DNA of 64,000 nucleotides, taken from NCBI GenBank assembly GCA_001871905.1, contig MNUG01000018.1, forward strand, positions 1 through 64,000, in the 5' to 3' direction. Under the pieces are notes generated by a model. That model searched no databases. It saw only the letters and a program-made list of their open reading frames with translations, and was not told the DNA's origin. The stretch comes from Alphaproteobacteria bacterium CG1_02_46_17. Lineage in GTDB: Bacteria > Pseudomonadota > Alphaproteobacteria > Micavibrionales > Micavibrionaceae. Positions within the stretch are counted from its first letter, which is position 1. Every line of letters starts with the position of its first letter. Below, piece after piece: positions 1-64,000 of this stretch. A program made the position numbers and the translations under genes.

Positions 1-674
1 GCCGATCCGAAGTTTTCAGCAATTTTGACATCCGTTTTAATCAGGGGGGGGGTAGGGCTTTGTGCACTAACTTCTTTTATGACATTGGATGTGAAATTGA
101 TGTCGGTGGCATCACTGAGTATCTGATCGGCATCATGAACGATTTTGCGGTTTATTTTTTCAGAATCGCTTAATTCACGGACTTCCCCGGTCAAGGGATT
201 AACATCGTGAGTAAGCGAAATGTCTTTTGTGTCCCCTTTGCTCGGTGGAGGGGTTCCATAGAGCTCTTGATAATAAGCATCTGTGATCCCACAAGTTAGA
301 CCAGTATCGACAAACTTCTCTGGTTCACTCTTAACCATTTCCTCCCATGTTTGGTACACGGGGGTCTCGATCCTCGGCTCTTGATAGGATGAATTCAGTG
401 TATCGCAAATGATCATGCAATTTTGGCGAAACTGTGTGGCTTTGGTTTGTTTTTCTTTTTCAACATCTTTTGGGTCATCGGTGTTTCCGCTGCCAAAATC
501 GTAATAATGCCTGTTTGAACGTGCGTAAATACCATTATTATGGATTTTGGGAACGCCTAGACTGGGATCGGCAACCAGCGCTTCCTCGGCCTTCCGGATC
601 TGGGAGGCGTGATCATCATCGTTTTGGACGTACGGATCTTTCAAGATCTCTGTGTTCGACATATTCGAAGCCAT
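1..674 (-). CDS. Hypothetical protein, 5' part only (runs off the window)
   Basis: I translated this reading frame by hand. It stays open from the ATG at 674 to base 1, about 224 codons, and has no stop inside the window, which is why the ORF track omits it. A second in-frame ATG at 662 is also possible. The product is hydrophilic and rich in Asp, Glu, Asn and Lys, with no signal peptide or membrane segment visible in this part. It contains scattered Tyr-rich pieces such as NRHYYDFGSG. I do not recognise a family. The frame passes through nine consecutive C (G44-G52 on the plus strand), read as Thr-Pro-Pro-Leu. Gain or loss of one base would bring a stop at once (TGA) or within two codons (TAA). 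The gene is divergent from sucC. An effector or phase-variable protein is possible, but that is speculation. Confidence 0.72.
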   Translation of the reverse strand, partial: MASNMSNTEILKDPYVQNDDDHASQIRKAEEALVADPSLGVPKIHNNGIYARSNRHYYDFGSGNTDDPKDVEKEKQTKATQFRQNCMIICDTLNSSYQEPRIETPVYQTWEEMVKSEPEKFVDTGLTCGITDAYYQELYGTPPPSKGDTKDISLTHDVNPLTGEVRELSDSEKINRKIVHDADQILSDATDINFTSNVIKEVSAQSPTPPLIKTDVKIAENFGS

Positions 675-709
675 GTATTCCCCTTACCAATTCAATTTTA
701 CAGAATTTT

Positions 710-728
710 GTTAATTCCACGTTAATTC
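710..728. promoter_or_regulatory. Direct repeat GTTAATTC x2 upstream of sucC
   Basis: Two exact copies of GTTAATTC start at 710 and 721, eleven bases apart and therefore on the same face of the helix. They sit in the 170-base divergent region between the partial unknown gene and sucC. A regulator or sigma-factor site is plausible, but no known consensus is matched. Confidence 0.3.
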
Positions 729-844
729 ATACGAAATATATTACAGGCGCGCTCCCTTTTCATTTGGACGGGAGGGTGCTATTTCAAAGGGGAAGTCGTG
801 CAAAACGATTCTCTTGATCAGAATATCTAACCGGAGAAAAAAGT

Positions 845-2050
845 ATGAATATTCACGAGTATCAGGCCAAAGAACTATTGGCAAAATATGGCGTCGCCGT
901 CCCGAAGGGCATTGCGGCAATGTCCGTTGAAGAAGCAACTGCAGCAGTTGACCAGTTGTCTGGGCCTTTATACGTCGTGAAAGCGCAAATCCATGCAGGT
1001 GGACGCGGCGCAGGTAAATTCAAAAACAATCCGGCAGGCAAGGGCGGTGTTCGCCTGTGCAAAACCAAAGAAGAAGTCAAAGACGCAGCCATCGCCATGA
1101 TGAATCAGGTTCTTGTCACAAAACAGACAGGGCCAGAAGGAAAAGAAGTACAACGTCTTTATGTGACAGATGGCGTGGACATTAAAAAAGAATATTACTG
1201 TTCGGTTGTTCTTGATCGTGAAACATCCCGCGTGACCTTCATGGTTTCGACCGAAGGCGGAATGGAAATCGAAGAAGTCGCAGAAACCCATCCCGAGAAA
1301 ATTATCAAGGCCTCGATTGATCCGGCTACCGGTATGTCCGGATTCCATGCCCGTAAATTGGCATTCGGTTTGGGCTTGGAAGGCGATGCCCTGAAATCGG
1401 CCCAAAAATTCTTCATGTCTTTATATAAGGCTTTCGTAGAACTGGACGCCTCAATCGTTGAAATCAACCCATTAATCGTCACCGATAAAAATGAAGTTGT
1501 TGCGCTTGATGCCAAAATGAATTTCGATGACAATGCCTTGTTCCGTCAGAAAGTCGTAGCCGAAATGCGCGACGAGTCAGAAGAAGACGAAAACGAACGC
1601 GAAGCCAAAAACTGGGAACTGTCCTATGTTCGTATGGATGGTAATATCGGTTGTATGGTCAATGGCGCGGGACTGGCAATGGCCACCATGGATATTATCA
1701 AGCATTACGGTATGGAACCAGCCAACTTTTTGGACGTGGGCGGCGGTGCAACAACTGAACGCGTAACAGCCGCTTTCAAAATCATTTTGTCTGACCCGAA
1801 AGTCAAAGGCGTTCTCGTCAATATTTTTGGTGGGATCATGAAGTGTGACATCATCGCCAACGGGATCATTGCTGCCGCAAAAGAAGTCGCTTTGAGCGTG
1901 CCCTTGGTGGTTCGTCTGGAAGGAACCAACGTGCAACTCGGCAAGGACATCCTGAATAATTCAGGCCTGCCGATCATCGCGGCTGATAACCTTGACGACG
2001 CTGCGCGTAAAATCGTTGACGCCACCCAAAAAGCTTTGGCTGCTGCTTAA
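845..2050 (+). CDS. sucC: Succinate-CoA ligase (ADP-forming), beta subunit
   Basis: This is the beta subunit of succinyl-CoA synthetase, a cytosolic TCA-cycle enzyme that couples succinyl-CoA cleavage to ADP (or GDP) phosphorylation. The N-terminus [16 protein letters not shown] is the family signature and is followed by the ATP-grasp domain (about residues 1-240). The C-terminal CoA-ligase domain holds [18 protein letters not shown] and the VNIFGGI motif. At 401 residues it is slightly longer than the usual 386-399; the surplus lies in an acidic linker ([14 protein letters not shown]) between the two domains. The start is supported by GGAG seven to ten bases upstream. It is followed 26 bases later by sucD, so the two subunits are co-transcribed. 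No mdh gene precedes it, although that is the common arrangement in alphaproteobacteria. Confidence 0.97.
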
Positions 2051-2076
2051 TCACTTGAGAAAAGGAATATAGAGCT

Positions 2077-2952
2077 ATGTCAGTACTCGTTAATAAAGAT
2101 ACCAAAGTGATTTGTCAGGGCTTTACCGGCGCGCAAGGCACATTTCACTCGGAACAGGCCATCGCCTATGGCACCAAAATGGTTGGGGGCGTAACACCCG
2201 GCAAAGGTGGCACCAAACATTTGAACCTGCCAGTGTTCAACACAGTGATGGAAGCCAAAGCAGAAACCGGATGTAACGCATCGGTGATTTATGTACCCCC
2301 AGCCTTTGCCGCCGATGCCATTCTTGAAGCCATTGACGCGGAAATTGAATTGGCCGTGTGTATCACCGAAGGCATTCCTGTTCTCGATATGGTCAAAGTC
2401 AAACGTGCGCTGACCGGATCAAAAACCCGCCTTATCGGGCCAAACTGCCCGGGTGTGATTACGCCGGATGAATGCAAAATCGGGATTATGCCCGGTCACA
2501 TTCATAAGCGCGGAAAAGTGGGCATTGTCTCGCGCTCCGGAACGCTGACCTATGAAGCTGTGCATCAAACCACCGCAGCAGGTCTGGGACAGTCAACCTG
2601 TATCGGGATTGGTGGTGACCCAGTGAACGGAACCAATTTTATTGATGCACTCGATATGTTCCTCAATGATGAGGAAACCGAAGCCATCATCATGATTGGT
2701 GAAATCGGGGGCTCTGCCGAAGTGGACGCTGTGAACTTCTATACAGCAGCGGCAAAGAAAAAACCGATTGCAGGCTTTATTGCTGGAGCAACGGCGCCGA
2801 AAGGAAAACGCATGGGTCACGCCGGTGCAATCATTTCTGGTGGCAATGACACAGCCGAAGTCAAAATTGCAGCCATGAAGGCCGCCGGTTTTGAAGTAGC
2901 CGAAACGCCGGCCCATCTAGGTGAAGCCGTTTTGCGTGCCATCGCAGCCTAG
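2077..2952 (+). CDS. sucD: Succinate-CoA ligase, alpha subunit
   Basis: This is the alpha subunit of succinyl-CoA synthetase. It binds CoA in its N-terminal Rossmann-type domain ([16 protein letters not shown]) and carries the phosphorylated active-site histidine, seen here in [12 protein letters not shown] near residue 246. The central GPNCPGVI motif is also present. At 291 residues it has normal length. The start is preceded by AAAGGA, and the spacing to sucC (26 bases) fits an operon. A strong intrinsic terminator follows 29 bases after the stop, so sucCD is probably its own transcription unit, separate from the unknown genes and sucA downstream. Confidence 0.97.
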
Positions 2953-2980
2953 ATTGTTTGATCAATATTAAGAGTTTGAA

Positions 2981-3005
2981 GGCAGGGATAGTTCCCTGCC
3001 TTTTT
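2981..3005 (+). terminator. Rho-independent terminator of sucCD
   Basis: A perfect 8-bp stem GGCAGGGA/TCCCTGCC with a TAGT loop is followed directly by five T. It lies 29 bases after the sucD stop. Confidence 0.9.
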
Positions 3006-3077
3006 GTTTGACAGTTGACATAACCTAAATATAAGGTGGGAGAGATAAACAAGAATAGTTCAGGGACGTCATCAAAA

Positions 3078-3992
3078 ATGGAACAGAATAAGGTTATTGA
3101 ACAACTCGTGACGCGTCATAAAAGTCTTCAGGATAGCTTTCACGAAGTCCGTGATGGAACCCTTGAGACAATTTTTTCGGTCATCGGGATGTCAAACGCT
3201 TATGCCAATAGGTATCCGCAGGAATGGTCTCAAAGGATGGGCGAGCTATGTCAAAAGATTTTTCTGAATTACAATCGCTTGTCCACCCAAATGCAAAAAT
3301 CGGCAAATGGATATGCCCAAATGGATAGCAAGGCCAAATTGGCTTTGAAAGACGGGGAATGGAAAAGCGATGATGGGAGTAATCCTCCCGATCATTTTAA
3401 GAACATCTCGGGAAAAAGGATCGATGTTTATAATTCTATGCTGGCGTTAACCCGTTTTTCCGAGTTTCGCGATGTTCTGTCTGAATATCTGGAAGTACAG
3501 GAAGATGAAAATCATGCGGTGTCTGACGCGCATCTTTCAAGTGTGTGTGTGACCAAGCAGGCCGATATCACTGAAAAACTTCACAGAGCCCAACAGGCTA
3601 GCGGAATGCCAGATTTTCTGGCTGATTTGATGGATGATGCTTCAGGAGTCAAAGATCAGAATATAGATATAGCCCTATCAAAAAAAGACATATTTGCTTT
3701 GGCAGCTGAGTCTGTTCGCGATGATTTGCATGACGAGGCGTTGGTTAAACAGGAAATGATTGGTGATCTGGTCGTTTTTTATGATTTCTTGCAGACATAC
3801 TGGCTTTCAAATGTGGGCGCAGCCCAACAAGATGAAGTACAAGATGCAGTGCAGGAAAGCCGTAAAAACGCGACCTTTGCCATGTTGGAATTTGTGGAAT
3901 ATGAAATCATCAGGACATTCGAACAATCAGAGCGAATGATTCCAGAAATTCAAGATGTTTCCAACACCTTGCAAAGTCTGGGTATGAGGTAA
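3078..3992 (+). CDS. Hypothetical helical protein
   Basis: The ORF track starts at a GTG at 3036, which has no ribosome site. The ATG at 3078 (MEQNKVIEQLV) has AGGGA eleven bases upstream and is preferred, giving 304 residues. The product looks all-helical, acidic and soluble, with no signal peptide or membrane span. A segment near the middle (DAHLSSVCVTKQADITEK) and a low-complexity GEWKSDDGSNPPD loop are the only distinctive parts. I do not recognise a family, and it is not clearly related in sequence to the three paralogs that follow. It lies alone between the sucCD terminator and the paralog cassette, on the same strand. Confidence 0.7.
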   Translation: MEQNKVIEQLVTRHKSLQDSFHEVRDGTLETIFSVIGMSNAYANRYPQEWSQRMGELCQKIFLNYNRLSTQMQKSANGYAQMDSKAKLALKDGEWKSDDGSNPPDHFKNISGKRIDVYNSMLALTRFSEFRDVLSEYLEVQEDENHAVSDAHLSSVCVTKQADITEKLHRAQQASGMPDFLADLMDDASGVKDQNIDIALSKKDIFALAAESVRDDLHDEALVKQEMIGDLVVFYDFLQTYWLSNVGAAQQDEVQDAVQESRKNATFAMLEFVEYEIIRTFEQSERMIPEIQDVSNTLQSLGMR

Positions 3993-4018
3993 TTTATCAG
4001 GCAAAGCGGACGGGGAGG

Positions 4019-4030
4019 CCCAATATTGGG
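4019..4030. promoter_or_regulatory. 12-bp perfect palindrome CCCAATATTGGG
   Basis: The palindrome lies in the 119-base gap between the helical protein gene and the first paralog, about 80 bases upstream of the paralog start. It may be an operator for the cassette. No T-run follows, so it is not an intrinsic terminator. Confidence 0.35.
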
Positions 4031-4111
4031 TCATGAGATTTGATCCTGTTTAAGTAATGCCCATCCAAAATACACTTTGAGTTATCCTCTTTTTCGTATA
4101 TTCTGCGTGTC

Positions 4112-4675
4112 ATGACAACGTTGAGCGAATTACCAGAAGATATACAAAACCTAATCATCCGACTACCATTTCGGGTGGGGTACTACGTTTCCTCCAGTGA
4201 TAAGACCGGTGGAGATGAAGCCGATCAACGGGAGATGTTGGCACTGGAGAATATCGTTACGTTTTATATTGAAGATACTCTGAAATCCGAATTTGTTCAG
4301 GAAGCCATGCAGCAGATGCTGGCTCAAAAGAAAAACTGGGATAGTTGGAAAGGCCATATCGAAATCGTACCCGAAGAATGTGTGAGGGCAACCGAAGCCT
4401 TGGTTGGTGTTATCGAGATGAAAGAAATCTGGGCGTTCAAAAACAACCTTTTGGAAATCGCCATTTCTGTTGCCCAAGCCTATCGTGAATTTAACGATAC
4501 GGTCTCGATGATTGAAAAAATTCAAACCTATCTTGCTATTTTGTCCGAAAGGATCAAGGCCGTGGTCAGCGGGCAGGAAATGCCGTCAACCGATTCCATG
4601 CTCAATATCAGCCGTGACGAACGGATGGCTATCAATCTGTTGGCCGATACCTTGGGCATTGTCGTTAAATTATAA
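4112..4675 (+). CDS. Hypothetical protein, paralog A of a three-gene tandem family
   Basis: This is a 187-residue soluble, predicted all-helical protein of unknown function. It shares four blocks, in order, with the next two genes: an N-terminal block LPFRVGYYVSSSDKTGG; a W-x2-W block (NWDSWKG); a VAQAYREF block; and a C-terminal helix block ISRDERMAINLLADTLGI. The N-terminal aromatic-x-S-x2-D piece and the last block vaguely recall the helical repeats of TerB-like proteins; this is a weak structural guess, not a family match. No Shine-Dalgarno sequence precedes the ATG. A TATATT hexamer ends only nine bases before it, so a leaderless or very short leader transcript is possible. Paralog B begins 24 bases after the stop. 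Confidence 0.75.
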   Translation: MTTLSELPEDIQNLIIRLPFRVGYYVSSSDKTGGDEADQREMLALENIVTFYIEDTLKSEFVQEAMQQMLAQKKNWDSWKGHIEIVPEECVRATEALVGVIEMKEIWAFKNNLLEIAISVAQAYREFNDTVSMIEKIQTYLAILSERIKAVVSGQEMPSTDSMLNISRDERMAINLLADTLGIVVKL

Positions 4676-4699
4676 ACTATAAAAAGATTGGATTCTTCC

Positions 4700-5254
4700 A
4701 TGTCTGATACGTCTGAACTTCAAAGATTTTTGCCAAAAGATCAGGAACTCCTCTCGGGTATTTTGTACCGCATCGGATACTGGATATCCCATATTGATGA
4801 TACAGATGAAGGGGATAGATCAGAGCAGGTTGAGCACCAACATCTTCTGGGCTGTCTGAATAAAATCTCCAAAGCCCCTAAAGCCGGAACCTTGTTGAAT
4901 GAAATGGCGGAAGAATCCTGTCGTCAGGAACAAAGCTGGCCACGCTGGGAATCGAAAAACGATTCTATTCTGGATGACGTTGCCGAGGCAGTCTCCTTGT
5001 TGAAATCACAAGGAACAGAAGACGAAGAAAAGTCATTCACAAAAGTATCCATGATGGTGGGTATGACCGTTGCGCGGGCCTTTCGTGAAGAACCCGAACA
5101 TGCTGTCGAACATGAGGGGTATTTCGCCTGGCTTACTGAAAAGGCCAATGACATGATTATGGCCGTAACGGATAAAGACGCTCATAAAGATCTGGGTGTG
5201 TCTCCGGAAGAAGACAATGCGTTGAATGATCTGCTGGCGATTCTGAAATCATGA
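4700..5254 (+). CDS. Hypothetical protein, paralog B of the tandem family
   Basis: The ORF track begins at a TTG (4688); the ATG at 4700 (MSDTSELQRF) is the better start, giving 184 residues. The family blocks are ILYRIGYWISHIDDTDEGD, SWPRWESK, VARAFREEPEH and VSPEEDNALNDLLAIL, in the same order and similar spacing as in paralogs A and C. The protein is acidic and soluble with no signal peptide. Its stop overlaps the ATG of paralog C (ATGA), so B and C are translationally coupled and probably made in fixed ratio. Function is unknown. Confidence 0.75.
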   Translation: MSDTSELQRFLPKDQELLSGILYRIGYWISHIDDTDEGDRSEQVEHQHLLGCLNKISKAPKAGTLLNEMAEESCRQEQSWPRWESKNDSILDDVAEAVSLLKSQGTEDEEKSFTKVSMMVGMTVARAFREEPEHAVEHEGYFAWLTEKANDMIMAVTDKDAHKDLGVSPEEDNALNDLLAILKS

Positions 5255-5781
5255 ATTCTCCCCTGAAACAGGATTTGAATCCGAAAGAAAAACAAGAATT
5301 GGCACGTCTGGTTTACCGGTGCACTATGTGGGTATCTATTTCTGATGAAGATGGCGGAGGATCATCCCGCAGTGCGGAAGATCGTGTGTTGAAAAAACGC
5401 ATGCAAACTTTATACAGAAATACACGACTGGGAACCAACGAGCGTGAAATTCTGGGTATCATTCTGGCTAATTCACAATATTGGAAAAGCTGGTGCGAAG
5501 GCTTGATCGACCTGATGGACGAAATTGCCCGCTATCAGGAAAGAATTCCCCCAAAATTAGCAGAAATGATTATGGCTTTGGCCATGGATGTGGCCATGGC
5601 TTTTGAAGAGCGCTCGGCATTTTCTTCTTTTTTTGTTCGTGCAGGGTTCAGAATTCGTAATATTTTTTCAAGTTCCGGCTCAATTTTATCTCCTGAAGAA
5701 CATGCCAGCATTTCACCGAATGAAAAGGCCGCCCTCAAAGAGTTGGCGTTTGCGCTAAAAGTCGATGTGTCCGGACTATAG
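5251..5781 (+). CDS. Hypothetical protein, paralog C of the tandem family
   Basis: This 176-residue protein has the same four blocks as its neighbours: LVYRCTMWVSISDEDGGG, YWKSWCEG, VAMAFEERSAF and ISPNEKAALKELAFALKV. It is the most basic and most diverged member, and carries an insertion FFVRAGFRIRNIFSSSGS before the last block that could be an amphipathic helix. Its ATG overlaps the stop of paralog B by four bases. It is followed by a 118-base gap with an inverted repeat and then sucA on the same strand. The fold may be TerB-like, judging from the last block only; the function is unknown. Confidence 0.75.
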   Translation: MNSPLKQDLNPKEKQELARLVYRCTMWVSISDEDGGGSSRSAEDRVLKKRMQTLYRNTRLGTNEREILGIILANSQYWKSWCEGLIDLMDEIARYQERIPPKLAEMIMALAMDVAMAFEERSAFSSFFVRAGFRIRNIFSSSGSILSPEEHASISPNEKAALKELAFALKVDVSGL

Positions 5782-5823
5782 TTTGTTCATTTATCAGGAA
5801 TAATTGTGTTTTTTTTAATCTTG

Positions 5824-5851
5824 GCACTGTTTTCTGATTGAAAAACAGTGC
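5824..5851. promoter_or_regulatory. 10-bp inverted repeat upstream of sucA
   Basis: GCACTGTTTT and AAAACAGTGC are perfect 10-bp arms separated by CTGATTGA. The sucA start is 48 bases downstream. There is no T-run after the stem on either strand, so an operator or an mRNA leader hairpin is more likely than a terminator. Confidence 0.5.
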
Positions 5852-5899
5852 TAATATCAGTCTTTCAAATGGTTTTTTAAGCAAAACAGAGAAATAAAA

Positions 5900-8812
5900 A
5901 TGACCAGTGCAACCTCACTCAAAACAATTCTGACCGGCGTCAACGCCGAATATATTGCCAACCTTTACCGGGAATATCTGCGCAGTCCGTCTTCGGTTGA
6001 CCCGAGCTGGCAAATGCTGTTTGCCGATCTTCAGGATGATGAGGCGTCATTGCTCAAACAGATGAGTGGAGCAAGCTGGGGAGAAGGGGAATATCGTGCG
6101 CCGTCTGCGCCCTTCGGACATCTGACTTCGGCTGACACTGCCGCAGCGACGGCAGTACCTGCCAATCAATATGCCCGTCCAGCCTTTGCCCAACAAGGTG
6201 GAAATCTAAGTGATGTCGAGCAAGCCACAAAAGATTCAATCGCTGCCCTGATGATGATCCGTGCTTATCGCGCGTTGGGACATTTGGCGGCCGATCTTGA
6301 TCCGTTAGGATTAAAACAGGCTGAATATCACAAGGAACTTGATCCAAGTTTTTACGGGTTCGGGCCACAGGATATGGATCGTCAGATTTATGTCGGCGGC
6401 GTTCTCGGCATGACCTATGCCACAATCGGCCAGATTCGCGACGCCTTGCACAGCATCTATTGTGGCAAAATTGGTGTTGAGTTTTTGCATTCCGTATCTC
6501 CGGAAGAAAAGAGTTGGATACAACAACGTATCGAGGCCTCCCGCAACCAGACACCTTTTACCCACGAAGAAAAAACCCGTTTCTATGACCATTTGATCGC
6601 CGCCGAAGGGCTGGAACGGTTTATCCATACCAAACATGTTGGAACCAAGCGGTTTGGGATTGATGGTGGGGAAAGCTTTATTGCATCGGTTGAAGAAACC
6701 ATTCGTCGTTGTGCAGATTTGGGATGTGAAGAAGTTGTTTTGGGAATGGCCCACCGTGGTCGCTTGAATGTTCTGACCAACGTTGTTGGAAAACCCTACA
6801 CCTCGCTGTTTGCTGAATTTCAAGGCTTGTCCACCAATCCGGAAGATATTCTGGGCACAGGTGACGTGAAATATCACTTGGGATATACCAATGACAAGAA
6901 ATATGGCGACAACATGGTTCACCTGACCCTGACTGCCAACCCGTCGCATTTGGAAGCGGTTAACCCCGTTGCAATTGGCCGTGTGCGTGCCAAACAATTC
7001 CAGCGTCAGGATGTCGAACGCGGCAAAGTGGTGCCAATTCTAGTGCATGGTGATGCGGCATTTATTGGTCAGGGCGTTGTTGCCGAAACTTTGATTATGT
7101 CGGAGCTTCCTGGATACCGGGTGGGAGGAACCATTCACATCGTGATCAATAACCAGATTGGTTTTACCACGATGCCAAAATATTCCCGTTCTGGCCCTTA
7201 CTGTACGGACATGGCAAAAATTCTCTCTGCGCCAATTCTCCATGTGAACGGCGATGATGTCGAGTCTGTTATTCACGTCTCGCGGCTTGCAGCCGAATTC
7301 CGCCAGGCCTTCAAAAAAGATGTGGTCATCGATATTTTCTGCTATCGTCGCTATGGTCACAACGAAGGGGATGAACCATCTTTTACCCAGCCTTTGATGT
7401 ATAAGAAAATCAAAACACTGGATAACACGCGTGAAATTTATGGTCGTCAGTTGATTGGCCAAAAAGTCCTCAGTGAAGAGTCCGCCAATGACATGGTGGT
7501 CAAGTTCCAGAAGAAACTGGACGACGCATATGAGGCAACAAAGAGCTTCAAGCCCAATAAGGCCGACTATCTGGAAGGGTATTGGTCAGGTCTGCGCGTC
7601 GCACACGGTGACGCACGCCGTGGGGCAACATCCATCTCTAAAGAGAAATTCGAGATGCTGGGCCGTGCGTTGACAACTGTCCCTTCGGATTTCAACATCA
7701 ATCCAAAAATTGCCCGTCAATTGGAACAGAAAGCCGAAATGTTCAAAACAGGCACTGGATTTGATTGGGCAACCGCTGAAGCATTGGCCTTCGGATCATT
7801 GCTTGATGAAGGGCATCATGTGCGCTTGTCCGGTGAAGATGTTGGTCGTGGGACATTCTCGCATCGTCATGCAATTTTATACGATCAGGACAACGAAAAC
7901 AAATACCTGCCTTTGCAACATGTCAGTGAAAATCAGGCTCCGATCGAAGTTCATGACAGCCCGTTGTCAGAGTTTGCAGTTCTGGGTTTCGAGCTTGGCT
8001 ATTCATGGGCAGAGCCAAAAGCTCTTGTTTTGTGGGAGGCGCAGTTCGGGGACTTTGTAAACGGAGCGCAGATTATCATTGACCAGTTTTTGGCAGCGTC
8101 TGAGAGCAAATGGTTGAGGATGTCCGGTCTGGTGATGTTGTTGCCACATGGCTTTGAAGGACAAGGGCCAGAACATTCGTCTGCACGTCTGGAGCGTTTC
8201 TTGCAACTTTGCGCCGAAGAAAACCTGCAGGTCACAAACATCACAACTCCAGCCAATTATTTCCATGCGCTGCGTCGTCAGCTACACCGTGACTTCCGGA
8301 AACCATTAATCAATATGGCTCCGAAATCATTGTTGCGTCATAAGCTGGCGGTTTCAACCGAAGACCTGTTCACGGGCCAAAGTACATTCCACCGCGTTTT
8401 GTGGGATGATAACCGTGCCAATCTGAATGCGGATAAAGACATTAAGCGTATCGTCTTGTGTAGTGGCAAAGTCTATTACGATCTTTTGGAAGAACGTAAC
8501 AAACGCGAGATCAAGGATGTGGTCTTGCTGCGGGTCGAACAGATTTACCCGTTCCCCGACAAAGTGTTGGAAGAAGAGTTCGCCAGATACCCGAATGCCG
8601 ATATTGTCTGGTGTCAGGAAGAACCGAAAAACCAAGGAGCATGGTTCTTTGTTGATCCATTGATCGAGGATATTCTGACCCAGATTAAACACAAGGCATC
8701 TCGTCCCAAATATGTCGGACGTGTCGCCGCGGCAGCTCCGGCAACGGGTTACGCCAAACGCCACGCATTTGAACAAGCCCGTTTGGTTGATGAAGCCATT
8801 ACTGCAATATAA
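5900..8812 (+). CDS. sucA: 2-oxoglutarate dehydrogenase E1 component
   Basis: This is the thiamine-diphosphate-dependent E1 subunit of the 2-oxoglutarate dehydrogenase complex. It decarboxylates 2-oxoglutarate and passes the succinyl group to the E2 lipoyl domain. At 970 residues it has normal length. The N-terminal segment with NAEYIANLYREYLRSPSSVD is the E2-binding region. Later come GMAHRGRLNVL, TANPSHLEAVNPV, the ThDP/Mg motif region GDAAFIGQGVVAET to NNQIGFTT, RRYGHNEGDEPSFTQP, and the transketolase-like pyrimidine-binding part SGEDVGRGTFSHRHA. Upstream AGAGAAA serves as ribosome site. Unusually, neither sucB nor lpd follows; the next gene is convergent and unrelated. The E2 and E3 genes must lie elsewhere. 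Confidence 0.97.
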   Translation: MTSATSLKTILTGVNAEYIANLYREYLRSPSSVDPSWQMLFADLQDDEASLLKQMSGASWGEGEYRAPSAPFGHLTSADTAAATAVPANQYARPAFAQQGGNLSDVEQATKDSIAALMMIRAYRALGHLAADLDPLGLKQAEYHKELDPSFYGFGPQDMDRQIYVGGVLGMTYATIGQIRDALHSIYCGKIGVEFLHSVSPEEKSWIQQRIEASRNQTPFTHEEKTRFYDHLIAAEGLERFIHTKHVGTKRFGIDGGESFIASVEETIRRCADLGCEEVVLGMAHRGRLNVLTNVVGKPYTSLFAEFQGLSTNPEDILGTGDVKYHLGYTNDKKYGDNMVHLTLTANPSHLEAVNPVAIGRVRAKQFQRQDVERGKVVPILVHGDAAFIGQGVVAETLIMSELPGYRVGGTIHIVINNQIGFTTMPKYSRSGPYCTDMAKILSAPILHVNGDDVESVIHVSRLAAEFRQAFKKDVVIDIFCYRRYGHNEGDEPSFTQPLMYKKIKTLDNTREIYGRQLIGQKVLSEESANDMVVKFQKKLDDAYEATKSFKPNKADYLEGYWSGLRVAHGDARRGATSISKEKFEMLGRALTTVPSDFNINPKIARQLEQKAEMFKTGTGFDWATAEALAFGSLLDEGHHVRLSGEDVGRGTFSHRHAILYDQDNENKYLPLQHVSENQAPIEVHDSPLSEFAVLGFELGYSWAEPKALVLWEAQFGDFVNGAQIIIDQFLAASESKWLRMSGLVMLLPHGFEGQGPEHSSARLERFLQLCAEENLQVTNITTPANYFHALRRQLHRDFRKPLINMAPKSLLRHKLAVSTEDLFTGQSTFHRVLWDDNRANLNADKDIKRIVLCSGKVYYDLLEERNKREIKDVVLLRVEQIYPFPDKVLEEEFARYPNADIVWCQEEPKNQGAWFFVDPLIEDILTQIKHKASRPKYVGRVAAAAPATGYAKRHAFEQARLVDEAITAI

Positions 8813-8834
8813 GGGCAAAATAAGGACAAATAAA

Positions 8835-8858
8835 AATGGCGGGGGAAACCTCGCCATT
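8835..8858. terminator. Bidirectional hairpin terminator between sucA and the MucR-like gene
   Basis: AATGGCG and CGCCATT form a stem around GGGGAAACCT. Read on the minus strand it is followed by TTTATTTG, a good terminator for the MucR-like gene; on the plus strand the T-run is poor. Confidence 0.65.
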
Positions 8859-8883
8859 CTTACATTCGGAAGGGGAGACTAGA

Positions 8884-9318
8884 TCACCCCTTTTTCCCTG
8901 AAGGCTTGCGCCCCGAAGTGCCAAGGCCAATATCCTTGGCAAGCTTGCTGCGTTGCTTGGTATAGCTGGGCGCTACCATCGGATAATCATGCGGTAATCC
9001 CCACCGTTCACGATATTGTTCTGGCGTCATGTCATAGGCGGTTTTCAAGTGACGTCTAAGCATCTTGAGCTTCTTACCGTCTTCCAGACACACAATATAA
9101 TCCGGCATGACTGATTTGCGGATCGGGACGGCGGGCTGTGGTCGCTCTCCAATTGATGTTGTCGATTTATTTTCTGCCCCCAATGTTGAAAGGGTTTTAT
9201 AAATACGCTCGATCAACGCCGGAATTTCAGGGCCGGTGACTGTATTATGAGAGAGATGGGAAGCCACAATCTCTGCAGTATAGGAAAGTAATTCGGAGTG
9301 TTTGGTGTTGTCAGTCAT
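8884..9318 (-). CDS. MucR/Ros-family transcriptional regulator
   Basis: This is a 144-residue DNA-binding protein of the alphaproteobacterial MucR/Ros zinc-finger family, which includes pleiotropic regulators of surface, symbiosis and cell-cycle genes. The diagnostic block is VCLEDGKKLKMLRRHL followed by MTPEQYRERWGLPHDYPMVAPSY. The first Cys and the first His of the finger are present. The second ligand position holds Asp (C-x2-D), as in several Mlr-type members, and the usual THY/THH piece after the first His reads TAY. Zinc binding may therefore be altered or absent. The N-terminal 60 residues form the usual helical oligomerisation part. The C-terminus is basic (SGRKPSGKKG). GGAT lies eight to eleven bases before the start. 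The gene is monocistronic and ends at the shared hairpin with sucA. Confidence 0.88.
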   Translation of the reverse strand: MTDNTKHSELLSYTAEIVASHLSHNTVTGPEIPALIERIYKTLSTLGAENKSTTSIGERPQPAVPIRKSVMPDYIVCLEDGKKLKMLRRHLKTAYDMTPEQYRERWGLPHDYPMVAPSYTKQRSKLAKDIGLGTSGRKPSGKKG

Positions 9319-9431
9319 TTGCTATCCAAAATAATCTTCAAGTGATGATACATGTTTCATTCTAGCTATATCGGCCTGCACATGGATTTTGCAAGAAAAA
9401 AGACAGTAAAGCGCAGCGTTTTATTTACAGT

Positions 9432-10235
9432 CTATTTATCAGCCAGCTCGCGTCCGCGATTGCGGGCTGCTGAGACGGCGCGCGACATCAGGTCGGTTAA
9501 CCCACTTTGTTCGGCCATCAGAACTTTGAGAGCAGCTTCAGTTGTTCCACCCGGACTGGTGACATTCTGACGAAGCGTTGCTGCGTCAAGACGGTCACTT
9601 TGTTGGGCCAGTAAGGCAGATCCAACCACCGTTTGCCGCGCCAGTTTCATGGATAAGTCGTGAGATAATCCAACAGTTTCCCCAGCTTCAGCCAAAGATT
9701 CAATCAGATGAAAAACATAGGCAGGGCCAGAGCCCGATACGGCTGTTACGGCATCCATCAGATTTTCATCATCAATCCATTCGGCAAGGCCAACACTTGA
9801 CATGAGCAGGGTCGCCTGATCTTTTTGCATAGAAGTGACGTGGCAATTGGCACATAAGACGCTCATCCCATATCCGATTGCCGCAGGCGTGTTGGGCATG
9901 ACGCGGATAACGGGTTGTCTGACATCCAGAAGACCTTCAAAAAATGAAATGGGCTTACCCGCCGCAATAGAGAGAATAAGTGTGGCAGGGGACACCAGAT
10001 GCTTCAACTGCATTATGGTCTCGGTCATGACTTGCGGCTTGACCGCCAGAATAATGCAATCGAAAGATTCTGAAATATCAGAGGCGCGGCGGAAATCTGC
10101 ATCCGGTGCAGCAGGGTCAACAACTGTGATGGACAAATTGGGGTGTTGTTCTTTCCAGCCTTTGAGCAAGGCTCCACCCATCTTGCCGCAACCAACCAAT
10201 AATAATCGCGAGTGAAGGGCAGAAGGCTGTATCAT
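9432..10235 (-). CDS. proC: Pyrroline-5-carboxylate reductase
   Basis: This enzyme catalyses the last step of proline synthesis, NAD(P)H-dependent reduction of 1-pyrroline-5-carboxylate. An N-terminal Rossmann motif (LLVGCGKMGGALLKGW), the ILAVKPQ strand, RVMPNTPA, and the C-terminal dimerisation/active-site pieces VSGSGPAYVFHLIE and VTSPGGTTEAAL are all present. The length of 267 residues is typical. It starts one base after the stop of the YbjN-domain gene, so the two are co-transcribed on the minus strand, as in many alphaproteobacteria. Confidence 0.96.
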   Translation of the reverse strand: MIQPSALHSRLLLVGCGKMGGALLKGWKEQHPNLSITVVDPAAPDADFRRASDISESFDCIILAVKPQVMTETIMQLKHLVSPATLILSIAAGKPISFFEGLLDVRQPVIRVMPNTPAAIGYGMSVLCANCHVTSMQKDQATLLMSSVGLAEWIDDENLMDAVTAVSGSGPAYVFHLIESLAEAGETVGLSHDLSMKLARQTVVGSALLAQQSDRLDAATLRQNVTSPGGTTEAALKVLMAEQSGLTDLMSRAVSAARNRGRELADK

Positions 10236-10236
10236 T

Positions 10237-10758
10237 TTACGACAATCCCACCGCAGGCATCAAAGCCAAAGCCAACTGGTCTTCGTCGTGGGTTTTTTCA
10301 GAAGCCAGCATCATAAAGGCGGGGTAATGCATATCGCATTCTTCCATTGTGATTTGAATCAATTCTTCCAGATGATCGACAATTTCCATGCCAACATTCA
10401 ACCCTTTGAGCATTTGCGTATAGCGGAAGCAGGGAATCATGCTTTCTGCAGGCAACTGGAAATGCCCCAGCCATAAATTTGTGTTGATTTCGTTGATTGT
10501 CCGGCAAGCCTGTTCATAGTTGAAATCGGCCAACCGCAAGTCATATTCGGCACAAAACTGCATAACTTCTTGTGAATCATTCCACATAAACATCATGCGG
10601 TAGATGCCGTGCTTGCCTTTGAGTTCAAGAAACAGCTCGTCCCTGTTCATGCGGGAATATTTCCAGTTCTGACGAACCAAAATATTTTCCACGCCATCCA
10701 GAGGGTTAGTGAAATCATCCATAAATTGTTCTTCAAAATTGTCGTTCGAGATCGGCAT
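10237..10758 (-). CDS. YbjN domain-containing protein
   Basis: The ATG at 10758 (MPISNDNFEEQF) is chosen over the track start at 10776 because GGAAAGGA sits just upstream of it; the product is 173 residues. The YbjN fold (type III secretion chaperone-like) is seen in NWKYSRMNRDELFLELKG, then YRMMFMWNDSQEVMQFCAEYDLR and the helix INEINTNLWLGHFQL. Family members are cytosolic putative chaperones or regulators with no defined client in alphaproteobacteria. It is upstream of proC with one base between the genes, a conserved neighbourhood that suggests co-expression. Confidence 0.85.
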   Translation of the reverse strand: MPISNDNFEEQFMDDFTNPLDGVENILVRQNWKYSRMNRDELFLELKGKHGIYRMMFMWNDSQEVMQFCAEYDLRLADFNYEQACRTINEINTNLWLGHFQLPAESMIPCFRYTQMLKGLNVGMEIVDHLEELIQITMEECDMHYPAFMMLASEKTHDEDQLALALMPAVGLS

Positions 10759-10808
10759 AAATCGTCCTTTCCGCATGGTTTTGTCGATGGAACCAGAGTG
10801 CAGAAATA

Positions 10809-11189
10809 TTATGCACGCTTTTTAGGAGCCTTTTTAACGACAGCCTTTTTAGGAGCAACTTTTTTTGCAGGAGAAGCCTTGGTTTTTGCGCTAACTTTCG
10901 CTTTAACTTTAGCTTTAGCGGCAGGGGCTTTCTTGCCCAGCATGGCTTCCAGCTCGGCAATACGCTTTTTCATATCTTCTTGCTCGATTCGCAATTTGGT
11001 GACCACACTTTGCAAACGATCAATATCATCATTGGCCGCAGAATTTCCGGCCATAAAGTCGGGAGCAAACTTCTCGCCCACCTGATCCTTTAACCCTTCG
11101 CCAAGTTGTTTGCCAAGAGTGACAAAAACAGTAGCTGCCCCACTGGCAACGCGGGTCAAGTCTTCGAAAAGTTTGTTATCAATGGTCAT
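10809..11189 (-). CDS. UbiK/BMFP-like accessory protein with Lys/Ala-rich tail
   Basis: The ATG at 11189 (MTIDNKLFEDLTRVASG) has AGGTGG at correct distance; the longer track ORF is not supported. The first 85 residues match the membrane-fusogenic BMFP/UbiK type: an N-terminal amphipathic helix followed by a coiled coil ending LRIEQEDMKKRIAELEAML. UbiK assists the ubiquinone-synthesis complex in Escherichia coli. The last 40 residues are an alanine-lysine-proline repeat (AAKAKVKAKVSAKTKASP and on) resembling bacterial histone H1-like tails; such a tail is not part of the UbiK family as I know it. A nucleic-acid-binding or lipid-headgroup-binding role for the tail is conjecture. Family assignment is moderate. 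Confidence 0.68.
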   Translation of the reverse strand: MTIDNKLFEDLTRVASGAATVFVTLGKQLGEGLKDQVGEKFAPDFMAGNSAANDDIDRLQSVVTKLRIEQEDMKKRIAELEAMLGKKAPAAKAKVKAKVSAKTKASPAKKVAPKKAVVKKAPKKRA

Positions 11190-11348
11190 AAAAGCCACCT
11201 GTTTTTTTGTCTGGCATGATTTTGGAAGTGGAAAGAGTGTTACCATTAAATCATGTAGGCTTGCAACCATTCACAAAAACGCTTAATCAGGTTTCAGTGG
11301 ATAATTTTTATACCCTGATCGAGAGATAAAACGGAAAAGGATATCAAG

Positions 11349-12341
11349 ATGATTGTTGTCACAGGCGGAACAGGCTTTATTGGCTCGAATCTAGTGGCTG
11401 GACTGGAAAAGGCGGGGCATAAACGCATTGTTTTATGCGACACGCTGGGTTCAGAGGATAAATGGAAGAATATTGCCAAGCGCAAGCTGCATAATATTGT
11501 GCCCCCCAATCGTCTGATGGATTATCTAGACGAGCATGCCAATGAAGTTGAAGCAATTTTTCATATGGGTGCGATCTCCTCGACCACCGAAAAAGACGTT
11601 GACCTGATTATCGAAACAAACTTTGTTCTGACCAGAACCTTGTGGAACTGGTGCGCGCGCCGCAATGTGCGTTTTATCTATGCATCGTCCGCTTCGACTT
11701 ACGGGGATGGTGGTGCTGGCTTTATCGATCACGATCAACCGGACTTTCTTTCAACCCTGCATCCTTTGAACCCTTATGGTTGGTCAAAGCATCTGATGGA
11801 CAGATATGCGTCCAGTATCGTCTATAAACAGGAAGAGGGTGGTATTCCGCCACAATGGTGTGGACTGAAATTTTTCAATGTGTATGGCCCCAATGAATAC
11901 CACAAAGGCGACCAGATGAGCGTCATTTGCAAGATGTACCCGCAAGTGGCGGCTGGGGCGACGGCGCGGCTGTTCAAATCCCACAACCCGGACTATGAAG
12001 ATGGTGGACAATTGCGCGATTTCATCTATGTGAAGGATTGTGTCAAGGTCATGCTCTGGCTATTCCAGAACCCACAGGTCAATGGCTTGTTCAATGTCGG
12101 AACCGGTCAGGCGCGAAGCTTCAAGGATCTGGCGATTGCAACTTTTGCTGCTGCAGGTGTGAAAGAGAAAATCCAATATTTCGATATGCCAGAACAACTT
12201 AAAGACCGGTATCAATATTTCACACAAGCCAATATGACCAAGCTTCGTGATGCAGGATACAACATGCCGTTCACCTCACTTGAGGACGGTATTCGCGACT
12301 ATGTTGTCGAGCACATGTCAAATCCGGATCAATATCGCTAA
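11349..12341 (+). CDS. hldD: ADP-L-glycero-D-manno-heptose 6-epimerase
   Basis: This enzyme forms ADP-L-glycero-beta-D-manno-heptose for the lipopolysaccharide inner core. It is an extended short-chain dehydrogenase: NADP-binding VTGGTGFIGSNLVAGLE at the N-terminus, ASSASTYGDG and the Y-x3-K pair in NPYGWSKHLMD, and the HldD-specific KFFNVYGPNEYHKGDQ motif. The length of 330 residues is typical. The stop codon overlaps the lgt start (TAATG). Its presence implies a heptose-containing LPS core; the other hld genes are not in this window. Confidence 0.95.
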   Translation: MIVVTGGTGFIGSNLVAGLEKAGHKRIVLCDTLGSEDKWKNIAKRKLHNIVPPNRLMDYLDEHANEVEAIFHMGAISSTTEKDVDLIIETNFVLTRTLWNWCARRNVRFIYASSASTYGDGGAGFIDHDQPDFLSTLHPLNPYGWSKHLMDRYASSIVYKQEEGGIPPQWCGLKFFNVYGPNEYHKGDQMSVICKMYPQVAAGATARLFKSHNPDYEDGGQLRDFIYVKDCVKVMLWLFQNPQVNGLFNVGTGQARSFKDLAIATFAAAGVKEKIQYFDMPEQLKDRYQYFTQANMTKLRDAGYNMPFTSLEDGIRDYVVEHMSNPDQYR

Positions 12342-13150
12342 TGTCACTTCCTTTTCCGAAAATTGATCCGGTGGCCTTTGCTTTTGATGTCATGGGGCAT
12401 CATTTTGAGGTTCATTGGTATGCATTGGCCTATGTTGGAGGCTTTCTGCTGGGCTGGAGAGTGGCGCTCTATCTGACGGGCTTATATAAGGACCACCTGC
12501 GCCCCAACCGCGAAGATATTGATGACTTTATCACATGGGCCATTCTGGGCGTTTTGTTTGGCGGAAGGATTGGCTACGTCCTGTTTTACAACCTGCCAGC
12601 GTATATGGATCAACCTTTGGAGGCTCTGAAAGTCTGGCATGGTGGAATGTCATTTCATGGCGGCGCATTGGGGGTTATTGCGGCACTTATTCTTTATGCC
12701 AAGGTCAAGCATGTGTCATTCTTGCGTCTTGCAGATATTGCCACAACCGTTGTGCCGATTGGCCTGTTATTGGGGCGTGTGGCGAATTTCATAAACGGGG
12801 AATTATACGGGCGTGTGACCGAGTCGTCATGGGGAGTGATGTTTCCACAGGGCGGCCCTGACCCGCGTCACCCGAGCCAGCTTTATGAGGCCGTAATGGA
12901 AGGGCTTGTGCTGTTTGTCATCCTTTTTGCTTTGATGCATGTTGATAAAGTGCGGCGTCATCAGGGCGTCGTTGCGGGGGCGTTTCTGCTCCTATATGGC
13001 GTATTTCGCTTCTGTATTGAGTTTTTCCGCGAACCTGATGTGCAATTGGGCTTTCTCTTTGACCAAGTCACTATGGGGCAAATCCTGTGTATCCCGATGA
13101 TCGTGATCGGGGCTTCGATCGTGGTCTGGCGGGCCAAATGCAAGAGTTAA
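12341..13150 (+). CDS. lgt: Prolipoprotein diacylglyceryl transferase
   Basis: This inner-membrane enzyme transfers diacylglycerol from phosphatidylglycerol to the lipobox cysteine of prolipoproteins. The 269-residue protein has about seven hydrophobic spans. Conserved pieces are HWYALAYVGGFLLGW, GGRIGYVLFYN, WHGGMSFHGG and the signature RVANFINGELYGR, then HPSQLYEA. It overlaps hldD by one base and the following methyltransferase gene by 13 bases, so the three are coupled. Lipoproteins served by it in this window include the OmpA-domain protein (29912) and the small lipoprotein at 61877. Confidence 0.96.
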   Translation: MSLPFPKIDPVAFAFDVMGHHFEVHWYALAYVGGFLLGWRVALYLTGLYKDHLRPNREDIDDFITWAILGVLFGGRIGYVLFYNLPAYMDQPLEALKVWHGGMSFHGGALGVIAALILYAKVKHVSFLRLADIATTVVPIGLLLGRVANFINGELYGRVTESSWGVMFPQGGPDPRHPSQLYEAVMEGLVLFVILFALMHVDKVRRHQGVVAGAFLLLYGVFRFCIEFFREPDVQLGFLFDQVTMGQILCIPMIVIGASIVVWRAKCKS

Positions 13151-14172
13151 GCGATAGTATTGTAAATTATATTCGCCACCATGGCCCGATGTCTGTCGAG
13201 ACATACTGGAATTTGTGTCTGGCTCACCCTGAACATGGGTATTATATTAAAAAAGATCCATTAGGCGTGGCTGGTGATTTCACCACGGCCCCTGAAATTT
13301 CCCAGATGTTTGGGGAAATAATCGGGGTTTGGGCAGGGGAACATTGGAAACGTTTAGGTAGCCCATCCCAAATTCATTTGATTGAATGCGGCCCGGGGCG
13401 CGGCACATTAATGGCCGATTTACTACGGGTTGCGGAGGTTGTTCCGGGATTTGATGCGTCATTGCATGTGCATTTGATTGAAACCTCCCCGAGTTTGCGT
13501 GGCAGGCAAAAGGAAACTTTGGGCAACCGAGCCATTACTTGGCATGATGAACTCTCGACCCTTCCCGGTGATGCACCATTGCTTGTTATTGGAAATGAAT
13601 TTCTTGACGCATTGCCTATTCGTCAATTTGTCTATGAAAACAGAAAATGGCACGAACGGCTGATTGGTTTAACCGATGATGGATGCTTTGCCTTTGTAAA
13701 GGGCGGCGCAGTAGGCGGAGAAGATTTCCCGATAGCCTGCCAGAATGATATTTTTGAATATTCTCGCGCCCGCGAGTCTGTCTTTGCTGATCTATGCGGG
13801 CGGATTGAAAATCAGGGCGGCGTGTCCCTGATGATTGACTATGGTCATTTGATAAGTGCAGCAGGGGATACCTTTCAGGCAGTGATGAATCATAAGTTCG
13901 TGAATATCTTGGAATATCAAGGAGATGCTGATCTAACCTCGCATGTTGATTTTGGCAGGCTGGCGCTTATTTCAAAAGATAAGAAATTAAAAACATCTTT
14001 TTGGAAACAAAAGGATTTTTTGGAATCAACTGGAATCTTGCAACGCGCTGCGCAGCTTGGACAACATGCAACGCCACAGCAAGCCAACGAGATTAAAGAT
14101 GCGCTGCATCGGTTGCTCGACTCCGCGCAAATGGGAGAGCTATTCAAAGTTATGGAGGTTTATAAGCCATGA
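13138..14172 (+). CDS. MidA/NDUFAF7-family SAM-dependent methyltransferase
   Basis: The start is set at ATG 13138 (MQELSDSIVNYIRHHGPMS), inside the end of lgt, with GGCGGG upstream; the track GTG start at 13087 is unlikely. The 344-residue product has the family blocks: MSVETYWNLCLAHPEHGYY, DFTTAPEISQMFGE, SAM motif LIECGPGRGTLMADLL, and GNEFLDALPIRQFVY. Mitochondrial NDUFAF7 dimethylates an arginine of complex I subunit NDUFS2; in bacteria the same substrate (NuoD) is plausible but not shown here. The lgt-midA-pgeF order is common in alphaproteobacteria. Its stop overlaps the pgeF start (ATGA). Confidence 0.9.
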   Translation: MQELSDSIVNYIRHHGPMSVETYWNLCLAHPEHGYYIKKDPLGVAGDFTTAPEISQMFGEIIGVWAGEHWKRLGSPSQIHLIECGPGRGTLMADLLRVAEVVPGFDASLHVHLIETSPSLRGRQKETLGNRAITWHDELSTLPGDAPLLVIGNEFLDALPIRQFVYENRKWHERLIGLTDDGCFAFVKGGAVGGEDFPIACQNDIFEYSRARESVFADLCGRIENQGGVSLMIDYGHLISAAGDTFQAVMNHKFVNILEYQGDADLTSHVDFGRLALISKDKKLKTSFWKQKDFLESTGILQRAAQLGQHATPQQANEIKDALHRLLDSAQMGELFKVMEVYKP

Positions 14173-14942
14173 CCATTCATAGAATTACTGTACCGGATAT
14201 TTTCTCGGACAAAGTCACACATGGTTTTTTCGGACGCCGTGGAGGGGTCAGCGAAGGTGTCTTTGATAGCCTCAATTGTTCTCCCCAATCGGGCGACCAT
14301 CCCGACCATATCGAAGAAAACCGCCGCCGTATTCTGGATGCCTTGGGTGGCGGAACGTTGGCAACATTGAAACAAATCCATTCATCCGAATGTAGGTTCT
14401 TCGGCCAGCTAATTGATTCTCAAGGGGAAGAGGGAGACGCTCTGGTGACCGACCGCGTGGGTGAAGTGATTGGAGTGCTGACGGCAGATTGCGCTCCCGT
14501 CTTATTTGAAGGTCAAAAGAGTGATGGTGCGCCAGTGATTGGTGCTGCCCATGCCGGATGGGGAGGTGCATTGAAAGGTGTGTGTGAAAGTACTATCCAG
14601 AAAATGATCTCTCTCGGGGCCGTCAAAGAAAGTATCAGGGCTGCAATTGGCCCTTCAATTGGCCCCAAATCCTATCAGGTGGGGCAAGATTTCTCAGCCC
14701 CTTTTTTGGATGAAAATCAGGGTGCTGGGTCGTTTTTCATGATGACAGAGGGAGAAATTTATTTTGATCTGCCCTCTTATGTCCGGTACAGACTGGAAAG
14801 GGCGGGGATCTCGAAAATAGAGATTATTGCCAAAGATACATATAAGGAAACACAGGAATTCTTTAGCTTTCGGCGAGCCACTCATCAGGGGGAGCGGCAA
14901 TATGGCCGCCAAATGTCGGGAATTTCTATTATAAAAACTTGA
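14169..14942 (+). CDS. pgeF: PgeF/YfiH-family (laccase-domain) protein
   Basis: This is a 257-residue member of the YfiH/LACC1 family. E. coli PgeF acts on misincorporated L-Ser in UDP-MurNAc peptide precursors, and other members show purine nucleoside phosphorylase activity. The metal-binding triad is visible: His in LKQIHSSE, Cys in LTADCAPVL, His in AAHAGWGG. Further blocks are [19 protein letters not shown] and [13 protein letters not shown]. It overlaps the methyltransferase gene by four bases. Substrate in this organism is not determined by sequence. Confidence 0.92.
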
Positions 14943-15048
14943 TTTTTGTTCGGGAGTTTCTATAGTGCCAGAAAATAGAGGAACTGCAGATAAAAGCACT
15001 GCAATACGACAGGATAAACAGTTAAAAACCGAAAGGCCACGGACTCCT

Positions 15049-15981
15049 ATGAAAATCATTGCCGGAAACGCAAACCAACCCCTTTGTAAGGCCATCTCAC
15101 GCTATCTGGATGTCCCTCTTGCAAAGGCCAGCATCAAAAGATTTGCTGATATGGAAGTGTTCGTTGATATTGATGAGAATATTCGTGGCGAAGATGTCTT
15201 TATTATCCAGCCCACTTCTTTCCCCGCCAACGACCATATGATGGAATTGCTGATTACGCTCGATGCTCTGCGCCGCAGCTCGGCACGTCGGATTACTGCC
15301 GTCATTCCTTACTTCGGATATGCAAGACAAGATCGCCGGACGGGTTCAAGAACCCCGATTACTGCCAAGCTGGTGGCAAATTTGATTACCACTGCCGGAG
15401 CAAACCGTGCTTTGATGCTTGACCTGCACGCCGGACAAATCCAAGGATTCTTTGATATTCCAACTGATAATCTGATTGCCTCACCAGTTTTTGTTCCTGA
15501 TATGGAGCAACGTTTTGCAGGTCGTGATGTGATGATCGTCTCCCCTGATATTGGTGGAGTGGTGCGTGCCCGTGCGATCGCCAAACGTTTGGGCGTCGAA
15601 CTGGCAATTATCGACAAACGCCGTGAACATGCAGGTGTCTCCGAGGTGATGAACGTCATCGGGGATGTCAGTGGAAAAACATGTATTCTGATTGATGACA
15701 TTGTCGATTCTGCCGGAACCTTATGCAATGCCGCTGTCGCTCTCATGGAAAACGGAGCCGAGGAAGTTTATTCCTACGTTGTCCATGGAGTCTTATCCGG
15801 ATCGGCTGTTGATCGCGTTGAAAAATCCCCGATCAAAAAGCTGATCACAACCGACAGCATTATGGCAAGTGAAGCCTCACTTAAATCCGATCATTTCGAA
15901 CAATTGACCATTGCCCCATTGCTGGGTGAGGCCATTCTCCGCATTGCCGAAGACCGCTCGATTTCAGCGTTGTTTAAGTAA
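15049..15981 (+). CDS. prs: Ribose-phosphate diphosphokinase (PRPP synthetase)
   Basis: This enzyme makes PRPP from ribose 5-phosphate and ATP for nucleotide, His and Trp synthesis. The start at ATG 15049 ([12 protein letters not shown]) gives 310 residues, the family norm; the track GTG start at 14965 adds 28 unmatched residues. Motifs are [18 protein letters not shown] (flexible loop), the PRPP synthetase signature [36 protein letters not shown], and the PRPP-binding loop [10 protein letters not shown]. It lies 106 bases after pgeF and 113 before rplY. Confidence 0.96.
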
Positions 15982-16039
15982 AAAGATAGCAAATAAAGCT
16001 TGATTTCACTGCAATATTCCTGCTAAACCAGCCCATCTT

Positions 16040-16061
16040 GTCGGCACCCCTGGAGGCCGAC
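16040..16061 (+). promoter_or_regulatory. Hairpin between prs and rplY
   Basis: GTCGGC/GCCGAC enclose ACCCCTGGAG, followed by CGTTATATTATTTT. It may be a weak prs terminator or a leader structure of rplY, whose ribosome site (AAAGGA) begins about 20 bases downstream. Confidence 0.4.
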
Positions 16062-16094
16062 CGTTATATTATTTTAGAAAAAGGAAACTAAGCC

Positions 16095-16748
16095 ATGTCA
16101 AAACACTATACATTGACGGCACAAAAGCGTGAAAGGGCCGGTAAGGGGGTCGCTCGTGCTTTGCGTCGTGAGAGCAGAATACCAGCAGTAGTATATGGAG
16201 ATAGCAAAACTCCAATCCTGATTTCCTGTCTGGAAAAAGATATTACCCTTCAATTTTTGAAAGGTGGAATGAAAACCCACATGTGTGACATGGACGTTGA
16301 AGGCGAAAAAGTGAGCGTTTTGGCTCGTGACATTCAGCTGAACCCAGTTACAGACCGCGTTGAACATATTGATTTTATGCGCGTTGGGCCAAAAACCAAA
16401 ATGACTGTTTCCGTTCCATTGCACTTCATCAATCAAGAGGTTTCTCCTGGTATTAAGGCAAAAGGCATTTTGAATATCGTGCACCACCACCTTGATATTC
16501 GTTGTGCAGCGAAAGACATTCCTGAAGGCATTGAGATAGATATGTCTGAAGCAGTCTTGGGACATGCGTTCAAACTCAAAGACATCGTCCTTGCAAAAGG
16601 TACAGAAGTCATGGGTAATGATGATCCTGAGCTGACTTTGGCCAACATTATCGAGCCAAAAGTCAAGGCTGAGCCAGTAGAAGGTGCTGCAGAGGCTGCG
16701 CCAGCAGCAGCAACAGCCGCCGCCGCTCCTGCCGCCGAGAAAAAATAA
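16095..16748 (+). CDS. rplY: 50S ribosomal protein L25/general stress protein Ctc
   Basis: This protein binds 5S rRNA. The 217-residue form has the L25 domain (about residues 1-90, with RERAGKGVARALRRE and the IPAVVYG strand) and the Ctc-type beta domain (about 95-190, VPLHFINQEVSPGIKAKGIL). The last 30 residues are an Ala/Pro/Glu-rich tail, common in alphaproteobacterial members. AAAGGA precedes the start. The prs-rplY-pth-ychF order is widely conserved. A hairpin terminator follows after the stop. Confidence 0.95.
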   Translation: MSKHYTLTAQKRERAGKGVARALRRESRIPAVVYGDSKTPILISCLEKDITLQFLKGGMKTHMCDMDVEGEKVSVLARDIQLNPVTDRVEHIDFMRVGPKTKMTVSVPLHFINQEVSPGIKAKGILNIVHHHLDIRCAAKDIPEGIEIDMSEAVLGHAFKLKDIVLAKGTEVMGNDDPELTLANIIEPKVKAEPVEGAAEAAPAAATAAAAPAAEKK

Positions 16749-16764
16749 CAATATATATCTTTCT

Positions 16765-16814
16765 AAATCCCCCTTCGCGCCTTAATCAGACTTGGCTCGG
16801 AGGGGGATTTGTTT
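16765..16814 (+). terminator. Long-loop terminator after rplY
   Basis: AAATCCCCCT (16765-16774) pairs perfectly with AGGGGGATTT (16801-16810), with a 26-base loop, and is followed by GTTTT. It lies between rplY and pth, only 14 bases before the pth start, so it may attenuate rather than fully stop transcription. Confidence 0.6.
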
Positions 16815-16827
16815 TAAGAATACCAGC

Positions 16828-17454
16828 ATGATTTTAATTGTCGGATTGGGAAACCCCGGATCAGAATATGAACGCAATCGCCATAATATCGGATTTATGG
16901 CGGTGGATGAGATTGCCAAAAAATATGATTTCCCCGCTTTCCGCCAGAAATATAAAGGCCATTACACCGAGGGCACGATCAAGGAAGAAAAGGTCGCTCT
17001 GTTAAAACCCCAGACCTATATGAATGAGTCGGGTCGTTCTGTCGGTGAAGTGGCCAAATTCTATAAAGTTCCAACTTCAGACATTATTGTATTTCATGAT
17101 GAACTGGATGTTGCCCCCGGTAAATTGAAAATAAAAATCGGTGGGGGGGCTGCGGGACATAACGGACTGCGGTCAATGGATGATTGGTTGGATAATCCTG
17201 ATTATAAACGGGTAAGAATGGGAATTGGTCACCCGGGTGACAAAGACCGTGTTCATGGCTATGTGCTGGGAAATTTTCCAAAGTCCGATGACGACTGGCT
17301 GGAAAAATTATTGCTTGCTGTGGCGAAAGAAGTCCCCGCCTTGTTAAAAGGGGATGATGCGGGGTTTTTGAATAATGTGGCGCGCGCCACCCAACCCCCA
17401 AAACCAAAAAAAGAAAAACCGGAAGCCAAAGGAGAGGAGAGCGGGAATGAATAA
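16828..17454 (+). CDS. pth: Peptidyl-tRNA hydrolase
   Basis: This enzyme releases peptides from tRNAs that drop off the ribosome. The ATG at 16828 ([14 protein letters not shown]) is the conserved family start; the track TTG start at 16792 lies inside the upstream hairpin. Catalytic His is in ERNRHNIGF, and [20 protein letters not shown] and [12 protein letters not shown] are intact. At 208 residues the length is slightly above average because of a basic C-terminal tail ([15 protein letters not shown]). It overlaps the following methyltransferase gene by eight bases. Confidence 0.95.
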
Positions 17455-18109
17455 AAAGATATTTGATCAGGGCTCCCAATCCCGTGCAGCTCATGCCGCA
17501 TATAGTTTTGGCGAGATATATCCGGCACAGATGCTTGCTGAAATTCCAAAGCAAGGGGTGGCCATGGATATCGGGACTGGTGTGGGGCGCGACGCGGTGG
17601 CAATGCATAACCGTGTTAATGGACGCTTGCTGGTCGTGGGGATAGATCCTGATGAGGGGAACTATCACAAGGCCGTTGAGACATATCCTCAAAAAGATAT
17701 TGTCCTTTGTCACGACTGGGCCGCTGTGGCTGCTGTTAAACGGAATAGACAAATTGCTTACTTGGTTGCAGAGGTTCAAAAACTTGATGAGCCACCAAGT
17801 AATCTGAAAGCAGATTTTATAAATTGTTCAGCGGTTATGATGTTTATTCCCCAAGATGAGCAGCAAGACTTTTTGCACGGATTGCATTCGCTTGCAAAGC
17901 CACTTCGGGATGTTTTCCTGCGTTATCGCACGGAGATGTTGAAAAAGGGAATGACATCGATTAATCAAAGGATACTTTTTAACCAATGTTACTTGGCTGG
18001 ATTTGCCATGAGGAAATTGCCAGATTTCCCTGATCCTCCCCCGAGCAGTCGAGATTTTGTGTGGCATGACTATTTATTGACAGCATGTTGTAAACCAAAA
18101 TTTTTTTAA
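17447..18109 (+). CDS. Class I SAM-dependent methyltransferase, substrate unknown
   Basis: The start is ATG 17447 ([13 protein letters not shown]), preceded by GGAGAGGAGAGCGGG; the track start is further upstream inside pth. The product is 220 residues. SAM motif I is [15 protein letters not shown], followed by an acidic GIDPDEGNY at the end of strand two. The C-terminal half contains [17 protein letters not shown] (post-motif region), typical of small-molecule methyltransferases. I cannot name the substrate. It overlaps pth and is 15 bases before ychF, so it belongs to the pth-ychF-add transcription unit. Confidence 0.82.
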
Positions 18110-18124
18110 AAAAGGAAAATAAAA

Positions 18125-19225
18125 ATGGGCTTTAATTGTGGAATCGTTGGTCTCCCGAATGTCGGAAAATCAACCACCTTCAATGCATTGACAGCAACGG
18201 CTGCGGCACAGGCTGCGAACTTCCCGTTCTGTACTATCGAACCGAATGTTGGGCGTGTTGGTGTGCCGGATGAACGTTTGCAAAAACTGGCTGATGCCGG
18301 AAAATCGAAAAGCATTATCCCGACCCAACTGGAATTTGTCGATATTGCCGGACTGGTCAAGGGCGCTTCAAAAGGCGAGGGGTTGGGGAACAAGTTCCTC
18401 TCGAACATCCGTCAGGTGGATGCAATCATTCATGTGTTGCGGTGTTTCGAAGATGAAAACGTCACCCATGTCGAAGGATCGGTTGATCCGGTGCGCGATG
18501 CGGAAATCATCGAAACAGAATTGATGCTGGCAGACCTCGAAAGCATTGAACGCCAGATTGATGCGATGTCCAAGAAAGCAAAATCCGGCGATAAATCCCT
18601 TAAATCCCAAGTCGAACTCATGCAAAAAATCCATGCAGCTTTGGCCGAAGGGAAACCGGCAAGAAGCGTTGCTGTTCCGGAAGACATGGAAAAAGCAGTG
18701 CGCGAACTCTTTCTGATGACCACGAAACCAATGCTTTATGTCTGTAACGTGCTGGAAAATGACGCTGAAAATGGCAATGCTCTGACCGAAAAAGTCGCAA
18801 GCATGGCCAAAGAGAAAAATTACGAATATGTGATTATCTGTGCGGAAATTGAATCCCAGATCGCCCAACTGGCTTCGGAAGACGAGAAAAAAGAATTTTT
18901 GGAATCGCTGGGTCTGTCCGAACCGGGGCTGAACAAGATTATCCGCGCCGGATATAAACTTTTAGGACTTGAAACATATTTCACCGTCGGCCCCAAAGAA
19001 ACCCGCGCATGGACGATTCCAGTTGAATGCAAGGCTCCACAAGCGGCGGGGGTCATCCACACCGACTTTGAACGTGGATTTATCCGCGCCGAAGTGATTG
19101 CGTATGACGATTATATCTCCTGTAATGGTGAACAAGGTGCCAAAGATCAGGGCAAAATGCGCTCCGAAGGCAAAGAATATGTTGTTCAGGACGGAGATGT
19201 AATCTTGTTCCGCTTTAATGTGTAA
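18125..19225 (+). CDS. ychF: Redox-regulated ribosome-binding ATPase YchF
   Basis: This is an Obg-related P-loop protein that prefers ATP and binds ribosomes. The G1 motif [15 protein letters not shown], switch region [20 protein letters not shown], helical insert (about residues 130-200) and C-terminal TGS domain ([28 protein letters not shown]) are present at the normal 366-residue length. AAAGGAAAA is a good ribosome site. The gene follows pth and a methyltransferase; pth-ychF is a widely conserved pair. Confidence 0.97.
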
Positions 19226-19240
19226 TAAAAAGGAATGGCA

Positions 19241-20245
19241 ATGAAACTGACAGACGACATCAAAGCCATTCCGAAAGCCGAGTTGCATGTCCATATTGAG
19301 GGCACAGTAACCCCTGATATCGCATGCCTGATTGCCAAGCGTAACGGCATCACCATCAATCCCGAAATATTTTCCGAAGACGGCCTGTCCCATAAATGGA
19401 ACGGATTTATTGATCTGGTGACGCGTGTTTATCAGGAAATGGCGCAATGCCTGAAAACGGCAGATGATTATGAAACCATCATGTATGATTATCTGTGTCG
19501 ATGTGCGGCAGAGGGTGCGATCTATGTCGAACCTAGTGGCTACCCCGGTCAATGTCTGGTGTCTGGTATAAATTACAAAGATATGGTCGATGGGATGAGT
19601 CGTGGAATGGATCGTGCTCGTGCAGATACAGGCATTGAATCCCGCCTGACCATGACCTTTGAACGGCACCGTCCGGAAGGTGCAGAAAATGATGCTGATA
19701 TTATATTGTCCTACAAACATTCCTATATTGTAGGCCTTGATATTGCTGGCGGTGAACAAGAAGGCGATCTCGCTGGATTTGAAACTGCCTATAAACGTGT
19801 GCTGAAAGATTTTGGACGCCCATTGGGGGTACGTGCCCATGCCGCTGAGAATATAGGTTCCGTGAACGGGTGGGACGCCATCAAACGCCTGCCGCTTAAT
19901 CGCATGGGTCATGGCGTGAGGTGCAGCGAAGACCCTGATCTTATCAAAGAACTCATCGCAAGAAATATAACGCTCGAAGTCTGCCCGACCAGCAATATTC
20001 TGGCGGTCAAAGAATATCCAGATTTCAAATCACATCCTTTAAGAAAACTATACGACGCGGGCGTTTCCATTTCCCTTAATTCTGATGATCCGGGATTATT
20101 CGGCAATTCAATCGGACAGGAATACCAGATTGCCCATGACGAATTTGGTTTTACTGTGGACGAGTTGCGCGGCATTACGCGCAACGCCATTGCTGTGTCA
20201 TTCGCGGAAGATCGCATCAAAGAGAGTTTGCTTGCGACTTTATAA
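19241..20245 (+). CDS. add: Adenosine deaminase
   Basis: This enzyme hydrolyses adenosine to inosine in purine salvage; the adenine deaminase subclass is a possible alternative. AGGA directly abuts the track ATG at 19235, so the second ATG at 19241 (MKLTDDIKAIPKAE), six bases later, is preferred; 334 residues. Metal and catalytic motifs are intact: AELHVHIEGT, RAHAAENIG (catalytic Glu), NRMGHGVR, LEVCPTSN and SLNSDDPGLFG (metal Asp). It is 15 bases after ychF and convergent with the RlpA-like gene, only ten bases away. Confidence 0.93.
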   Translation: MKLTDDIKAIPKAELHVHIEGTVTPDIACLIAKRNGITINPEIFSEDGLSHKWNGFIDLVTRVYQEMAQCLKTADDYETIMYDYLCRCAAEGAIYVEPSGYPGQCLVSGINYKDMVDGMSRGMDRARADTGIESRLTMTFERHRPEGAENDADIILSYKHSYIVGLDIAGGEQEGDLAGFETAYKRVLKDFGRPLGVRAHAAENIGSVNGWDAIKRLPLNRMGHGVRCSEDPDLIKELIARNITLEVCPTSNILAVKEYPDFKSHPLRKLYDAGVSISLNSDDPGLFGNSIGQEYQIAHDEFGFTVDELRGITRNAIAVSFAEDRIKESLLATL

Positions 20246-20255
20246 ATAGAAAATC

Positions 20256-20699
20256 CTAGCGTGGATTATATATCGCATGCTGCGCAGGCGGGCTGCAAAG
20301 TTCAATGCGAACTTTCTCGGTTCCTGAATCAAGCATATCGATTTCAGAAGCTGCCGCCCGTGAAAGATCAATAACCCTGTTCCCATGATAAGGGCCACGA
20401 TCATTGATCCTGACATTGACACTCTCGCCATTCTCGGTGTTGGTGACACGAACAATTGTCCCCAGCTTGATTTTTTTGTGAGCGGCCGTATAGGAGAATT
20501 TGTTATAGATTTCCCCACTGGCAGTCCGTCGGCCATGGAATTTCCCTCCATACCATGATGCAATGCCTGTGACTGTACGCCCCGTTATTTCTGGGCACTC
20601 AGGCTCCTCGGCATGGACTGGATGCGCCACGACAGCCAGAGCAAAAGAAGCGGAAAGCAGGATTTTAGAGACAAAACGTCTCTGAAGGAGATTGCGCAT
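20256..20699 (-). CDS. RlpA-like septal ring lytic transglycosylase family protein
   Basis: The ATG at 20699 (MRNLLQRRFVSK) is preferred because AAAGGTG precedes it; 147 residues. A signal peptide (residues 1 to about 30, ending VVAHPVHA) leads to a compact double-psi beta-barrel domain: TGIASWYGGKFHGRRTASGE, then YTAAHKKIKLGT and RINDRGPYHGNRVIDLS. There is no SPOR domain and no lipobox, so this is the short soluble periplasmic type. RlpA proteins cut or bind peptidoglycan lacking stem peptides at the septum; activity here is inferred from family only. The Asp in NDRGP is retained. Confidence 0.9.
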   Translation of the reverse strand: MRNLLQRRFVSKILLSASFALAVVAHPVHAEEPECPEITGRTVTGIASWYGGKFHGRRTASGEIYNKFSYTAAHKKIKLGTIVRVTNTENGESVNVRINDRGPYHGNRVIDLSRAAASEIDMLDSGTEKVRIELCSPPAQHAIYNPR

Positions 20700-20865
20700 G
20701 GCCAACACCTTTGGGTTAGAAATGTAAAAAAAGTTGAGCAGGACAATGACCTCTTACGAGAATCTGTCAGACCTGCGATCTTTGGGGTGAATTGAAAATT
20801 CAAAGTCTATATGGGGGGCGATGCCCCACAAGTCAAGAAAATATTGCAGTGCAGTAAAAGTTTTT

Positions 20866-21765
20866 TTAAGCTGCAGCCGATTTAGAGAAAGACTTTCCCC
20901 GCACGAGGCTCTCATAGGCTTCGCGCAAGGTGCGCGTGATGGGGCCAACTTGATATTCTGTCTCGTCAATCTTGCCAATCGCGGTCACTTCGGCGGCTGT
21001 GCCAGTAATAAAGACTTCATCGGCCGATTTCAAATCTTCCATCGTGATGGTGTCTTCCTCCAAAGCAAAGTCAAGTTTGGCGGCCAGCTCAATAACTGTC
21101 TGGCGGGTGATCCCGTTCAGGAAACAATCTGGTTTTGGCGTGCGGATGACGCCGTCTTTAACGCGGAAGAGGTTTGCTCCGGTGGCCTCAACCGGATTTC
21201 CACGGTAATCGCACATCAGCGCATCAATATATCCGGCATCTTCGGCGGCGTGTTTGGACAGGGTATTAATCATATAAAGTCCGGCAGCCTTGGCATGGCA
21301 GGGTGCCATATCTGGGGCCGGTTTTTTCCATGGCGATGTTTTAAGACTGATGCCTTTCTCACGAAGCTCGGGCGAGAAATAGCTCGGCCATTCCCAACAG
21401 GCAACCGCCACATGGGTTTTGGTGGCTTGGGCAGCAATCCCCATCTGCTCTGATCCACGCCACGCAACGGGACGGATATAGGCATTAGTCAGGTTATTGG
21501 CCGTGAGAACCTCTTCCTTGGCGGCATTAATTTGATCAGGCGTAAAGGTGATATTCATCCCCATAATTCCCGCAGACTTGAAAAGACGGCTGGTATGCTC
21601 AACAGTTTTGAAGATTTTTCCTTCATAGGCGCGTTCGCCTTCAAAAATGGCACTTCCGTAATGAAGACCATGGTTGATGACATGGATATTGGCTTCGCGC
21701 CACGGAACCATTTTTCCGTCAAACCAGATAAAACCATCACGATCATCAAAAGGTATTAAGGCCAT
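20866..21765 (-). CDS. ilvE: Branched-chain amino acid aminotransferase
   Basis: This is a PLP-dependent fold-type IV transaminase for Leu, Ile and Val. The 299-residue protein starts with FDGKMVPWREANIHVINHGLHYGSAIFEG; the PLP lysine is in CHAKAAGLYMINTL; VEATGANLFRVKDG and LNGITRQTVIELA complete the active site. It complements the leu operon in this window at the last step of leucine synthesis. It is divergent from the OmpR-like gene. Confidence 0.95.
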   Translation of the reverse strand: MALIPFDDRDGFIWFDGKMVPWREANIHVINHGLHYGSAIFEGERAYEGKIFKTVEHTSRLFKSAGIMGMNITFTPDQINAAKEEVLTANNLTNAYIRPVAWRGSEQMGIAAQATKTHVAVACWEWPSYFSPELREKGISLKTSPWKKPAPDMAPCHAKAAGLYMINTLSKHAAEDAGYIDALMCDYRGNPVEATGANLFRVKDGVIRTPKPDCFLNGITRQTVIELAAKLDFALEEDTITMEDLKSADEVFITGTAAEVTAIGKIDETEYQVGPITRTLREAYESLVRGKSFSKSAAA

Positions 21766-21795
21766 ATTATCCTCAAAAAATCTAAAAGAAATTTC

Positions 21796-21821
21796 AGTGT
21801 TTCCACGTTTGCATAAACACT
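21796..21821. promoter_or_regulatory. Inverted repeat in the ilvE/ompR-like divergent region
   Basis: AGTGTTT and AAACACT are 7-bp arms with a 12-base spacer, in the 125-base region between two divergent genes. It could be an operator, possibly for the OmpR-like regulator itself. Confidence 0.3.
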
Positions 21822-21890
21822 CTATATTTACTGGGAAATTATGACCGATGCAAGATGAAGTGCGGGCGTAAGCCAGTTAAAGGATAAAAA

Positions 21891-22595
21891 ATGGCAGAAA
21901 CCATGCTGTTTAGTGAAGCCGACAAACCTCATATTCTGGTGGTGGATGATGATGAACGTATCCGCAACCTGATCTCGCGCTATTTGCGCGAGAACGGATT
22001 CGTGGTGGCCACTGCCAAAGATGCAGCAGATGCAGAAACTGTCATGACTCTGGCGTTATTCGATGCTTTGATTGTCGATGTGATGATGCCCGGCAAAACC
22101 GGATATGAGATGACACGGGATTTGCGGGCCACATCCCAGATCCCGATTTTATTGCTGACCGCCTTGGGGGAAATTGACAATCGTATCGAAGGACTTGAAT
22201 CCGGAGCAGATGATTACCTGTCCAAGCCGTTTGAACCCAAAGAATTATTATTAAGACTGCAATCCATTTTGCGGCGCCACCGCCCCATAGACCGAACAGT
22301 CGATAAAATAAAAATTGGAAAATGGATGTACAGAATAAACGACGATTTGGTCGAAGGAGAAGATGGAGAAGAAGTCCGTCTCACGGCTGTTGAATCAAGA
22401 TTACTTGAATCTCTGGCGCGCCAAGCTGGAAAAATTTTGAGCAGGGATGAATTAGCCAGATTGTGCGGAGTGGATGGCAATGACCGGACGGTTGATGTCC
22501 AGATCACGCGTTTAAGAAAGAAGATTGAAGAAGACAGTCGTTACCCGAGATATATCCAGACCATTCGTGGTCAGGGTTATATGCTCAAGCAATAG
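21891..22595 (+). CDS. OmpR-family response regulator
   Basis: This 234-residue regulator has a receiver domain (about 14-128): acidic pocket VVDDDERIR, phospho-acceptor Asp in ALIVDVMMPGKTG, conserved Thr in LLTALG and Lys in YLSKPFEPKEL. The C-terminal winged-helix DNA-binding domain (about 140-232) ends RTVDVQITRLRKKIEED and IRGQGYML. AAAGGA precedes the ATG. The histidine kinase follows 14 bases later, so the pair forms a two-component system of the OmpR/EnvZ type. The regulon is unknown. Confidence 0.94.
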   Translation: MAETMLFSEADKPHILVVDDDERIRNLISRYLRENGFVVATAKDAADAETVMTLALFDALIVDVMMPGKTGYEMTRDLRATSQIPILLLTALGEIDNRIEGLESGADDYLSKPFEPKELLLRLQSILRRHRPIDRTVDKIKIGKWMYRINDDLVEGEDGEEVRLTAVESRLLESLARQAGKILSRDELARLCGVDGNDRTVDVQITRLRKKIEEDSRYPRYIQTIRGQGYMLKQ

Positions 22596-22609
22596 AAAAA
22601 GATAACGTC

Positions 22610-23962
22610 ATGGCATTTGAAACAAAGAAACTGAACCCCTGGTACTGGATTCACAAAATCCTGCCCCGCACACTTTTTGCGCGGTCTTTGCTGATTATTG
22701 TGGTTCCGGTTCTGCTATTGCAGATTGTTGTGATGTCGGTATTTGTTGATAATCACTGGCGGAAAATAACATCGCGACTGGCATTCGGCGTAGCCGGAGA
22801 GATAGCGATCATTGCGGAAGAAATTGAAAGCGGGGAATCAGAAGATCGCCTGATGGCGTTATCAAACTACGCCGCCCAAAGTCTGGATTTGCTCGTAACA
22901 TTTGAACCGGGGAGACGGCTTCAACCGGGAGTTATCACCCAAGGCACATGGGAACCGTTTACTGCGCGGGCTCTGTCCAAGGCACTGGATGAACAGGTTC
23001 GCCGTCCTTATAGTCTGTCTATATCGCAGGATGATGATTGGGTAAATATCGGCATCCAACTGGATGATGGGGTGCTGAGGGTCTTGGCACTTGAGCGGCG
23101 TTTATTCTCGTCTTCTGCATATATCTTCCTATTATGGCTTGGGGGGGCATCCATTATTTTGTTCACGATTGCTGTTGTATTTATGCGCAATCAGATCAAG
23201 CCGATCAGAAAATTGTCTCTGGCAGCAGAGCGTATGGGAACCGGTCGCGAGATACTATTTTTCAAACCGGAAGGGGCCAGAGAAGTTCGTCAGGCTGGCC
23301 GCGCGTTTCTTGAGATGCATGAACGGATCACACGTCAGGTTGAACAGCGCACCACAATGCTAGCAGGAATTTCCCATGACCTCAGAACACCATTAACAAG
23401 GTTGAAGCTCGGCCTGTCATTTCTTGGAGAGAGTGACGATATCAGCGCGTTGAAGCAAGATGTTACAGATATGGAACGCATGATTGAGAGCTATCTGGAT
23501 TTTGTACGGGTTGAAGGTAAAGAAACTGCATCAGAGTTTAACCTGTCGGATTTGCTTGATAAACTTGTTGAGGCAGTCAAGAGACACGGAACGAATATTA
23601 TTTTACAAAAACATTCGACAGATATTTTGATAATGGGTCGCCCCTTGGCCTTGGAACGCTGTTTGTCGAATGTTATTGGCAATGCAGAAAAATTTGCAAA
23701 AAAAATCTGTGTGTCCGTAGAACAGAAGGATAATCGGCTTTATATTCTGGTTGATGATGACGGGCCGGGCATGGATGAAGATATGTATGAAGAAGTTTTT
23801 AAGCCATTCTTCCGGATTGACAGCTCACGCAATACATCAACTGGCGGTGTGGGGCTGGGGCTCTCGATTGCGTTGGATGTTATACATGCTCATGGCGGAG
23901 ATATAAAGCTTGGCAAAAGTCCATTGGGTGGTTTGCGAGCCGAGATAACATTGCCCATATAA
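22610..23962 (+). CDS. EnvZ-like sensor histidine kinase
   Basis: This 450-residue inner-membrane kinase has TM1 at about 24-46, a short periplasmic domain of about 120 residues, TM2 at about 168-192 (YIFLLWLGGASIILFTIAVV), a HAMP domain, then the dimerisation domain with phospho-accepting His256 in ISHDLRTPLTRLKLG. The ATP-binding domain has the N box (NVIGNAEKFAKK), G1 (DDDGPGMDED) and G2 (GVGLGLSIALDV). It is the partner of the preceding response regulator. The architecture matches EnvZ; the stimulus is not readable from sequence. Confidence 0.94.
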   Translation: MAFETKKLNPWYWIHKILPRTLFARSLLIIVVPVLLLQIVVMSVFVDNHWRKITSRLAFGVAGEIAIIAEEIESGESEDRLMALSNYAAQSLDLLVTFEPGRRLQPGVITQGTWEPFTARALSKALDEQVRRPYSLSISQDDDWVNIGIQLDDGVLRVLALERRLFSSSAYIFLLWLGGASIILFTIAVVFMRNQIKPIRKLSLAAERMGTGREILFFKPEGAREVRQAGRAFLEMHERITRQVEQRTTMLAGISHDLRTPLTRLKLGLSFLGESDDISALKQDVTDMERMIESYLDFVRVEGKETASEFNLSDLLDKLVEAVKRHGTNIILQKHSTDILIMGRPLALERCLSNVIGNAEKFAKKICVSVEQKDNRLYILVDDDGPGMDEDMYEEVFKPFFRIDSSRNTSTGGVGLGLSIALDVIHAHGGDIKLGKSPLGGLRAEITLPI

Positions 23963-23982
23963 AAAACGTATAAAATAAAAAA

Positions 23983-24015
23983 CCCCGGAAATTTGAGGTC
24001 ATCAAAAATCCGGGG
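23983..24015 (-). terminator. Terminator for the phasin gene
   Basis: CCCCGGA/TCCGGGG form a 7-bp stem around a 19-base loop. On the minus strand the stem is followed by TTTTTTATTTTAT, a strong tail. On the plus strand the tail is poor, so envZ-like transcripts may end less efficiently. Confidence 0.75.
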
Positions 24016-24043
24016 CTTATGTCCTAACCAGTAAATTTATGCG

Positions 24044-24511
24044 CTATGCACTTTTCTTGGAAGGAGCTTTTTTACCTTTAATATTTTCTTTGGCGGTGCA
24101 TTGAACTTCTTCGAGGCAAGCACTAACCCGACGATTGATGATATCGCAGGCTTCTTTTGTCGATTTGCTGCAAATGTCATTTACTTCCTGAATACCTGAA
24201 ACAGTTTTTTCATAGGTACTGCGGATTAATTCGGCACCACGGGCGACTTTGTCTTCAGGTGTGCCTTCATTGATAATTTCTTGTGCGATCGTTGAATTGT
24301 CCTGAACAAGTTGGGACAAAATTTCGGTCTGGCGTTGGATAATGGTTTGCATGCTTTCCATGGCCACTTGTTGTGCCTCTGCATAGGCTTGGATGGATCT
24401 GCGACCAGATTCCATGATGTCCTTTACATTGGCCATACCGGGTATGGTAGAGGCTGGTGTAAAGTTGGAAATAAATTCTGGTTTCATCCAGTTCTCAAAA
24501 GGGTTATGCAT
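24044..24511 (-). CDS. Phasin family protein
   Basis: The ATG at 24511 (MHNPFENWMKPEF) is chosen because GGAGG lies ten bases upstream; the track GTG start overlaps that site. The 155-residue helical protein has the phasin-like pattern: a hydrophobic start, then SIQAYAEAQQVAMESMQTIIQRQ and the VARGAELIRSTYEKTVSGIQE helix, ending in a basic tail KGKKAPSKKSA. Phasins coat polyhydroxyalkanoate granules. Presence of phaRCAB 14 kb away supports the call. Confidence 0.85.
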   Translation of the reverse strand: MHNPFENWMKPEFISNFTPASTIPGMANVKDIMESGRRSIQAYAEAQQVAMESMQTIIQRQTEILSQLVQDNSTIAQEIINEGTPEDKVARGAELIRSTYEKTVSGIQEVNDICSKSTKEACDIINRRVSACLEEVQCTAKENIKGKKAPSKKSA

Positions 24512-24798
24512 AGTGATCTTCCTCCGGTGCACAAATTTATAAAGCTGCTAATTCAATACATTTATCCAACTTTTTTCCGCACTGTGTCAATCTTTTCATT
24601 TATAGAATTTTTCAAATGCTATGAAAAATATACAAATAAAACAGGATTACGAAAAATACTTGTGGCAAATAGGGGTAAAAATATATACATAATAAAATTA
24701 TAGTGCGAATAAGGCCTTTTTTTTCCTAACGTTAGCGATTGTTTAAGCCCTTTATGGCGGAATGGGGGTGAATATTCACATCACCATATTTTCAAGCA

Positions 24799-27342
24799 AT
24801 GAGCACAAATTTTTATAAAATCCAGAACAACCAAAAAACCTTTGCCAGTCTTGTCAAAGGCCATTTGGCGTTTTCAATGGTTCTGGTCAATGGTTTCTTG
24901 CTGACGATTGTTGCGTTTCTGGTTTCCAACATGTTTGTGAACCAGATGTTGAGCGAAGAAAATGACAGGGTGAAAACCGCAGCAGAAAAAATACTCAATT
25001 CGGATTCCCGCAATCTTGAAAATGATTTGAGTATGGTGACTTCCTTATTTAACGGAACGTTTGAGCATGAGTCACTTCAGTCACGCGCACTAAAAATGCA
25101 AAGTTATGTCCCCTTGGCAGAAAATCTCGATAATGGTTCGTTACATGCGGTCTATTTTATCGACAGGTCTTTGAATAAAGAAAAATTAATGCCACTTTAT
25201 CAACGCACAAGGGGTAATCTTGATAAAACAGTCACAGACAGTTTATCTCTGATAGAAAAATATAAGAATGATATTATGCGCCAGCAGAGCAGATTTTTTC
25301 TGTTAGTTGATAATGATCTGATGCAGCCCAGAAAAGTCAGCGAACTTCCTGAAATCATGGCCAAAGACATGTTGTGGGTACAACCTGTCTTTTATGAGAA
25401 TGATACGAAAGATTACGGATTTCTGTTTGCCTATGTCAAAGCCAGCGAAACAAGCCCGTTCTCGGGACTGACCGAACTAAGAAACATCTCCCACTTTATT
25501 GTCCTGAACAAAGAGTCTGGCGTGACATTATATAAGTGGAGCAGGGACGGCAGCTTTGCCAATATATCGAAATTGAATGTTTCTCTTGAGGCAAGGATGG
25601 TGAATTCAACCAACGCGATCCATGCGTCCTTTACGCCGAACTCTCAGGTTAGTCTGCTGGAAATCATTCCATGGTTAATACTTTTATTTCTGGGCGGGCT
25701 GACAATATTCGTGCTGTTGTTTATGTGGAAGTCACAAAACAGTGCAAGGTCTTTGGAGCAAATGTATGCCGAGTTGGAAAAGAAGAATTCCGAACTAGGG
25801 AACGAAGTTCATGAACGGGAACGCTTGAACCATGTTCTGCGAAAAGCAGAACGTGAGAACAAAGCCATTATCAATGCGATTTCAGATGTGATTTTCGAGA
25901 TTAGCCTGAGCGGAGATATTCTGTTTTTGAATGAAGCATGGCAACGCATCACCACCATTCCACCGCAACAAAGCATTGGAAAAAACCTGTTTGATCTGCT
26001 TCATCCTAAAGATCAGGAAGAGCAAAAGAAGGCCGTATCCCAGATGATTAAAGGATTGCGGACAGGGTATCGTGTGATGACGTCAATCAGGACAGCAGAA
26101 GGAAAATTCCGTGCGGTTGAAATGGCAATATCCATGATCCGGATGGATGAGAACCGCAGTATGCGTGTTGTGGGAAGCTTCACGGATATTGACGAACGCC
26201 AACGCGCCGAATGGGCCTTGACCGAGGCCGAACGGAAATATCGTTCTATCTGGGAAAACTCGGCGCACGGAATTTATCAGGTCACGCAAGATGGTCAGAT
26301 TATTTCTGCCAATCCGGCCATGGCAAAAATTTTTGGCTATGATAATCCAGAAGCGATGATGCGGGAAATCCGCAATGCCCATATTGAATTGTTCCTAAAT
26401 CCGAATGAACGAATGAAAGCTCTTAGGGAACTTGAAAACGAGCGCTTGCAGGATATCTTCGAATATATGGCGGCAAAAAAGAATGGAGAAAAAGTCTGGG
26501 TTCAGGAAACCATTCGTCCGGTGTTTGATGAACATGGTTCGTTGATTTATTATGAATCTGGCATCGAGGATATCACCAAGCGTAAGGACGCGGAGTCCCA
26601 GTTGCAGGAGGCCAAGCGGGAATCAGATATTGCCAACCGTGCCAAATCGGAATTTCTGGCTAATATGAGCCATGAGCTGAGAACTCCTCTGAACTCGATC
26701 ATCGGCTTCTCGGAAATTATCCGCAATGAAGTATTCGGGGCAATCGAACCTAAATCCTATTGGGAATATGCCCGCGATATCCATGAAAGCGGAAAGCATC
26801 TTCTCTCAATCATCAACCAGATTCTTGATATATCAAGGATTGATGCGGGTGATCGTGAACTGCGCGAAGCGCGTCTGGATATGAAGAAACTGGTGAGTAG
26901 CACGATTGATTTAATGGTGCCAAAAATCAAGGAAGCCGGATTGTTCTTGCCCGAACCGGATCTCAGTCAGTTGCCGTATATGATTGGAGAAGAGGTTGCC
27001 ATTCGCCAGATGCTGACCAACATTTTGTCTAACTCGGTTAAATTTACACCAGAGGGCGGACACATATCTGTTAGCGGGGAAGTAGATGATCAGGGCGAGC
27101 TGAGAATTTCTGTGACTGATACAGGGATTGGTCTTGATGACTATGAAATCGAACGTGTGACTTCAAAATTCGGATCAATTGACGGACGCCTCAGTAAATC
27201 GGCTTATGGGTTGGGGCTTGGTTTGTCACTGGTACATTCCTTGATGCGCTTGCATGGTGGACGTGTCGAAATTCTTTCCCAAAAAGGAATTGGAACAACA
27301 GTGACCCTGATCTTCCCACGTCAACGGATGGAACAGGCCTAG
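24799..27342 (+). CDS. Membrane sensor histidine kinase with two PAS domains
   Basis: This 847-residue hybrid-less kinase has TM1 at about 22-46, an extracytoplasmic sensor region of about 240 residues that I do not recognise, TM2 at about 287-309, a coiled linker, PAS 1 (about 352-465, IINAISDVIFEISLSGD), PAS 2 (about 478-595, YRSIWENSAHGIYQVTQDG), then HisKA with His625 in LANMSHELRTPLNSIIGFS. The ATPase domain has NILSNSVKFTPEGG, DTGIGL and GLGLGLSLVHSL. No response regulator is adjacent; the upstream OmpR/EnvZ pair is complete. It is an orphan kinase, perhaps acting on a distant regulator. No clear ribosome site precedes the ATG. Its end overlaps the convergent recX gene by four bases. 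Confidence 0.92.
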   Translation: MSTNFYKIQNNQKTFASLVKGHLAFSMVLVNGFLLTIVAFLVSNMFVNQMLSEENDRVKTAAEKILNSDSRNLENDLSMVTSLFNGTFEHESLQSRALKMQSYVPLAENLDNGSLHAVYFIDRSLNKEKLMPLYQRTRGNLDKTVTDSLSLIEKYKNDIMRQQSRFFLLVDNDLMQPRKVSELPEIMAKDMLWVQPVFYENDTKDYGFLFAYVKASETSPFSGLTELRNISHFIVLNKESGVTLYKWSRDGSFANISKLNVSLEARMVNSTNAIHASFTPNSQVSLLEIIPWLILLFLGGLTIFVLLFMWKSQNSARSLEQMYAELEKKNSELGNEVHERERLNHVLRKAERENKAIINAISDVIFEISLSGDILFLNEAWQRITTIPPQQSIGKNLFDLLHPKDQEEQKKAVSQMIKGLRTGYRVMTSIRTAEGKFRAVEMAISMIRMDENRSMRVVGSFTDIDERQRAEWALTEAERKYRSIWENSAHGIYQVTQDGQIISANPAMAKIFGYDNPEAMMREIRNAHIELFLNPNERMKALRELENERLQDIFEYMAAKKNGEKVWVQETIRPVFDEHGSLIYYESGIEDITKRKDAESQLQEAKRESDIANRAKSEFLANMSHELRTPLNSIIGFSEIIRNEVFGAIEPKSYWEYARDIHESGKHLLSIINQILDISRIDAGDRELREARLDMKKLVSSTIDLMVPKIKEAGLFLPEPDLSQLPYMIGEEVAIRQMLTNILSNSVKFTPEGGHISVSGEVDDQGELRISVTDTGIGLDDYEIERVTSKFGSIDGRLSKSAYGLGLGLSLVHSLMRLHGGRVEILSQKGIGTTVTLIFPRQRMEQA

Positions 27343-27944
27343 GGCATTTTATCCAGAATGGACATGGCCTCGTCTTTTGAAAGATTCAGTGCTTTAGAGG
27401 CGACATCATATCCGAAACCATTCCGCGCCAATGATGCCAATGCCTTCTGATTTCCGTTTTCAATCTCCCGAAGAGAGAATGCACCAAGCTTTTTTCGTTT
27501 TATATAGCGCACAGCCATAGCCAACTCATGCTCATGGCTTTCTGCGCCAAGACATTCGCGAATGTCTTGTTCAGGAACACCCTTCATCTTCATCTGCGCC
27601 ATAATTTTTTGTCGGGAATAGCCACGCAAGGAAAGCGAGTAAAACAACCCCTTGGCAAAAGAAGTGTCATTCAGATAACCCAGATCAATAAATTTGATGA
27701 CGATTTGATTCAGCAAGGCCAGACAGTCCTCGCGGTTTTGTTCGGGGTGGTCGCGGCACGAAAGATCTATTTTGCGGATCATGACTTGTTTGAACCGTGC
27801 GGAAGAGGCAGCAAACCGTTGAAGATAATGAGCTCCGGAATTCTCAAGATAGCGTGCCGTAATCTTTTTACGGAGCTTGATCGGGGCTTTATCCGATTCT
27901 TGAGGCTCAGGGCTTGATTTTTTGCTCACAAATTCTCTCTTCAT
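27339..27944 (-). CDS. recX: Regulatory protein RecX
   Basis: RecX modulates RecA filament growth. The 201-residue protein has the three-helix repeats typical of the family: ITARYLENSGAHYLQRFAAS, then IDLGYLNDTSFAKGLFYSLS with RGYSRQKIMAQMKMKGV, the strongest match. It is not next to recA, which is frequent in alphaproteobacteria. No good ribosome site precedes the start. It is convergent with the PAS kinase. Confidence 0.85.
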   Translation of the reverse strand: MKREFVSKKSSPEPQESDKAPIKLRKKITARYLENSGAHYLQRFAASSARFKQVMIRKIDLSCRDHPEQNREDCLALLNQIVIKFIDLGYLNDTSFAKGLFYSLSLRGYSRQKIMAQMKMKGVPEQDIRECLGAESHEHELAMAVRYIKRKKLGAFSLREIENGNQKALASLARNGFGYDVASKALNLSKDEAMSILDKMP

Positions 27945-28010
27945 GAGGTAAAACTACTAGGAAAATGCAAGATTGTCTAACCCCCTCATCGCCTATAAAG
28001 CAGGAATAGC

Positions 28011-28838
28011 ATGGAAAACACAGTAACGAGCGAGCATATAAATCCGGCATATCCTGCACCCCGCAAGATCGGGCGATGTAATGCCATAGGTCTATGGACA
28101 TTGATTGAAAAGGAAGTCGGCAGATTCATGAATGTCTATATGCAGACCCTGATTGCGCCGGTGGTGACGCTGGTTCTGTTTTTTGCCGTTTTCACCCTGT
28201 CTTTCAAACAACATATGACGGATGGCATAGGAGCGTCGGGGATGCAGTTTCTGGCACCGGGCCTACTGATGATGACCATGATCCAGAATGCTTTCTCTAA
28301 CCCATCGTCGTCCTTGATTATCGCCAAGGTGCAGGGGAATATAGTTGATATCCTGATGCCCCCCTTGGCCGCATGGGAAGTTTTGACGGGAATGATGGTG
28401 GGGGCCATGACCAGATGTCTGGTGATAGGATTTCTGGGATTTGTCGCCATTTCGATCTTTGTCACCATTCCGGTTCATTCGATTTTTCAGATCATAACCT
28501 TCGGACTGCTTGGAAATATGATGTTGGCTGCCATAGGGGTGATTGCGGGATTATGGGCCGACAAGTTTGACCATATGGCAACGGTCACCAATTTTATTGT
28601 CACTCCACTGACCTTTTTATCCGGAACATTCTACGCACTGGGTTCTTTGCCGGAAGTCTGGCAAAAAATTGCTCTGTTCAATCCGTTCTTTTATATGATA
28701 GATGGGTTTCGCGCCGGATTTATCGGACATGGCGAAACGCCGCTGGTAACCGGATTTCTGGTTCTTTTTGGACTGGATATTCTGTTATTGGGTGTTGCGT
28801 GGTGGATGTTGAAAACCGGATATAAAACGAAATCTTAA
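28011..28838 (+). CDS. ABC-2 type transporter permease
   Basis: This 275-residue inner-membrane permease has six hydrophobic spans and an N-terminal cytosolic amphipathic helix (LWTLIEKEVGRFMNVYMQT). The family piece FLAPGLLMMTMIQNAFSNPSSSLI and the TFLSGTFYALGSLPEVWQ segment near the end match the ABC-2 multidrug/lipid export permeases. AGGAA precedes the ATG. No ATPase gene lies beside it, so the partner is encoded elsewhere. It precedes hslO by 24 bases. Confidence 0.9.
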   Translation: MENTVTSEHINPAYPAPRKIGRCNAIGLWTLIEKEVGRFMNVYMQTLIAPVVTLVLFFAVFTLSFKQHMTDGIGASGMQFLAPGLLMMTMIQNAFSNPSSSLIIAKVQGNIVDILMPPLAAWEVLTGMMVGAMTRCLVIGFLGFVAISIFVTIPVHSIFQIITFGLLGNMMLAAIGVIAGLWADKFDHMATVTNFIVTPLTFLSGTFYALGSLPEVWQKIALFNPFFYMIDGFRAGFIGHGETPLVTGFLVLFGLDILLLGVAWWMLKTGYKTKS

Positions 28839-28862
28839 GGAAAAAAAGGTAGCCTGTACTGA

Positions 28863-29831
28863 ATGATAGATCGGCCGGAAAACCCTGAAGGGAACACAAA
28901 ACAAAGCGGACAAAATGGTGAAAGTGCGGAAGTCGTAAGTTTTCCGCTGCCCGATGACAGCCATGTCCTGACCTTTGACCTCGAACGTGCCAGTTTGCGT
29001 GGGCGCATTGTGCGACTGGGGCCGGTTCTGAATAATCTGATCGACCCGCATGGCTATCCGGATAAAATATCCCTGATGGTGGCTGAAACGGCGACATTGG
29101 CTATTCTTTTATCATCCATGTTGAAATATGAAGGCGTCTTTATTCTGCAAGCGCAGGGTGAAGGACCGGTGACCCGACTTATTTCCGATGTCACATCAGG
29201 CGGGGATGTCCGTGCCACGGCAGGATATGACCTCGAGAAGCTGGAAGAGTTACTTCAAAAAACTCCCGCCCCTCAAATTGCCGATCTAATCTCGAACGGC
29301 TATCTGGCTTTCACGGTAGATCAGGGCGAATATATGGAACGCTATCAGGGCATTGTCGAACTTAGGGGGAAGAGTCTGGAGGACTCTATTCACCATTATT
29401 TTGCACAATCGGAACAAATTGGCACCTCGATTAAAATGGCGGTGAAGCAGGACGAAAAAGGTCAATGGCGTGCCGGTGCAATCATGTTGCAACATGTTCC
29501 AGAACATGACCAGATTCCGCAAGACTACAAACCAGTACCGGATAACTGGAACCGCGCCCGCATTTTGTTGGAAACCTGCAAGTCTGAAGAACTGCTTGAT
29601 TTGAAACTCCACGATGAAACTCTTTTATATCGGCTGTTTCATGAGGAGGGCGTGCGGGTTTATGATCCCCAACCGATCCAGAAAGGGTGCCGTTGTACTC
29701 CGGAAAAGCTGGAACATATATTGGGTCTGCTCTCCGAAGAAGATATCGCTCATGCAACAAAGGATGGCGAAATCCGCATGACGTGCGAGTTCTGCAATAA
29801 GGACTTCTGTTTCGATCCTGAAAAATTATAA
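28863..29831 (+). CDS. hslO: Hsp33 redox-activated chaperone
   Basis: This is a holdase activated by oxidation. The 322-residue protein has an N-terminal core (VLTFDLERASLRGRIVRLG to the VAETATLAILLSSMLKYEG helix) and the C-terminal zinc switch with four cysteines: GCRC, then about 33 residues later CEFC. All four ligands are present, so the redox switch should work. The N-terminus carries about 25 extra polar residues before the core. It is probably co-transcribed with the ABC-2 permease upstream and ends at a strong hairpin. Confidence 0.95.
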   Translation: MIDRPENPEGNTKQSGQNGESAEVVSFPLPDDSHVLTFDLERASLRGRIVRLGPVLNNLIDPHGYPDKISLMVAETATLAILLSSMLKYEGVFILQAQGEGPVTRLISDVTSGGDVRATAGYDLEKLEELLQKTPAPQIADLISNGYLAFTVDQGEYMERYQGIVELRGKSLEDSIHHYFAQSEQIGTSIKMAVKQDEKGQWRAGAIMLQHVPEHDQIPQDYKPVPDNWNRARILLETCKSEELLDLKLHDETLLYRLFHEEGVRVYDPQPIQKGCRCTPEKLEHILGLLSEEDIAHATKDGEIRMTCEFCNKDFCFDPEKL

Positions 29832-29854
29832 TCGCTCTGTTTTATCTCTCTAAA

Positions 29855-29870
29855 GAGAGAATAAAAAAAA
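29855..29870. terminator. Small hairpin after hslO
   Basis: TCTCTC and GAGAGA flank TAAA, giving a 6-bp stem upstream of the main terminator. It is followed by A-rich sequence on the plus strand, so it is probably an accessory structure. Confidence 0.35.
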
Positions 29871-29892
29871 GCCGACCAAATGGTCGGCTTTT
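29867..29892. terminator. Bidirectional terminator between hslO and the OmpA-domain lipoprotein
   Basis: AAAAGCCGACC and GGTCGGCTTTT form an 11-bp stem with AAAT loop. A- and T-runs on both flanks let it serve both convergent genes. Confidence 0.9.
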
Positions 29893-29911
29893 CTCGTAAT
29901 CTTGTTAGCCC

Positions 29912-30820
29912 TTATTTTTCAAAGGTAATTTCGGTACGACGGTTTGCTGGTTCGCGAACTTCATCGTCTGTTGGAACCATCAGGTTGTCTTCACCTTTGC
30001 TGTCAACTTTCAACAGGGAAGCTGGAACGCCACGGGCAATCAAACCGTCACGAACAGAGTTCGCACGTTTGGCTGACAGACGTTTGTTATATTGCTTGGA
30101 TCCTGATGTATCGGTGTAACCGGTAATTTCGATCGCAGAAATATTTTGTTTCTGGATTTCTGCCGCAACAGAATCGAGAACACTGGATCCGCCATTATCG
30201 ACTTTAGAAGAGTCGAAATCGAAGAAGACCAGATATTTCGCATCTTCAGGTGCCATTGGAGCAACCGGAGGGGCAATAGCTGTCACCGGAGGCATAACAT
30301 CTTCTGGAGGAGGAGCAATGTCGCCGCCCAGAGTGTTCAGAGCTTCAAAGAACTGGGATTTACAGCCGCTGATGTCTTCTTTTTGCCAGTTTTCTTCTTG
30401 CTGTTCGATCCAGCAGTCAAAACGGGCTTGTGCTACGGCTGCAACGCTAGGATTGGCTTCACGAGCCCCACGATCCAAAACACCAACCAATTTGGCGCGT
30501 GCTGCAGAAAGTTCTTCAATATGTTCTGGTTTCAGGTTCCAATCGGACACTGGCTCTGGAAGTACGATCTCACCAGATGATGCCGCGAGACCTTTGCGCG
30601 CAAAATGCAGCGCATCAGGATAATCAAACATGACATTTTGTTCGCGATTGGCGATGTCCCGATATTCGGAGGCCAATGCCTGAGTGAAGGGGCTGCCAAC
30701 AGCTTGGGCTTCATTCAAAGCCTCGACTTCAGATTGGCTTTTGAAACCCGTACATCCCGAAACGGCCAACGAGGTGGCTGCGACGAGGGTCATAAGGGCG
30801 ATTCCGCGGATGCTTTTCAT
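29912..30820 (-). CDS. OmpA-domain lipoprotein (Pal-like)
   Basis: The ATG at 30820 (MKSIRGIALMTL) is preferred, with GGAG just upstream; 302 residues. The lipobox SLAVSGC gives a lipidated Cys near residue 23. A helical middle region of about 150 residues that I do not recognise is followed by a proline-rich linker (APPPEDVMPPVTAIAPPVAPM) and a C-terminal peptidoglycan-binding OmpA domain (YLVFFDFDSSKVDN, ITGYTDTSGSKQYNKRLS, NRRTEITF). It likely tethers the outer membrane to peptidoglycan. It is larger than Pal and is not beside tol genes, so it is not the canonical Pal. Confidence 0.9.
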   Translation of the reverse strand: MKSIRGIALMTLVAATSLAVSGCTGFKSQSEVEALNEAQAVGSPFTQALASEYRDIANREQNVMFDYPDALHFARKGLAASSGEIVLPEPVSDWNLKPEHIEELSAARAKLVGVLDRGAREANPSVAAVAQARFDCWIEQQEENWQKEDISGCKSQFFEALNTLGGDIAPPPEDVMPPVTAIAPPVAPMAPEDAKYLVFFDFDSSKVDNGGSSVLDSVAAEIQKQNISAIEITGYTDTSGSKQYNKRLSAKRANSVRDGLIARGVPASLLKVDSKGEDNLMVPTDDEVREPANRRTEITFEK

Positions 30821-31238
30821 TGACTGCTCCATTAACCTTATAGTGTAGAAAAAAAAGAAAATTTACGAGAATTCAGTAAGATTCTCTGTAATTGTCTGTA
30901 GGTTTTACAAGGTAAGAGTGTTGTTTGTAAAGGTGCTTTTTCCTTAATTTGATTTTTTTAAGAGGAATTATCGAATTGTACGAAAGCTTATAGGCGCATG
31001 TTAGGGGGCGACAAAATGTTTTCTTGACATTTTAACAGAAATGGAACATTCTCCGCACCACCTTCGAGGGGCATTGTCATAAATGATTCGCTCACCGAGC
31101 AGACCGGTCTCCAGTTCCGGATATCCGTGGTAAATTTTAGAAAGCCATGTCGATAACTTCAGGAAGACCGCCCGACAAGGATAAAATAAATTAAAAAACG
31201 CAACCAAACAAAACAAAACCCTTAAGGAGTGTGAACGA
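30821..31238. other. 418-base intergenic region with a -35-like box and inverted repeat
   Basis: There is no convincing coding frame here; the minus ORF at 31001-31285 overlaps the next gene start and has no family features. TTGACA at 31024 is an ideal -35 box, but the matching -10 (CATTCT, 17 bases on) is poor. AAAATGT/ACATTTT (31013-31033) is a 7-bp inverted repeat across the -35 box, so it may be an operator. If transcription begins near 31060, the next gene has a leader of about 180 bases that could hold a regulatory RNA. Confidence 0.4.
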
Positions 31239-31820
31239 ATGCAAAAACCGCTTGCAGGCATGACAGTGGCAATTCTCGTTGCCAACGGATTTAACGAAAT
31301 CGAAATGACAACTTTTCAAAGATCGGTTCTGGAAGCTGGCGGTAAGCCACAATTGGTAAGCGTTGAAAACTCTTTGGTAAATGGCTGGCGCGGCAGCAAC
31401 TGGGGTTTGAATCATCCCGTTGACAAACATCTGTGCGATGCCTTGGCTGCCGATTATGATATTCTGGTGATCCCTGGTGGCGTACGCAGTCACGACAAAC
31501 TGAAAAATACCGCCCACAGCAAGCGGTTCATCGGCGGCTTCATGGCGGCTTACAAGCCTATTATGGCAATCAGCGATGCGGTTGCATTGATGGCGGGTCT
31601 TGATATGCTGTCGGGCGTCATGGTGACAGGGCCGGAAGCCAATAAAGAATCAGTTGTTGCCTCTGGCGCTGTCTGGTCGGACAATGCCCCTGTTATTCAT
31701 CACAATCTCTTTTCTGGAGAATTCACAGAGGAGAACAAGTTTGAGTTGGTTGAAGGCTTTATTAATTTTGCCCATGATCAATATCTTGGTGATGATGAAG
31801 ATCAACAAGCTGCGGCCTAG
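31239..31820 (+). CDS. DJ-1/PfpI-like protein without the catalytic cysteine
   Basis: This 193-residue protein has the class I glutamine-amidotransferase-like fold of the DJ-1/PfpI family: MTVAILVANGFNEIEMTTF (with the conserved Glu), GGKPQLVSVE, and DILVIPGGVRSHDKL. At the nucleophile elbow, where members have A-x-C-H/x, the sequence reads MAISDAVALMAG, so the Cys is replaced by Ser. The usual following His is Asp. Peptidase, deglycase or glyoxalase activity is therefore unlikely, and a chaperone-like or binding role is more plausible. AAGGAGTG is a strong ribosome site. It precedes prfB by 36 bases. Confidence 0.85.
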   Translation: MQKPLAGMTVAILVANGFNEIEMTTFQRSVLEAGGKPQLVSVENSLVNGWRGSNWGLNHPVDKHLCDALAADYDILVIPGGVRSHDKLKNTAHSKRFIGGFMAAYKPIMAISDAVALMAGLDMLSGVMVTGPEANKESVVASGAVWSDNAPVIHHNLFSGEFTEENKFELVEGFINFAHDQYLGDDEDQQAAA

Positions 31821-31855
31821 TCCGTTGGTTTAATTTAGTTAGGAGAAACAACGCA

Positions 31856-32987
31856 GTGCGCGCAGACATTCAAGCATTGGTTGATGAAATCCAGTATGCC
31901 CTCCAACTGTTACGGAGGCATCTTTGACTGGAATGTTGCCATATCCCGTCTAGATGAACTGGAAGCGCTCTCTGCGGAACCCGATTTATGGGAAAATCCT
32001 GACAAAGCACAAACCCTGATGAAAGAGAAGAACCGTCTGGCCCAAAGGGTCGGCGAGGTTCGTCACGTCGAAACCACACTCAACGATAATGTCGAAATGA
32101 TTGCCTTGGCCGAAGCCGAGGGGGATGAGTCCTTGGTCGAGGAATCCTGCGCTCATATTAAGACGTTGGCCAAGGCTGCGCGCAAATTGCAGCTGCAAAG
32201 CCTTCTCTCTGGTGAAGCAGATGAAAACGGAGCCTATCTGGAAGTGAATGCTGGCGCAGGCGGGACGGAAGCTTGTGACTGGGCTGGAATGTTGCTGCGT
32301 ATGTATGTTCGCTGGGCAGAAAGTCATGGGTACAAGGTTTCGTATCTGGATGAAACCGAGGGTGATGGCGCGGGGATCAAATCGACCACTATCAAAGTCG
32401 AAGGGGCGCAAGCCTATGGATGGTTGAAGCACGAAAGTGGAGTTCATCGTCTGGTGCGGATCTCGCCGTTTGACTCACAGGCTCGTCGTCATACCAGTTT
32501 TGCATCCGTATCTGTTTCTCCGATTGTGGACGAGAATATTGAGATTGAGATTCTGGAAAAGGATTTACGGGTGGATACTTTCCGCTCCAGTGGAGCAGGG
32601 GGGCAGCACGTTAACCGGACAGACAGCGCTGTTCGTATTACTCATAATCCAACCGGAATTGTTGTGTCATGTCAGGCGCAAAGATCCCAGCACCAGAACC
32701 GCGCTTCCGCCATGGAAATGTTAAAGGCACGTTTATATGAGCGCGAACTCAAAATTCGTGAAGCGGTAAGTGATTCTCAATATGATTCAAAATCGGATAT
32801 CGGCTGGGGGCATCAAATTCGTTCTTATGTGCTTCAACCGTACCAGATGATCAAGGATCTCAGAACAGGGGTCGAGCGAACCGATTCCCAAACCGTTCTT
32901 GACGGGGATCTGGACGACTTCATGCATGCCTCGCTGGCTTTGAAGCTCGGTGGAGAAAATGCGGGCGAAATCTCTGATATTTCCTAG
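31856..32987 (+). CDS. prfB: Peptide chain release factor 2, programmed +1 frameshift
   Basis: RF2 recognises UGA and UAA. Translation starts at GTG 31856, with AGGAGA nine bases upstream. It runs 23 codons to CTT TGA C at 31922-31928, where in-frame TGA stops unless the ribosome slips +1 to GAC. The internal SD-like CGGAGG sits three bases before CTT, as in E. coli. After the shift the frame is open to 32987, giving 376 residues. The SPF tripeptide (RISPFDSQ) and the catalytic GGQ (GAGGQHVNRTDSAV) are present. The track start at 31881 is in the wrong frame for the N-terminus. Regulation is autogenous: low RF2 promotes the shift. Confidence 0.95.
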
Positions 32988-33111
32988 AAAAATTCACTGG
33001 AATATTGTCGTCCAAAGCGTGCAATAGCATTGCAGAGCCGGCTATTCTGCGCTATGAAGTCACACTATAGTCACATGACAGGAATATCCGCTTATTCAAA
33101 AGGTTTCGAGG

Positions 33112-34152
33112 ATGAATATGATTCACAAACTTGGTTGCTCTCTTTTCGCATTGGCCGCACTGACATGCACGGCACCGGCACAGGCAGGTTTTGAGGTCAC
33201 ATTTGGTGGAAGTACGGACAACTCTTCTTTGCCGGTTCCTATGACGGCTGCCGAAGATAATACGACAGTTACACCAGATCAGGATTATAATCTGGCCAAA
33301 GGCATAGATGAACAGGCTCCGGCTTTGAAAGTTTTTAACGAACGTTATGTCCCTGATTCTATTCGCCAGAAATACAGTCTCCCTGAAAATGGGGCAGCAC
33401 AACCTTCACAAGCTTTATCATCCATGCCTCAACCCTTGACGGTTGAGACGATGGAGTCTTCATCATCTCAGGATCAAACTGCATTGGTTGTGACCAATCC
33501 CAAACATGAGGCAAGGGCCAAAGTGGTTGAAAGCTGGCGCGCCAGAAAAGGCGAGAATGTTCGTGATGTGCTGCGGCGTTGGTCTGAGCGGGAATCGATT
33601 GATTTGATGTGGGCTTCTCCTGATGCCCCAAATTTGAGTACTGAATTTTCCTATGTTGGAAGTTTTCAGGATGCGGTGAACCTACTTCTCAAGCAAAACG
33701 GGTTAAATGAACTCCACTCCCAATTCCGTTCCGAAGGCCTTTCTCCGGTAATGATGGAACCAGCGTCCACTGTGACCACCAATCTTCCCGTTCCCCAGCA
33801 GACATCTGCAACATCACCTGCGCCCACGACCAATGCTCTGTCGTCGATTTTTAAACCAGATAGAAATAAGTCCGGCTCTCCGGAAACCAGATGGTTTGCA
33901 CTCTCCGGAGCCCCGTTGGCTGAAGTGCTGAATGTCTGGGCCGAAGATGCAGGTGCCAGCGTAGTCTGGCAATCCGAGAAAAACTATGCCCTGCTAGAAT
34001 CCGTTTCTCAGGTGGGAACATTTGAAGAGGCTGTTTTTCACGCACTAAGCCAATATAACGACCAACAAATCAGACCGGTCGGAGAAATGTACACAGATGA
34101 ACAAGGTCACAAAATTTTGGTGATCAAAACGGATGCGTCATCACAGCTATAA
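33112..34152 (+). CDS. Exported protein with two TcpQ-like repeats
   Basis: This 346-residue protein has a signal peptide (cleavage after PAQA, about residue 25), a disordered region rich in Ser, Gln and Pro, and two copies of a roughly 54-residue module at about 142-195 and 261-315. Shared pattern: W-x-A-x2-G-x3-(D/E)VL-x2-W-(A/S)E..., then ..LMW or VVW, and G(S/T)F(Q/E)(D/E)AV. This resembles the toxin-coregulated-pilus protein Q (TcpQ-like, PilL-type) domain that binds secretins or peptidoglycan in type IVb pilus systems. No pilus gene is in the window. The two modules suggest a scaffold or pilotin role. It precedes the coiled-coil gene by 29 bases. Confidence 0.72.
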   Translation: MNMIHKLGCSLFALAALTCTAPAQAGFEVTFGGSTDNSSLPVPMTAAEDNTTVTPDQDYNLAKGIDEQAPALKVFNERYVPDSIRQKYSLPENGAAQPSQALSSMPQPLTVETMESSSSQDQTALVVTNPKHEARAKVVESWRARKGENVRDVLRRWSERESIDLMWASPDAPNLSTEFSYVGSFQDAVNLLLKQNGLNELHSQFRSEGLSPVMMEPASTVTTNLPVPQQTSATSPAPTTNALSSIFKPDRNKSGSPETRWFALSGAPLAEVLNVWAEDAGASVVWQSEKNYALLESVSQVGTFEEAVFHALSQYNDQQIRPVGEMYTDEQGHKILVIKTDASSQL

Positions 34153-34181
34153 AAGATATCTAAAGACCAGAGGGGCAGAAT

Positions 34182-37055
34182 ATGAGCAAACGCAATCTTT
34201 CAGTAATGATAATAACCGGTTTTTTGGGATGCTCGGCGCTGGTGGCACCATCAACACCCTCTTGGGCTGCAACGTCCATCTCGGCAAAATCATCATGGGC
34301 AGTCAGCCGCGTGGCCAGCGTCACGCAGGGAAGTTACTGCACGATGGCACAAAAATATGATGATAATTCGATTATCAGCTTTGCCCGTAACGCTACTGGT
34401 GAATATTCATTGGCTCTTGATTTCCAGTCTCCGGTTTTTAAAGGTGGATCAAGCCAGACCCTGACACTCCAACCCGGAAACTCCAAAAAAGAAACCTTCA
34501 AGGTAACTCCACAATCGGAACAAGTGGTTGTGATTGCTCTGGGCAAAGATGAAACATTTTTCAAGTCGATCGAAACCGCGCCGACATTGTTGATCACCCT
34601 TGGCAGCATTGATTTGAATTACAAACTGGAACAGTTCAAGGATGGCCGGACAGAGCTTTCAACCTGTTTGGCAGGATTAAAATCTCCGGCTGTTTCTCCG
34701 GACGCAGAAAAAAATAATGTTGCTCCTGCCAGCGGAGAGACAAATGGGGAGATAGTTACCGCTTCGAATGACCCTAAGAAAGAGCCGAGTGTTGAAGGGT
34801 TGCTTGCGGCTCGTCCGAAACCATCCTTGGGGTCGGAACCAATCTCTTCGACTGAAACTTCTGCTCCCGTTACCAAAGTCGAGGCAGAGCCGATGGTGCC
34901 TGCTGTCGATCCACAACAGGTCGCAGAAAATGAAAAAAGAGTTCAGGACTTGATGACCGAGAATGCACAGTTGAAACGTGCGCTCAGCCAGTCCCGCCAG
35001 GATTTTGAAAATCAGTTGGCTCAGGCTCAAGGAGCCGCTGTGAGTGAGATGAAAGAAAAACTCATTGCGGCAAAAAGCGAAAATGAGCAGTTGCAAAAGC
35101 AGGTGACTGCCTTGAATGACTCAAAGTCTCAACCATCGGCAGAAACAACACAAGTTTTAAACCAGACTCAAGCCGAGGCGAAAAGACTGGCTCAACAAAT
35201 TGAAACGCTCAAATCAGAAAATATGACGCTTCGCAATCAAGTAGAAATTGCGGCGTCATCCAAGTCCCAAGATGACCAGCAAAAAGCCCAACAAAAACTA
35301 TTGGATGATAAAATTGCGGCATTGCAGACAGAAAATATAGCTCTCAAATCCGATCTCGAAAATTTAAGAAACCAGAAGCAAGAACTGGCGCAGGTTGTCA
35401 AAGCTGAGCCAGCTCAGGATCATTCGGTTGAATTGGACGCAGTGAAAAATAGACTGGCGTCCATTCAGGCAGAAAACCAGACCTTGAAAAACCAAGTGGC
35501 TCAAATGAGTGCCTCCTCGGCACAGATTCCGGTTCAAGAGGATGAAAACGCACTGCGTAAGGAAATTCGCACATTAAGAACCCAGCTCGAAACATTGGAA
35601 GGTGAAAAAGCTGCTCTTCAAGCCAGTTTCGAAAAGCTGCAAAAGGAATCAGAAAGCGGACAGTTGAAAAGTGCAGGTGGAAGCTGGGATCTGGAGCAGG
35701 CAACCCGCAGATATCAAGAAAGCCAACGCGAAATTCGTCGTTTGGGAGCTTTGCTGGATGAAGAGCATTTGAAATGCACTGCCGAGAAAAAAGAGATCGA
35801 AGCCATGCTCTTTGATCCTAAAATCGCAGATAGCGCTCAAATCTCCAAGCTTAACTCTTTGGAAGATTCTTTATCCGAACGGGATAGCCAGATCAAGGAT
35901 ATGCAAGCCAAACTGGAAACGATGAAGCAGGCTGCTTCACCGGAAAAAGACCAGCAGATCGCGCAATTGAAAACCAATTTGTCTGAGATCGAGAAGAAAT
36001 TCAACGATGCTGTTGATGCAAGAAATTCGGCTCAAAGTGATCTCGCTCAAATCAAGTCCGAACAGGCAAACCAAGCCGGAAAACTGGATGGGCAGGTCGC
36101 AGCGTTGAATTCACAAATTCAGGCCAGCACGGCGACGCTCAATGAAAAGAATGCAAAGCTGGCAGAAATGGAAACGCAGATAGCTTCCTTGCAAAAATCA
36201 GCTCAGGCAGGGAGTGCTGAAACCAATATCCAACTACAAAAATCACAAGCAGATATTGCAACCTTGAAGGCACAACTTGCAGAAAAAGAATCAAAAGTTG
36301 CATCTTTGGAAAGCCGATTGCTGGATACACAGAAACTTTCCCAAGAAGTTCATGCTGCGCAGACGCCACAAAAATCAAATGATGCACTTGTTGCGACCCT
36401 AAAAGAGGAGCTGGTTCAAAGAAGTTCCGAATTGGGACAGGCACAGGCAAAGCTGATTAGTCTGCAAGGAGAACTGGCACAACATCAGGCGCAAATCAAA
36501 GTGATGCAACAGCAATCACAATCTGTGGCACAACAGGTCGCGTATGTTCAACCGTCCTATGGGGCAGAGAATGCAACAGTGTCCGCTGCGGTGGACAAGG
36601 CCGATGCTGTGCTTTTCCCGTCTGCCCAACAATATACATCATTTCTGAAAACTGCCGGTGTGCCTCTTAAAGGTGGTTTAAGCGAAGTGTCTGGTGGTGA
36701 GTCTTCAAGTTATAAAGCATATAGCTGGAAGACCCAGAGCCTATACGGAAGTGTAGAAATGCGCAAAACGGAGAAGCTTTCGGCATTTGATTCTGTGGTG
36801 AGCCAATATCTGGCTCGTGCGAAATCAAGATGCAATGGAGACTTTGCCGCTGTCCCGTCCCAGACGAAGGCCGCAGGTGCTGTCCGGAGTGTGTCCTATG
36901 AAATTGCTTGTGTCGGGCAGGGAAGCTCAAGTTCTGCCTCGGTTCTGTTTACTTATGAAGAGGGGATTTTGGCTACAGTCGCGCATGAAGGTCGTGCCGA
37001 GGCGATGGATCTGGCAATTGACGCACGCGACAAGGTTGCGCAATCTTTTCGTTGA
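34182..37055 (+). CDS. Large exported coiled-coil protein
   Basis: This 957-residue protein has a signal peptide (cleavage near PSWAA, about residue 30). A small N-terminal domain (about 32-155) contains two Cys that could form a disulfide. It is followed by a low-complexity linker, then a very long Gln/Glu/Lys/Leu-rich coiled coil (about 225-790). A C-terminal globular domain (about 800-957) contains two Cys, in RCNGD and IACVGQ. I know no family for either globular part. GAGGGG precedes the ATG. The length of the coil (about 560 residues) would span much or all of the periplasm if extended. Pairing with the TcpQ-like protein suggests an envelope scaffold. Confidence 0.75.
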   Translation: MSKRNLSVMIITGFLGCSALVAPSTPSWAATSISAKSSWAVSRVASVTQGSYCTMAQKYDDNSIISFARNATGEYSLALDFQSPVFKGGSSQTLTLQPGNSKKETFKVTPQSEQVVVIALGKDETFFKSIETAPTLLITLGSIDLNYKLEQFKDGRTELSTCLAGLKSPAVSPDAEKNNVAPASGETNGEIVTASNDPKKEPSVEGLLAARPKPSLGSEPISSTETSAPVTKVEAEPMVPAVDPQQVAENEKRVQDLMTENAQLKRALSQSRQDFENQLAQAQGAAVSEMKEKLIAAKSENEQLQKQVTALNDSKSQPSAETTQVLNQTQAEAKRLAQQIETLKSENMTLRNQVEIAASSKSQDDQQKAQQKLLDDKIAALQTENIALKSDLENLRNQKQELAQVVKAEPAQDHSVELDAVKNRLASIQAENQTLKNQVAQMSASSAQIPVQEDENALRKEIRTLRTQLETLEGEKAALQASFEKLQKESESGQLKSAGGSWDLEQATRRYQESQREIRRLGALLDEEHLKCTAEKKEIEAMLFDPKIADSAQISKLNSLEDSLSERDSQIKDMQAKLETMKQAASPEKDQQIAQLKTNLSEIEKKFNDAVDARNSAQSDLAQIKSEQANQAGKLDGQVAALNSQIQASTATLNEKNAKLAEMETQIASLQKSAQAGSAETNIQLQKSQADIATLKAQLAEKESKVASLESRLLDTQKLSQEVHAAQTPQKSNDALVATLKEELVQRSSELGQAQAKLISLQGELAQHQAQIKVMQQQSQSVAQQVAYVQPSYGAENATVSAAVDKADAVLFPSAQQYTSFLKTAGVPLKGGLSEVSGGESSSYKAYSWKTQSLYGSVEMRKTEKLSAFDSVVSQYLARAKSRCNGDFAAVPSQTKAAGAVRSVSYEIACVGQGSSSSASVLFTYEEGILATVAHEGRAEAMDLAIDARDKVAQSFR

Positions 37056-37082
37056 ATTTCTTGATGATTTATAAAAAAAAGA

Positions 37083-37103
37083 TACAATTTTATACAAATT
37101 GTA
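37083..37103. promoter_or_regulatory. Inverted repeat upstream of the EAL gene
   Basis: TACAATTT and AAATTGTA are 8-bp perfect arms with TATAC between them, 97 bases before the ATG. It is a candidate operator in the 145-base gap. Confidence 0.45.
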
Positions 37104-37200
37104 AATAAGCCGCTAACTATTTCATGTCACGATAGAGATAATAGCCTTCCTTTCTGCGCGTTGCAGGGTGGGGGCACAGGGAAAAAAAGGCTCATAAATT

Positions 37201-38922
37201 ATGGCGGATAGTAAGCTTTGGCTACAACATTTGGCATCTTCCTTGCGCGTCAGCCGTCAAGTTGCGTATTTATACCATCTTGAAGAAGACAGATATGAGT
37301 TTATTGGGGATGTCATGGGTGTTCTGGGTCTGCCCGAAGAAAGCTTCCCAAAGAATAAAGATGACTTCAAAAACATGGTCTCCGCCGAGGATCTGGTGGC
37401 GCGTCAATTATCCATTGCAGAGGCTCTGTCAAAGGTGACGGAGAAAGAAAAGACCTTTACCCTGCGGTATAAGCTGAGCAGGGCAGATGGAACTCTGGTT
37501 CCGGTGATCGAAACAGGAATCGCCAGACATGAAGTAGAAAGCAAAAAAACCACCATTCAGAGTTTGATGGCATTGGATGTTGAAACAATCCAACAGCAAA
37601 AAAGATTAAACCGCAAAATGGAGTTCAGAAATACCGCTTCCTCGGCTTTTAGTGGCAGTGAAGGCCGCCGCAGCTTGCTTGATGAATTGGAAAAAACTGT
37701 CAGTGAAGGAAAAGAAAAGGCCGGATTTTTGATTTTGGTTGGCCTTGACCGGATGTCACTGGTCAATGAAATTTATGGCAGCAATTTTGCAGATGACCTG
37801 ATTAATCTGGTTGAAAAGATGCTGAAGGTGCTGATCTCCGACAAAGCCGAGATGTTCCATGTGTCGGGGGATGTGTTTGGTCTGTTATTCAAAGATCGCA
37901 ATCCTGGCGAAATGCACGACATTGCGCATGAAATTCTTGAAGTTTTCTACAATCATTCTCTGGAAATTCAGGAACGGGCAATCCATCAGGTTGTTTCGAT
38001 CGGGGGAATCAGATTGCCCCAAAAAGAAATATCAGGATCTTCCCTTTTGAGTCGTGCCGAGTTGGCTCTCAATGACGCAAAAAACAAGGGACGTGGTTGC
38101 TTTATCGAATATTCCGAACGACTGGGTGAAGAGATCAATAATTTCCGTGATGTCTTGACGATAGGGGATACGTTTCTCAGGGGATTCAAAGATGGCCGCG
38201 TTAAAATGGCATTTCAGGGGATTGTAAATTCCCGAACCAATAACATCTCCTTTCATGAATGCCTGATCCGTTTAATTGATGAAAATGGAGAGGTTCATTC
38301 CGCCGGACAATTTATCGAGGCAATCGAGAAAATGGGACTAACGCGTCTGGTTGATAATTTTGCAACCCGTGAAGCTCTGCGCGAATTGAAAGATTTTCCA
38401 ACCATCTCTCTTTCGGTCAACGTGTCGAACCATACGTTCACCGACCCTGATTGGCTTAAAGTATTGACCATGGAATTGAGAGATCATCCGGATGTGGCGT
38501 CACGTCTGATTGTCGAGATCACCGAAAGTGTAGTGATGAGTGATGTCAACCAAACCATGCGGGTTATTCGTGCCGTGCAGGATTTGGGCTGTAAAATTGC
38601 TTTGGATGATTTCGGGGCTGGACAGACGGCGTTCACTCAATTGAAAGACCTGTCTTTGGATATTGTAAAAATTGATAAGTCATTTGTCCGTGAAATGGAG
38701 AAAGAAGAAAATAAACTTTTTATCCGTACCCTTCATTCTATGGCGTCCGCTATGGATCTGGAGACTGTGGGCAAAGGTGCAGAAACACTGGCAGAGGCCG
38801 ATCTTCTGGCCAAGGATGGAATAGATCATATTCAAGGATTTGTGTATGGGCTCCCGTCCATGGATCGCCCTTGGATTTTCCCTCATGTTCCTATTGATTT
38901 AACCGATGTAACCAAGCAATAA
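37201..38922 (+). CDS. Degenerate GGDEF-EAL protein
   Basis: This 573-residue cytosolic protein has an N-terminal PAS-like domain (about 15-125), a GGDEF domain (about 170-305) in which the signature is SGDVF (222-226), and an EAL domain (about 320-565). In the EAL part E353 (ECL), N407, E439, D469-D470, K490 and Q545 match metal/substrate residues. The AEGVE motif reads GKGAE, however, so K525 replaces a Glu needed in characterised EAL phosphodiesterases. It is probably neither an active cyclase nor an efficient phosphodiesterase, but may bind c-di-GMP or pGpG as a sensor. It is monocistronic, with a terminator after the stop. Confidence 0.88.
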   Translation: MADSKLWLQHLASSLRVSRQVAYLYHLEEDRYEFIGDVMGVLGLPEESFPKNKDDFKNMVSAEDLVARQLSIAEALSKVTEKEKTFTLRYKLSRADGTLVPVIETGIARHEVESKKTTIQSLMALDVETIQQQKRLNRKMEFRNTASSAFSGSEGRRSLLDELEKTVSEGKEKAGFLILVGLDRMSLVNEIYGSNFADDLINLVEKMLKVLISDKAEMFHVSGDVFGLLFKDRNPGEMHDIAHEILEVFYNHSLEIQERAIHQVVSIGGIRLPQKEISGSSLLSRAELALNDAKNKGRGCFIEYSERLGEEINNFRDVLTIGDTFLRGFKDGRVKMAFQGIVNSRTNNISFHECLIRLIDENGEVHSAGQFIEAIEKMGLTRLVDNFATREALRELKDFPTISLSVNVSNHTFTDPDWLKVLTMELRDHPDVASRLIVEITESVVMSDVNQTMRVIRAVQDLGCKIALDDFGAGQTAFTQLKDLSLDIVKIDKSFVREMEKEENKLFIRTLHSMASAMDLETVGKGAETLAEADLLAKDGIDHIQGFVYGLPSMDRPWIFPHVPIDLTDVTKQ

Positions 38923-38923
38923 A

Positions 38924-38947
38924 AAAACCGCCCCTTGGGGCGGTTTT
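38924..38947. terminator. Bidirectional terminator between the EAL gene and phaR
   Basis: AAAACCGCCCC and GGGGCGGTTTT flank TT, giving a GC-rich 11-bp inverted repeat with A- and T-runs on both sides. It serves both converging genes. Confidence 0.92.
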
Positions 38948-38971
38948 ATTCAAATCTGCAAGAACAGAAAA

Positions 38972-39481
38972 TTATTCTTCATCTTTTTCGGTTTCTTTTT
39001 CGGATTTTTTACCGGGTATAGAGAAGTTCGAAAATGCCTTCATGGTTTGTTCAAACAATGCCATATTTTGTTTGCTCATTTCCTCAAAGCTGCTCATTGG
39101 GAAAATACCACCAAAAGACTTGTTCAGTTGCTCACGGAACTGACCTTGTTTTTGCGTGAATTCATTGAACGCCTGTTCAAGATAGTTAGGAACAAATTTG
39201 CCCATATTGTCGCCATAAAAGCCGATCAGTTGGCGCAGGAAATTTGTTGGCAAAAGATTTTGGCCGCCTTTTGATTCTTGTTCGACGATAATTTGTGTCA
39301 GAACGGAACGAGTCAGGTCATCCCCCGATTTTGCATCATAAACAACGAAGTCGTAACCTTCTTTGACCATCTGGCAGAGATCATCAAGAGTGACGTAGCT
39401 GCTGCGACCGGTGTCGTACAAACGACGGTTAGCATATTTTTTAATTACTGTGGGCTTGTCGCCCCCCTTTTTCGAAACCAT
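38972..39481 (-). CDS. phaR: Polyhydroxyalkanoate synthesis repressor PhaR
   Basis: PhaR binds DNA upstream of phasin and pha genes and is titrated away by PHA granules. The 169-residue protein has the N-terminal DNA-binding module KKYANRRLYDTGRSSYVTLDDL, then the PHB accumulation regulatory domain DFVVYDAKSGDDLTRSVLTQIIVEQE, a helical middle and an acidic C-terminal tail (KSEKETEKDEE). It is divergent from phaC across a 149-base gap, in which a TGCTG...GCAG-like pattern near 39493-39512 could be a site, though weakly supported. Confidence 0.95.
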   Translation of the reverse strand: MVSKKGGDKPTVIKKYANRRLYDTGRSSYVTLDDLCQMVKEGYDFVVYDAKSGDDLTRSVLTQIIVEQESKGGQNLLPTNFLRQLIGFYGDNMGKFVPNYLEQAFNEFTQKQGQFREQLNKSFGGIFPMSSFEEMSKQNMALFEQTMKAFSNFSIPGKKSEKETEKDEE

Positions 39482-39630
39482 TGTCTTGCGCCTATGCTGT
39501 AAAATGTTGCAGGATCTTACCTATAGTTAAACACAAATTATTGTCCGTGACAAATATTTTGCTGCGCGGTATTTTGGAATGTCATAATAATGTTTCAACC
39601 TTTATTCAAAACAATCGCCCATAGGCCCTG

Positions 39631-40845
39631 ATGGATAACCGGATCAAACCAACTTTATTGCAACCTGCAATTCGCCAGCGTCCGCTGATGATGCAGTTGG
39701 GCTTGGCGTCCGCAGCAATGGCGCGCCCCAAGCTTCTCAGCGGCAAGTCTTTTGGAAATGATTTCTGGAATGATGAAGAAGGCCAATCCAGCAAAGCAAG
39801 TATGGAAAAGGTAATCGAAGGCCTGCGTAAATATCAGATGCATGATTATCAACGCGGGCTGCAACATAACAGTATTGTCTGGTCAGATGGGGAAGCGCGA
39901 TTGATCTGGCTTGCAGCAAAAACAGATCAACGCCGCAAATATTCCAAAGGCCAAATTCTTGTTGTGCCTTCTATGATCAACGGGTCAGAGATTCTGGATA
40001 TTGTCCCCGACGAACGATCATTGCTACGGTGGCTATCCGGTCAAGGCTATGATGTGTTTCTTCTGGAATGGGGGAATATGCGTGAAGATCCCGAACTCTG
40101 TGATCTGGATCAAGCCATCGCCACCAAAATGGGCAAGCTTTTATTATGGCTCAAGAAACAGAAGACTGATTTGCCCTTGTTCGGTTTGGGATATTGCATG
40201 GGTGGCTTGTTATTGGCTGCTGCTGAACAGTTAAATCCGGATGTTTTCGATGGCCTTGTTTTTGTGGCGACACCTTGGGATTTCAGTGTTGGGGGCGAGG
40301 CAAGTATTTCGGCAGCCATTCATAGATGGGTCGAAGACGGCGGGTTGGTGCGCGTGGCTCATCTTGATTATATGCCCAATGAATGGCTGCAACTGATTTT
40401 CGCAGGAGTCGATCCGTCAATGGTAGCAAGGAAGTTCTCCGCATTTGCTGATATGAAAATGAATTCCTCTCAGGCCAGATTGTTCGTCGCGGTAGAGGAT
40501 TGGATCAACGGGGGATCCGACCTTCCGGCAGGAATTTTGATCGGGGCGGTCAATGATTGGTATATCCACAACAAACCCATTAAAGGAAACTGGGAAATCG
40601 GCGGCCAGACGATCAAAGCTGGTTCCATTACAAAACCCAGCTTTGTCGTCGTGCCATCCCGCGATAAAATCGTTTCGCCGACCTCTGCCAAATCACTGGC
40701 AAAACAATTACCCCATGCAACAATTCTCAATCCCGATTGCGGCCATATCAGTATGATGGTCGGCGGCTCGGCCAAAGAGCAGATGTGGAAGCCAATGGCC
40801 AAATGGATGGGTTCGATCAAATCGCTGCACCGCAACAAAACATAG
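39631..40845 (+). CDS. phaC: Short PhaC-like polyhydroxyalkanoate synthase
   Basis: This is an alpha/beta hydrolase-fold PHA synthase that polymerises hydroxyacyl-CoA. At 404 residues it is far below class I/II enzymes (about 560-600) and close to class III PhaC (about 355-360). The nucleophile Cys189 sits in the lipase-box-like GLGYCMGGLL. The Asp of SRDKIVSP and the His of DCGHISMMVGG complete the triad. Class III enzymes need PhaE, but no phaE is present; phaA and phaB follow. Two readings are possible: a distinct short single-subunit synthase, or a partner gene elsewhere. AGG precedes the ATG. Confidence 0.85.
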   Translation: MDNRIKPTLLQPAIRQRPLMMQLGLASAAMARPKLLSGKSFGNDFWNDEEGQSSKASMEKVIEGLRKYQMHDYQRGLQHNSIVWSDGEARLIWLAAKTDQRRKYSKGQILVVPSMINGSEILDIVPDERSLLRWLSGQGYDVFLLEWGNMREDPELCDLDQAIATKMGKLLLWLKKQKTDLPLFGLGYCMGGLLLAAAEQLNPDVFDGLVFVATPWDFSVGGEASISAAIHRWVEDGGLVRVAHLDYMPNEWLQLIFAGVDPSMVARKFSAFADMKMNSSQARLFVAVEDWINGGSDLPAGILIGAVNDWYIHNKPIKGNWEIGGQTIKAGSITKPSFVVVPSRDKIVSPTSAKSLAKQLPHATILNPDCGHISMMVGGSAKEQMWKPMAKWMGSIKSLHRNKT

Positions 40846-40880
40846 TTCCCGAATTTTTGAATAAAATTACAAAACAGACT

Positions 40881-40908
40881 TTGAAAATGTCGAGAAATAT
40901 TGCATAGT
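40881..40908 (+). promoter_or_regulatory. Candidate sigma-70-type promoter of phaAB
   Basis: TTGAAA (40881) and CATAGT (40903) are separated by 16 bases. Transcription would start near 40915, giving a leader of about 30 bases to the phaA ATG at 40945. Confidence 0.4.
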
Positions 40909-40944
40909 CCCATCATCAAAATTTCAAAAAAAGGAATAGCCATT

Positions 40945-42126
40945 ATGTCCGAAGAGTCTGTTGTCATTGTCTCTGCGAAGAGAACTGCTATTGGATCATT
41001 TCTCGGGGGTTTATCATCTCTGAGTGCTGTTGATCTGGGTAAGGTTGCTGTGGAAGCCGCGATGAAAGAAGCAGGAGTTTCCCCCGGTGAAGTGGACGAA
41101 GTTCTGTTGGGGCAGGTGTTGACAGCAGGATGCGGACAAAATCCGGCCAGACAAACGGCAATTGCTGCGGGGATTCCGGTGGAAAAAACAGCCATGACCA
41201 TCAATCAGGTTTGTGGATCGGGGCTGCGCTCGGTTGCCTTGGGGATGCAGGCAATTAAAAACGGGGATGCCAATATTGTTGTGGCAGGCGGGCAAGAAAG
41301 TATGAGCCAGTCATTCCATTGTATGTCCATGAGAAACGGAACCAAAATGGGCAATACCGAACTGATTGATACGATGATCAAAGATGGGTTGTGGGATGCG
41401 TTTAACGGATACCACATGGGCATTACGGCTGAAAATGTTGCCGAAAAATTCGCTCTGACTCGCGACGATCAGGACAGCTTTTCTGCAACATCACAACAAC
41501 GGGCCGAGTCCGCGATGACTGCCGGAAAATTCAAGGATGAAATCGTGCCGGTCGTGATCAAGAGTAGAAAAGGTGAAACCACAGTCGATACAGATGAATT
41601 CCCGCGTGCCGGAACCACTACTGAAACTCTAGGCAAACTGCGTCCGGCTTTCAAATCGGATGGGACAGTCACCGCAGGAAATGCATCAGGCATTAATGAC
41701 GGCGCAGCTGCAGTTGTTCTAATGACAGAAAGTGAAGCACGCAAACGCGGCTTAACGCCATTGGCGACCATCAAATCATGGGCGACCGCGGGCGTTGACC
41801 CAGCGATCATGGGAACAGGGCCAATTCCAGCCTCGAAAAAAGCACTGGAAAAAGCAGGATGGACAACTTCCGATCTCGATTTGATTGAGTCCAACGAAGC
41901 TTTTGCCGCACAGGCGTGCAGCGTTTTGAAAGAACTCAAACTTGATCCGGAAAAAGTCAATGTGAATGGCGGAGCCATCGCTTTGGGACATCCGATCGGG
42001 GCGTCAGGAACACGTATTCTTGTGACCTTGCTGCACGAAATGAAACGTCGTGATGCTAAGAAAGGGTTGGCAACTCTGTGCATCGGTGGCGGAATGGGCA
42101 TCGCCATGTGTGTTGAACGCGCGTAA
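40945..42126 (+). CDS. phaA: Acetyl-CoA acetyltransferase (thiolase)
   Basis: This enzyme condenses two acetyl-CoA to acetoacetyl-CoA for PHB synthesis. The ATG at 40945 ([17 protein letters not shown]) follows AAAGGA; the track start at 40900 adds residues without homology. The length of 393 residues is normal. The nucleophilic Cys is in [12 protein letters not shown], His in [12 protein letters not shown], and the second Cys in [12 protein letters not shown]. It is 19 bases before phaB. Confidence 0.95.
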
Positions 42127-42145
42127 CAATAGAGGAAAATGAAAT

Positions 42146-42871
42146 ATGAGTAGAGTAGCAGTTGTAACAGGTGGAACACGCGGGATCGGGCTATCTATCA
42201 CCAAGGCATTGATCGCCGATGGATATCAGGTGGCTGCTTTGTATCACGGCAACGAAGAGGCCGCAAAAAAATGTGCTGATGAGACGGGCGCCAAAGTTTA
42301 CAAAGCTGATGTGGCCGATTTTCAAGCCTGTCGTGATGCGATTGTAAAAATCGAAAGTGAAATGGGCCCTGTTGATATTCTGGTTAATAATGCCGGCATC
42401 ACCAAAGACGGGATGTTGCATAAGATGCCCGAAGAAAGCTGGCATGCCGTGATTGAAACCAACCTGACGTCTTGTTTCAATATGAGCCATGCCGTTATTT
42501 CCGGAATGCGGGATCGCAAATTTGGCCGGATTATCAACATCAGCTCTATCAACGGTCAAAAAGGCCAGTTGGGACAGTGTAACTATTCGGCAGCCAAAGC
42601 AGGTATGCTCGGGTTTACCAAGGCACTGGCGCAAGAAAGTGCAGCCAAAGGAATTACCGTAAATGCGATCTGTCCGGGATATATCGCCACCGAAATGACC
42701 TCGGCGATGCCTCAGGAAGTGCTTGATTCGATCATACGTCAAATTCCGGCTGCTCGTATGGGGAAACCCGAAGAGATCGCCGATATGGTCATTTTTCTGG
42801 CCTCTGATCGCGCATCCTTTGTAAATGGAGCCACGATGTCTGTGAATGGTGGCCAATATATGGCGGCCTAA
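42146..42871 (+). CDS. phaB: Acetoacetyl-CoA reductase
   Basis: This is an NADPH-dependent short-chain dehydrogenase making (R)-3-hydroxybutyryl-CoA. Cofactor motif VVTGGTRGIGLSI, NNAGITKDGMLHKM, the catalytic Tyr/Lys in CNYSAAKAGMLGF, and the C-terminal VNGGQYM identify the PhaB subgroup. The 241-residue length is typical. AGAGGAAAA serves as ribosome site. A strong terminator follows, closing the phaAB unit. Confidence 0.95.
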   Translation: MSRVAVVTGGTRGIGLSITKALIADGYQVAALYHGNEEAAKKCADETGAKVYKADVADFQACRDAIVKIESEMGPVDILVNNAGITKDGMLHKMPEESWHAVIETNLTSCFNMSHAVISGMRDRKFGRIINISSINGQKGQLGQCNYSAAKAGMLGFTKALAQESAAKGITVNAICPGYIATEMTSAMPQEVLDSIIRQIPAARMGKPEEIADMVIFLASDRASFVNGATMSVNGGQYMAA

Positions 42872-42908
42872 AAGTTAAAAAATCAAATTTTTGACTTTCC
42901 AGACTGGT

Positions 42909-42940
42909 GAACCATATCTTATAAAGATATGGTTCATTTC
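42909..42940 (+). terminator. Terminator after phaB
   Basis: GAACCATATCTT and AAGATATGGTTC form a 12-bp perfect stem with an ATA loop, followed by ATTTCTTTT. Confidence 0.85.
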
Positions 42941-42966
42941 TTTTCCAGATTTTTCAAAGGGTTCCT

Positions 42967-45900
42967 ATGTCAGACCAAAACTCCCCGCAAGACGATATTC
43001 AAGGCTTCGAAGACCCCGCATCAAAATTTCCCAAATGGGCAAAATATCTGGGAGGCACAGCGGTCGGCCTTGTGTTGATTGCAGGAGGCGTGAGCGTTCT
43101 GGTTCCCCATTTTATTGATCAGGCCAAATACAAAAAGATGATAGTTGAAAAGGTCGAGGAAAAAACCGGTTATCAGGTTGACTGGAGCGGAGACATCGGC
43201 ATGTCCTTGTTGCCTCTTCCTCATGTGACTGTGAATGACCTGAGCGTTAAAGCAAATAATCAGGAAATTGTAACGATTAAATCCGTAGATGTTGAGGTGG
43301 CGTTATTTCCATTGCTGTCCAAAAAAATCGAGGTAAAGGACATCTCTCTGGATGAACCAAAAATAAATCTGGTGACATTGAAAAACGGTCAACAAACATG
43401 GATGACCAGCCAGATTGGGGAAACAGAAAAATCAGGCACTTCGGAATCATCTTCCGGCTCAGAAACGGACGAAGAAAAATCATCTGCGATGGATGTTTCC
43501 ATCAACATCATTGAAATTACCGATGGTGTGTTGATTGTCGATAATCAAAAAGAAAACAGCCGTCAATCTATAGAGGATATTGATGTCCGTTTGAAGGCAG
43601 ATAGCCTCTCCGGCCCGTTCGAAATAAATGGTGGAATATTGTTGAACGGTCATAAGATCGAGGCAAAAATCAACACTTCTGATCTGGATATCGAAAACGG
43701 CATTTTCCCCGTTCAGGTTAAACTGGCTTTGCCTGAAAGTAATCTGCGCGCGGAATATTCCGGTGTCATTACCAACAAAGATAAGTTGACCATTGAAGGC
43801 GATGTGTCAGCCGAACTTGCAGATATTCAATCCACGATATCCTATTTTGGCGGTGAAACCGCGCCAAAAGTTCCTGCTGGGCTTGAGGGAAAAGCAAATC
43901 TATCGGCCAAGCTGGTATATTCCCCGGAGAAAGTTGCCCTGAATAATTTGCGACTGGATGTTGGAAGTCTGGAATATGGAGGAGAATTTTCAGCCACAGA
44001 TCTGACTTCTCCGTCCAAATCCCCGGGCATAGCATTTTCTTTGAAGTCAAATAGCAAGGCGTCAGGCGAAGCCTCATCATTGGTAAAATTTCTGGATGAT
44101 CTAGCCATTTCAGTATCAGGAACAATGAAGGACAATAAAATCGTCATTGAGAAAAGTAATATCAAACTTGATGAAAACGATCTGTCTTTGAAGGGAAGTG
44201 TTGCCCTTGATGAAAACAAAACAGTTGATTTGACCGCGAACATCAAAAAACTTGATCTTGATCAGATTCAGAAAAAACTGGGGTTAAAAAGTGATGATGG
44301 AAAATCCATCGACACAAATGTAAGTGCTGCTGATAATAAGGGAAGCAAAGAACCTATCGGGTTTTCTGTTTCATTCACAGGCCGCATCAAGGCAGATGTG
44401 GAGGAAGTAAAAGTTTCAGGGAAATCATATCAGAACATTCACCTTGATTTAACGGCCAACAAAAGCAGCCTGACAATTGTGAAATTGGAAGCAGGGTTGC
44501 CGGATAATGTTTCGCTAAAAATGTCCGGACAGGTTGGGAATACGGAACAACTCTCAGGTCTCGATATATCGGTTCAGGCTAAAATGCCCGATGCCGAACT
44601 GGTGGCAAGAAGTTATAATATCACGATCCCTGACCTTCCTAAAAAAATCGGGTCGGCTTCGATTGATGGAAAATTCACGGGCGATTTGAAGGCACTGGGT
44701 TTTGATGTTGGCCTCGGCGTGTGGGATATGACGGCGCGCGGTGTGGGAACTGTGGCGAATGTTATGGACAAACCAGTGGTGAACAAACTGAAATTCTCAC
44801 TGCAACATCCGAACTTTGTTGACGCAATGCATATCTTCCAACCGACCTTCACCGGTAGTCCGAGCCTGACTGGCCCGATGAATGTTTCCGGAAATGTTGC
44901 TCTGGGCGACAATCAGTATCATATTTCGGATCTTAAAGGGACGTTGGGTAAAACAACCATTGATGTCAATATGGATATGGCGATGTCCCCAAAACTATCG
45001 CTTTCCGGAAAACTCAAGATCGGCGATCTCGTGTTGCCATCTACGAGCCCTGCATCGTCGGGACGTCGAGGGGCTGCAACCCAATCATCTGCATCCTCCG
45101 CACAAGGGTCTGCTGGAGCAACCAAGTGGTCTCGTGAAGCCATTGATGTCACATGGATGAAAAAATTTGATGCCGATTTGCAAATCACGGCAAACTCATT
45201 GAGCTATAATCTTTGGAACTTTACCAACGCCAATCTTGATTTTACATTATCAAATGGAAATTTGGGCATTCAAGATATGAGTGCTGGATTATTTGGCGGA
45301 ACGGCTTCCGTTTCCGGAAATATCAAGAGTGGCACAGGCGATCGTGATCCATTGGATATCACGGCACAAATGAAGGCAGAAAAAGTTGACGCACGCCAAC
45401 TGCAAAATGCGTTTATGGGCTCGCCAAATGATACTCTTTCCGGAACCATTTCCGATGTGAATGTGAAAATTGCTGCAACGGGTCTTTCTCCTGCGGCTTT
45501 GGTTCAAACGCTCTCGGGAGATGGAACGGTCAACGGGGAAAACATCGTCGTAAAAGGTGTGGACGCTGCCCAACTGGCTGACGCAGCCAAAGGCAGTTAT
45601 AAACCACTTGATCGGGCAGGAACCTTGTTCGGATCGTTCGGAAAAGGCCAGACAGAGTTCACCACCATGAACACAGAATTTGTGATTCAGAATGGGATCG
45701 TGAACTTCTCGAAAATTCTGTTTGATGGCCCCAAAGCAATATTGACCAGCACGGGGTATATTAATTTGCCACAATGGACGATTGACCTGAAAAATAACAT
45801 GACGGTCAAGGATACGGATATTCCGCCATTTGACTTTACCATCAAAGGCCCACTTGATAACCCGAGCAAAGCGGGTGGCGACATCATCAATAATTACCTG

Positions 45901-46125
45901 AATAAAAAGGTCAATAAACTGATAGAAAACAAACTGGGTAAGTTGCTTGGCGTTGAGGATAAGCAAGCCGAACCAGTGACCGTTCAGCCGGATGGCACGA
46001 CGGGTTCACCTGATGCAGTGACTGGCACGGATCAACCCCAGCCAACTCCGGAAACCAAAACAGACTCCAAAGACGCCCTGAAAAAAGAAGCGTTGAAGGC
46101 GTTGGGCGGGCTTCTAGGGCAATAA
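42967..46125 (+). CDS. AsmA family protein
   Basis: This 1052-residue inner-membrane-anchored periplasmic protein of the AsmA/TamB-like bridge superfamily probably takes part in phospholipid transport or outer-membrane homeostasis. A cytosolic N-terminal tail is followed by a TM helix at about 27-48 (GGTAVGLVLIAGGVSVLV). The AsmA N-terminal domain comes next (KKMIVEKVEEKTGYQVDWSG, VTVNDLSVKANNQE), then long beta-rich repeats and the AsmA C-terminal region (SAGLFGGTASVSGNIKSG, SGTISDVNVKIAATGLSP). It ends in a low-complexity tail with PQPTPETKTDSKD. AAGGG precedes the ATG. It is monocistronic and convergent with the RHH gene. Confidence 0.92.
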   Translation: MSDQNSPQDDIQGFEDPASKFPKWAKYLGGTAVGLVLIAGGVSVLVPHFIDQAKYKKMIVEKVEEKTGYQVDWSGDIGMSLLPLPHVTVNDLSVKANNQEIVTIKSVDVEVALFPLLSKKIEVKDISLDEPKINLVTLKNGQQTWMTSQIGETEKSGTSESSSGSETDEEKSSAMDVSINIIEITDGVLIVDNQKENSRQSIEDIDVRLKADSLSGPFEINGGILLNGHKIEAKINTSDLDIENGIFPVQVKLALPESNLRAEYSGVITNKDKLTIEGDVSAELADIQSTISYFGGETAPKVPAGLEGKANLSAKLVYSPEKVALNNLRLDVGSLEYGGEFSATDLTSPSKSPGIAFSLKSNSKASGEASSLVKFLDDLAISVSGTMKDNKIVIEKSNIKLDENDLSLKGSVALDENKTVDLTANIKKLDLDQIQKKLGLKSDDGKSIDTNVSAADNKGSKEPIGFSVSFTGRIKADVEEVKVSGKSYQNIHLDLTANKSSLTIVKLEAGLPDNVSLKMSGQVGNTEQLSGLDISVQAKMPDAELVARSYNITIPDLPKKIGSASIDGKFTGDLKALGFDVGLGVWDMTARGVGTVANVMDKPVVNKLKFSLQHPNFVDAMHIFQPTFTGSPSLTGPMNVSGNVALGDNQYHISDLKGTLGKTTIDVNMDMAMSPKLSLSGKLKIGDLVLPSTSPASSGRRGAATQSSASSAQGSAGATKWSREAIDVTWMKKFDADLQITANSLSYNLWNFTNANLDFTLSNGNLGIQDMSAGLFGGTASVSGNIKSGTGDRDPLDITAQMKAEKVDARQLQNAFMGSPNDTLSGTISDVNVKIAATGLSPAALVQTLSGDGTVNGENIVVKGVDAAQLADAAKGSYKPLDRAGTLFGSFGKGQTEFTTMNTEFVIQNGIVNFSKILFDGPKAILTSTGYINLPQWTIDLKNNMTVKDTDIPPFDFTIKGPLDNPSKAGGDIINNYLNKKVNKLIENKLGKLLGVEDKQAEPVTVQPDGTTGSPDAVTGTDQPQPTPETKTDSKDALKKEALKALGGLLGQ

Positions 46126-46129
46126 AGTC

Positions 46130-46423
46130 TTAACCCTTCAAGGTATAAAGAACAAAAAGTCTGAGCGCGCTGGATAAATTAATCTGGCGCGCTTCGTCTA
46201 TGTGCGAGATTAAATCGGATAAGGTCATATGTTTTTTATCCGCAATTCGTAGTAACTCATCCCAGAAGGGCTGTTCCAGAGATACCGAGGTCGAATGCCC
46301 CGCAATATTGACCGAATGTTTGACCACAGGCGAAGAAAGAAGGCCTGATAATTTCTCATCAGGCCATTCTTCTGAAATAGGGGAACCCCTAGTCACGAGG
46401 TTTGACCATATCTTGAGGAACAA
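46130..46423 (-). CDS. RHH_4-type ribbon-helix-helix protein
   Basis: This is a small DNA-binding protein of the alphaproteobacterial RHH_4 family. The domain reads [27 protein letters not shown] then [13 protein letters not shown] and [14 protein letters not shown]. The track start (97 residues) overlaps the fumC end by 35 bases. A GTG at 46396 that overlaps the fumC stop is an alternative start, and neither has a convincing ribosome site. It follows fumC on the same strand, a frequent pairing. The function is unknown; repressor or plasmid-type regulation is inferred from the fold. Confidence 0.82.
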
Positions 46424-47819
46424 TCCATTGTTTGAACTGTTCTTCGGTCATGAGGCCAAGAGCCACGCCGGCTTCTTGCAAGGATGTACCCTCGGTATGC
46501 GCCTTCTTGGCGATCTTGGCCGCGTTGTCATAGCCGATATGTGGGTTGAGTGCTGTGACCAGCATCAAGCTTTCATACATCAATTTTTCAATGCGGCGTT
46601 CATCGGCCTCGATACCGGCAACGCAATTATCGGTGAAACTGCGGCAACCATCGGCAATCAAACGAATGGATTGAAGGACATTATAAATCATCACGGGTTT
46701 GAACACGTTGAGCTCAAAATGACCGTTTGATCCGGCAATCGTCACTGTGGTGTGGTTGCCCATAACTTGGGTGCACAACATGGTCATGGCTTCACATTGG
46801 GTCGGGTTGACTTTACCCGGCATAATGGATGACCCAGGTTCATTCGCAGGCAAAATCAATTCGCCGATCCCGCACCGTGGGCCGGAACCCAACAGGCGAA
46901 TATCATTGGCAATTTTCATCAGCGATGCAGAGATGGTATTGAGAACACCAGAAACTTCGACCATGGCATCATGTGCGGCCAAGGCTTCGAATTTATTTTC
47001 TGCGGTCACAAAGGGAAGCCCAGTGATTGCGGCAACTTCGTCGGCAAATCTTTCGGCAAATCCGGCTTTGGAATTAATCCCCGTTCCAACCGCTGTTCCG
47101 CCTTGCGCCAATTGCATAAGGCGAGGGTAAGTGGTCTTGACACGGGCAATTGAAAATTCTATTTGCTTGGCATAACCGGAAAATTCCTGACCCAAAGTCA
47201 ATGGTGTTGCATCCATCAAATGGGTTCGTCCAATTTTGACGATATGAGCAAATGCTTTTGCTTTTGCATCAAGTGCCGCGTGCAAATATTCCAGAGCAGG
47301 GATCAAATCATGATAGACCTGTTCGCCGGCGGCGATATGCATGGCGGTTGGAAAGGTATCGTTTGAAGATTGCCCCATATTGACGTGATCGTTCGGGTGG
47401 ACCGGTTTTTTGGAACCCATTTCCCCGCCCATCATTTCAATCGCACGGTTTGAAATCACTTCATTGGCATTCATGTTGGTTTGTGTACCAGATCCGGTTT
47501 GCCAGACCACCAGAGGAAACTCATCGGCCATGGACCCGTCAATAACTTCTTCGGAGGCGTTCACAATAGCTTGTCCGATTTTTGGGTCGAGAACACCAAG
47601 AGCCATATTGGTTTGTGCCGCGGCGCGTTTGATAATTCCCAAGGCACGAATTAAAGGTGCAGGCATCTTTTCATTGCCGATTTTGAAATTTCCCAAAGAC
47701 CGTTGGGTCTGTGCCCCCCAGTAACGATTGGCAGAAACTTCGATTTCACCGAACGAATCGGTTTCAACGCGAATGGGATTACTTTGCCCGCTCTCCAGAG
47801 CTTGCGATACGGATGTCAT
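46389..47819 (-). CDS. fumC: Class II fumarate hydratase
   Basis: This is an iron-free fumarase of the TCA cycle. The 476-residue protein has [49 protein letters not shown] and the fumarase/aspartase signature [13 protein letters not shown]. The oxidative-stress-resistant class II is typical of aerobic alphaproteobacteria. GGAGGAAAT precedes the ATG. It is followed with overlap by the RHH_4 gene. Confidence 0.96.
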
Positions 47820-47949
47820 ATATTTCCTCCATAGAGATACTAAAACATCACCTTTTTACCCGATTTAGGCAGTGGATAGAAGGGGAAAAGCCGTATAAAC
47901 TACGACATATCATCTATTTTAATGTCACAAAACGATGGTCGGGTGAAAT

Positions 47950-48699
47950 ATGAATAAAGTAAAGCAAACTGTTGGAATTATTGGGGTCGGGGCATTTGGC
48001 GAATTTATGCTCAAATATCTGATTCCGTATTTCAATGTCAGTATTTTTGATTCCCACCGCGATCTCGCTCAGGTTGGCGATTTATATAATGTCGGGATTT
48101 GCGACCTGAATCGTATTTGCGATTGCGATATTATTATCTTGTGTGTGCCTGTTGTTCATATGGAAGAAGCCTTGGACTCCATCCGGCACAAACTAAAGGC
48201 AGGCCAGCTCTTGATTGATCTGTGCTCGGTTAAAACCAAACCGATCAAACTGGTGATCGACAAGCTCCCCAATGGTGTTGAGTTTATCAGTCTGCACCCG
48301 CTTTTCGGCCCACAGAGCGGCAAATTCGGGATCAATGGTCTTAATCTCACGATGTGTGATGTGGGATTAACCAGCCGCACCGAGTGCATTCGTAAGTTTC
48401 TGAATGAGACTCTGGGACTGAAAATTCACGAAACAACGCCGGAACAGCATGACAGGGAAATGGCCTATGTGCAGGGACTGACCCATATGATCGCCAAAGT
48501 TTTTAGTCGCATGGATGTGCCGGAAATTCACCAGAAAACAAAGACTTATACCTTGTTGGATGAAATGGTCGAGATGATCCGCTATGACAGCGATGAACTT
48601 TTTCTGGCCATCCAACGCGATAATCCGTATGTTGAGAACACCAAACAAGCCTTTTTTAAGGCCGTAAAAGATTTGGAAGATAAACTATCAAAAGAATAA
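47950..48699 (+). CDS. Prephenate dehydrogenase (TyrA)-like protein
   Basis: This is a 249-residue NAD(P)-dependent dehydrogenase of the TyrA superfamily. The Rossmann motif is VGIIGVGAFGEFMLKYL; then DCDIIILCVPVVHM, LIDLCSVKTKPI, and the family active-site block FISLHPLFGPQSG with His. The helical domain has HDREMAYVQGLTHMI. The C-terminus lacks an ACT or chorismate mutase domain. Arogenate versus prephenate specificity cannot be read. GGTGAAAT precedes the ATG. It is divergent from fumC, and the gene downstream is unrelated. Confidence 0.87.
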   Translation: MNKVKQTVGIIGVGAFGEFMLKYLIPYFNVSIFDSHRDLAQVGDLYNVGICDLNRICDCDIIILCVPVVHMEEALDSIRHKLKAGQLLIDLCSVKTKPIKLVIDKLPNGVEFISLHPLFGPQSGKFGINGLNLTMCDVGLTSRTECIRKFLNETLGLKIHETTPEQHDREMAYVQGLTHMIAKVFSRMDVPEIHQKTKTYTLLDEMVEMIRYDSDELFLAIQRDNPYVENTKQAFFKAVKDLEDKLSKE

Positions 48700-48718
48700 G
48701 CCAGTAAAACTGGATAGA

Positions 48719-49237
48719 ATGCAGGGAATGAAAGTGGTTTTATCGTCAGCGATAGTGCGTCCTTTTGCTTTTTCATTGGGTATGGCCTTCGGCAGTGTCG
48801 CCGGAGCCGATGTAACCATGATCAAATATGATGAAGTAAAACTGGATGACAAGGTTGTCGTTGTGACAAAGGGCGGTAAGGTGTTGCTTCCCGATCGAGT
48901 GACTATAGAAGTTTCAATGGCAGATGATAAAAGAGTTCGTTTTACGCCATACCCGAAAGAACTGGGATTAAAAGACTCATTCGCCTCTTGTACTAAAATC
49001 AGGGCTTACAATGCGTTTTCCTGGTTTGTAAGGGACGTGACTCTTCTTGATGAAGTCAGAGAAAATTACGGGGATGATGTGGCCTATATTCTCTCCCGTG
49101 TCAAAATACAAAACGAGAGCAACTTGTCTGATAAACAGGTGATGGAAGCGGTCGAGGAAAAAGTATGGGAAGAAGTGTTAACATCCTCAAAAATTGCAGC
49201 CGAGAACGCTGATAAATTATGCCTGAATCAAAGCTAA
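48719..49237 (+). CDS. Small exported hypothetical protein
   Basis: This 172-residue protein has a signal-peptide-like N-terminus (VVLSSAIVRPFAFSLGMAFG, probably cleaved near VAGA). The mature part is acidic, with a strand-rich front (DKVVVVTKGGKVLLPDRVTI) and helical end. Two Cys (SCTK and KLCLN) could form a disulfide. No family is recognised. A small CCAGT-AAA-ACTGG hairpin lies just before it. The 3' end overlaps the convergent dusB by 21 bases. Confidence 0.7.
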   Translation: MQGMKVVLSSAIVRPFAFSLGMAFGSVAGADVTMIKYDEVKLDDKVVVVTKGGKVLLPDRVTIEVSMADDKRVRFTPYPKELGLKDSFASCTKIRAYNAFSWFVRDVTLLDEVRENYGDDVAYILSRVKIQNESNLSDKQVMEAVEEKVWEEVLTSSKIAAENADKLCLNQS

Positions 49238-50221
49238 TTCAATTTCCGGTTCACTCGCAAAATAATCAGATATAAATTGACGAACGTCGTTAGAGTTTTC
49301 TGATCTATTGATGCGTGACCGCAAGGCGTCAGAATTTTCCATCTCACTCACATACCACCCGATATGTTTGCGGGCGATTTTTAGTCCTGTCTCAATCCCG
49401 TAATACTCAAGCAAGGCATTATAATGCTCCAGAATCAGATCGCGCAACTCTTCTCCCGATGGGGCTGAATTGTGCGTGCCTGTTTTAAGGTGATCCATAA
49501 TTTGTTTGACCACCCATGGCTTGCCATATGCGCCGCGACCAATCATAACCCCGTCTGCACCTGATTGCGCTATCGCGTTGCGGGCATCTTGCGGCGTGCA
49601 AATATCACCATTGACGATCAGGGGAATGGAAATGGCATCACGCACGGCGCGCACGGCGTCCCAGTCGGCAGTACCGGTATAAAGCTGGTTGCGCGTGCGC
49701 CCATGAACTGTAATCATTCTAACGCCGACATCCTCGGCCATACGGGCAAGACGCGGTGCGTTGATACTGTCGTGATCCCACCCCAGACGCATCTTGACGG
49801 TGACAGGAACCGAAACAGATTTGACAGTTTGTTCGATGATGCTGATTGCCAAAGGTTCATCACGCATCAAGGCTGACCCGCCCATATTATTGACAATCTT
49901 TTTAACCGGACACCCAAAATTCAGATCAATAATCTGCGCGCCACGGGCTTCACAAATACGTGCGGCCTCGGCCACGACATTCGGTTCACATCCCGCAATC
50001 TGGATGGCGATCGGATGTTCTTCTCCGAAATCGAAATCCTCGCGTTTTCTTGGTGATTTGCGAGCATTCTCGATCATGGGGCGCGATGCCAGCATTTCAG
50101 AAAAAACGAGACCAGCTCCGAATTTTTTGACCACACGACGAAAGGGAAGGTCAGTGACACCTGACATCGGGGCAAGAAAAACAGGATCGTCAATTTGAAT
50201 TGGGCCAATAAAAAAAGACAT
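49217..50221 (-). CDS. dusB: tRNA-dihydrouridine synthase B
   Basis: This FMN-dependent enzyme reduces uridine in the tRNA D-loop. The ATG at 50221 (MSFFIGPIQIDDPVF) is preferred over the track TTG at 50230; 334 residues. The motif PVFLAPMSGVTDLPFRR, IQIAGCEPN, catalytic Cys in DLNFGCPVKKIV, KMRLGWD, and VNGDICTPQDA identify a TIM-barrel Dus of the DusB/NifR3 type. It lies directly after slyX, whose stop is five bases upstream. In many alphaproteobacteria dusB heads the ntr operon, but here it does not. Confidence 0.95.
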   Translation of the reverse strand: MSFFIGPIQIDDPVFLAPMSGVTDLPFRRVVKKFGAGLVFSEMLASRPMIENARKSPRKREDFDFGEEHPIAIQIAGCEPNVVAEAARICEARGAQIIDLNFGCPVKKIVNNMGGSALMRDEPLAISIIEQTVKSVSVPVTVKMRLGWDHDSINAPRLARMAEDVGVRMITVHGRTRNQLYTGTADWDAVRAVRDAISIPLIVNGDICTPQDARNAIAQSGADGVMIGRGAYGKPWVVKQIMDHLKTGTHNSAPSGEELRDLILEHYNALLEYYGIETGLKIARKHIGWYVSEMENSDALRSRINRSENSNDVRQFISDYFASEPEIELALIQA

Positions 50222-50226
50222 GATGA

Positions 50227-50469
50227 TCAATAATGCGGTGGCTTTTCTGCGGCAGCCATTTCAGTGATTGTTTTTGCGCCATCGCTTTTGGACTCACCGG
50301 AATTTTGTTCCATGTCCTTGGCACGGGTTAACAGGAAATGAACCTGATGTTTCAAAAGGTCAATCTCTTTCCATTGCGCAGCAGTCATATCGCTCAGATC
50401 ATTGATCTGTTGATCCTGATGGGTAATCAGCATTTCCAGACGTTCTATATGGTCGTTTTTTTTGGTCAT
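50227..50469 (-). CDS. slyX: SlyX family protein
   Basis: The ATG at 50469 (MTKKNDHIERLEMLI) is used instead of the TTG at 50505; 80 residues. The sequence is a short coiled coil with AAQWKEIDLLKHQVHFLL, and ends in the diagnostic PPHY. SlyX has no defined molecular role; in E. coli it neighbours the slyD peptidyl-prolyl isomerase. Here it is coupled to dusB. Confidence 0.88.
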   Translation of the reverse strand: MTKKNDHIERLEMLITHQDQQINDLSDMTAAQWKEIDLLKHQVHFLLTRAKDMEQNSGESKSDGAKTITEMAAAEKPPHY

Positions 50470-50547
50470 GTCCGCTTTGTACACTTTTTGGGGGTGCTTT
50501 GACAATATATTTGCCTGTCTCTCGCAGAATCATTACTATCCATGGTT

Positions 50548-51105
50548 ATGAGCAAAGCATTCACCAAGGAAGACGATGGCGAAAACGAAGAGGATCATGA
50601 AGAAATTGATCCTCTACCGGCGCATGTCAAAAACCTGATGACACCATTCGGGCATAAAATGTTGTCCGATGAACTGGAAAATTTACTGCGTGTCGAACGC
50701 CCGAAGATTGTTGAAATCGTATCTTGGGCGGCGGGAAACGGGGATCGTTCGGAAAATGGCGATTATATCTATAATAAAAAGAAGTTGCGGGAAATTGATC
50801 GCCGAGTCCGTTACCTGACCAAACGTCTGGAAAAACCGGAAATTGTTGACCCCAAGCGGCAACAGAATCTGGAACATGTTTTCTTTGGCGCCACCGTGAC
50901 CTACATTGACGGAAACGACGTAGAAACCAGAGTCAAATTGGTGGGGGTTGATGAAGCGGATTTCGATCACGGAAAAATTAACTGGGTGTCTCCCGTGGCT
51001 CGTGCATTGATGAAATCAGGAATAGGGGACACAATAGAACTGCGTACCGCAAGCGGCACACAATCCATTGAAATCATAGATATCGTTTATGAAATTGAAT
51101 CATAA
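50548..51105 (+). CDS. greB: Transcription elongation factor GreB
   Basis: GreB stimulates cleavage of backtracked RNA by RNA polymerase. The ATG at 50548 (MSKAFTKED) matches the family start. The 185-residue protein has an acidic N-terminal extension (about 25 residues, DDGENEEDHEEID), the coiled-coil finger RPKIVEIVSWAAGNGDRSENGDYIYNKKKL (Asp/Glu tip), and the C-terminal FKBP-like domain (VFFGATVTYID to MKSGIGDTIEL). The GDRSENGDYIY block is specific to GreB. No good ribosome site precedes the start. Confidence 0.93.
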   Translation: MSKAFTKEDDGENEEDHEEIDPLPAHVKNLMTPFGHKMLSDELENLLRVERPKIVEIVSWAAGNGDRSENGDYIYNKKKLREIDRRVRYLTKRLEKPEIVDPKRQQNLEHVFFGATVTYIDGNDVETRVKLVGVDEADFDHGKINWVSPVARALMKSGIGDTIELRTASGTQSIEIIDIVYEIES

Positions 51106-51110
51106 TCTAT

Positions 51111-51128
51111 AAGTCTGCGCCGACTTTT
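51111..51128 (+). terminator. Weak terminator after greB
   Basis: AAGTC and GACTT pair around TGCGCC, and the T-run continues to TTTTT. The stem is only five base pairs, and it lies just beside the end of the convergent rhodanese gene. Confidence 0.4.
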
Positions 51129-51451
51129 TAACTGACAACCTTGAGGCCAGCAGATTGCCATGCACCAATTCCACCGGCGAGATTATAAACATTGTCTTCG
51201 TCCGCCGCGATATCACATACGATTTGACAGGCCCGCATCGAACGCCCGCCGGCTTTACACTGGAAAACAATTTTCTTACCTGTCGGATAATCTTCATGAT
51301 TATATTTGACTGGAAAAATTGACAGGGGAATGGAAATCGCACCTTCGATATGACCAGACTTGAATTCGTCGGTTTCCCGCACGTCAATCAAAACGGCTTC
51401 ATCGTTTTTAAGCCATGCGTTGAGTGTCTGTGCGTCAATTTCCTGTATCAT
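51128..51451 (-). CDS. Rhodanese-like domain protein
   Basis: This is a single rhodanese domain, 107 residues, starting at ATG 51451 (MIQEIDAQTLNAWL), with GGGGGA upstream. A GTG at 51496 with its own AGGTT is an alternative start adding 15 residues. Blocks: VLIDVRETDEFKSGHIEGAIS, then the active Cys in VFQCKAGGRSMRAC and YNLAGGIGAW. Such proteins move sulfane sulfur. It is divergent from the AhpD-like gene across a short AT-rich region with a palindrome. Confidence 0.92.
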   Translation of the reverse strand: MIQEIDAQTLNAWLKNDEAVLIDVRETDEFKSGHIEGAISIPLSIFPVKYNHEDYPTGKKIVFQCKAGGRSMRACQIVCDIAADEDNVYNLAGGIGAWQSAGLKVVS

Positions 51452-51541
51452 TCTGGATCCCCCGAATTTGTTAATAAGAGCTGTAAAAAAATTCACAATT
51501 AACCTGCTTGCAATGTGATAATGTTGATATATATTACGCAG

Positions 51542-51559
51542 TATTAAATATATTTAATA
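51542..51559. promoter_or_regulatory. 18-bp perfect AT palindrome between rhodanese and AhpD-like genes
   Basis: TATTAAATATATTTAATA is a perfect 18-bp palindrome midway in the divergent promoter region. It is a strong candidate operator for a dimeric regulator controlling both genes. Confidence 0.5.
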
Positions 51560-51611
51560 TATTAGATAAACTTATAAGCCAACCTAGAATATAAATCAAG
51601 CAGGAGCAATC

Positions 51612-51971
51612 ATGGCAAAAGATTACGAAGAACTCACCAAAAATATTTCCCAATATATCGGTGAACTGAGAAAAGCAGCACCCGAGGCAATGCAAGGGTT
51701 TTCCGCACTGGCCAAAGGAGCCTTGCAAGATGGTGCATTAGACAAGAAAACCAAGGAACTGATTGCCTTGGCAATTGGTGTGGCTGTTCGGTGTGACGGA
51801 TGTATTGGCTTTCACACCAAAGCATGCCTTGATCTGGGTGCGACGCGTGAAGAGGTCGCAGAAACTCTGGCGATGACCGTCTATATGGGCGGCGGGCCAA
51901 ACCTGATGTATGCGGCAGATGCTCTTCGTGCCTACGATCAATTCGCAGGCAACGAAAAAGCAGCAGGATAA
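51612..51971 (+). CDS. AhpD-like carboxymuconolactone decarboxylase family protein
   Basis: This 119-residue protein has the AhpD-like fold with the redox/proton-relay motif VRCDGCIGFHTKACLDLG (C-x2-C-x3-H). The N-terminal helix, then KTKELIALAIGVAV and the TREEVAETLAMTVYMGGGP helix are typical. Members act as alkylhydroperoxidases, or as small dehydratase/decarboxylase-like enzymes. GGAG lies six to nine bases before the ATG. Divergent pairing with a rhodanese suggests a shared redox or sulfur response. Confidence 0.92.
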   Translation: MAKDYEELTKNISQYIGELRKAAPEAMQGFSALAKGALQDGALDKKTKELIALAIGVAVRCDGCIGFHTKACLDLGATREEVAETLAMTVYMGGGPNLMYAADALRAYDQFAGNEKAAG

Positions 51972-51992
51972 ACGCGAAAGTTAAATCGGTTT

Positions 51993-52934
51993 TTAGGCCG
52001 CACGACTAACAGAAGAGGGTAATTTCTCTTCTGTTATGTTTTGTGAATAATGTTCCCGCAACTTCTCGGTCATATAGGCAACCAGTTCCGGAGCCAGATG
52101 TTCGCGTTCCAGACCGTAAGCAATCTGGGCTTTGATAAATCCGATATCGTTTCCGCAATCGAGACGTTCGCCAACAAATTCGTAACCAAAGAAATCCTGA
52201 TCTTTCAACATATGGGCCATGGCATCGGTCAACTGGATTTCGCCTCCGGCACCCTTTTCATGTTTCGAAAGATAGTCAAAAATTTCAGGCTGCAAAATAT
52301 AGCGTCCAAACACTGCCATATTGGATGGTGCGTTATCTGGATCCGGTTTTTCAACCAGACCGGAAATCATAACGGTTTGACCATCACGACCTTTCACTCC
52401 CAGAATACCGTATTTGGAAGTATCTCTTAACGGAACGGAACAGGTCGCAACCATATTGCCGCCATGGACGCGGTAACTCCCCATCATCTGTGCCAGACAG
52501 GATGTTTTGTTGCGAACGGTGTCATCGGGAAGAATAATGGCAAAGGGTTCATTGCCGACGAGCTCCCGCGCGCACCATACAGCATGCCCCAGACCAAGTG
52601 CTTTGTCCTGACGAACAGTTTTGATGGCCCCTTCGGGAAGAGTAGAAGCTTTCACTTTTTCAATCTGCTCCGTCTTTCCTCTGAACTGAAGAACATCCAT
52701 CAAAGGGGCAGGGGACGTGAAATGTTCCAGCAAGGATTTTTTACCATCACTGATTACAAAAATGAATTCTTCGATTCCGGCTTGAATGGCCTCCTCAACA
52801 GCCATCTGGATCAATGGACGATCAACGATAGTCAGCATTTCTTTTGGGATAGCCTTGGTTGCGGGTAACAGGCGGGTTGCCAAACCGGCTACCGGAAAAA
52901 CGGCTTTACGAACTGGTGCTGGATACTGTGTCAT
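51993..52934 (-). CDS. galU: UTP-glucose-1-phosphate uridylyltransferase
   Basis: This enzyme makes UDP-glucose for envelope and exopolysaccharide synthesis. The ATG at 52934 is favoured over an overlapping GTG at 52937; AGAGG lies about ten bases upstream; 313 residues. Motifs: KAVFPVAGLATRLLPATKA (nucleotide-binding), LPDDTVRN, VEKPDPDNAPSN, GAGGEIQLTDAM. The last codons overlap the hairpin of the convergent AhpD-like gene. Confidence 0.96.
   Translation of the reverse strand: MTQYPAPVRKAVFPVAGLATRLLPATKAIPKEMLTIVDRPLIQMAVEEAIQAGIEEFIFVISDGKKSLLEHFTSPAPLMDVLQFRGKTEQIEKVKASTLPEGAIKTVRQDKALGLGHAVWCARELVGNEPFAIILPDDTVRNKTSCLAQMMGSYRVHGGNMVATCSVPLRDTSKYGILGVKGRDGQTVMISGLVEKPDPDNAPSNMAVFGRYILQPEIFDYLSKHEKGAGGEIQLTDAMAHMLKDQDFFGYEFVGERLDCGNDIGFIKAQIAYGLEREHLAPELVAYMTEKLREHYSQNITEEKLPSSVSRAA
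52007..52036 (+). terminator. 11-bp hairpin downstream of AhpD-like gene, inside galU 3' end
   Basis: TAACAGAAGAG and CTCTTCTGTTA are perfect 11-bp arms with GGTAATTT between them. On the plus strand the hairpin is followed by TGTTTTGTG, so it can terminate the AhpD-like transcript 36 bases after its stop. The same bases encode residues near the end of galU on the minus strand. Confidence 0.5.
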
Positions 52935-53153
52935 CACGGGGCCTCTTTAATATGGGTATGAATTCTTATTTGCACGAACCTATTCGGAGGCTTTATGCCC
53001 CTTTTTCGCTGCAACGCAAACAACTTATGCCACAAAACATCGCAAATGTCCATTTATTATGGCAACTAAAACGAATTTTTATTACCAAATTTTGAAATTG
53101 ATAAAAACATCACTATAAATCAATAAGTTAAGATGGGGCTCTGGAATAGAAAA

Positions 53154-55100
53154 TCAAGAGCTCAGAGCCACAACCGGATCAAGCAGAGCTGCTTTTCGGG
53201 CGGGAAGATACCCAAAAACCAGACCGGTTCCGATTGCACAGAAAAAAGCCAACAGGGCGGGCCCGACGGTAAACACAATTTTGACATCGAAGAAAGTTAG
53301 AATTCCGCCTGTGGCAAGTCCGACTATGACGCCCAGAATACCGCCAATCGTACAAACAACCGCAGATTCGGTGTTGAACTGGATCAGAATATCCCGCATC
53401 CGCGCCCCAGTTGCCATCCGGATTCCGATTTCTCTCGTGCGCTCTGTGACACTCACCAACATGATATTCATCACGCCAATCCCCCCAACAAACAGGGAAA
53501 TCGCGGCAACCGCCCCCAGAAGAATAGTCAAAGTATTTTGTGTCTCGGTGGCCATGGCCAAAAAGGCTGCCGTATTTCTAACCGAAAAATCTTCGGTTTT
53601 GTGGCGCTCTTTCAATAGGTCGGTAATTTGCTGTTGGGTTTGATCGACAATTGACGTATCGGCGATTCTGACTGTAATACCGTCCAGATAGTTTGAACCG
53701 AATAACCGTACCAGACCGGTTGTCACGGGAATGAATACGGCATTATCCTGATCCTGCCCCCACGGGGCCGCGCCCTTCTCATCCATGACACCGATAATCT
53801 CGAACGGGACATTGCCAATCAGGATGGTCTCGCCAATCGGACTTTGGCCCATGGGGAAAAAAGTTGTTTTAACAGTTTTTCCGATCACCGCTACTGGCGC
53901 ATAGGAGTTGACATCGGGGAGAGAGAAAAAAGTCCCCTCGACGACATACCAGTCTCTTGCCCGGGGAAAGTTTACGCCTTCGCCCTGAATGCTGGTTTGT
54001 AGATCAGTGTTGCCATAGCGGACAGTTTTGGTGCCGGTGCGTTCCGGTACAACCACATCGACATTGGGAAGCTCTTCAATGGCTTTGGAATCCTCGATCG
54101 TCAGGGTGGCGATATCCCCGCTGCGGCGCATCCCCGGCGCTCCGGTTCTAACCGAAAGCAAATTGGTTCCCATGGAGCTGATTTGATCCAGAACACTTTT
54201 CTTGCTGCCATTCCCGACCGCCAGCATGGTAATAACCGCCGCCACTCCAATAACAATCCCGAGCAAAGTCAGGGCAGTTCTAAACTTGTTTGTTTTAAGA
54301 GACCTCAATGCCGTGACGATCGCCTCCGTCCATTCTCCTGCCGTAATCTGGATCGGGGAGGGAAGATGATCTTCCTTCATCTGGTGATCGTTGTGATAGG
54401 CATGAATAGGGTCAGTGTTCGATAAAGTATCAGATAAAACTTTTCCATCCTGAATGCGGATTTGACGATTGGCATGGGCCGCGACTTGTTCATCGTGGGT
54501 AATCAGAATAATTGTACGGCCTTCCTTGTGGAGTTGCTTTAACAAATCCATAACTTCTTGTCCGCTGTGACTGTCCAGCGCCCCTGTGGGCTCATCGGCA
54601 AGAATAACGGGTGGGTCATTCATCAAGGCACGCGCAACCGCAACACGTTGCTGCTGACCACCTGAGAGTTGATTGGGACGGTGATCTGTGCGGTCACCAA
54701 GTCCCAGTCGCGATAATATGTCGTGGGCGCGGCTGCGGCGATGGCTTTGATCCATACCGGCATACATAGCGGGAATCTCGACGTTTTCAGACGCTGTCGA
54801 GGTTTCCAGCAAATTATAACGCTGGAAAATAAATCCGAAACTATCCCGCCGTAATGCGGCCAGTTCATCCGCAGTTAAGGACGATACATCATGCCCGCGC
54901 ACCAGATAGGTTCCTGAACTGGATCGATCCAGACATCCGATAATATTCATCAATGTGGTTTTTCCTGAACCGGATTGTCCCATAATGGCGACAAACTCTC
55001 CGTCATGAATATCCAGAGAAACACCGTTCAAGGCGTGGACAACGGCCTCACCATTTTGAAAGCTGCGTGTAATATCGCGAAGGGACAGGATTACACTCAT
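53154..55100 (-). CDS. macB: MacB-type ABC transporter (ATPase-permease fusion)
   Basis: This 648-residue protein has an N-terminal ATPase (about 1-230) with Walker A GQSGSGKTTLMN, signature LSGGQQQRVAVARAL and Walker B VILADEPTGALDS. The C-terminal permease has four TM helices (one after LKTNKFRTALTLLGI, three after TLTILLGAVAAISLF) and a periplasmic MacB core domain. It works with MacA and an outer-membrane TolC-like channel in a mechanotransmission pump. It overlaps macA by four bases. No tolC gene lies in the window. Confidence 0.95.
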   Translation of the reverse strand: MSVILSLRDITRSFQNGEAVVHALNGVSLDIHDGEFVAIMGQSGSGKTTLMNIIGCLDRSSSGTYLVRGHDVSSLTADELAALRRDSFGFIFQRYNLLETSTASENVEIPAMYAGMDQSHRRSRAHDILSRLGLGDRTDHRPNQLSGGQQQRVAVARALMNDPPVILADEPTGALDSHSGQEVMDLLKQLHKEGRTIILITHDEQVAAHANRQIRIQDGKVLSDTLSNTDPIHAYHNDHQMKEDHLPSPIQITAGEWTEAIVTALRSLKTNKFRTALTLLGIVIGVAAVITMLAVGNGSKKSVLDQISSMGTNLLSVRTGAPGMRRSGDIATLTIEDSKAIEELPNVDVVVPERTGTKTVRYGNTDLQTSIQGEGVNFPRARDWYVVEGTFFSLPDVNSYAPVAVIGKTVKTTFFPMGQSPIGETILIGNVPFEIIGVMDEKGAAPWGQDQDNAVFIPVTTGLVRLFGSNYLDGITVRIADTSIVDQTQQQITDLLKERHKTEDFSVRNTAAFLAMATETQNTLTILLGAVAAISLFVGGIGVMNIMLVSVTERTREIGIRMATGARMRDILIQFNTESAVVCTIGGILGVIVGLATGGILTFFDVKIVFTVGPALLAFFCAIGTGLVFGYLPARKAALLDPVVALSS

Positions 55101-56278
55101 AAACCTGGCATCCCCATTTTTGGAGATTGCTGGGCTGCATCGGTTGAAATCTGAGGAACCAGAACGCGGTCGCCTTCGGATAATCCGGAGATAATTTGTG
55201 CTGACGTTCGATCGGTTAATCCAACAATGACTGTTTTATCTTGTGAACTGTCTGGTTGCGCCATCGGAATTTTTATCAAATAGGCCTGACCTTCTTTGGT
55301 ATCCGATTGGGCAACGCGTTTCACCAAGGAGGACACAGGGATCAGTAAGACATTTTCGGCATTCCCCAAAACAAAATACATTTGCGTGGTCATGCCCGTC
55401 ATCAATGCGCGGTCTTTGTTATCGACATCCACCAGAACAGAATACAAAACCACATTATTTTCTGTCACGGGGGTGGGCAGAATCTGGCGGACATGGCCAA
55501 CCCATTTTCGGGAATTGGAACCTAGTGTCGTAAAATAAACATCCATGCCATCTTTCAAACGCGAAACATCTGCTTCGGCGACTTGGGCCTGCGCAGTCAT
55601 GGTGTCGAGGTCGGCAACGCGTCCAATGGTCGGCGTGGTTTGATTGGCGTTAACGGTTTCACCTTCTTTGACATCAAGACTAACAATGGTGCCGGTCATG
55701 GGGGCATAAATTTTTGTATAATTCAGATTGGTTTTATCTTTATCCAGTTCGGACTGGGCTTGCTGGATTTGGGCCTCCAGAGAATCAATCTGTGCTTTTG
55801 CGACATTCAAATCTGTTTCTGATTGTTCAAAGGTTTCGCGACTAATGGCCTGATTTTTAACCAGATTGGCATATCGGTTATAATCCCGTTGAGCCTGTTT
55901 CAGTGTAGCCTGCTTTTCTTTCTTCTGAGCTTCGAGCATAGATAATTGGGCATTATCACTGGCAATCTGGCTTTCATAAATTTCGGGGTCAATTTCGGCG
56001 ATCAAATCTCCTTCAGTGACATCATCCCCGATATCGAAATGAAGCTTGGTGATTTGTCCTGAAACTTGGGCTCCAACATCGACATAATTGCGTGGCTCCA
56101 GAGTTCCTTGTGATGTAACTTCGGTCTTGATATTTCCCACTGTGACCGTTGCGACGATCTTGCCACCAGATGCGGTGGATGTGGAGCTATTCTGGGAAAA
56201 ATAGAAGAAATAAAGAGCCGCAGCAGCCATAATTCCAAAAAGAAAGAGGAATAGAACTGTTTTTGTTTTTTTCGTCAT
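55097..56278 (-). CDS. macA: MacA-type periplasmic adaptor
   Basis: This 393-residue membrane-fusion protein has an N-terminal TM anchor (about 8-28, VLFLFLFGIMAAAALYFFYF), a lipoyl-like domain (LEPRNYVDVGAQVSGQITKL) and an alpha-hairpin (about 95-200, EAQKKEKQATLKQAQRDYNR). Beta-barrel and membrane-proximal domains follow (LTDRTSAQIISGLSEGDRV). It overlaps the macB ATG by four bases. The pair probably exports macrolides, siderophores or peptides, but the substrate is unknown. Confidence 0.94.
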   Translation of the reverse strand: MTKKTKTVLFLFLFGIMAAAALYFFYFSQNSSTSTASGGKIVATVTVGNIKTEVTSQGTLEPRNYVDVGAQVSGQITKLHFDIGDDVTEGDLIAEIDPEIYESQIASDNAQLSMLEAQKKEKQATLKQAQRDYNRYANLVKNQAISRETFEQSETDLNVAKAQIDSLEAQIQQAQSELDKDKTNLNYTKIYAPMTGTIVSLDVKEGETVNANQTTPTIGRVADLDTMTAQAQVAEADVSRLKDGMDVYFTTLGSNSRKWVGHVRQILPTPVTENNVVLYSVLVDVDNKDRALMTGMTTQMYFVLGNAENVLLIPVSSLVKRVAQSDTKEGQAYLIKIPMAQPDSSQDKTVIVGLTDRTSAQIISGLSEGDRVLVPQISTDAAQQSPKMGMPGL

Positions 56279-56355
56279 GTTGATCTAAACCCTTAAAAGC
56301 ATGAACTACTTGAAACATAACGTAGTGGAATAGAGAAATTCCCCGCTACAAACAA

Positions 56356-56383
56356 AAAAAGAAGCAGATAACTGCTTCTTTTT
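56356..56383. terminator. Terminator downstream of ppa
   Basis: GAAGCAG and CTGCTTC with five flanking A and T on each side form a 12-bp stem around ATAA. It lies 23 bases after the ppa stop on the minus strand and separates the leu-ppa unit from macAB. Confidence 0.85.
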
Positions 56384-56405
56384 GGAAAACCCCGCTATAG
56401 ACAGG

Positions 56406-56942
56406 TTATTTTCCTTCTCTTTTGTAACGCTCTACGCCTTCGAGGATCAATTCTCCGGCTTTCTTGGCGTCACCCCATCCCAGAACCTTTGACCATTTAT
56501 TTGGCTCCAAGTCCTTGTAATGGGTGAAGAAGTGGCAGATTTTCTCCCGCAGAATCGGGCGGATCTGATCGATATCTTCGACATTGTCATGGTAGGGGTA
56601 AAGTTTGGCATGAGGAACGGCGATGATTTTTTCATCAATCCCACCATCATCTTCCATCAACAACACGCCGACCGGCCGGGCCCGCATGACGGAGCCAGGC
56701 ATAACAGCCTGACGGGTGATAACCAAAACATCAACGGGGTCGCCATCACCGGACAAGGTGTGGGAAATAAATCCGTAATTTCCTGGATAATACATGGCGG
56801 TGTGCAGGAAACGGTCAACAAACATCGCACCGGATTCTTTATCGATTTCGTATTTAACCGGTTCTCCACCCATTGGATTTTCGATGATGACATTCACGTC
56901 AAAAGGTAAGTCTTTACCGGGGGATATTTTCATGTAATCCAT
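56406..56942 (-). CDS. ppa: Inorganic pyrophosphatase (family I)
   Basis: This is a cytosolic Mg-dependent pyrophosphatase. The 178-residue protein has VNVIIENPMGGEPVKYEIDK, YPGNYGFISHT, and the metal-binding signature DGDPVDVLV. It starts one base after the leuB stop, so it is the last gene of the leu operon here. That is an unusual but sensible partner: it removes PPi from biosynthesis. Confidence 0.95.
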   Translation of the reverse strand: MDYMKISPGKDLPFDVNVIIENPMGGEPVKYEIDKESGAMFVDRFLHTAMYYPGNYGFISHTLSGDGDPVDVLVITRQAVMPGSVMRARPVGVLLMEDDGGIDEKIIAVPHAKLYPYHDNVEDIDQIRPILREKICHFFTHYKDLEPNKWSKVLGWGDAKKAGELILEGVERYKREGK

Positions 56943-56943
56943 A

Positions 56944-58059
56944 TCAAGCAGCTCTCTTCAATTTTGATTTCAATTCAGCGATGACAGCGTCCCCGATTTC
57001 CGAGGTTCCTGCCAGAGTGCATCCTTCGGCCATAATATCGCCGGTGCGCAGTCCGTTATCCAGAACGGCGCGGGATGCCGCCTCTATATGGTCGGCAATG
57101 TTGGTTTGGTCAAGAGAAAAACGCAAAGCCATGGCAAAACTCAGGATTGCTGCCATTGGATTGGCCTTGTTCTGTCCGGCAATATCCGGAGCCGAACCGT
57201 GAACCGGCTCATAAAGGGCGTTTTGATGTCCGGCCTCGTCCCGCGCCCCGAGCGAAGCCGAGGGCAACATTCCCAGTGATCCGGTCAGCATCGAGGCTTC
57301 ATCGGACAAAATGTCCCCGAACAGATTATCCGTGACGATCACATCGAATTGACGCGGGTTCTTTAGAAGCTGCATGGCGCAATTGTCGGCATACATATGG
57401 GAAAGTTGGACATCTGGATATTCTGGAGCGAGCTTTGTGACGTCTTCACGCCATAATTTTCCACTTTCCATGACATTGGCTTTTTCGCAGGAACATAATT
57501 TCTTGCTGCGTTTTTGCGCGAGCTCGAACGCAACGCGTGCCACACGCTGAATTTCCGACGTGGTGTAAACTTGCGTATTGACTCCTTGACGCTCCCCGTT
57601 GGGCAAGGTGGTAATGCCGCGCGGTTCGCCGAAATAAACACCGCCAGTCAGTTCGCGGACGATCAATATATCAAGACCACGGATAATCTCGGGTTTGAGT
57701 GTCGAAGCGTCTATCAGCGCATCAAAAACCAGAGCAGGGCGCAAATTGGCAAACAACCCCAGTTCCTTTCGGATTTTTAGAAGACCAGCTTCAGGGCGGA
57801 TGTTATAATCCACCTTGTCCCATTTTGGTCCGCCCACGGCTCCCAATAAAACACAATCGGCTTGTCTGCCAAGTTCAATGGTTTCATCTGTAACGGGAAC
57901 ACCATGTTCATCAATCGACGCGCCACCAATGGGCCGTTCCGTAATTTGGATATTGGAAATCCCCTCATTATTCAGAAAGGAAATGATCTTTTTAACCTCG
58001 CCCATAACCTCTGGGCCAATACCATCACCGGAGGTCATCAGAATTTTTTTTACAGCCAT
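56944..58059 (-). CDS. leuB: 3-isopropylmalate dehydrogenase
   Basis: This enzyme catalyses the third step of leucine synthesis. The 371-residue NAD-dependent beta-decarboxylating dehydrogenase begins [20 protein letters not shown]. Substrate-binding [13 protein letters not shown], the [20 protein letters not shown] signature and the [18 protein letters not shown] block are intact. Its start overlaps the leuD end by ten bases, which implies coupled translation. Confidence 0.96.
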
Positions 58060-58646
58060 GGTTTTTCTTCCGCTCTTTTTTCTTCATAAGATGAAATAAA
58101 ACTTTCTTTTTCCAAAGTCAGACCGATATCATCAAGGCCATTCATCAGACACTGTTTGCGGAATGGATCAACATCAAAATCATAGACGTCATTGCCACAG
58201 ACAATTTTTTGTTGATCGAGATCAATAGTAATCTCTTTTTTATCTGATCCGACTTTCAAAAGCGCGTCAACCTGTTCTTGCGGAATGGCAATCGGCAAGA
58301 TGCCATTCTTGAAACAGTTATTGAAAAAAATATCGGAATAGCTTGGCGCGATGATGCAACGAATTCCGAAATCGAGCAAAGCCCACGGGGCATGTTCACG
58401 ACTGGATCCACAGCCGAAATTATCTCCCGCAACCAGAATGGTTGAAGATGTGTAAGGATCGCGGTTCAATACAAAATCAGGTTTGGGGGCGCCGTGATCG
58501 TCAAAACGCATTTCAAAGAATAAGCCAGAAGCAAGCCCCGTACGTTTGATCGTCCGCAGGAATTGTTTGGGGATAATCATATCGGTGTCGATATTAATCA
58601 ACGGTAGCGGCGCAGGGATACTGGTCAGTTTTACGAAGGGTTGCAT
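58050..58646 (-). CDS. leuD: 3-isopropylmalate dehydratase small subunit
   Basis: This is the swivel domain subunit, 198 residues. Motifs: [45 protein letters not shown] strong GGAGGAATC site precedes the ATG, and this site lies inside the end of the unknown gene upstream, with which leuD overlaps by 16 bases. It works with leuC to isomerise 2-isopropylmalate. Confidence 0.95.
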
Positions 58647-59458
58647 TCGATTCCTCCGTTAATTTCTTTCAATTTTCTGCATTCATCCGTCAATGGTTTT
58701 GGCATCGGCGGAGGGGCAACACCAATTGCGCGATCAAATTCATCCTGATATCTCCAGACAAATAATTCATGGGATATCGGGGTATGTCCAATGGGCGTAT
58801 GGGCAGGAAGTTTTTTACTCACAGCAAGGTGAGGTTCGCCTTCTACCATCATGGGTCTGATGCGGCTGTGGAAACTTGCAGAAAAGAATGAACGATAGAG
58901 ATCGGTGGCGAAAAGATATCCCATTTCCCAAAAGGCTGGTTTTTGCTTTCGTGCAAAAAAATTAAAATCAGCCATAAAATGTCCTTGGGCTGTTGCGTGC
59001 AGAGAACTTGTTTCTGAGTAATCTTCAGGAAGTTCCACACCGTTTCTCGAGCCGGAGATTACAAAGATCGGGGTACTGTGCCCTCCCATAAACAAACCGT
59101 TCGAAGCAATTCTTTCTTTTTTACCAGACAATAATTCGGCATCGGCAGGCTGTGAAGTCTCTCCGTTATATCCTGTTGGCGTCAGCATATAGAATTCTGG
59201 ATCGCGGTTGGGCATATGAATGACGGCAACCGAAGGGGTCACGCGGTAAGCGCGTGGAAAATCATTTTTGTTGTAATCAACCGTGATAACAGGTTTCAAG
59301 TCGAGGGCCTCCTTGATTTGTGCAAGTTGCTCTGCGGTTAATTTTGGCAAACCCTGAAGTTTATATACTCGTTGATATAACTGGTCGGCGGCCTCATGGG
59401 ATCGACCTTTTAAATGGTATATTTCTTGCGGAGCTTTTTTGATTTGTTCGTTGTCCAT
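58631..59458 (-). CDS. Hypothetical protein inserted between leuC and leuD
   Basis: This 275-residue soluble protein has no signal peptide or TM segment. The front half is helical ([20 protein letters not shown]), the middle strand-rich ([21 protein letters not shown]), with an aromatic-rich part ([24 protein letters not shown]) and a proline-rich end with [10 protein letters not shown]. No family is recognised. It starts two bases after the leuC stop and overlaps the leuD start by 16 bases, so it is inside the leu operon and translated with it. LeuC and leuD are normally adjacent or fused in operon order; an unrelated ORF this tightly placed may be an effector, assembly factor or recent insertion. 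Confidence 0.72.
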
Positions 59459-59460
59459 TT

Positions 59461-60858
59461 TTATAACTTTCTTATGTCTGTGAGTTTTCCTGTGATTGCC
59501 GCCGCAGCAGCCATAGCAGGGGAGAGAAGGTGGGTGCGGCTTCCGCGTCCCTGACGACCTTCAAAGTTGCGGTTGGATGTCGAGGCGCACCGCTCGCCAG
59601 CATTCAAACGGTCTTCGTTCATACCAAGGCAGAGCGAGCATCCGGGTTCGCGCCATTCAAATCCGGCATCCAGAAATATTTTATCCAGACCTTCGCGTTC
59701 GGCCTGTTCTTTGACCAGACCAGACCCCGGAACGATCATTGCTTGCACATGGGGTGACACATGCTGGCCTTCAATAACTTTGGCTGCCGCACGCAAATCT
59801 TCAATGCGGCCATTGGTGCAAGATCCGATAAAAACTTTATCAATTACAACATCGGTCAGGTTGGTTCCGGCAGTGAGCCCCATATAATCGAGCGCCCGCA
59901 GCATCGCGGCCTTTTTATTAGGGTCGCTTTCGTTCTCCGGATCAGGAACAACACCTGTGATCGGCAAAACATCTTGTGGGGATGTTCCCCATGTCACGCT
60001 AGGGGCGATATCATTGGCATCAATATGGATTTCCTTGTCAAAGAGTGCGCCGTCGTCGGTCGGCAGGGAGTCCCACCATGTGACGGCTCTATCCCAGTCG
60101 TCCCCTTGCGGAGCCATCGGGCGATCTTTGATATATTCGAAGGTTGTCTGGTCAGGGGCGATCAATCCGGCGCGGGCTCCGGCCTCAATCGACATATTGC
60201 AAATGGTCATGCGACCTTCCATCGACAGATTCCGGATAGCAGAACCTGCATATTCAATCACATATCCGGTGCCGCCTGCGGTTCCGATCAAACCGATAAT
60301 GTGCAGAACAATGTCTTTGGCCGTCACGCAGTCATGAAGATCACCCTCAACAGTAATCCGCATCGTCTTGGCGGGTTTTTGAATTAGGGTTTGTGTCGCC
60401 AGAACATGTTCGACTTCGGATGTTCCAATGCCGAATGCCAAAGCACCAAAAGCGCCATGCGTGGATGTGTGGCTGTCGCCGCAGACAATTGTCATGCCGG
60501 GCTGTGTAAATCCTTGCTCGGGGCCGATAATATGGACGATGCCCTGACGTTTGTCGGACATACCAAAATAGGTAATGCCAAACTCTTCGACATTTTGCTC
60601 CAGAGTTTCGATCTGCAGCTTGCTTTCAGGGTCTTTGATTCCAAGGGCGCGATCAGTGGTCGGGACGTTATGATCTGCCACCGCAAGCGTCGCCTGAATG
60701 TTGCGAACTTTACGACCCGCCATGCGCAATCCTTCAAAGGCTTGGGGGGACGTGACTTCATGTATCAGATGCCGATCAATATAGATCAGACAAGTGCCGT
60801 CAGGCGCCTTGTGAACCACGTGGGCATCCCAGATTTTTTCGAATAATGTTTTTGCCAT
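59461..60858 (-). CDS. leuC: 3-isopropylmalate dehydratase large subunit
   Basis: This is the [4Fe-4S] subunit, 465 residues. It begins [22 protein letters not shown]. The cluster ligands are Cys in [14 protein letters not shown] and the pair in [11 protein letters not shown]. The [30 protein letters not shown] region is intact. It is the first gene of the leuC-unknown-leuD-leuB-ppa unit. No ribosome site is seen before the ATG, and a leaderless start is possible. No tryptophan-type leader attenuator is visible in the 96-base region upstream. Confidence 0.96.
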
Positions 60859-60954
60859 ATGTATATATAGCGAAAGAAACTCTGATTTCTCAAGTTTTAT
60901 CGTGAGGCGATATTTTTTTATTGTAACCTTATGGTAACTTATGAAAGTTAAGAC

Positions 60955-61437
60955 ATGAAGTTAAAATTCAATCATGTGGTAAACGCACTTTCTGCCGTGG
61001 CAATCAGCTCTGCGGCGTATGTCTCTCTGGATAATTCCGTAACGGCGAAGAACTCATTTACAACAGCTTGCGTAGGGGGTGGCTACGACTTTGGCGAAAA
61101 GCGCGGCGACGTCATGTTCGTGGTGATTTATTCCAAAGGACAAGAGTCTTTATCTGGTTTGCGTGGCGAGCTCAGCGGTTTGGATTATGATGTTCTGGCG
61201 GTTGCACCGAGATCAATATTTGGCCAAAGTTCTGATAAAAAACAGCAGCAAGATCTATACGCTTATACTCACTACGGACAGGGTGAGGTAATGGAAGGGG
61301 CAGGGCCGCTGGCAATCATACGTGTGAGTGAGTCGGAAGAGACATGCACCCTGCATTTTGCCTATCGGCCTCCGGAAGGTGGCGAGATGGTGAGTTCCAA
61401 ATTATCCGCCCCGATCTATGGGGATTTGGAACGGTAA
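60955..61437 (+). CDS. Small exported hypothetical protein
   Basis: This 160-residue protein has an N-terminal signal-like segment (residues 1-30, [20 protein letters not shown]). The mature part has two Cys (TACVGG and ETCTLHF) that could form a disulfide, and repeated strand-like stretches ([20 protein letters not shown]). There is no lipobox and no known family. It is the first of four small plus-strand genes downstream of leuC, all of unknown role. AAGTT-type sequence before the ATG is weak. Confidence 0.7.
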
Positions 61438-61509
61438 TTATTTCCATATTTTTAACCTTTAGGATCCATAATCTCTATTACAAGTGAGTAAATAGAGAAG
61501 AGGTTTGAT

Positions 61510-61800
61510 ATGCCAGCACCGGATTTAACATGCGAATTTGACGCCAAAGCTGGAACAGCAGCAATCGTAGAGGCCAAAACCGGTAATGCTGTGATGTTCG
61601 GACAGAATATGGAAGATGTCTCCAAAAGCTTTGTTAACAAGATTTTTGGAGCGCGTCCTGGTCAGGATTATGAAGGCGAGGCCATCCTGCCTAAAGGGAA
61701 TGGCCAGTCTGCTGGAAATTTTACTGTGTCAACCTATTCCGCCGATCAAGTTGCCTGTAAGGCTCCCGGAATTGGGCCTGTTCTCGGCCCAAAACGATAA
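61510..61800 (+). CDS. Small hypothetical protein
   Basis: This 96-residue protein starts MPAPDLTCEFDAKAG; there is no signal peptide. It has two Cys and a Gly/Pro-rich end (KAPGIGPVLGPKR). GAGAAGAGG precedes the ATG. It is not recognised, and may be a soluble partner of the neighbouring exported proteins. Confidence 0.6.
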   Translation: MPAPDLTCEFDAKAGTAAIVEAKTGNAVMFGQNMEDVSKSFVNKIFGARPGQDYEGEAILPKGNGQSAGNFTVSTYSADQVACKAPGIGPVLGPKR

Positions 61801-61876
61801 AAATACAAACCAGCCCTTGATTTTTTAATAAGAATCACCTATCTAGCCTCTCACTTTATAGTTGAGAGGCTTCATC

Positions 61877-62242
61877 ATGAACAAAGCAGGATTATTGGGA
61901 ATAGCGTTTTTGGCAGCGGGAAGCACAGTCCTTTCCGGATGTGATTCTGCCTATAATGTGCCGAAAGATGCCGTAAACGTTTCCAAAGACAGGGCTGTTT
62001 GTGTCGAAACCTCGGATGATGGCTTGAAAGGGGCGAAAGTGGTTGATCCCCAGAAACGGCTGATTGTTCAATTTGGGCTTGGAACCAATATTTTTGCGCC
62101 GGAAAATGAAGGGGTTGCACTCTATCCCAAGGGAGAAAGGGGAGCCTATCGCTTCAAAGAAGACGGAGATTTTGTGATCGGTGATGATGAATGCATCGTT
62201 CACGCAGGTGGAAAAACCATCATTTATGCAATGGGTTCTTGA
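61877..62242 (+). CDS. Small lipoprotein, hypothetical
   Basis: The ATG at 61877 (MNKAGLLGIAFLAAG) is preferred, with GAGAGG upstream, over the TTG at 61862; 121 residues. A lipobox VLSGC gives a lipidated Cys near residue 22, followed by DSAYN. Asp at +2 would suggest inner-membrane retention under the E. coli Lol rule. The mature part has two Cys (AVCVETS, DECIVHAG) and a beta-rich pattern. No family is recognised. Confidence 0.8.
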   Translation: MNKAGLLGIAFLAAGSTVLSGCDSAYNVPKDAVNVSKDRAVCVETSDDGLKGAKVVDPQKRLIVQFGLGTNIFAPENEGVALYPKGERGAYRFKEDGDFVIGDDECIVHAGGKTIIYAMGS

Positions 62243-62309
62243 ACCTCTCCGCAAATAGATCAAATTTTATCTTTTCGTAATACGGAATTAAGACCCGTTT
62301 GCTACAATC

Positions 62310-62345
62310 CTCGTGTGCAATGCAAAAATTGATGCACTGCACGAG
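62310..62345 (+). promoter_or_regulatory. Leader hairpin abutting the ribosome site of the next gene
   Basis: CTCGTGTGCAATGCA pairs with TGCACTGCACGAG around AAAATTGA, with one 2-base bulge and one mismatch. The 3' arm ends one base before AGGAGG, the ribosome site of the gene at 62357. Such a position suits translational control or a dimer-binding operator. Confidence 0.5.
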
Positions 62346-62356
62346 AGGAGGCAGTT

Positions 62357-62638
62357 ATGCTTACAATATTCGATATATCAAGTGACTTCATGGTAATGGA
62401 ATCCGGATGTGCGGCCATCCTGTTTGATGACCCAAATTTCGTCAGGTCGGAAACCGTGCTTTTTGATCGCCATAACGGATTGGTGGAAGTCCTTCTGCAA
62501 GGGAAGTTGCATCAGGTCGGACAGGTTCCTGAAGAATTGATGAAATCTTTTGCCGAAAACAAGGATGTGATTCTATCAGCCATCCTGATTGACGGGACGT
62601 CACTGGAACTCACAACCCGTTTGGTGATTGTGAACTAG
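62357..62638 (+). CDS. Small hypothetical protein with hairpin leader
   Basis: This 93-residue soluble protein has no signal peptide. It is strand-rich with a central basic pair (DRHNGLVEVLLQGKLHQVG) and ends LELTTRLVIVN. AGGAGG five bases before the ATG is the strongest ribosome site in this neighbourhood, and is fronted by a stable hairpin. No family is recognised. It precedes the rplS terminator and is convergent with rplS. Confidence 0.7.
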   Translation: MLTIFDISSDFMVMESGCAAILFDDPNFVRSETVLFDRHNGLVEVLLQGKLHQVGQVPEELMKSFAENKDVILSAILIDGTSLELTTRLVIVN

Positions 62639-62660
62639 CAATAGTCATCAATCCAAATAA

Positions 62661-62683
62661 AAAACCGGCCATTGGCCGGTTTT
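62661..62683. terminator. Bidirectional terminator after rplS
   Basis: AAAACCGGCC and GGCCGGTTTT flank ATT, a 10-bp stem with A- and T-runs on both sides. It serves rplS (minus) and the small gene (plus). Confidence 0.88.
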
Positions 62684-62705
62684 AATTTTGTGAAACCCGA
62701 AGCAA

Positions 62706-63086
62706 CTATTCAGATGACTGGGGTTTGTAATCTTTTTTCTCGGTAATACGGGCTTTTCTACCGCGCAGGTCACGCAAGTAGTAAAGCTTGGCGCGACGAA
62801 CCGAACCACGACGTAACACTTCGATGCTCTCGATACGAGGAGACAGCAGAGGGAACACACGTTCAACGCCTTCACCATAAGAAATCTTACGAACGGTAAA
62901 GCTGGCATTGATCCCGTGACCGCCACGAGCGATACAGACGCCCTCATAGGCCTGAATACGTTCACGCGTACCTTCGACGATGCGAACGTTGACCTTAACG
63001 GTATCACCTGGGCCGAATTCTGGGATTGTCTTGTTCTCAAGAAGTTTTGCAACCTGAGAGGCTTCAAATTTTTGAAGTATATTCAT
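62706..63086 (-). CDS. rplS: 50S ribosomal protein L19
   Basis: This protein sits at the 30S-50S interface. The 126-residue sequence contains [49 protein letters not shown], and [20 protein letters not shown] lies nine bases before the ATG. It follows trmD on the same strand, as in most bacteria, although a 55-codon gene sits on the opposite strand between them. Confidence 0.97.
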
Positions 63087-63263
63087 TATTTAGCTCCTAT
63101 TTATCATCTGAACCCGTAATCAGGGTTGCCCCCGGCGGCTCACTTATCTTTTTAAAGGTAGGCGGTTTATACCCCGATTTATCAAAGGATTTCAAGTATT
63201 TTATTGGAAGAGCAGGGGGATTTGTGTAAGGTTTTTCCAGAAAACGATAAAAAGGAGCAATAA

Positions 63264-63431
63264 ATGGCAGATGACTCTGTTTTTACTGAACTTTTTGGCG
63301 AGAAAGCCAATGGAGATACGTCACCCAAAGCCCCTTGTCCCCAATCGGATGATTCTTACGAGATTCTCAATCAAACAAGAAACTTACCCGATCCATCGCG
63401 CGAAACCCGAAAACCTGTTCCCCCTCAATAA
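63264..63431 (+). CDS. Small hypothetical protein (55 residues), absent from the ORF track
   Basis: I translated it by hand. It starts at ATG 63264 with AAAGGAG five bases upstream and ends at TAA 63429-63431, giving MADDSVFTELFGEKANGD and on to a PVPPQ end. It is hydrophilic and proline-rich at the end, with no signal peptide or TM. The strong ribosome site and clean stop three bases from the trmD stop support it as a real gene. The longer track ORF at 63271 lies in another frame. The function is unknown. Confidence 0.65.
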   Translation: MADDSVFTELFGEKANGDTSPKAPCPQSDDSYEILNQTRNLPDPSRETRKPVPPQ

Positions 63432-63434
63432 AGA

Positions 63435-64000
63435 TTATTTATCCGAAAGCAGGTCTGGACGACGGTTGCGGGTGAGTTCCAAAGACTGATCCTGCCGCCA
63501 TTTGCCTATTTTGCCATGATGACCGCTGGTCAGAATTTCAGGGACGGGGTGGTCTTGCCCTGATGCGTCTGTCCAATTTGCAGGTCTGGTATAATGCGGA
63601 TATTCCAGCAAGCCGTTTGAAAAGCTTTCTTCATCCGTTGTGGTTTCATTCCCCAAAACATCGGGGATCAAACGCACCGTGGCATCTATCAGGATATGGG
63701 CGGCCATTTCCCCCCCTGTGAGGACATAGTCTCCAATTGAAATTTCTTCAAAACCATATGCATCGAGAACACGTTGATCGACACCTTCATAGCGTCCGCA
63801 AAGAATCGTGAGAGTCGACTCTTTTGATAGCTCTTTGACCAGATTCTGGGTGAGGGGCGTTCCGCGCGGGCTCATATAAACCCGGCGGCCCTGTTCAGGA
63901 AAGGAAAGCAAGGCGCGTTCAATCACATCCGGTTTCATCACCATTCCCGCACCACCGCCAAAAGGCACATCATCGACGGTCTTGTGTTTGTCGGTTGCAA
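63435..64000 (-). CDS. trmD: tRNA (guanine-N1)-methyltransferase, 3' part
   Basis: This SPOUT-class enzyme makes m1G37 in tRNA and so keeps reading frame. The gene runs off the window end; the GTG start in the track (63968) is internal, since [24 protein letters not shown] reads in frame up to base 64000. The knot motifs [17 protein letters not shown] and [15 protein letters not shown] are intact, and the C-terminal [10 protein letters not shown] domain follows. It ends three bases from the small gene on the other strand. The rimM and rpsP genes probably lie beyond the window. Confidence 0.95.

Follow-up and report, generated by a model that had tools for sequence, protein, structure and literature searches.

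A family of small acidic proteins encoded next to sucA in Micavibrionales

Genes of a protein family that we name T lie directly upstream of sucA, the gene for the 2-oxoglutarate dehydrogenase E1 component, and the T–sucA pair is the best-kept gene link of the TCA locus to which it belongs. In 60 loci from other genomes, which were selected for a T match irrespective of sucA and are weighted toward better T matches, T and sucA were adjacent (gap <300 bp, counted over testable loci) in 52 of 60 cases, compared with 21 of 60 for sucD–T, 17 of 55 for sucC–sucD and 9 of 49 for sucA–sucB. The preservation of T–sucA while sucC–sucD and sucA–sucB are broken argues for a functional tie of T to SucA or to the expression of sucA.

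Genes and signals of the suc locus

In the window, the whole 64,000-nucleotide stretch of DNA analysed here, the genes run in the order sucC, sucD, U, A, B, C and sucA, all on the forward strand (Table 1), and the open reading frames of B and C overlap by ATGA. An earlier note, made from this DNA alone, had described A, B and C as tandem, diverged paralogs, and the alignment statistics bear this out. In Smith–Waterman comparisons against 1000 shuffles, z was 15.8 for A–B, 13.2 for B–C and 11.5 for A–C; the observed scores were reached by 0 of 1000 shuffles, and the BLASTP E-values were 3.5e-11, 1.2e-8 and 5e-7, respectively. Judged by these scores, A, B and C are paralogs of one another. The motif blocks first picked out in the three proteins (aromatic-R-x3-W/Y-V/I-S-x2-D, W-x2-W, VA-x-A-F/Y and S-x2-E-x2-A-L/I) proved to coincide with the columns of highest conservation in an alignment of 121 family members, which includes A, B and C and whose residue pattern all three share. 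In A numbering, E41, A121, E126 and E170 are invariant in this alignment, and S27, D/E30, W79 and S167 are near-invariant. By inspection, S167-x-x-E170 at the N-terminal end of the last helix may form a helix-capping box.

Table 1. Genes and sequence signals around the T genes, in window coordinates
Feature	Position	Strand	Description
sucC	845-2050	+	window gene
sucD	2077-2952	+	window gene
Terminator-like hairpin after sucD	2978..3003	+	predicted by consensus scan; 11-pair stem
U	3078-3992	+	304 aa; alternative GTG start at 3036 possible; helical protein, genus-restricted
Candidate -10 box (TATATT) of gene A	4097..4102	+	predicted; 9 nt before ATG
A	4112-4675	+	187 aa; acidic; T-family protein, T1 lineage
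B	4700-5254	+	184 aa; acidic; T-family protein, T2 lineage
C	5251-5781	+	176 aa; T family, diverged third copy; genus-only branch
Palindrome GCACTGTTTT-N8-AAAACAGTGC upstream of sucA	5824..5851		10-bp; read directly
Extended -10 TGcTAATAT in the C–sucA gap	5849..5857	+	predicted; candidate sucA promoter
sucA (2-oxoglutarate dehydrogenase E1 component)	5900-8812	+	constant neighbour of the T family

The remaining gene, U, is of a different kind. The same shuffle test gave z between -0.5 and 1.1 for U against A, B or C, and the possibility that U is a diverged T copy was ruled out by these values near zero. Kin of U were found in same-genus loci only, and its fold model is unreliable (pLDDT 49). 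In the nearest relative, two tandem U-type genes (L004:6096-7929) occur where the window has one; U1 is 90% and U2 18% identical to the U of the window. The description of the locus as three paralogs with a fourth gene needs two amendments: U is unrelated to the others and has kin only within the genus, and C is restricted to the genus, whereas A and B represent an older, family-wide pair.

With Micavibrio sp. UBA6212, the nearest record, as the reference, dN/dS was 0.031 for A, 0.082 for B, 0.116 for C and 0.177 for U, compared with 0.027 for SucA and 0.034 for SucD. These values support the coding status of A, B, C and U, and by this measure all four frames are under purifying selection; between such close species, the constraint on A is about that on SucA.

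Several signals were predicted around these genes. The hairpin after sucD would separate sucCD from a unit of U, A, B and C. The mRNA of gene A is predicted, and likely, to be near-leaderless, and most loci of the genus have a sequence similar to its -10 box in the corresponding position. The T region was free of RNA elements in an Rfam scan of bases 1-13000. A sub-threshold match to the SAM-II riboswitch (11222-11295, + strand; 30.9 bits against a gathering threshold of 44, E 0.014) lies some 50 bases ahead of an epimerase-like gene at 11349 and is probably due to chance or to a diverged element.

Distribution and history of the T family

Within the bacterial family to which the window belongs, 95 of 104 genomes gave a T match when searched with B alone. 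A profile of the 121 members gave 96 of 104 for this bacterial family and 2 of 38 for the rest of the order, both of the latter from one other family, labelled f6; the total for the order is thus 98 of 142 genomes. A sample of the class yielded T matches in four genomes only, all from this same bacterial family, and the sole match in a sample of the phylum was the window's own genome. No member was found beyond the order Micavibrionales among the genomes sampled. Searches of phages and plasmids gave 0 matches, and a mobile origin of T was rejected on this ground. Within this sampling, the family is confined to Micavibrionales, which agrees with the earlier proposal of a lineage-specific paralog family seated in a core TCA locus.

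Two groups, each spread across many genera, stand out in the tree of the 121 members: T1, which is A-like and older, and a B-like group with good support that comprises T2 and its relatives. Some genera have extra copies, and C falls in a branch of eight rows that is exclusive to this genus. T2, the type of B, is the usual sucA-adjacent type in other loci. Directly upstream of sucA there are one to three T copies, and genomes with a single copy retain either the T1 or the T2 type, so that this one site repeatedly shows the two old lineages along with more recent copies and losses. The hypothetical proteins encoded beside sucA in Micavibrio aeruginosavorus ARL-13 belong to the same family: in L075, the locus assigned to this strain, a T pair stands between sucD and sucA, that is, two copies compared with three here. 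The text searched from the ARL-13 genome paper does not mention 2-oxoglutarate dehydrogenase (PMC3189940).

Some genomes of the bacterial family possess sucA and no T, and since T is dispensable in these genomes, it is not essential for SucA. The T-less genomes are dispersed across the SucA tree, a pattern suggestive of several losses of T, although the T-less status of one of them (G077) is uncertain as its contig starts within sucA. T also occurs at a distance from sucA: genus g4 has a T gene beside mutL and opposite a phasin-like gene (L128:5084-5677 and L134:8032-8604), and in the two f6 genomes T is likewise located elsewhere. The f6 family has a compact sucC–sucD–sucA arrangement without T, from which we infer that it was probably in the Micavibrio-type lineage that T came to lie between sucD and sucA. 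Between genera, T diverges much faster than SucA, with a median identity of 27-32% versus 67%; the identities of the two correlate with r of about 0.75 for the sucA-adjacent copy, as is expected from common ancestry alone.

Two further loci depart from the usual arrangement. L125 (sucA at 6157-9036) is without T and has a long SucA branch (0.6), and its SucA groups with those of L030 and L032, apart from most SucA sequences of the same genus. In L032, a 3.5-kb insertion lies between T and sucA.

Conservation of the T–sucA link

T lies upstream of sucA and on the same strand in all 56 loci that hold both genes, the window included. The gap between them has a median of 105.5 bp, and 51 of the 56 gaps are shorter than 200 bp. 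Counted by genus, T–sucA adjacency was observed in 28 of 30, compared with 14 of 29 for sucD–T, 7 of 28 for sucC–sucD and 6 of 27 for sucA–sucB. The earlier note had allowed for a family occurring only as single genes with no link to suc loci; what was found is adjacency to sucA in nearly every genus. It had also placed the family between sucD and sucA, and this position stands, but the link is specific to sucA and does not extend to sucCD. In most genera, the sucC–sucD and sucD–T gaps (L025-L084), in which genes were called mechanically, are occupied by unrelated and varying genes, frequently in the opposite orientation. In this bacterial family the suc locus is an insertion hot spot, with genes on both strands between sucC, sucD and T.

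One way to account for these observations is that T has an independent cellular role and has stayed in front of sucA through shared transcription or chance, with no functional link to SucA. The T genes found elsewhere in g4 and f6 would fit such a role, as would the fact that T can vanish while sucA remains. However, the other links of the locus, even that between the subunits of one enzyme, are broken in most genera, and neither chance nor simple inertia explains why T–sucA was spared. We consider this explanation somewhat unlikely, although it ranks second among those weighed here.

A different account begins from the gap itself, which stays short though its sequence varies. In the window, the palindrome upstream of sucA overlaps the extended -10 sequence (5824-5857) and is a possible operator or hairpin. 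Several related loci have -10 sequences like this one, and sucA may have its own predicted promoter; with the extended -10 in the C–sucA gap, joint as well as separate transcription of T and sucA would be possible. T could then control sucA expression, at the level of transcription or translation, by acting at this promoter and palindrome region. Regulators often adjoin their target, the gap remains short, and within the genus it carries a conserved extended -10 and a palindrome, a similar palindrome being present in L026. Against this, no such palindrome is evident outside the genus, the Pfam and NCBIfam scans of T members gave no consistent match to a DNA-binding family, and T proteins are acidic, with a median pI of 4.7. 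Regulation of sucA expression by T is, on balance, unlikely, and we place it third.

Protein features and a possible role

T proteins are about 180 residues long and mostly acidic. They show no obvious signal peptide or transmembrane segment, the highest 19-residue hydropathy being 1.67. An AlphaFold2 model built from a six-sequence alignment is all-alpha with eight helices (mean pLDDT 74, pTM 0.72). Scans against Pfam, NCBIfam, PHROGs and PADLOC gave only scattered and inconsistent weak matches, a PDB sequence profile search with T gave nothing at E<0.1, and a Foldseek search of the PDB and BFVD with the model (pLDDT 74, six-row alignment) gave nothing at E<=0.001. T appears to be an undescribed cytoplasmic family with a predicted all-alpha fold.

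The guess had been made that T is a remote TerB-like helical domain linked to stress or metals. T and TerB (PF05099) are alike in being small, helical and acidic, and by eye the all-alpha model, its acidic loops and the S-x2-E helix starts recall TerB. However, this resemblance found no sequence or profile support. TerB was not listed in a Pfam scan of A, B and C at E<=10, nor among the families listed for the 121 members at E<=1, and the TerB profile gave 0 matches in this genome. Comparison of 121 T with 30 TerB sequences by hhalign returned a probability of 3.2% over 47 columns, and no TerB chain is among the best 50 PDB matches listed by Foldseek for the model (pLDDT 74, six-row alignment). 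A TerB identity of A, B and C was rejected as unsupported by profile and by profile–profile comparison, and a distant TerB-like relationship, last in our ranking, is very unlikely.

The explanation that we place first, and hold only tentatively, is that T proteins act as partners of SucA (E1o), in an accessory or a regulatory capacity. They would bind SucA or the assembled complex, perhaps in the form of T1/T2 hetero-oligomers, and the bound T would tune the assembly or activity of the 2-oxoglutarate dehydrogenase complex, by either activation or inhibition. We count in favour of such a partner the uniform same-strand position upstream of sucA, the adjacency kept across genera despite free insertion in the other gaps, the recurrent T1/T2 copies at one site, the constraint on A and the mostly acidic, apparently soluble nature of the proteins. 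Counted against it are the scattered losses of T, its location by mutL in g4 and away from sucA in f6, and its faster divergence compared with SucA. In addition, co-transcription of T with sucA is not assured, since a promoter of its own for sucA is apparent in several loci.

OdhI and GarA are FHA-domain (beta) proteins under phosphorylation control (for OdhI and PknG, see PMC9769921). We propose the OdhI/GarA-type inhibitors of 2-oxoglutarate dehydrogenase in Actinobacteria as an analogy, in that a small soluble protein acts on the E1o-containing enzyme. T differs from them in that it has no Pfam or NCBIfam match to the FHA domain, is modelled as all-alpha and is encoded by tandem paralogs beside sucA.

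One possible use of a SucA partner would be to switch TCA flux between the prey-attached phase and the attack phase. This idea is drawn solely from the published statement, in the ARL-13 genome paper, that TCA genes are up-regulated in the prey-attached phase of Micavibrio (PMC3189940). A more far-reaching version, in which T, a family without known relatives, would be a dedicated control or assembly module of 2-oxoglutarate dehydrogenase, present only in the predatory Micavibrio lineage and serving to switch the TCA cycle as cells pass between attack and attachment, is speculative and improbable. The sucCD and sucAB links, which are kept in many bacteria, are mostly broken here, whereas T stays by sucA in nearly every genus. 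If T does act on SucA, it would represent lineage-specific control of a core TCA enzyme and would offer a lead to metabolic switching in epibiotic predators.
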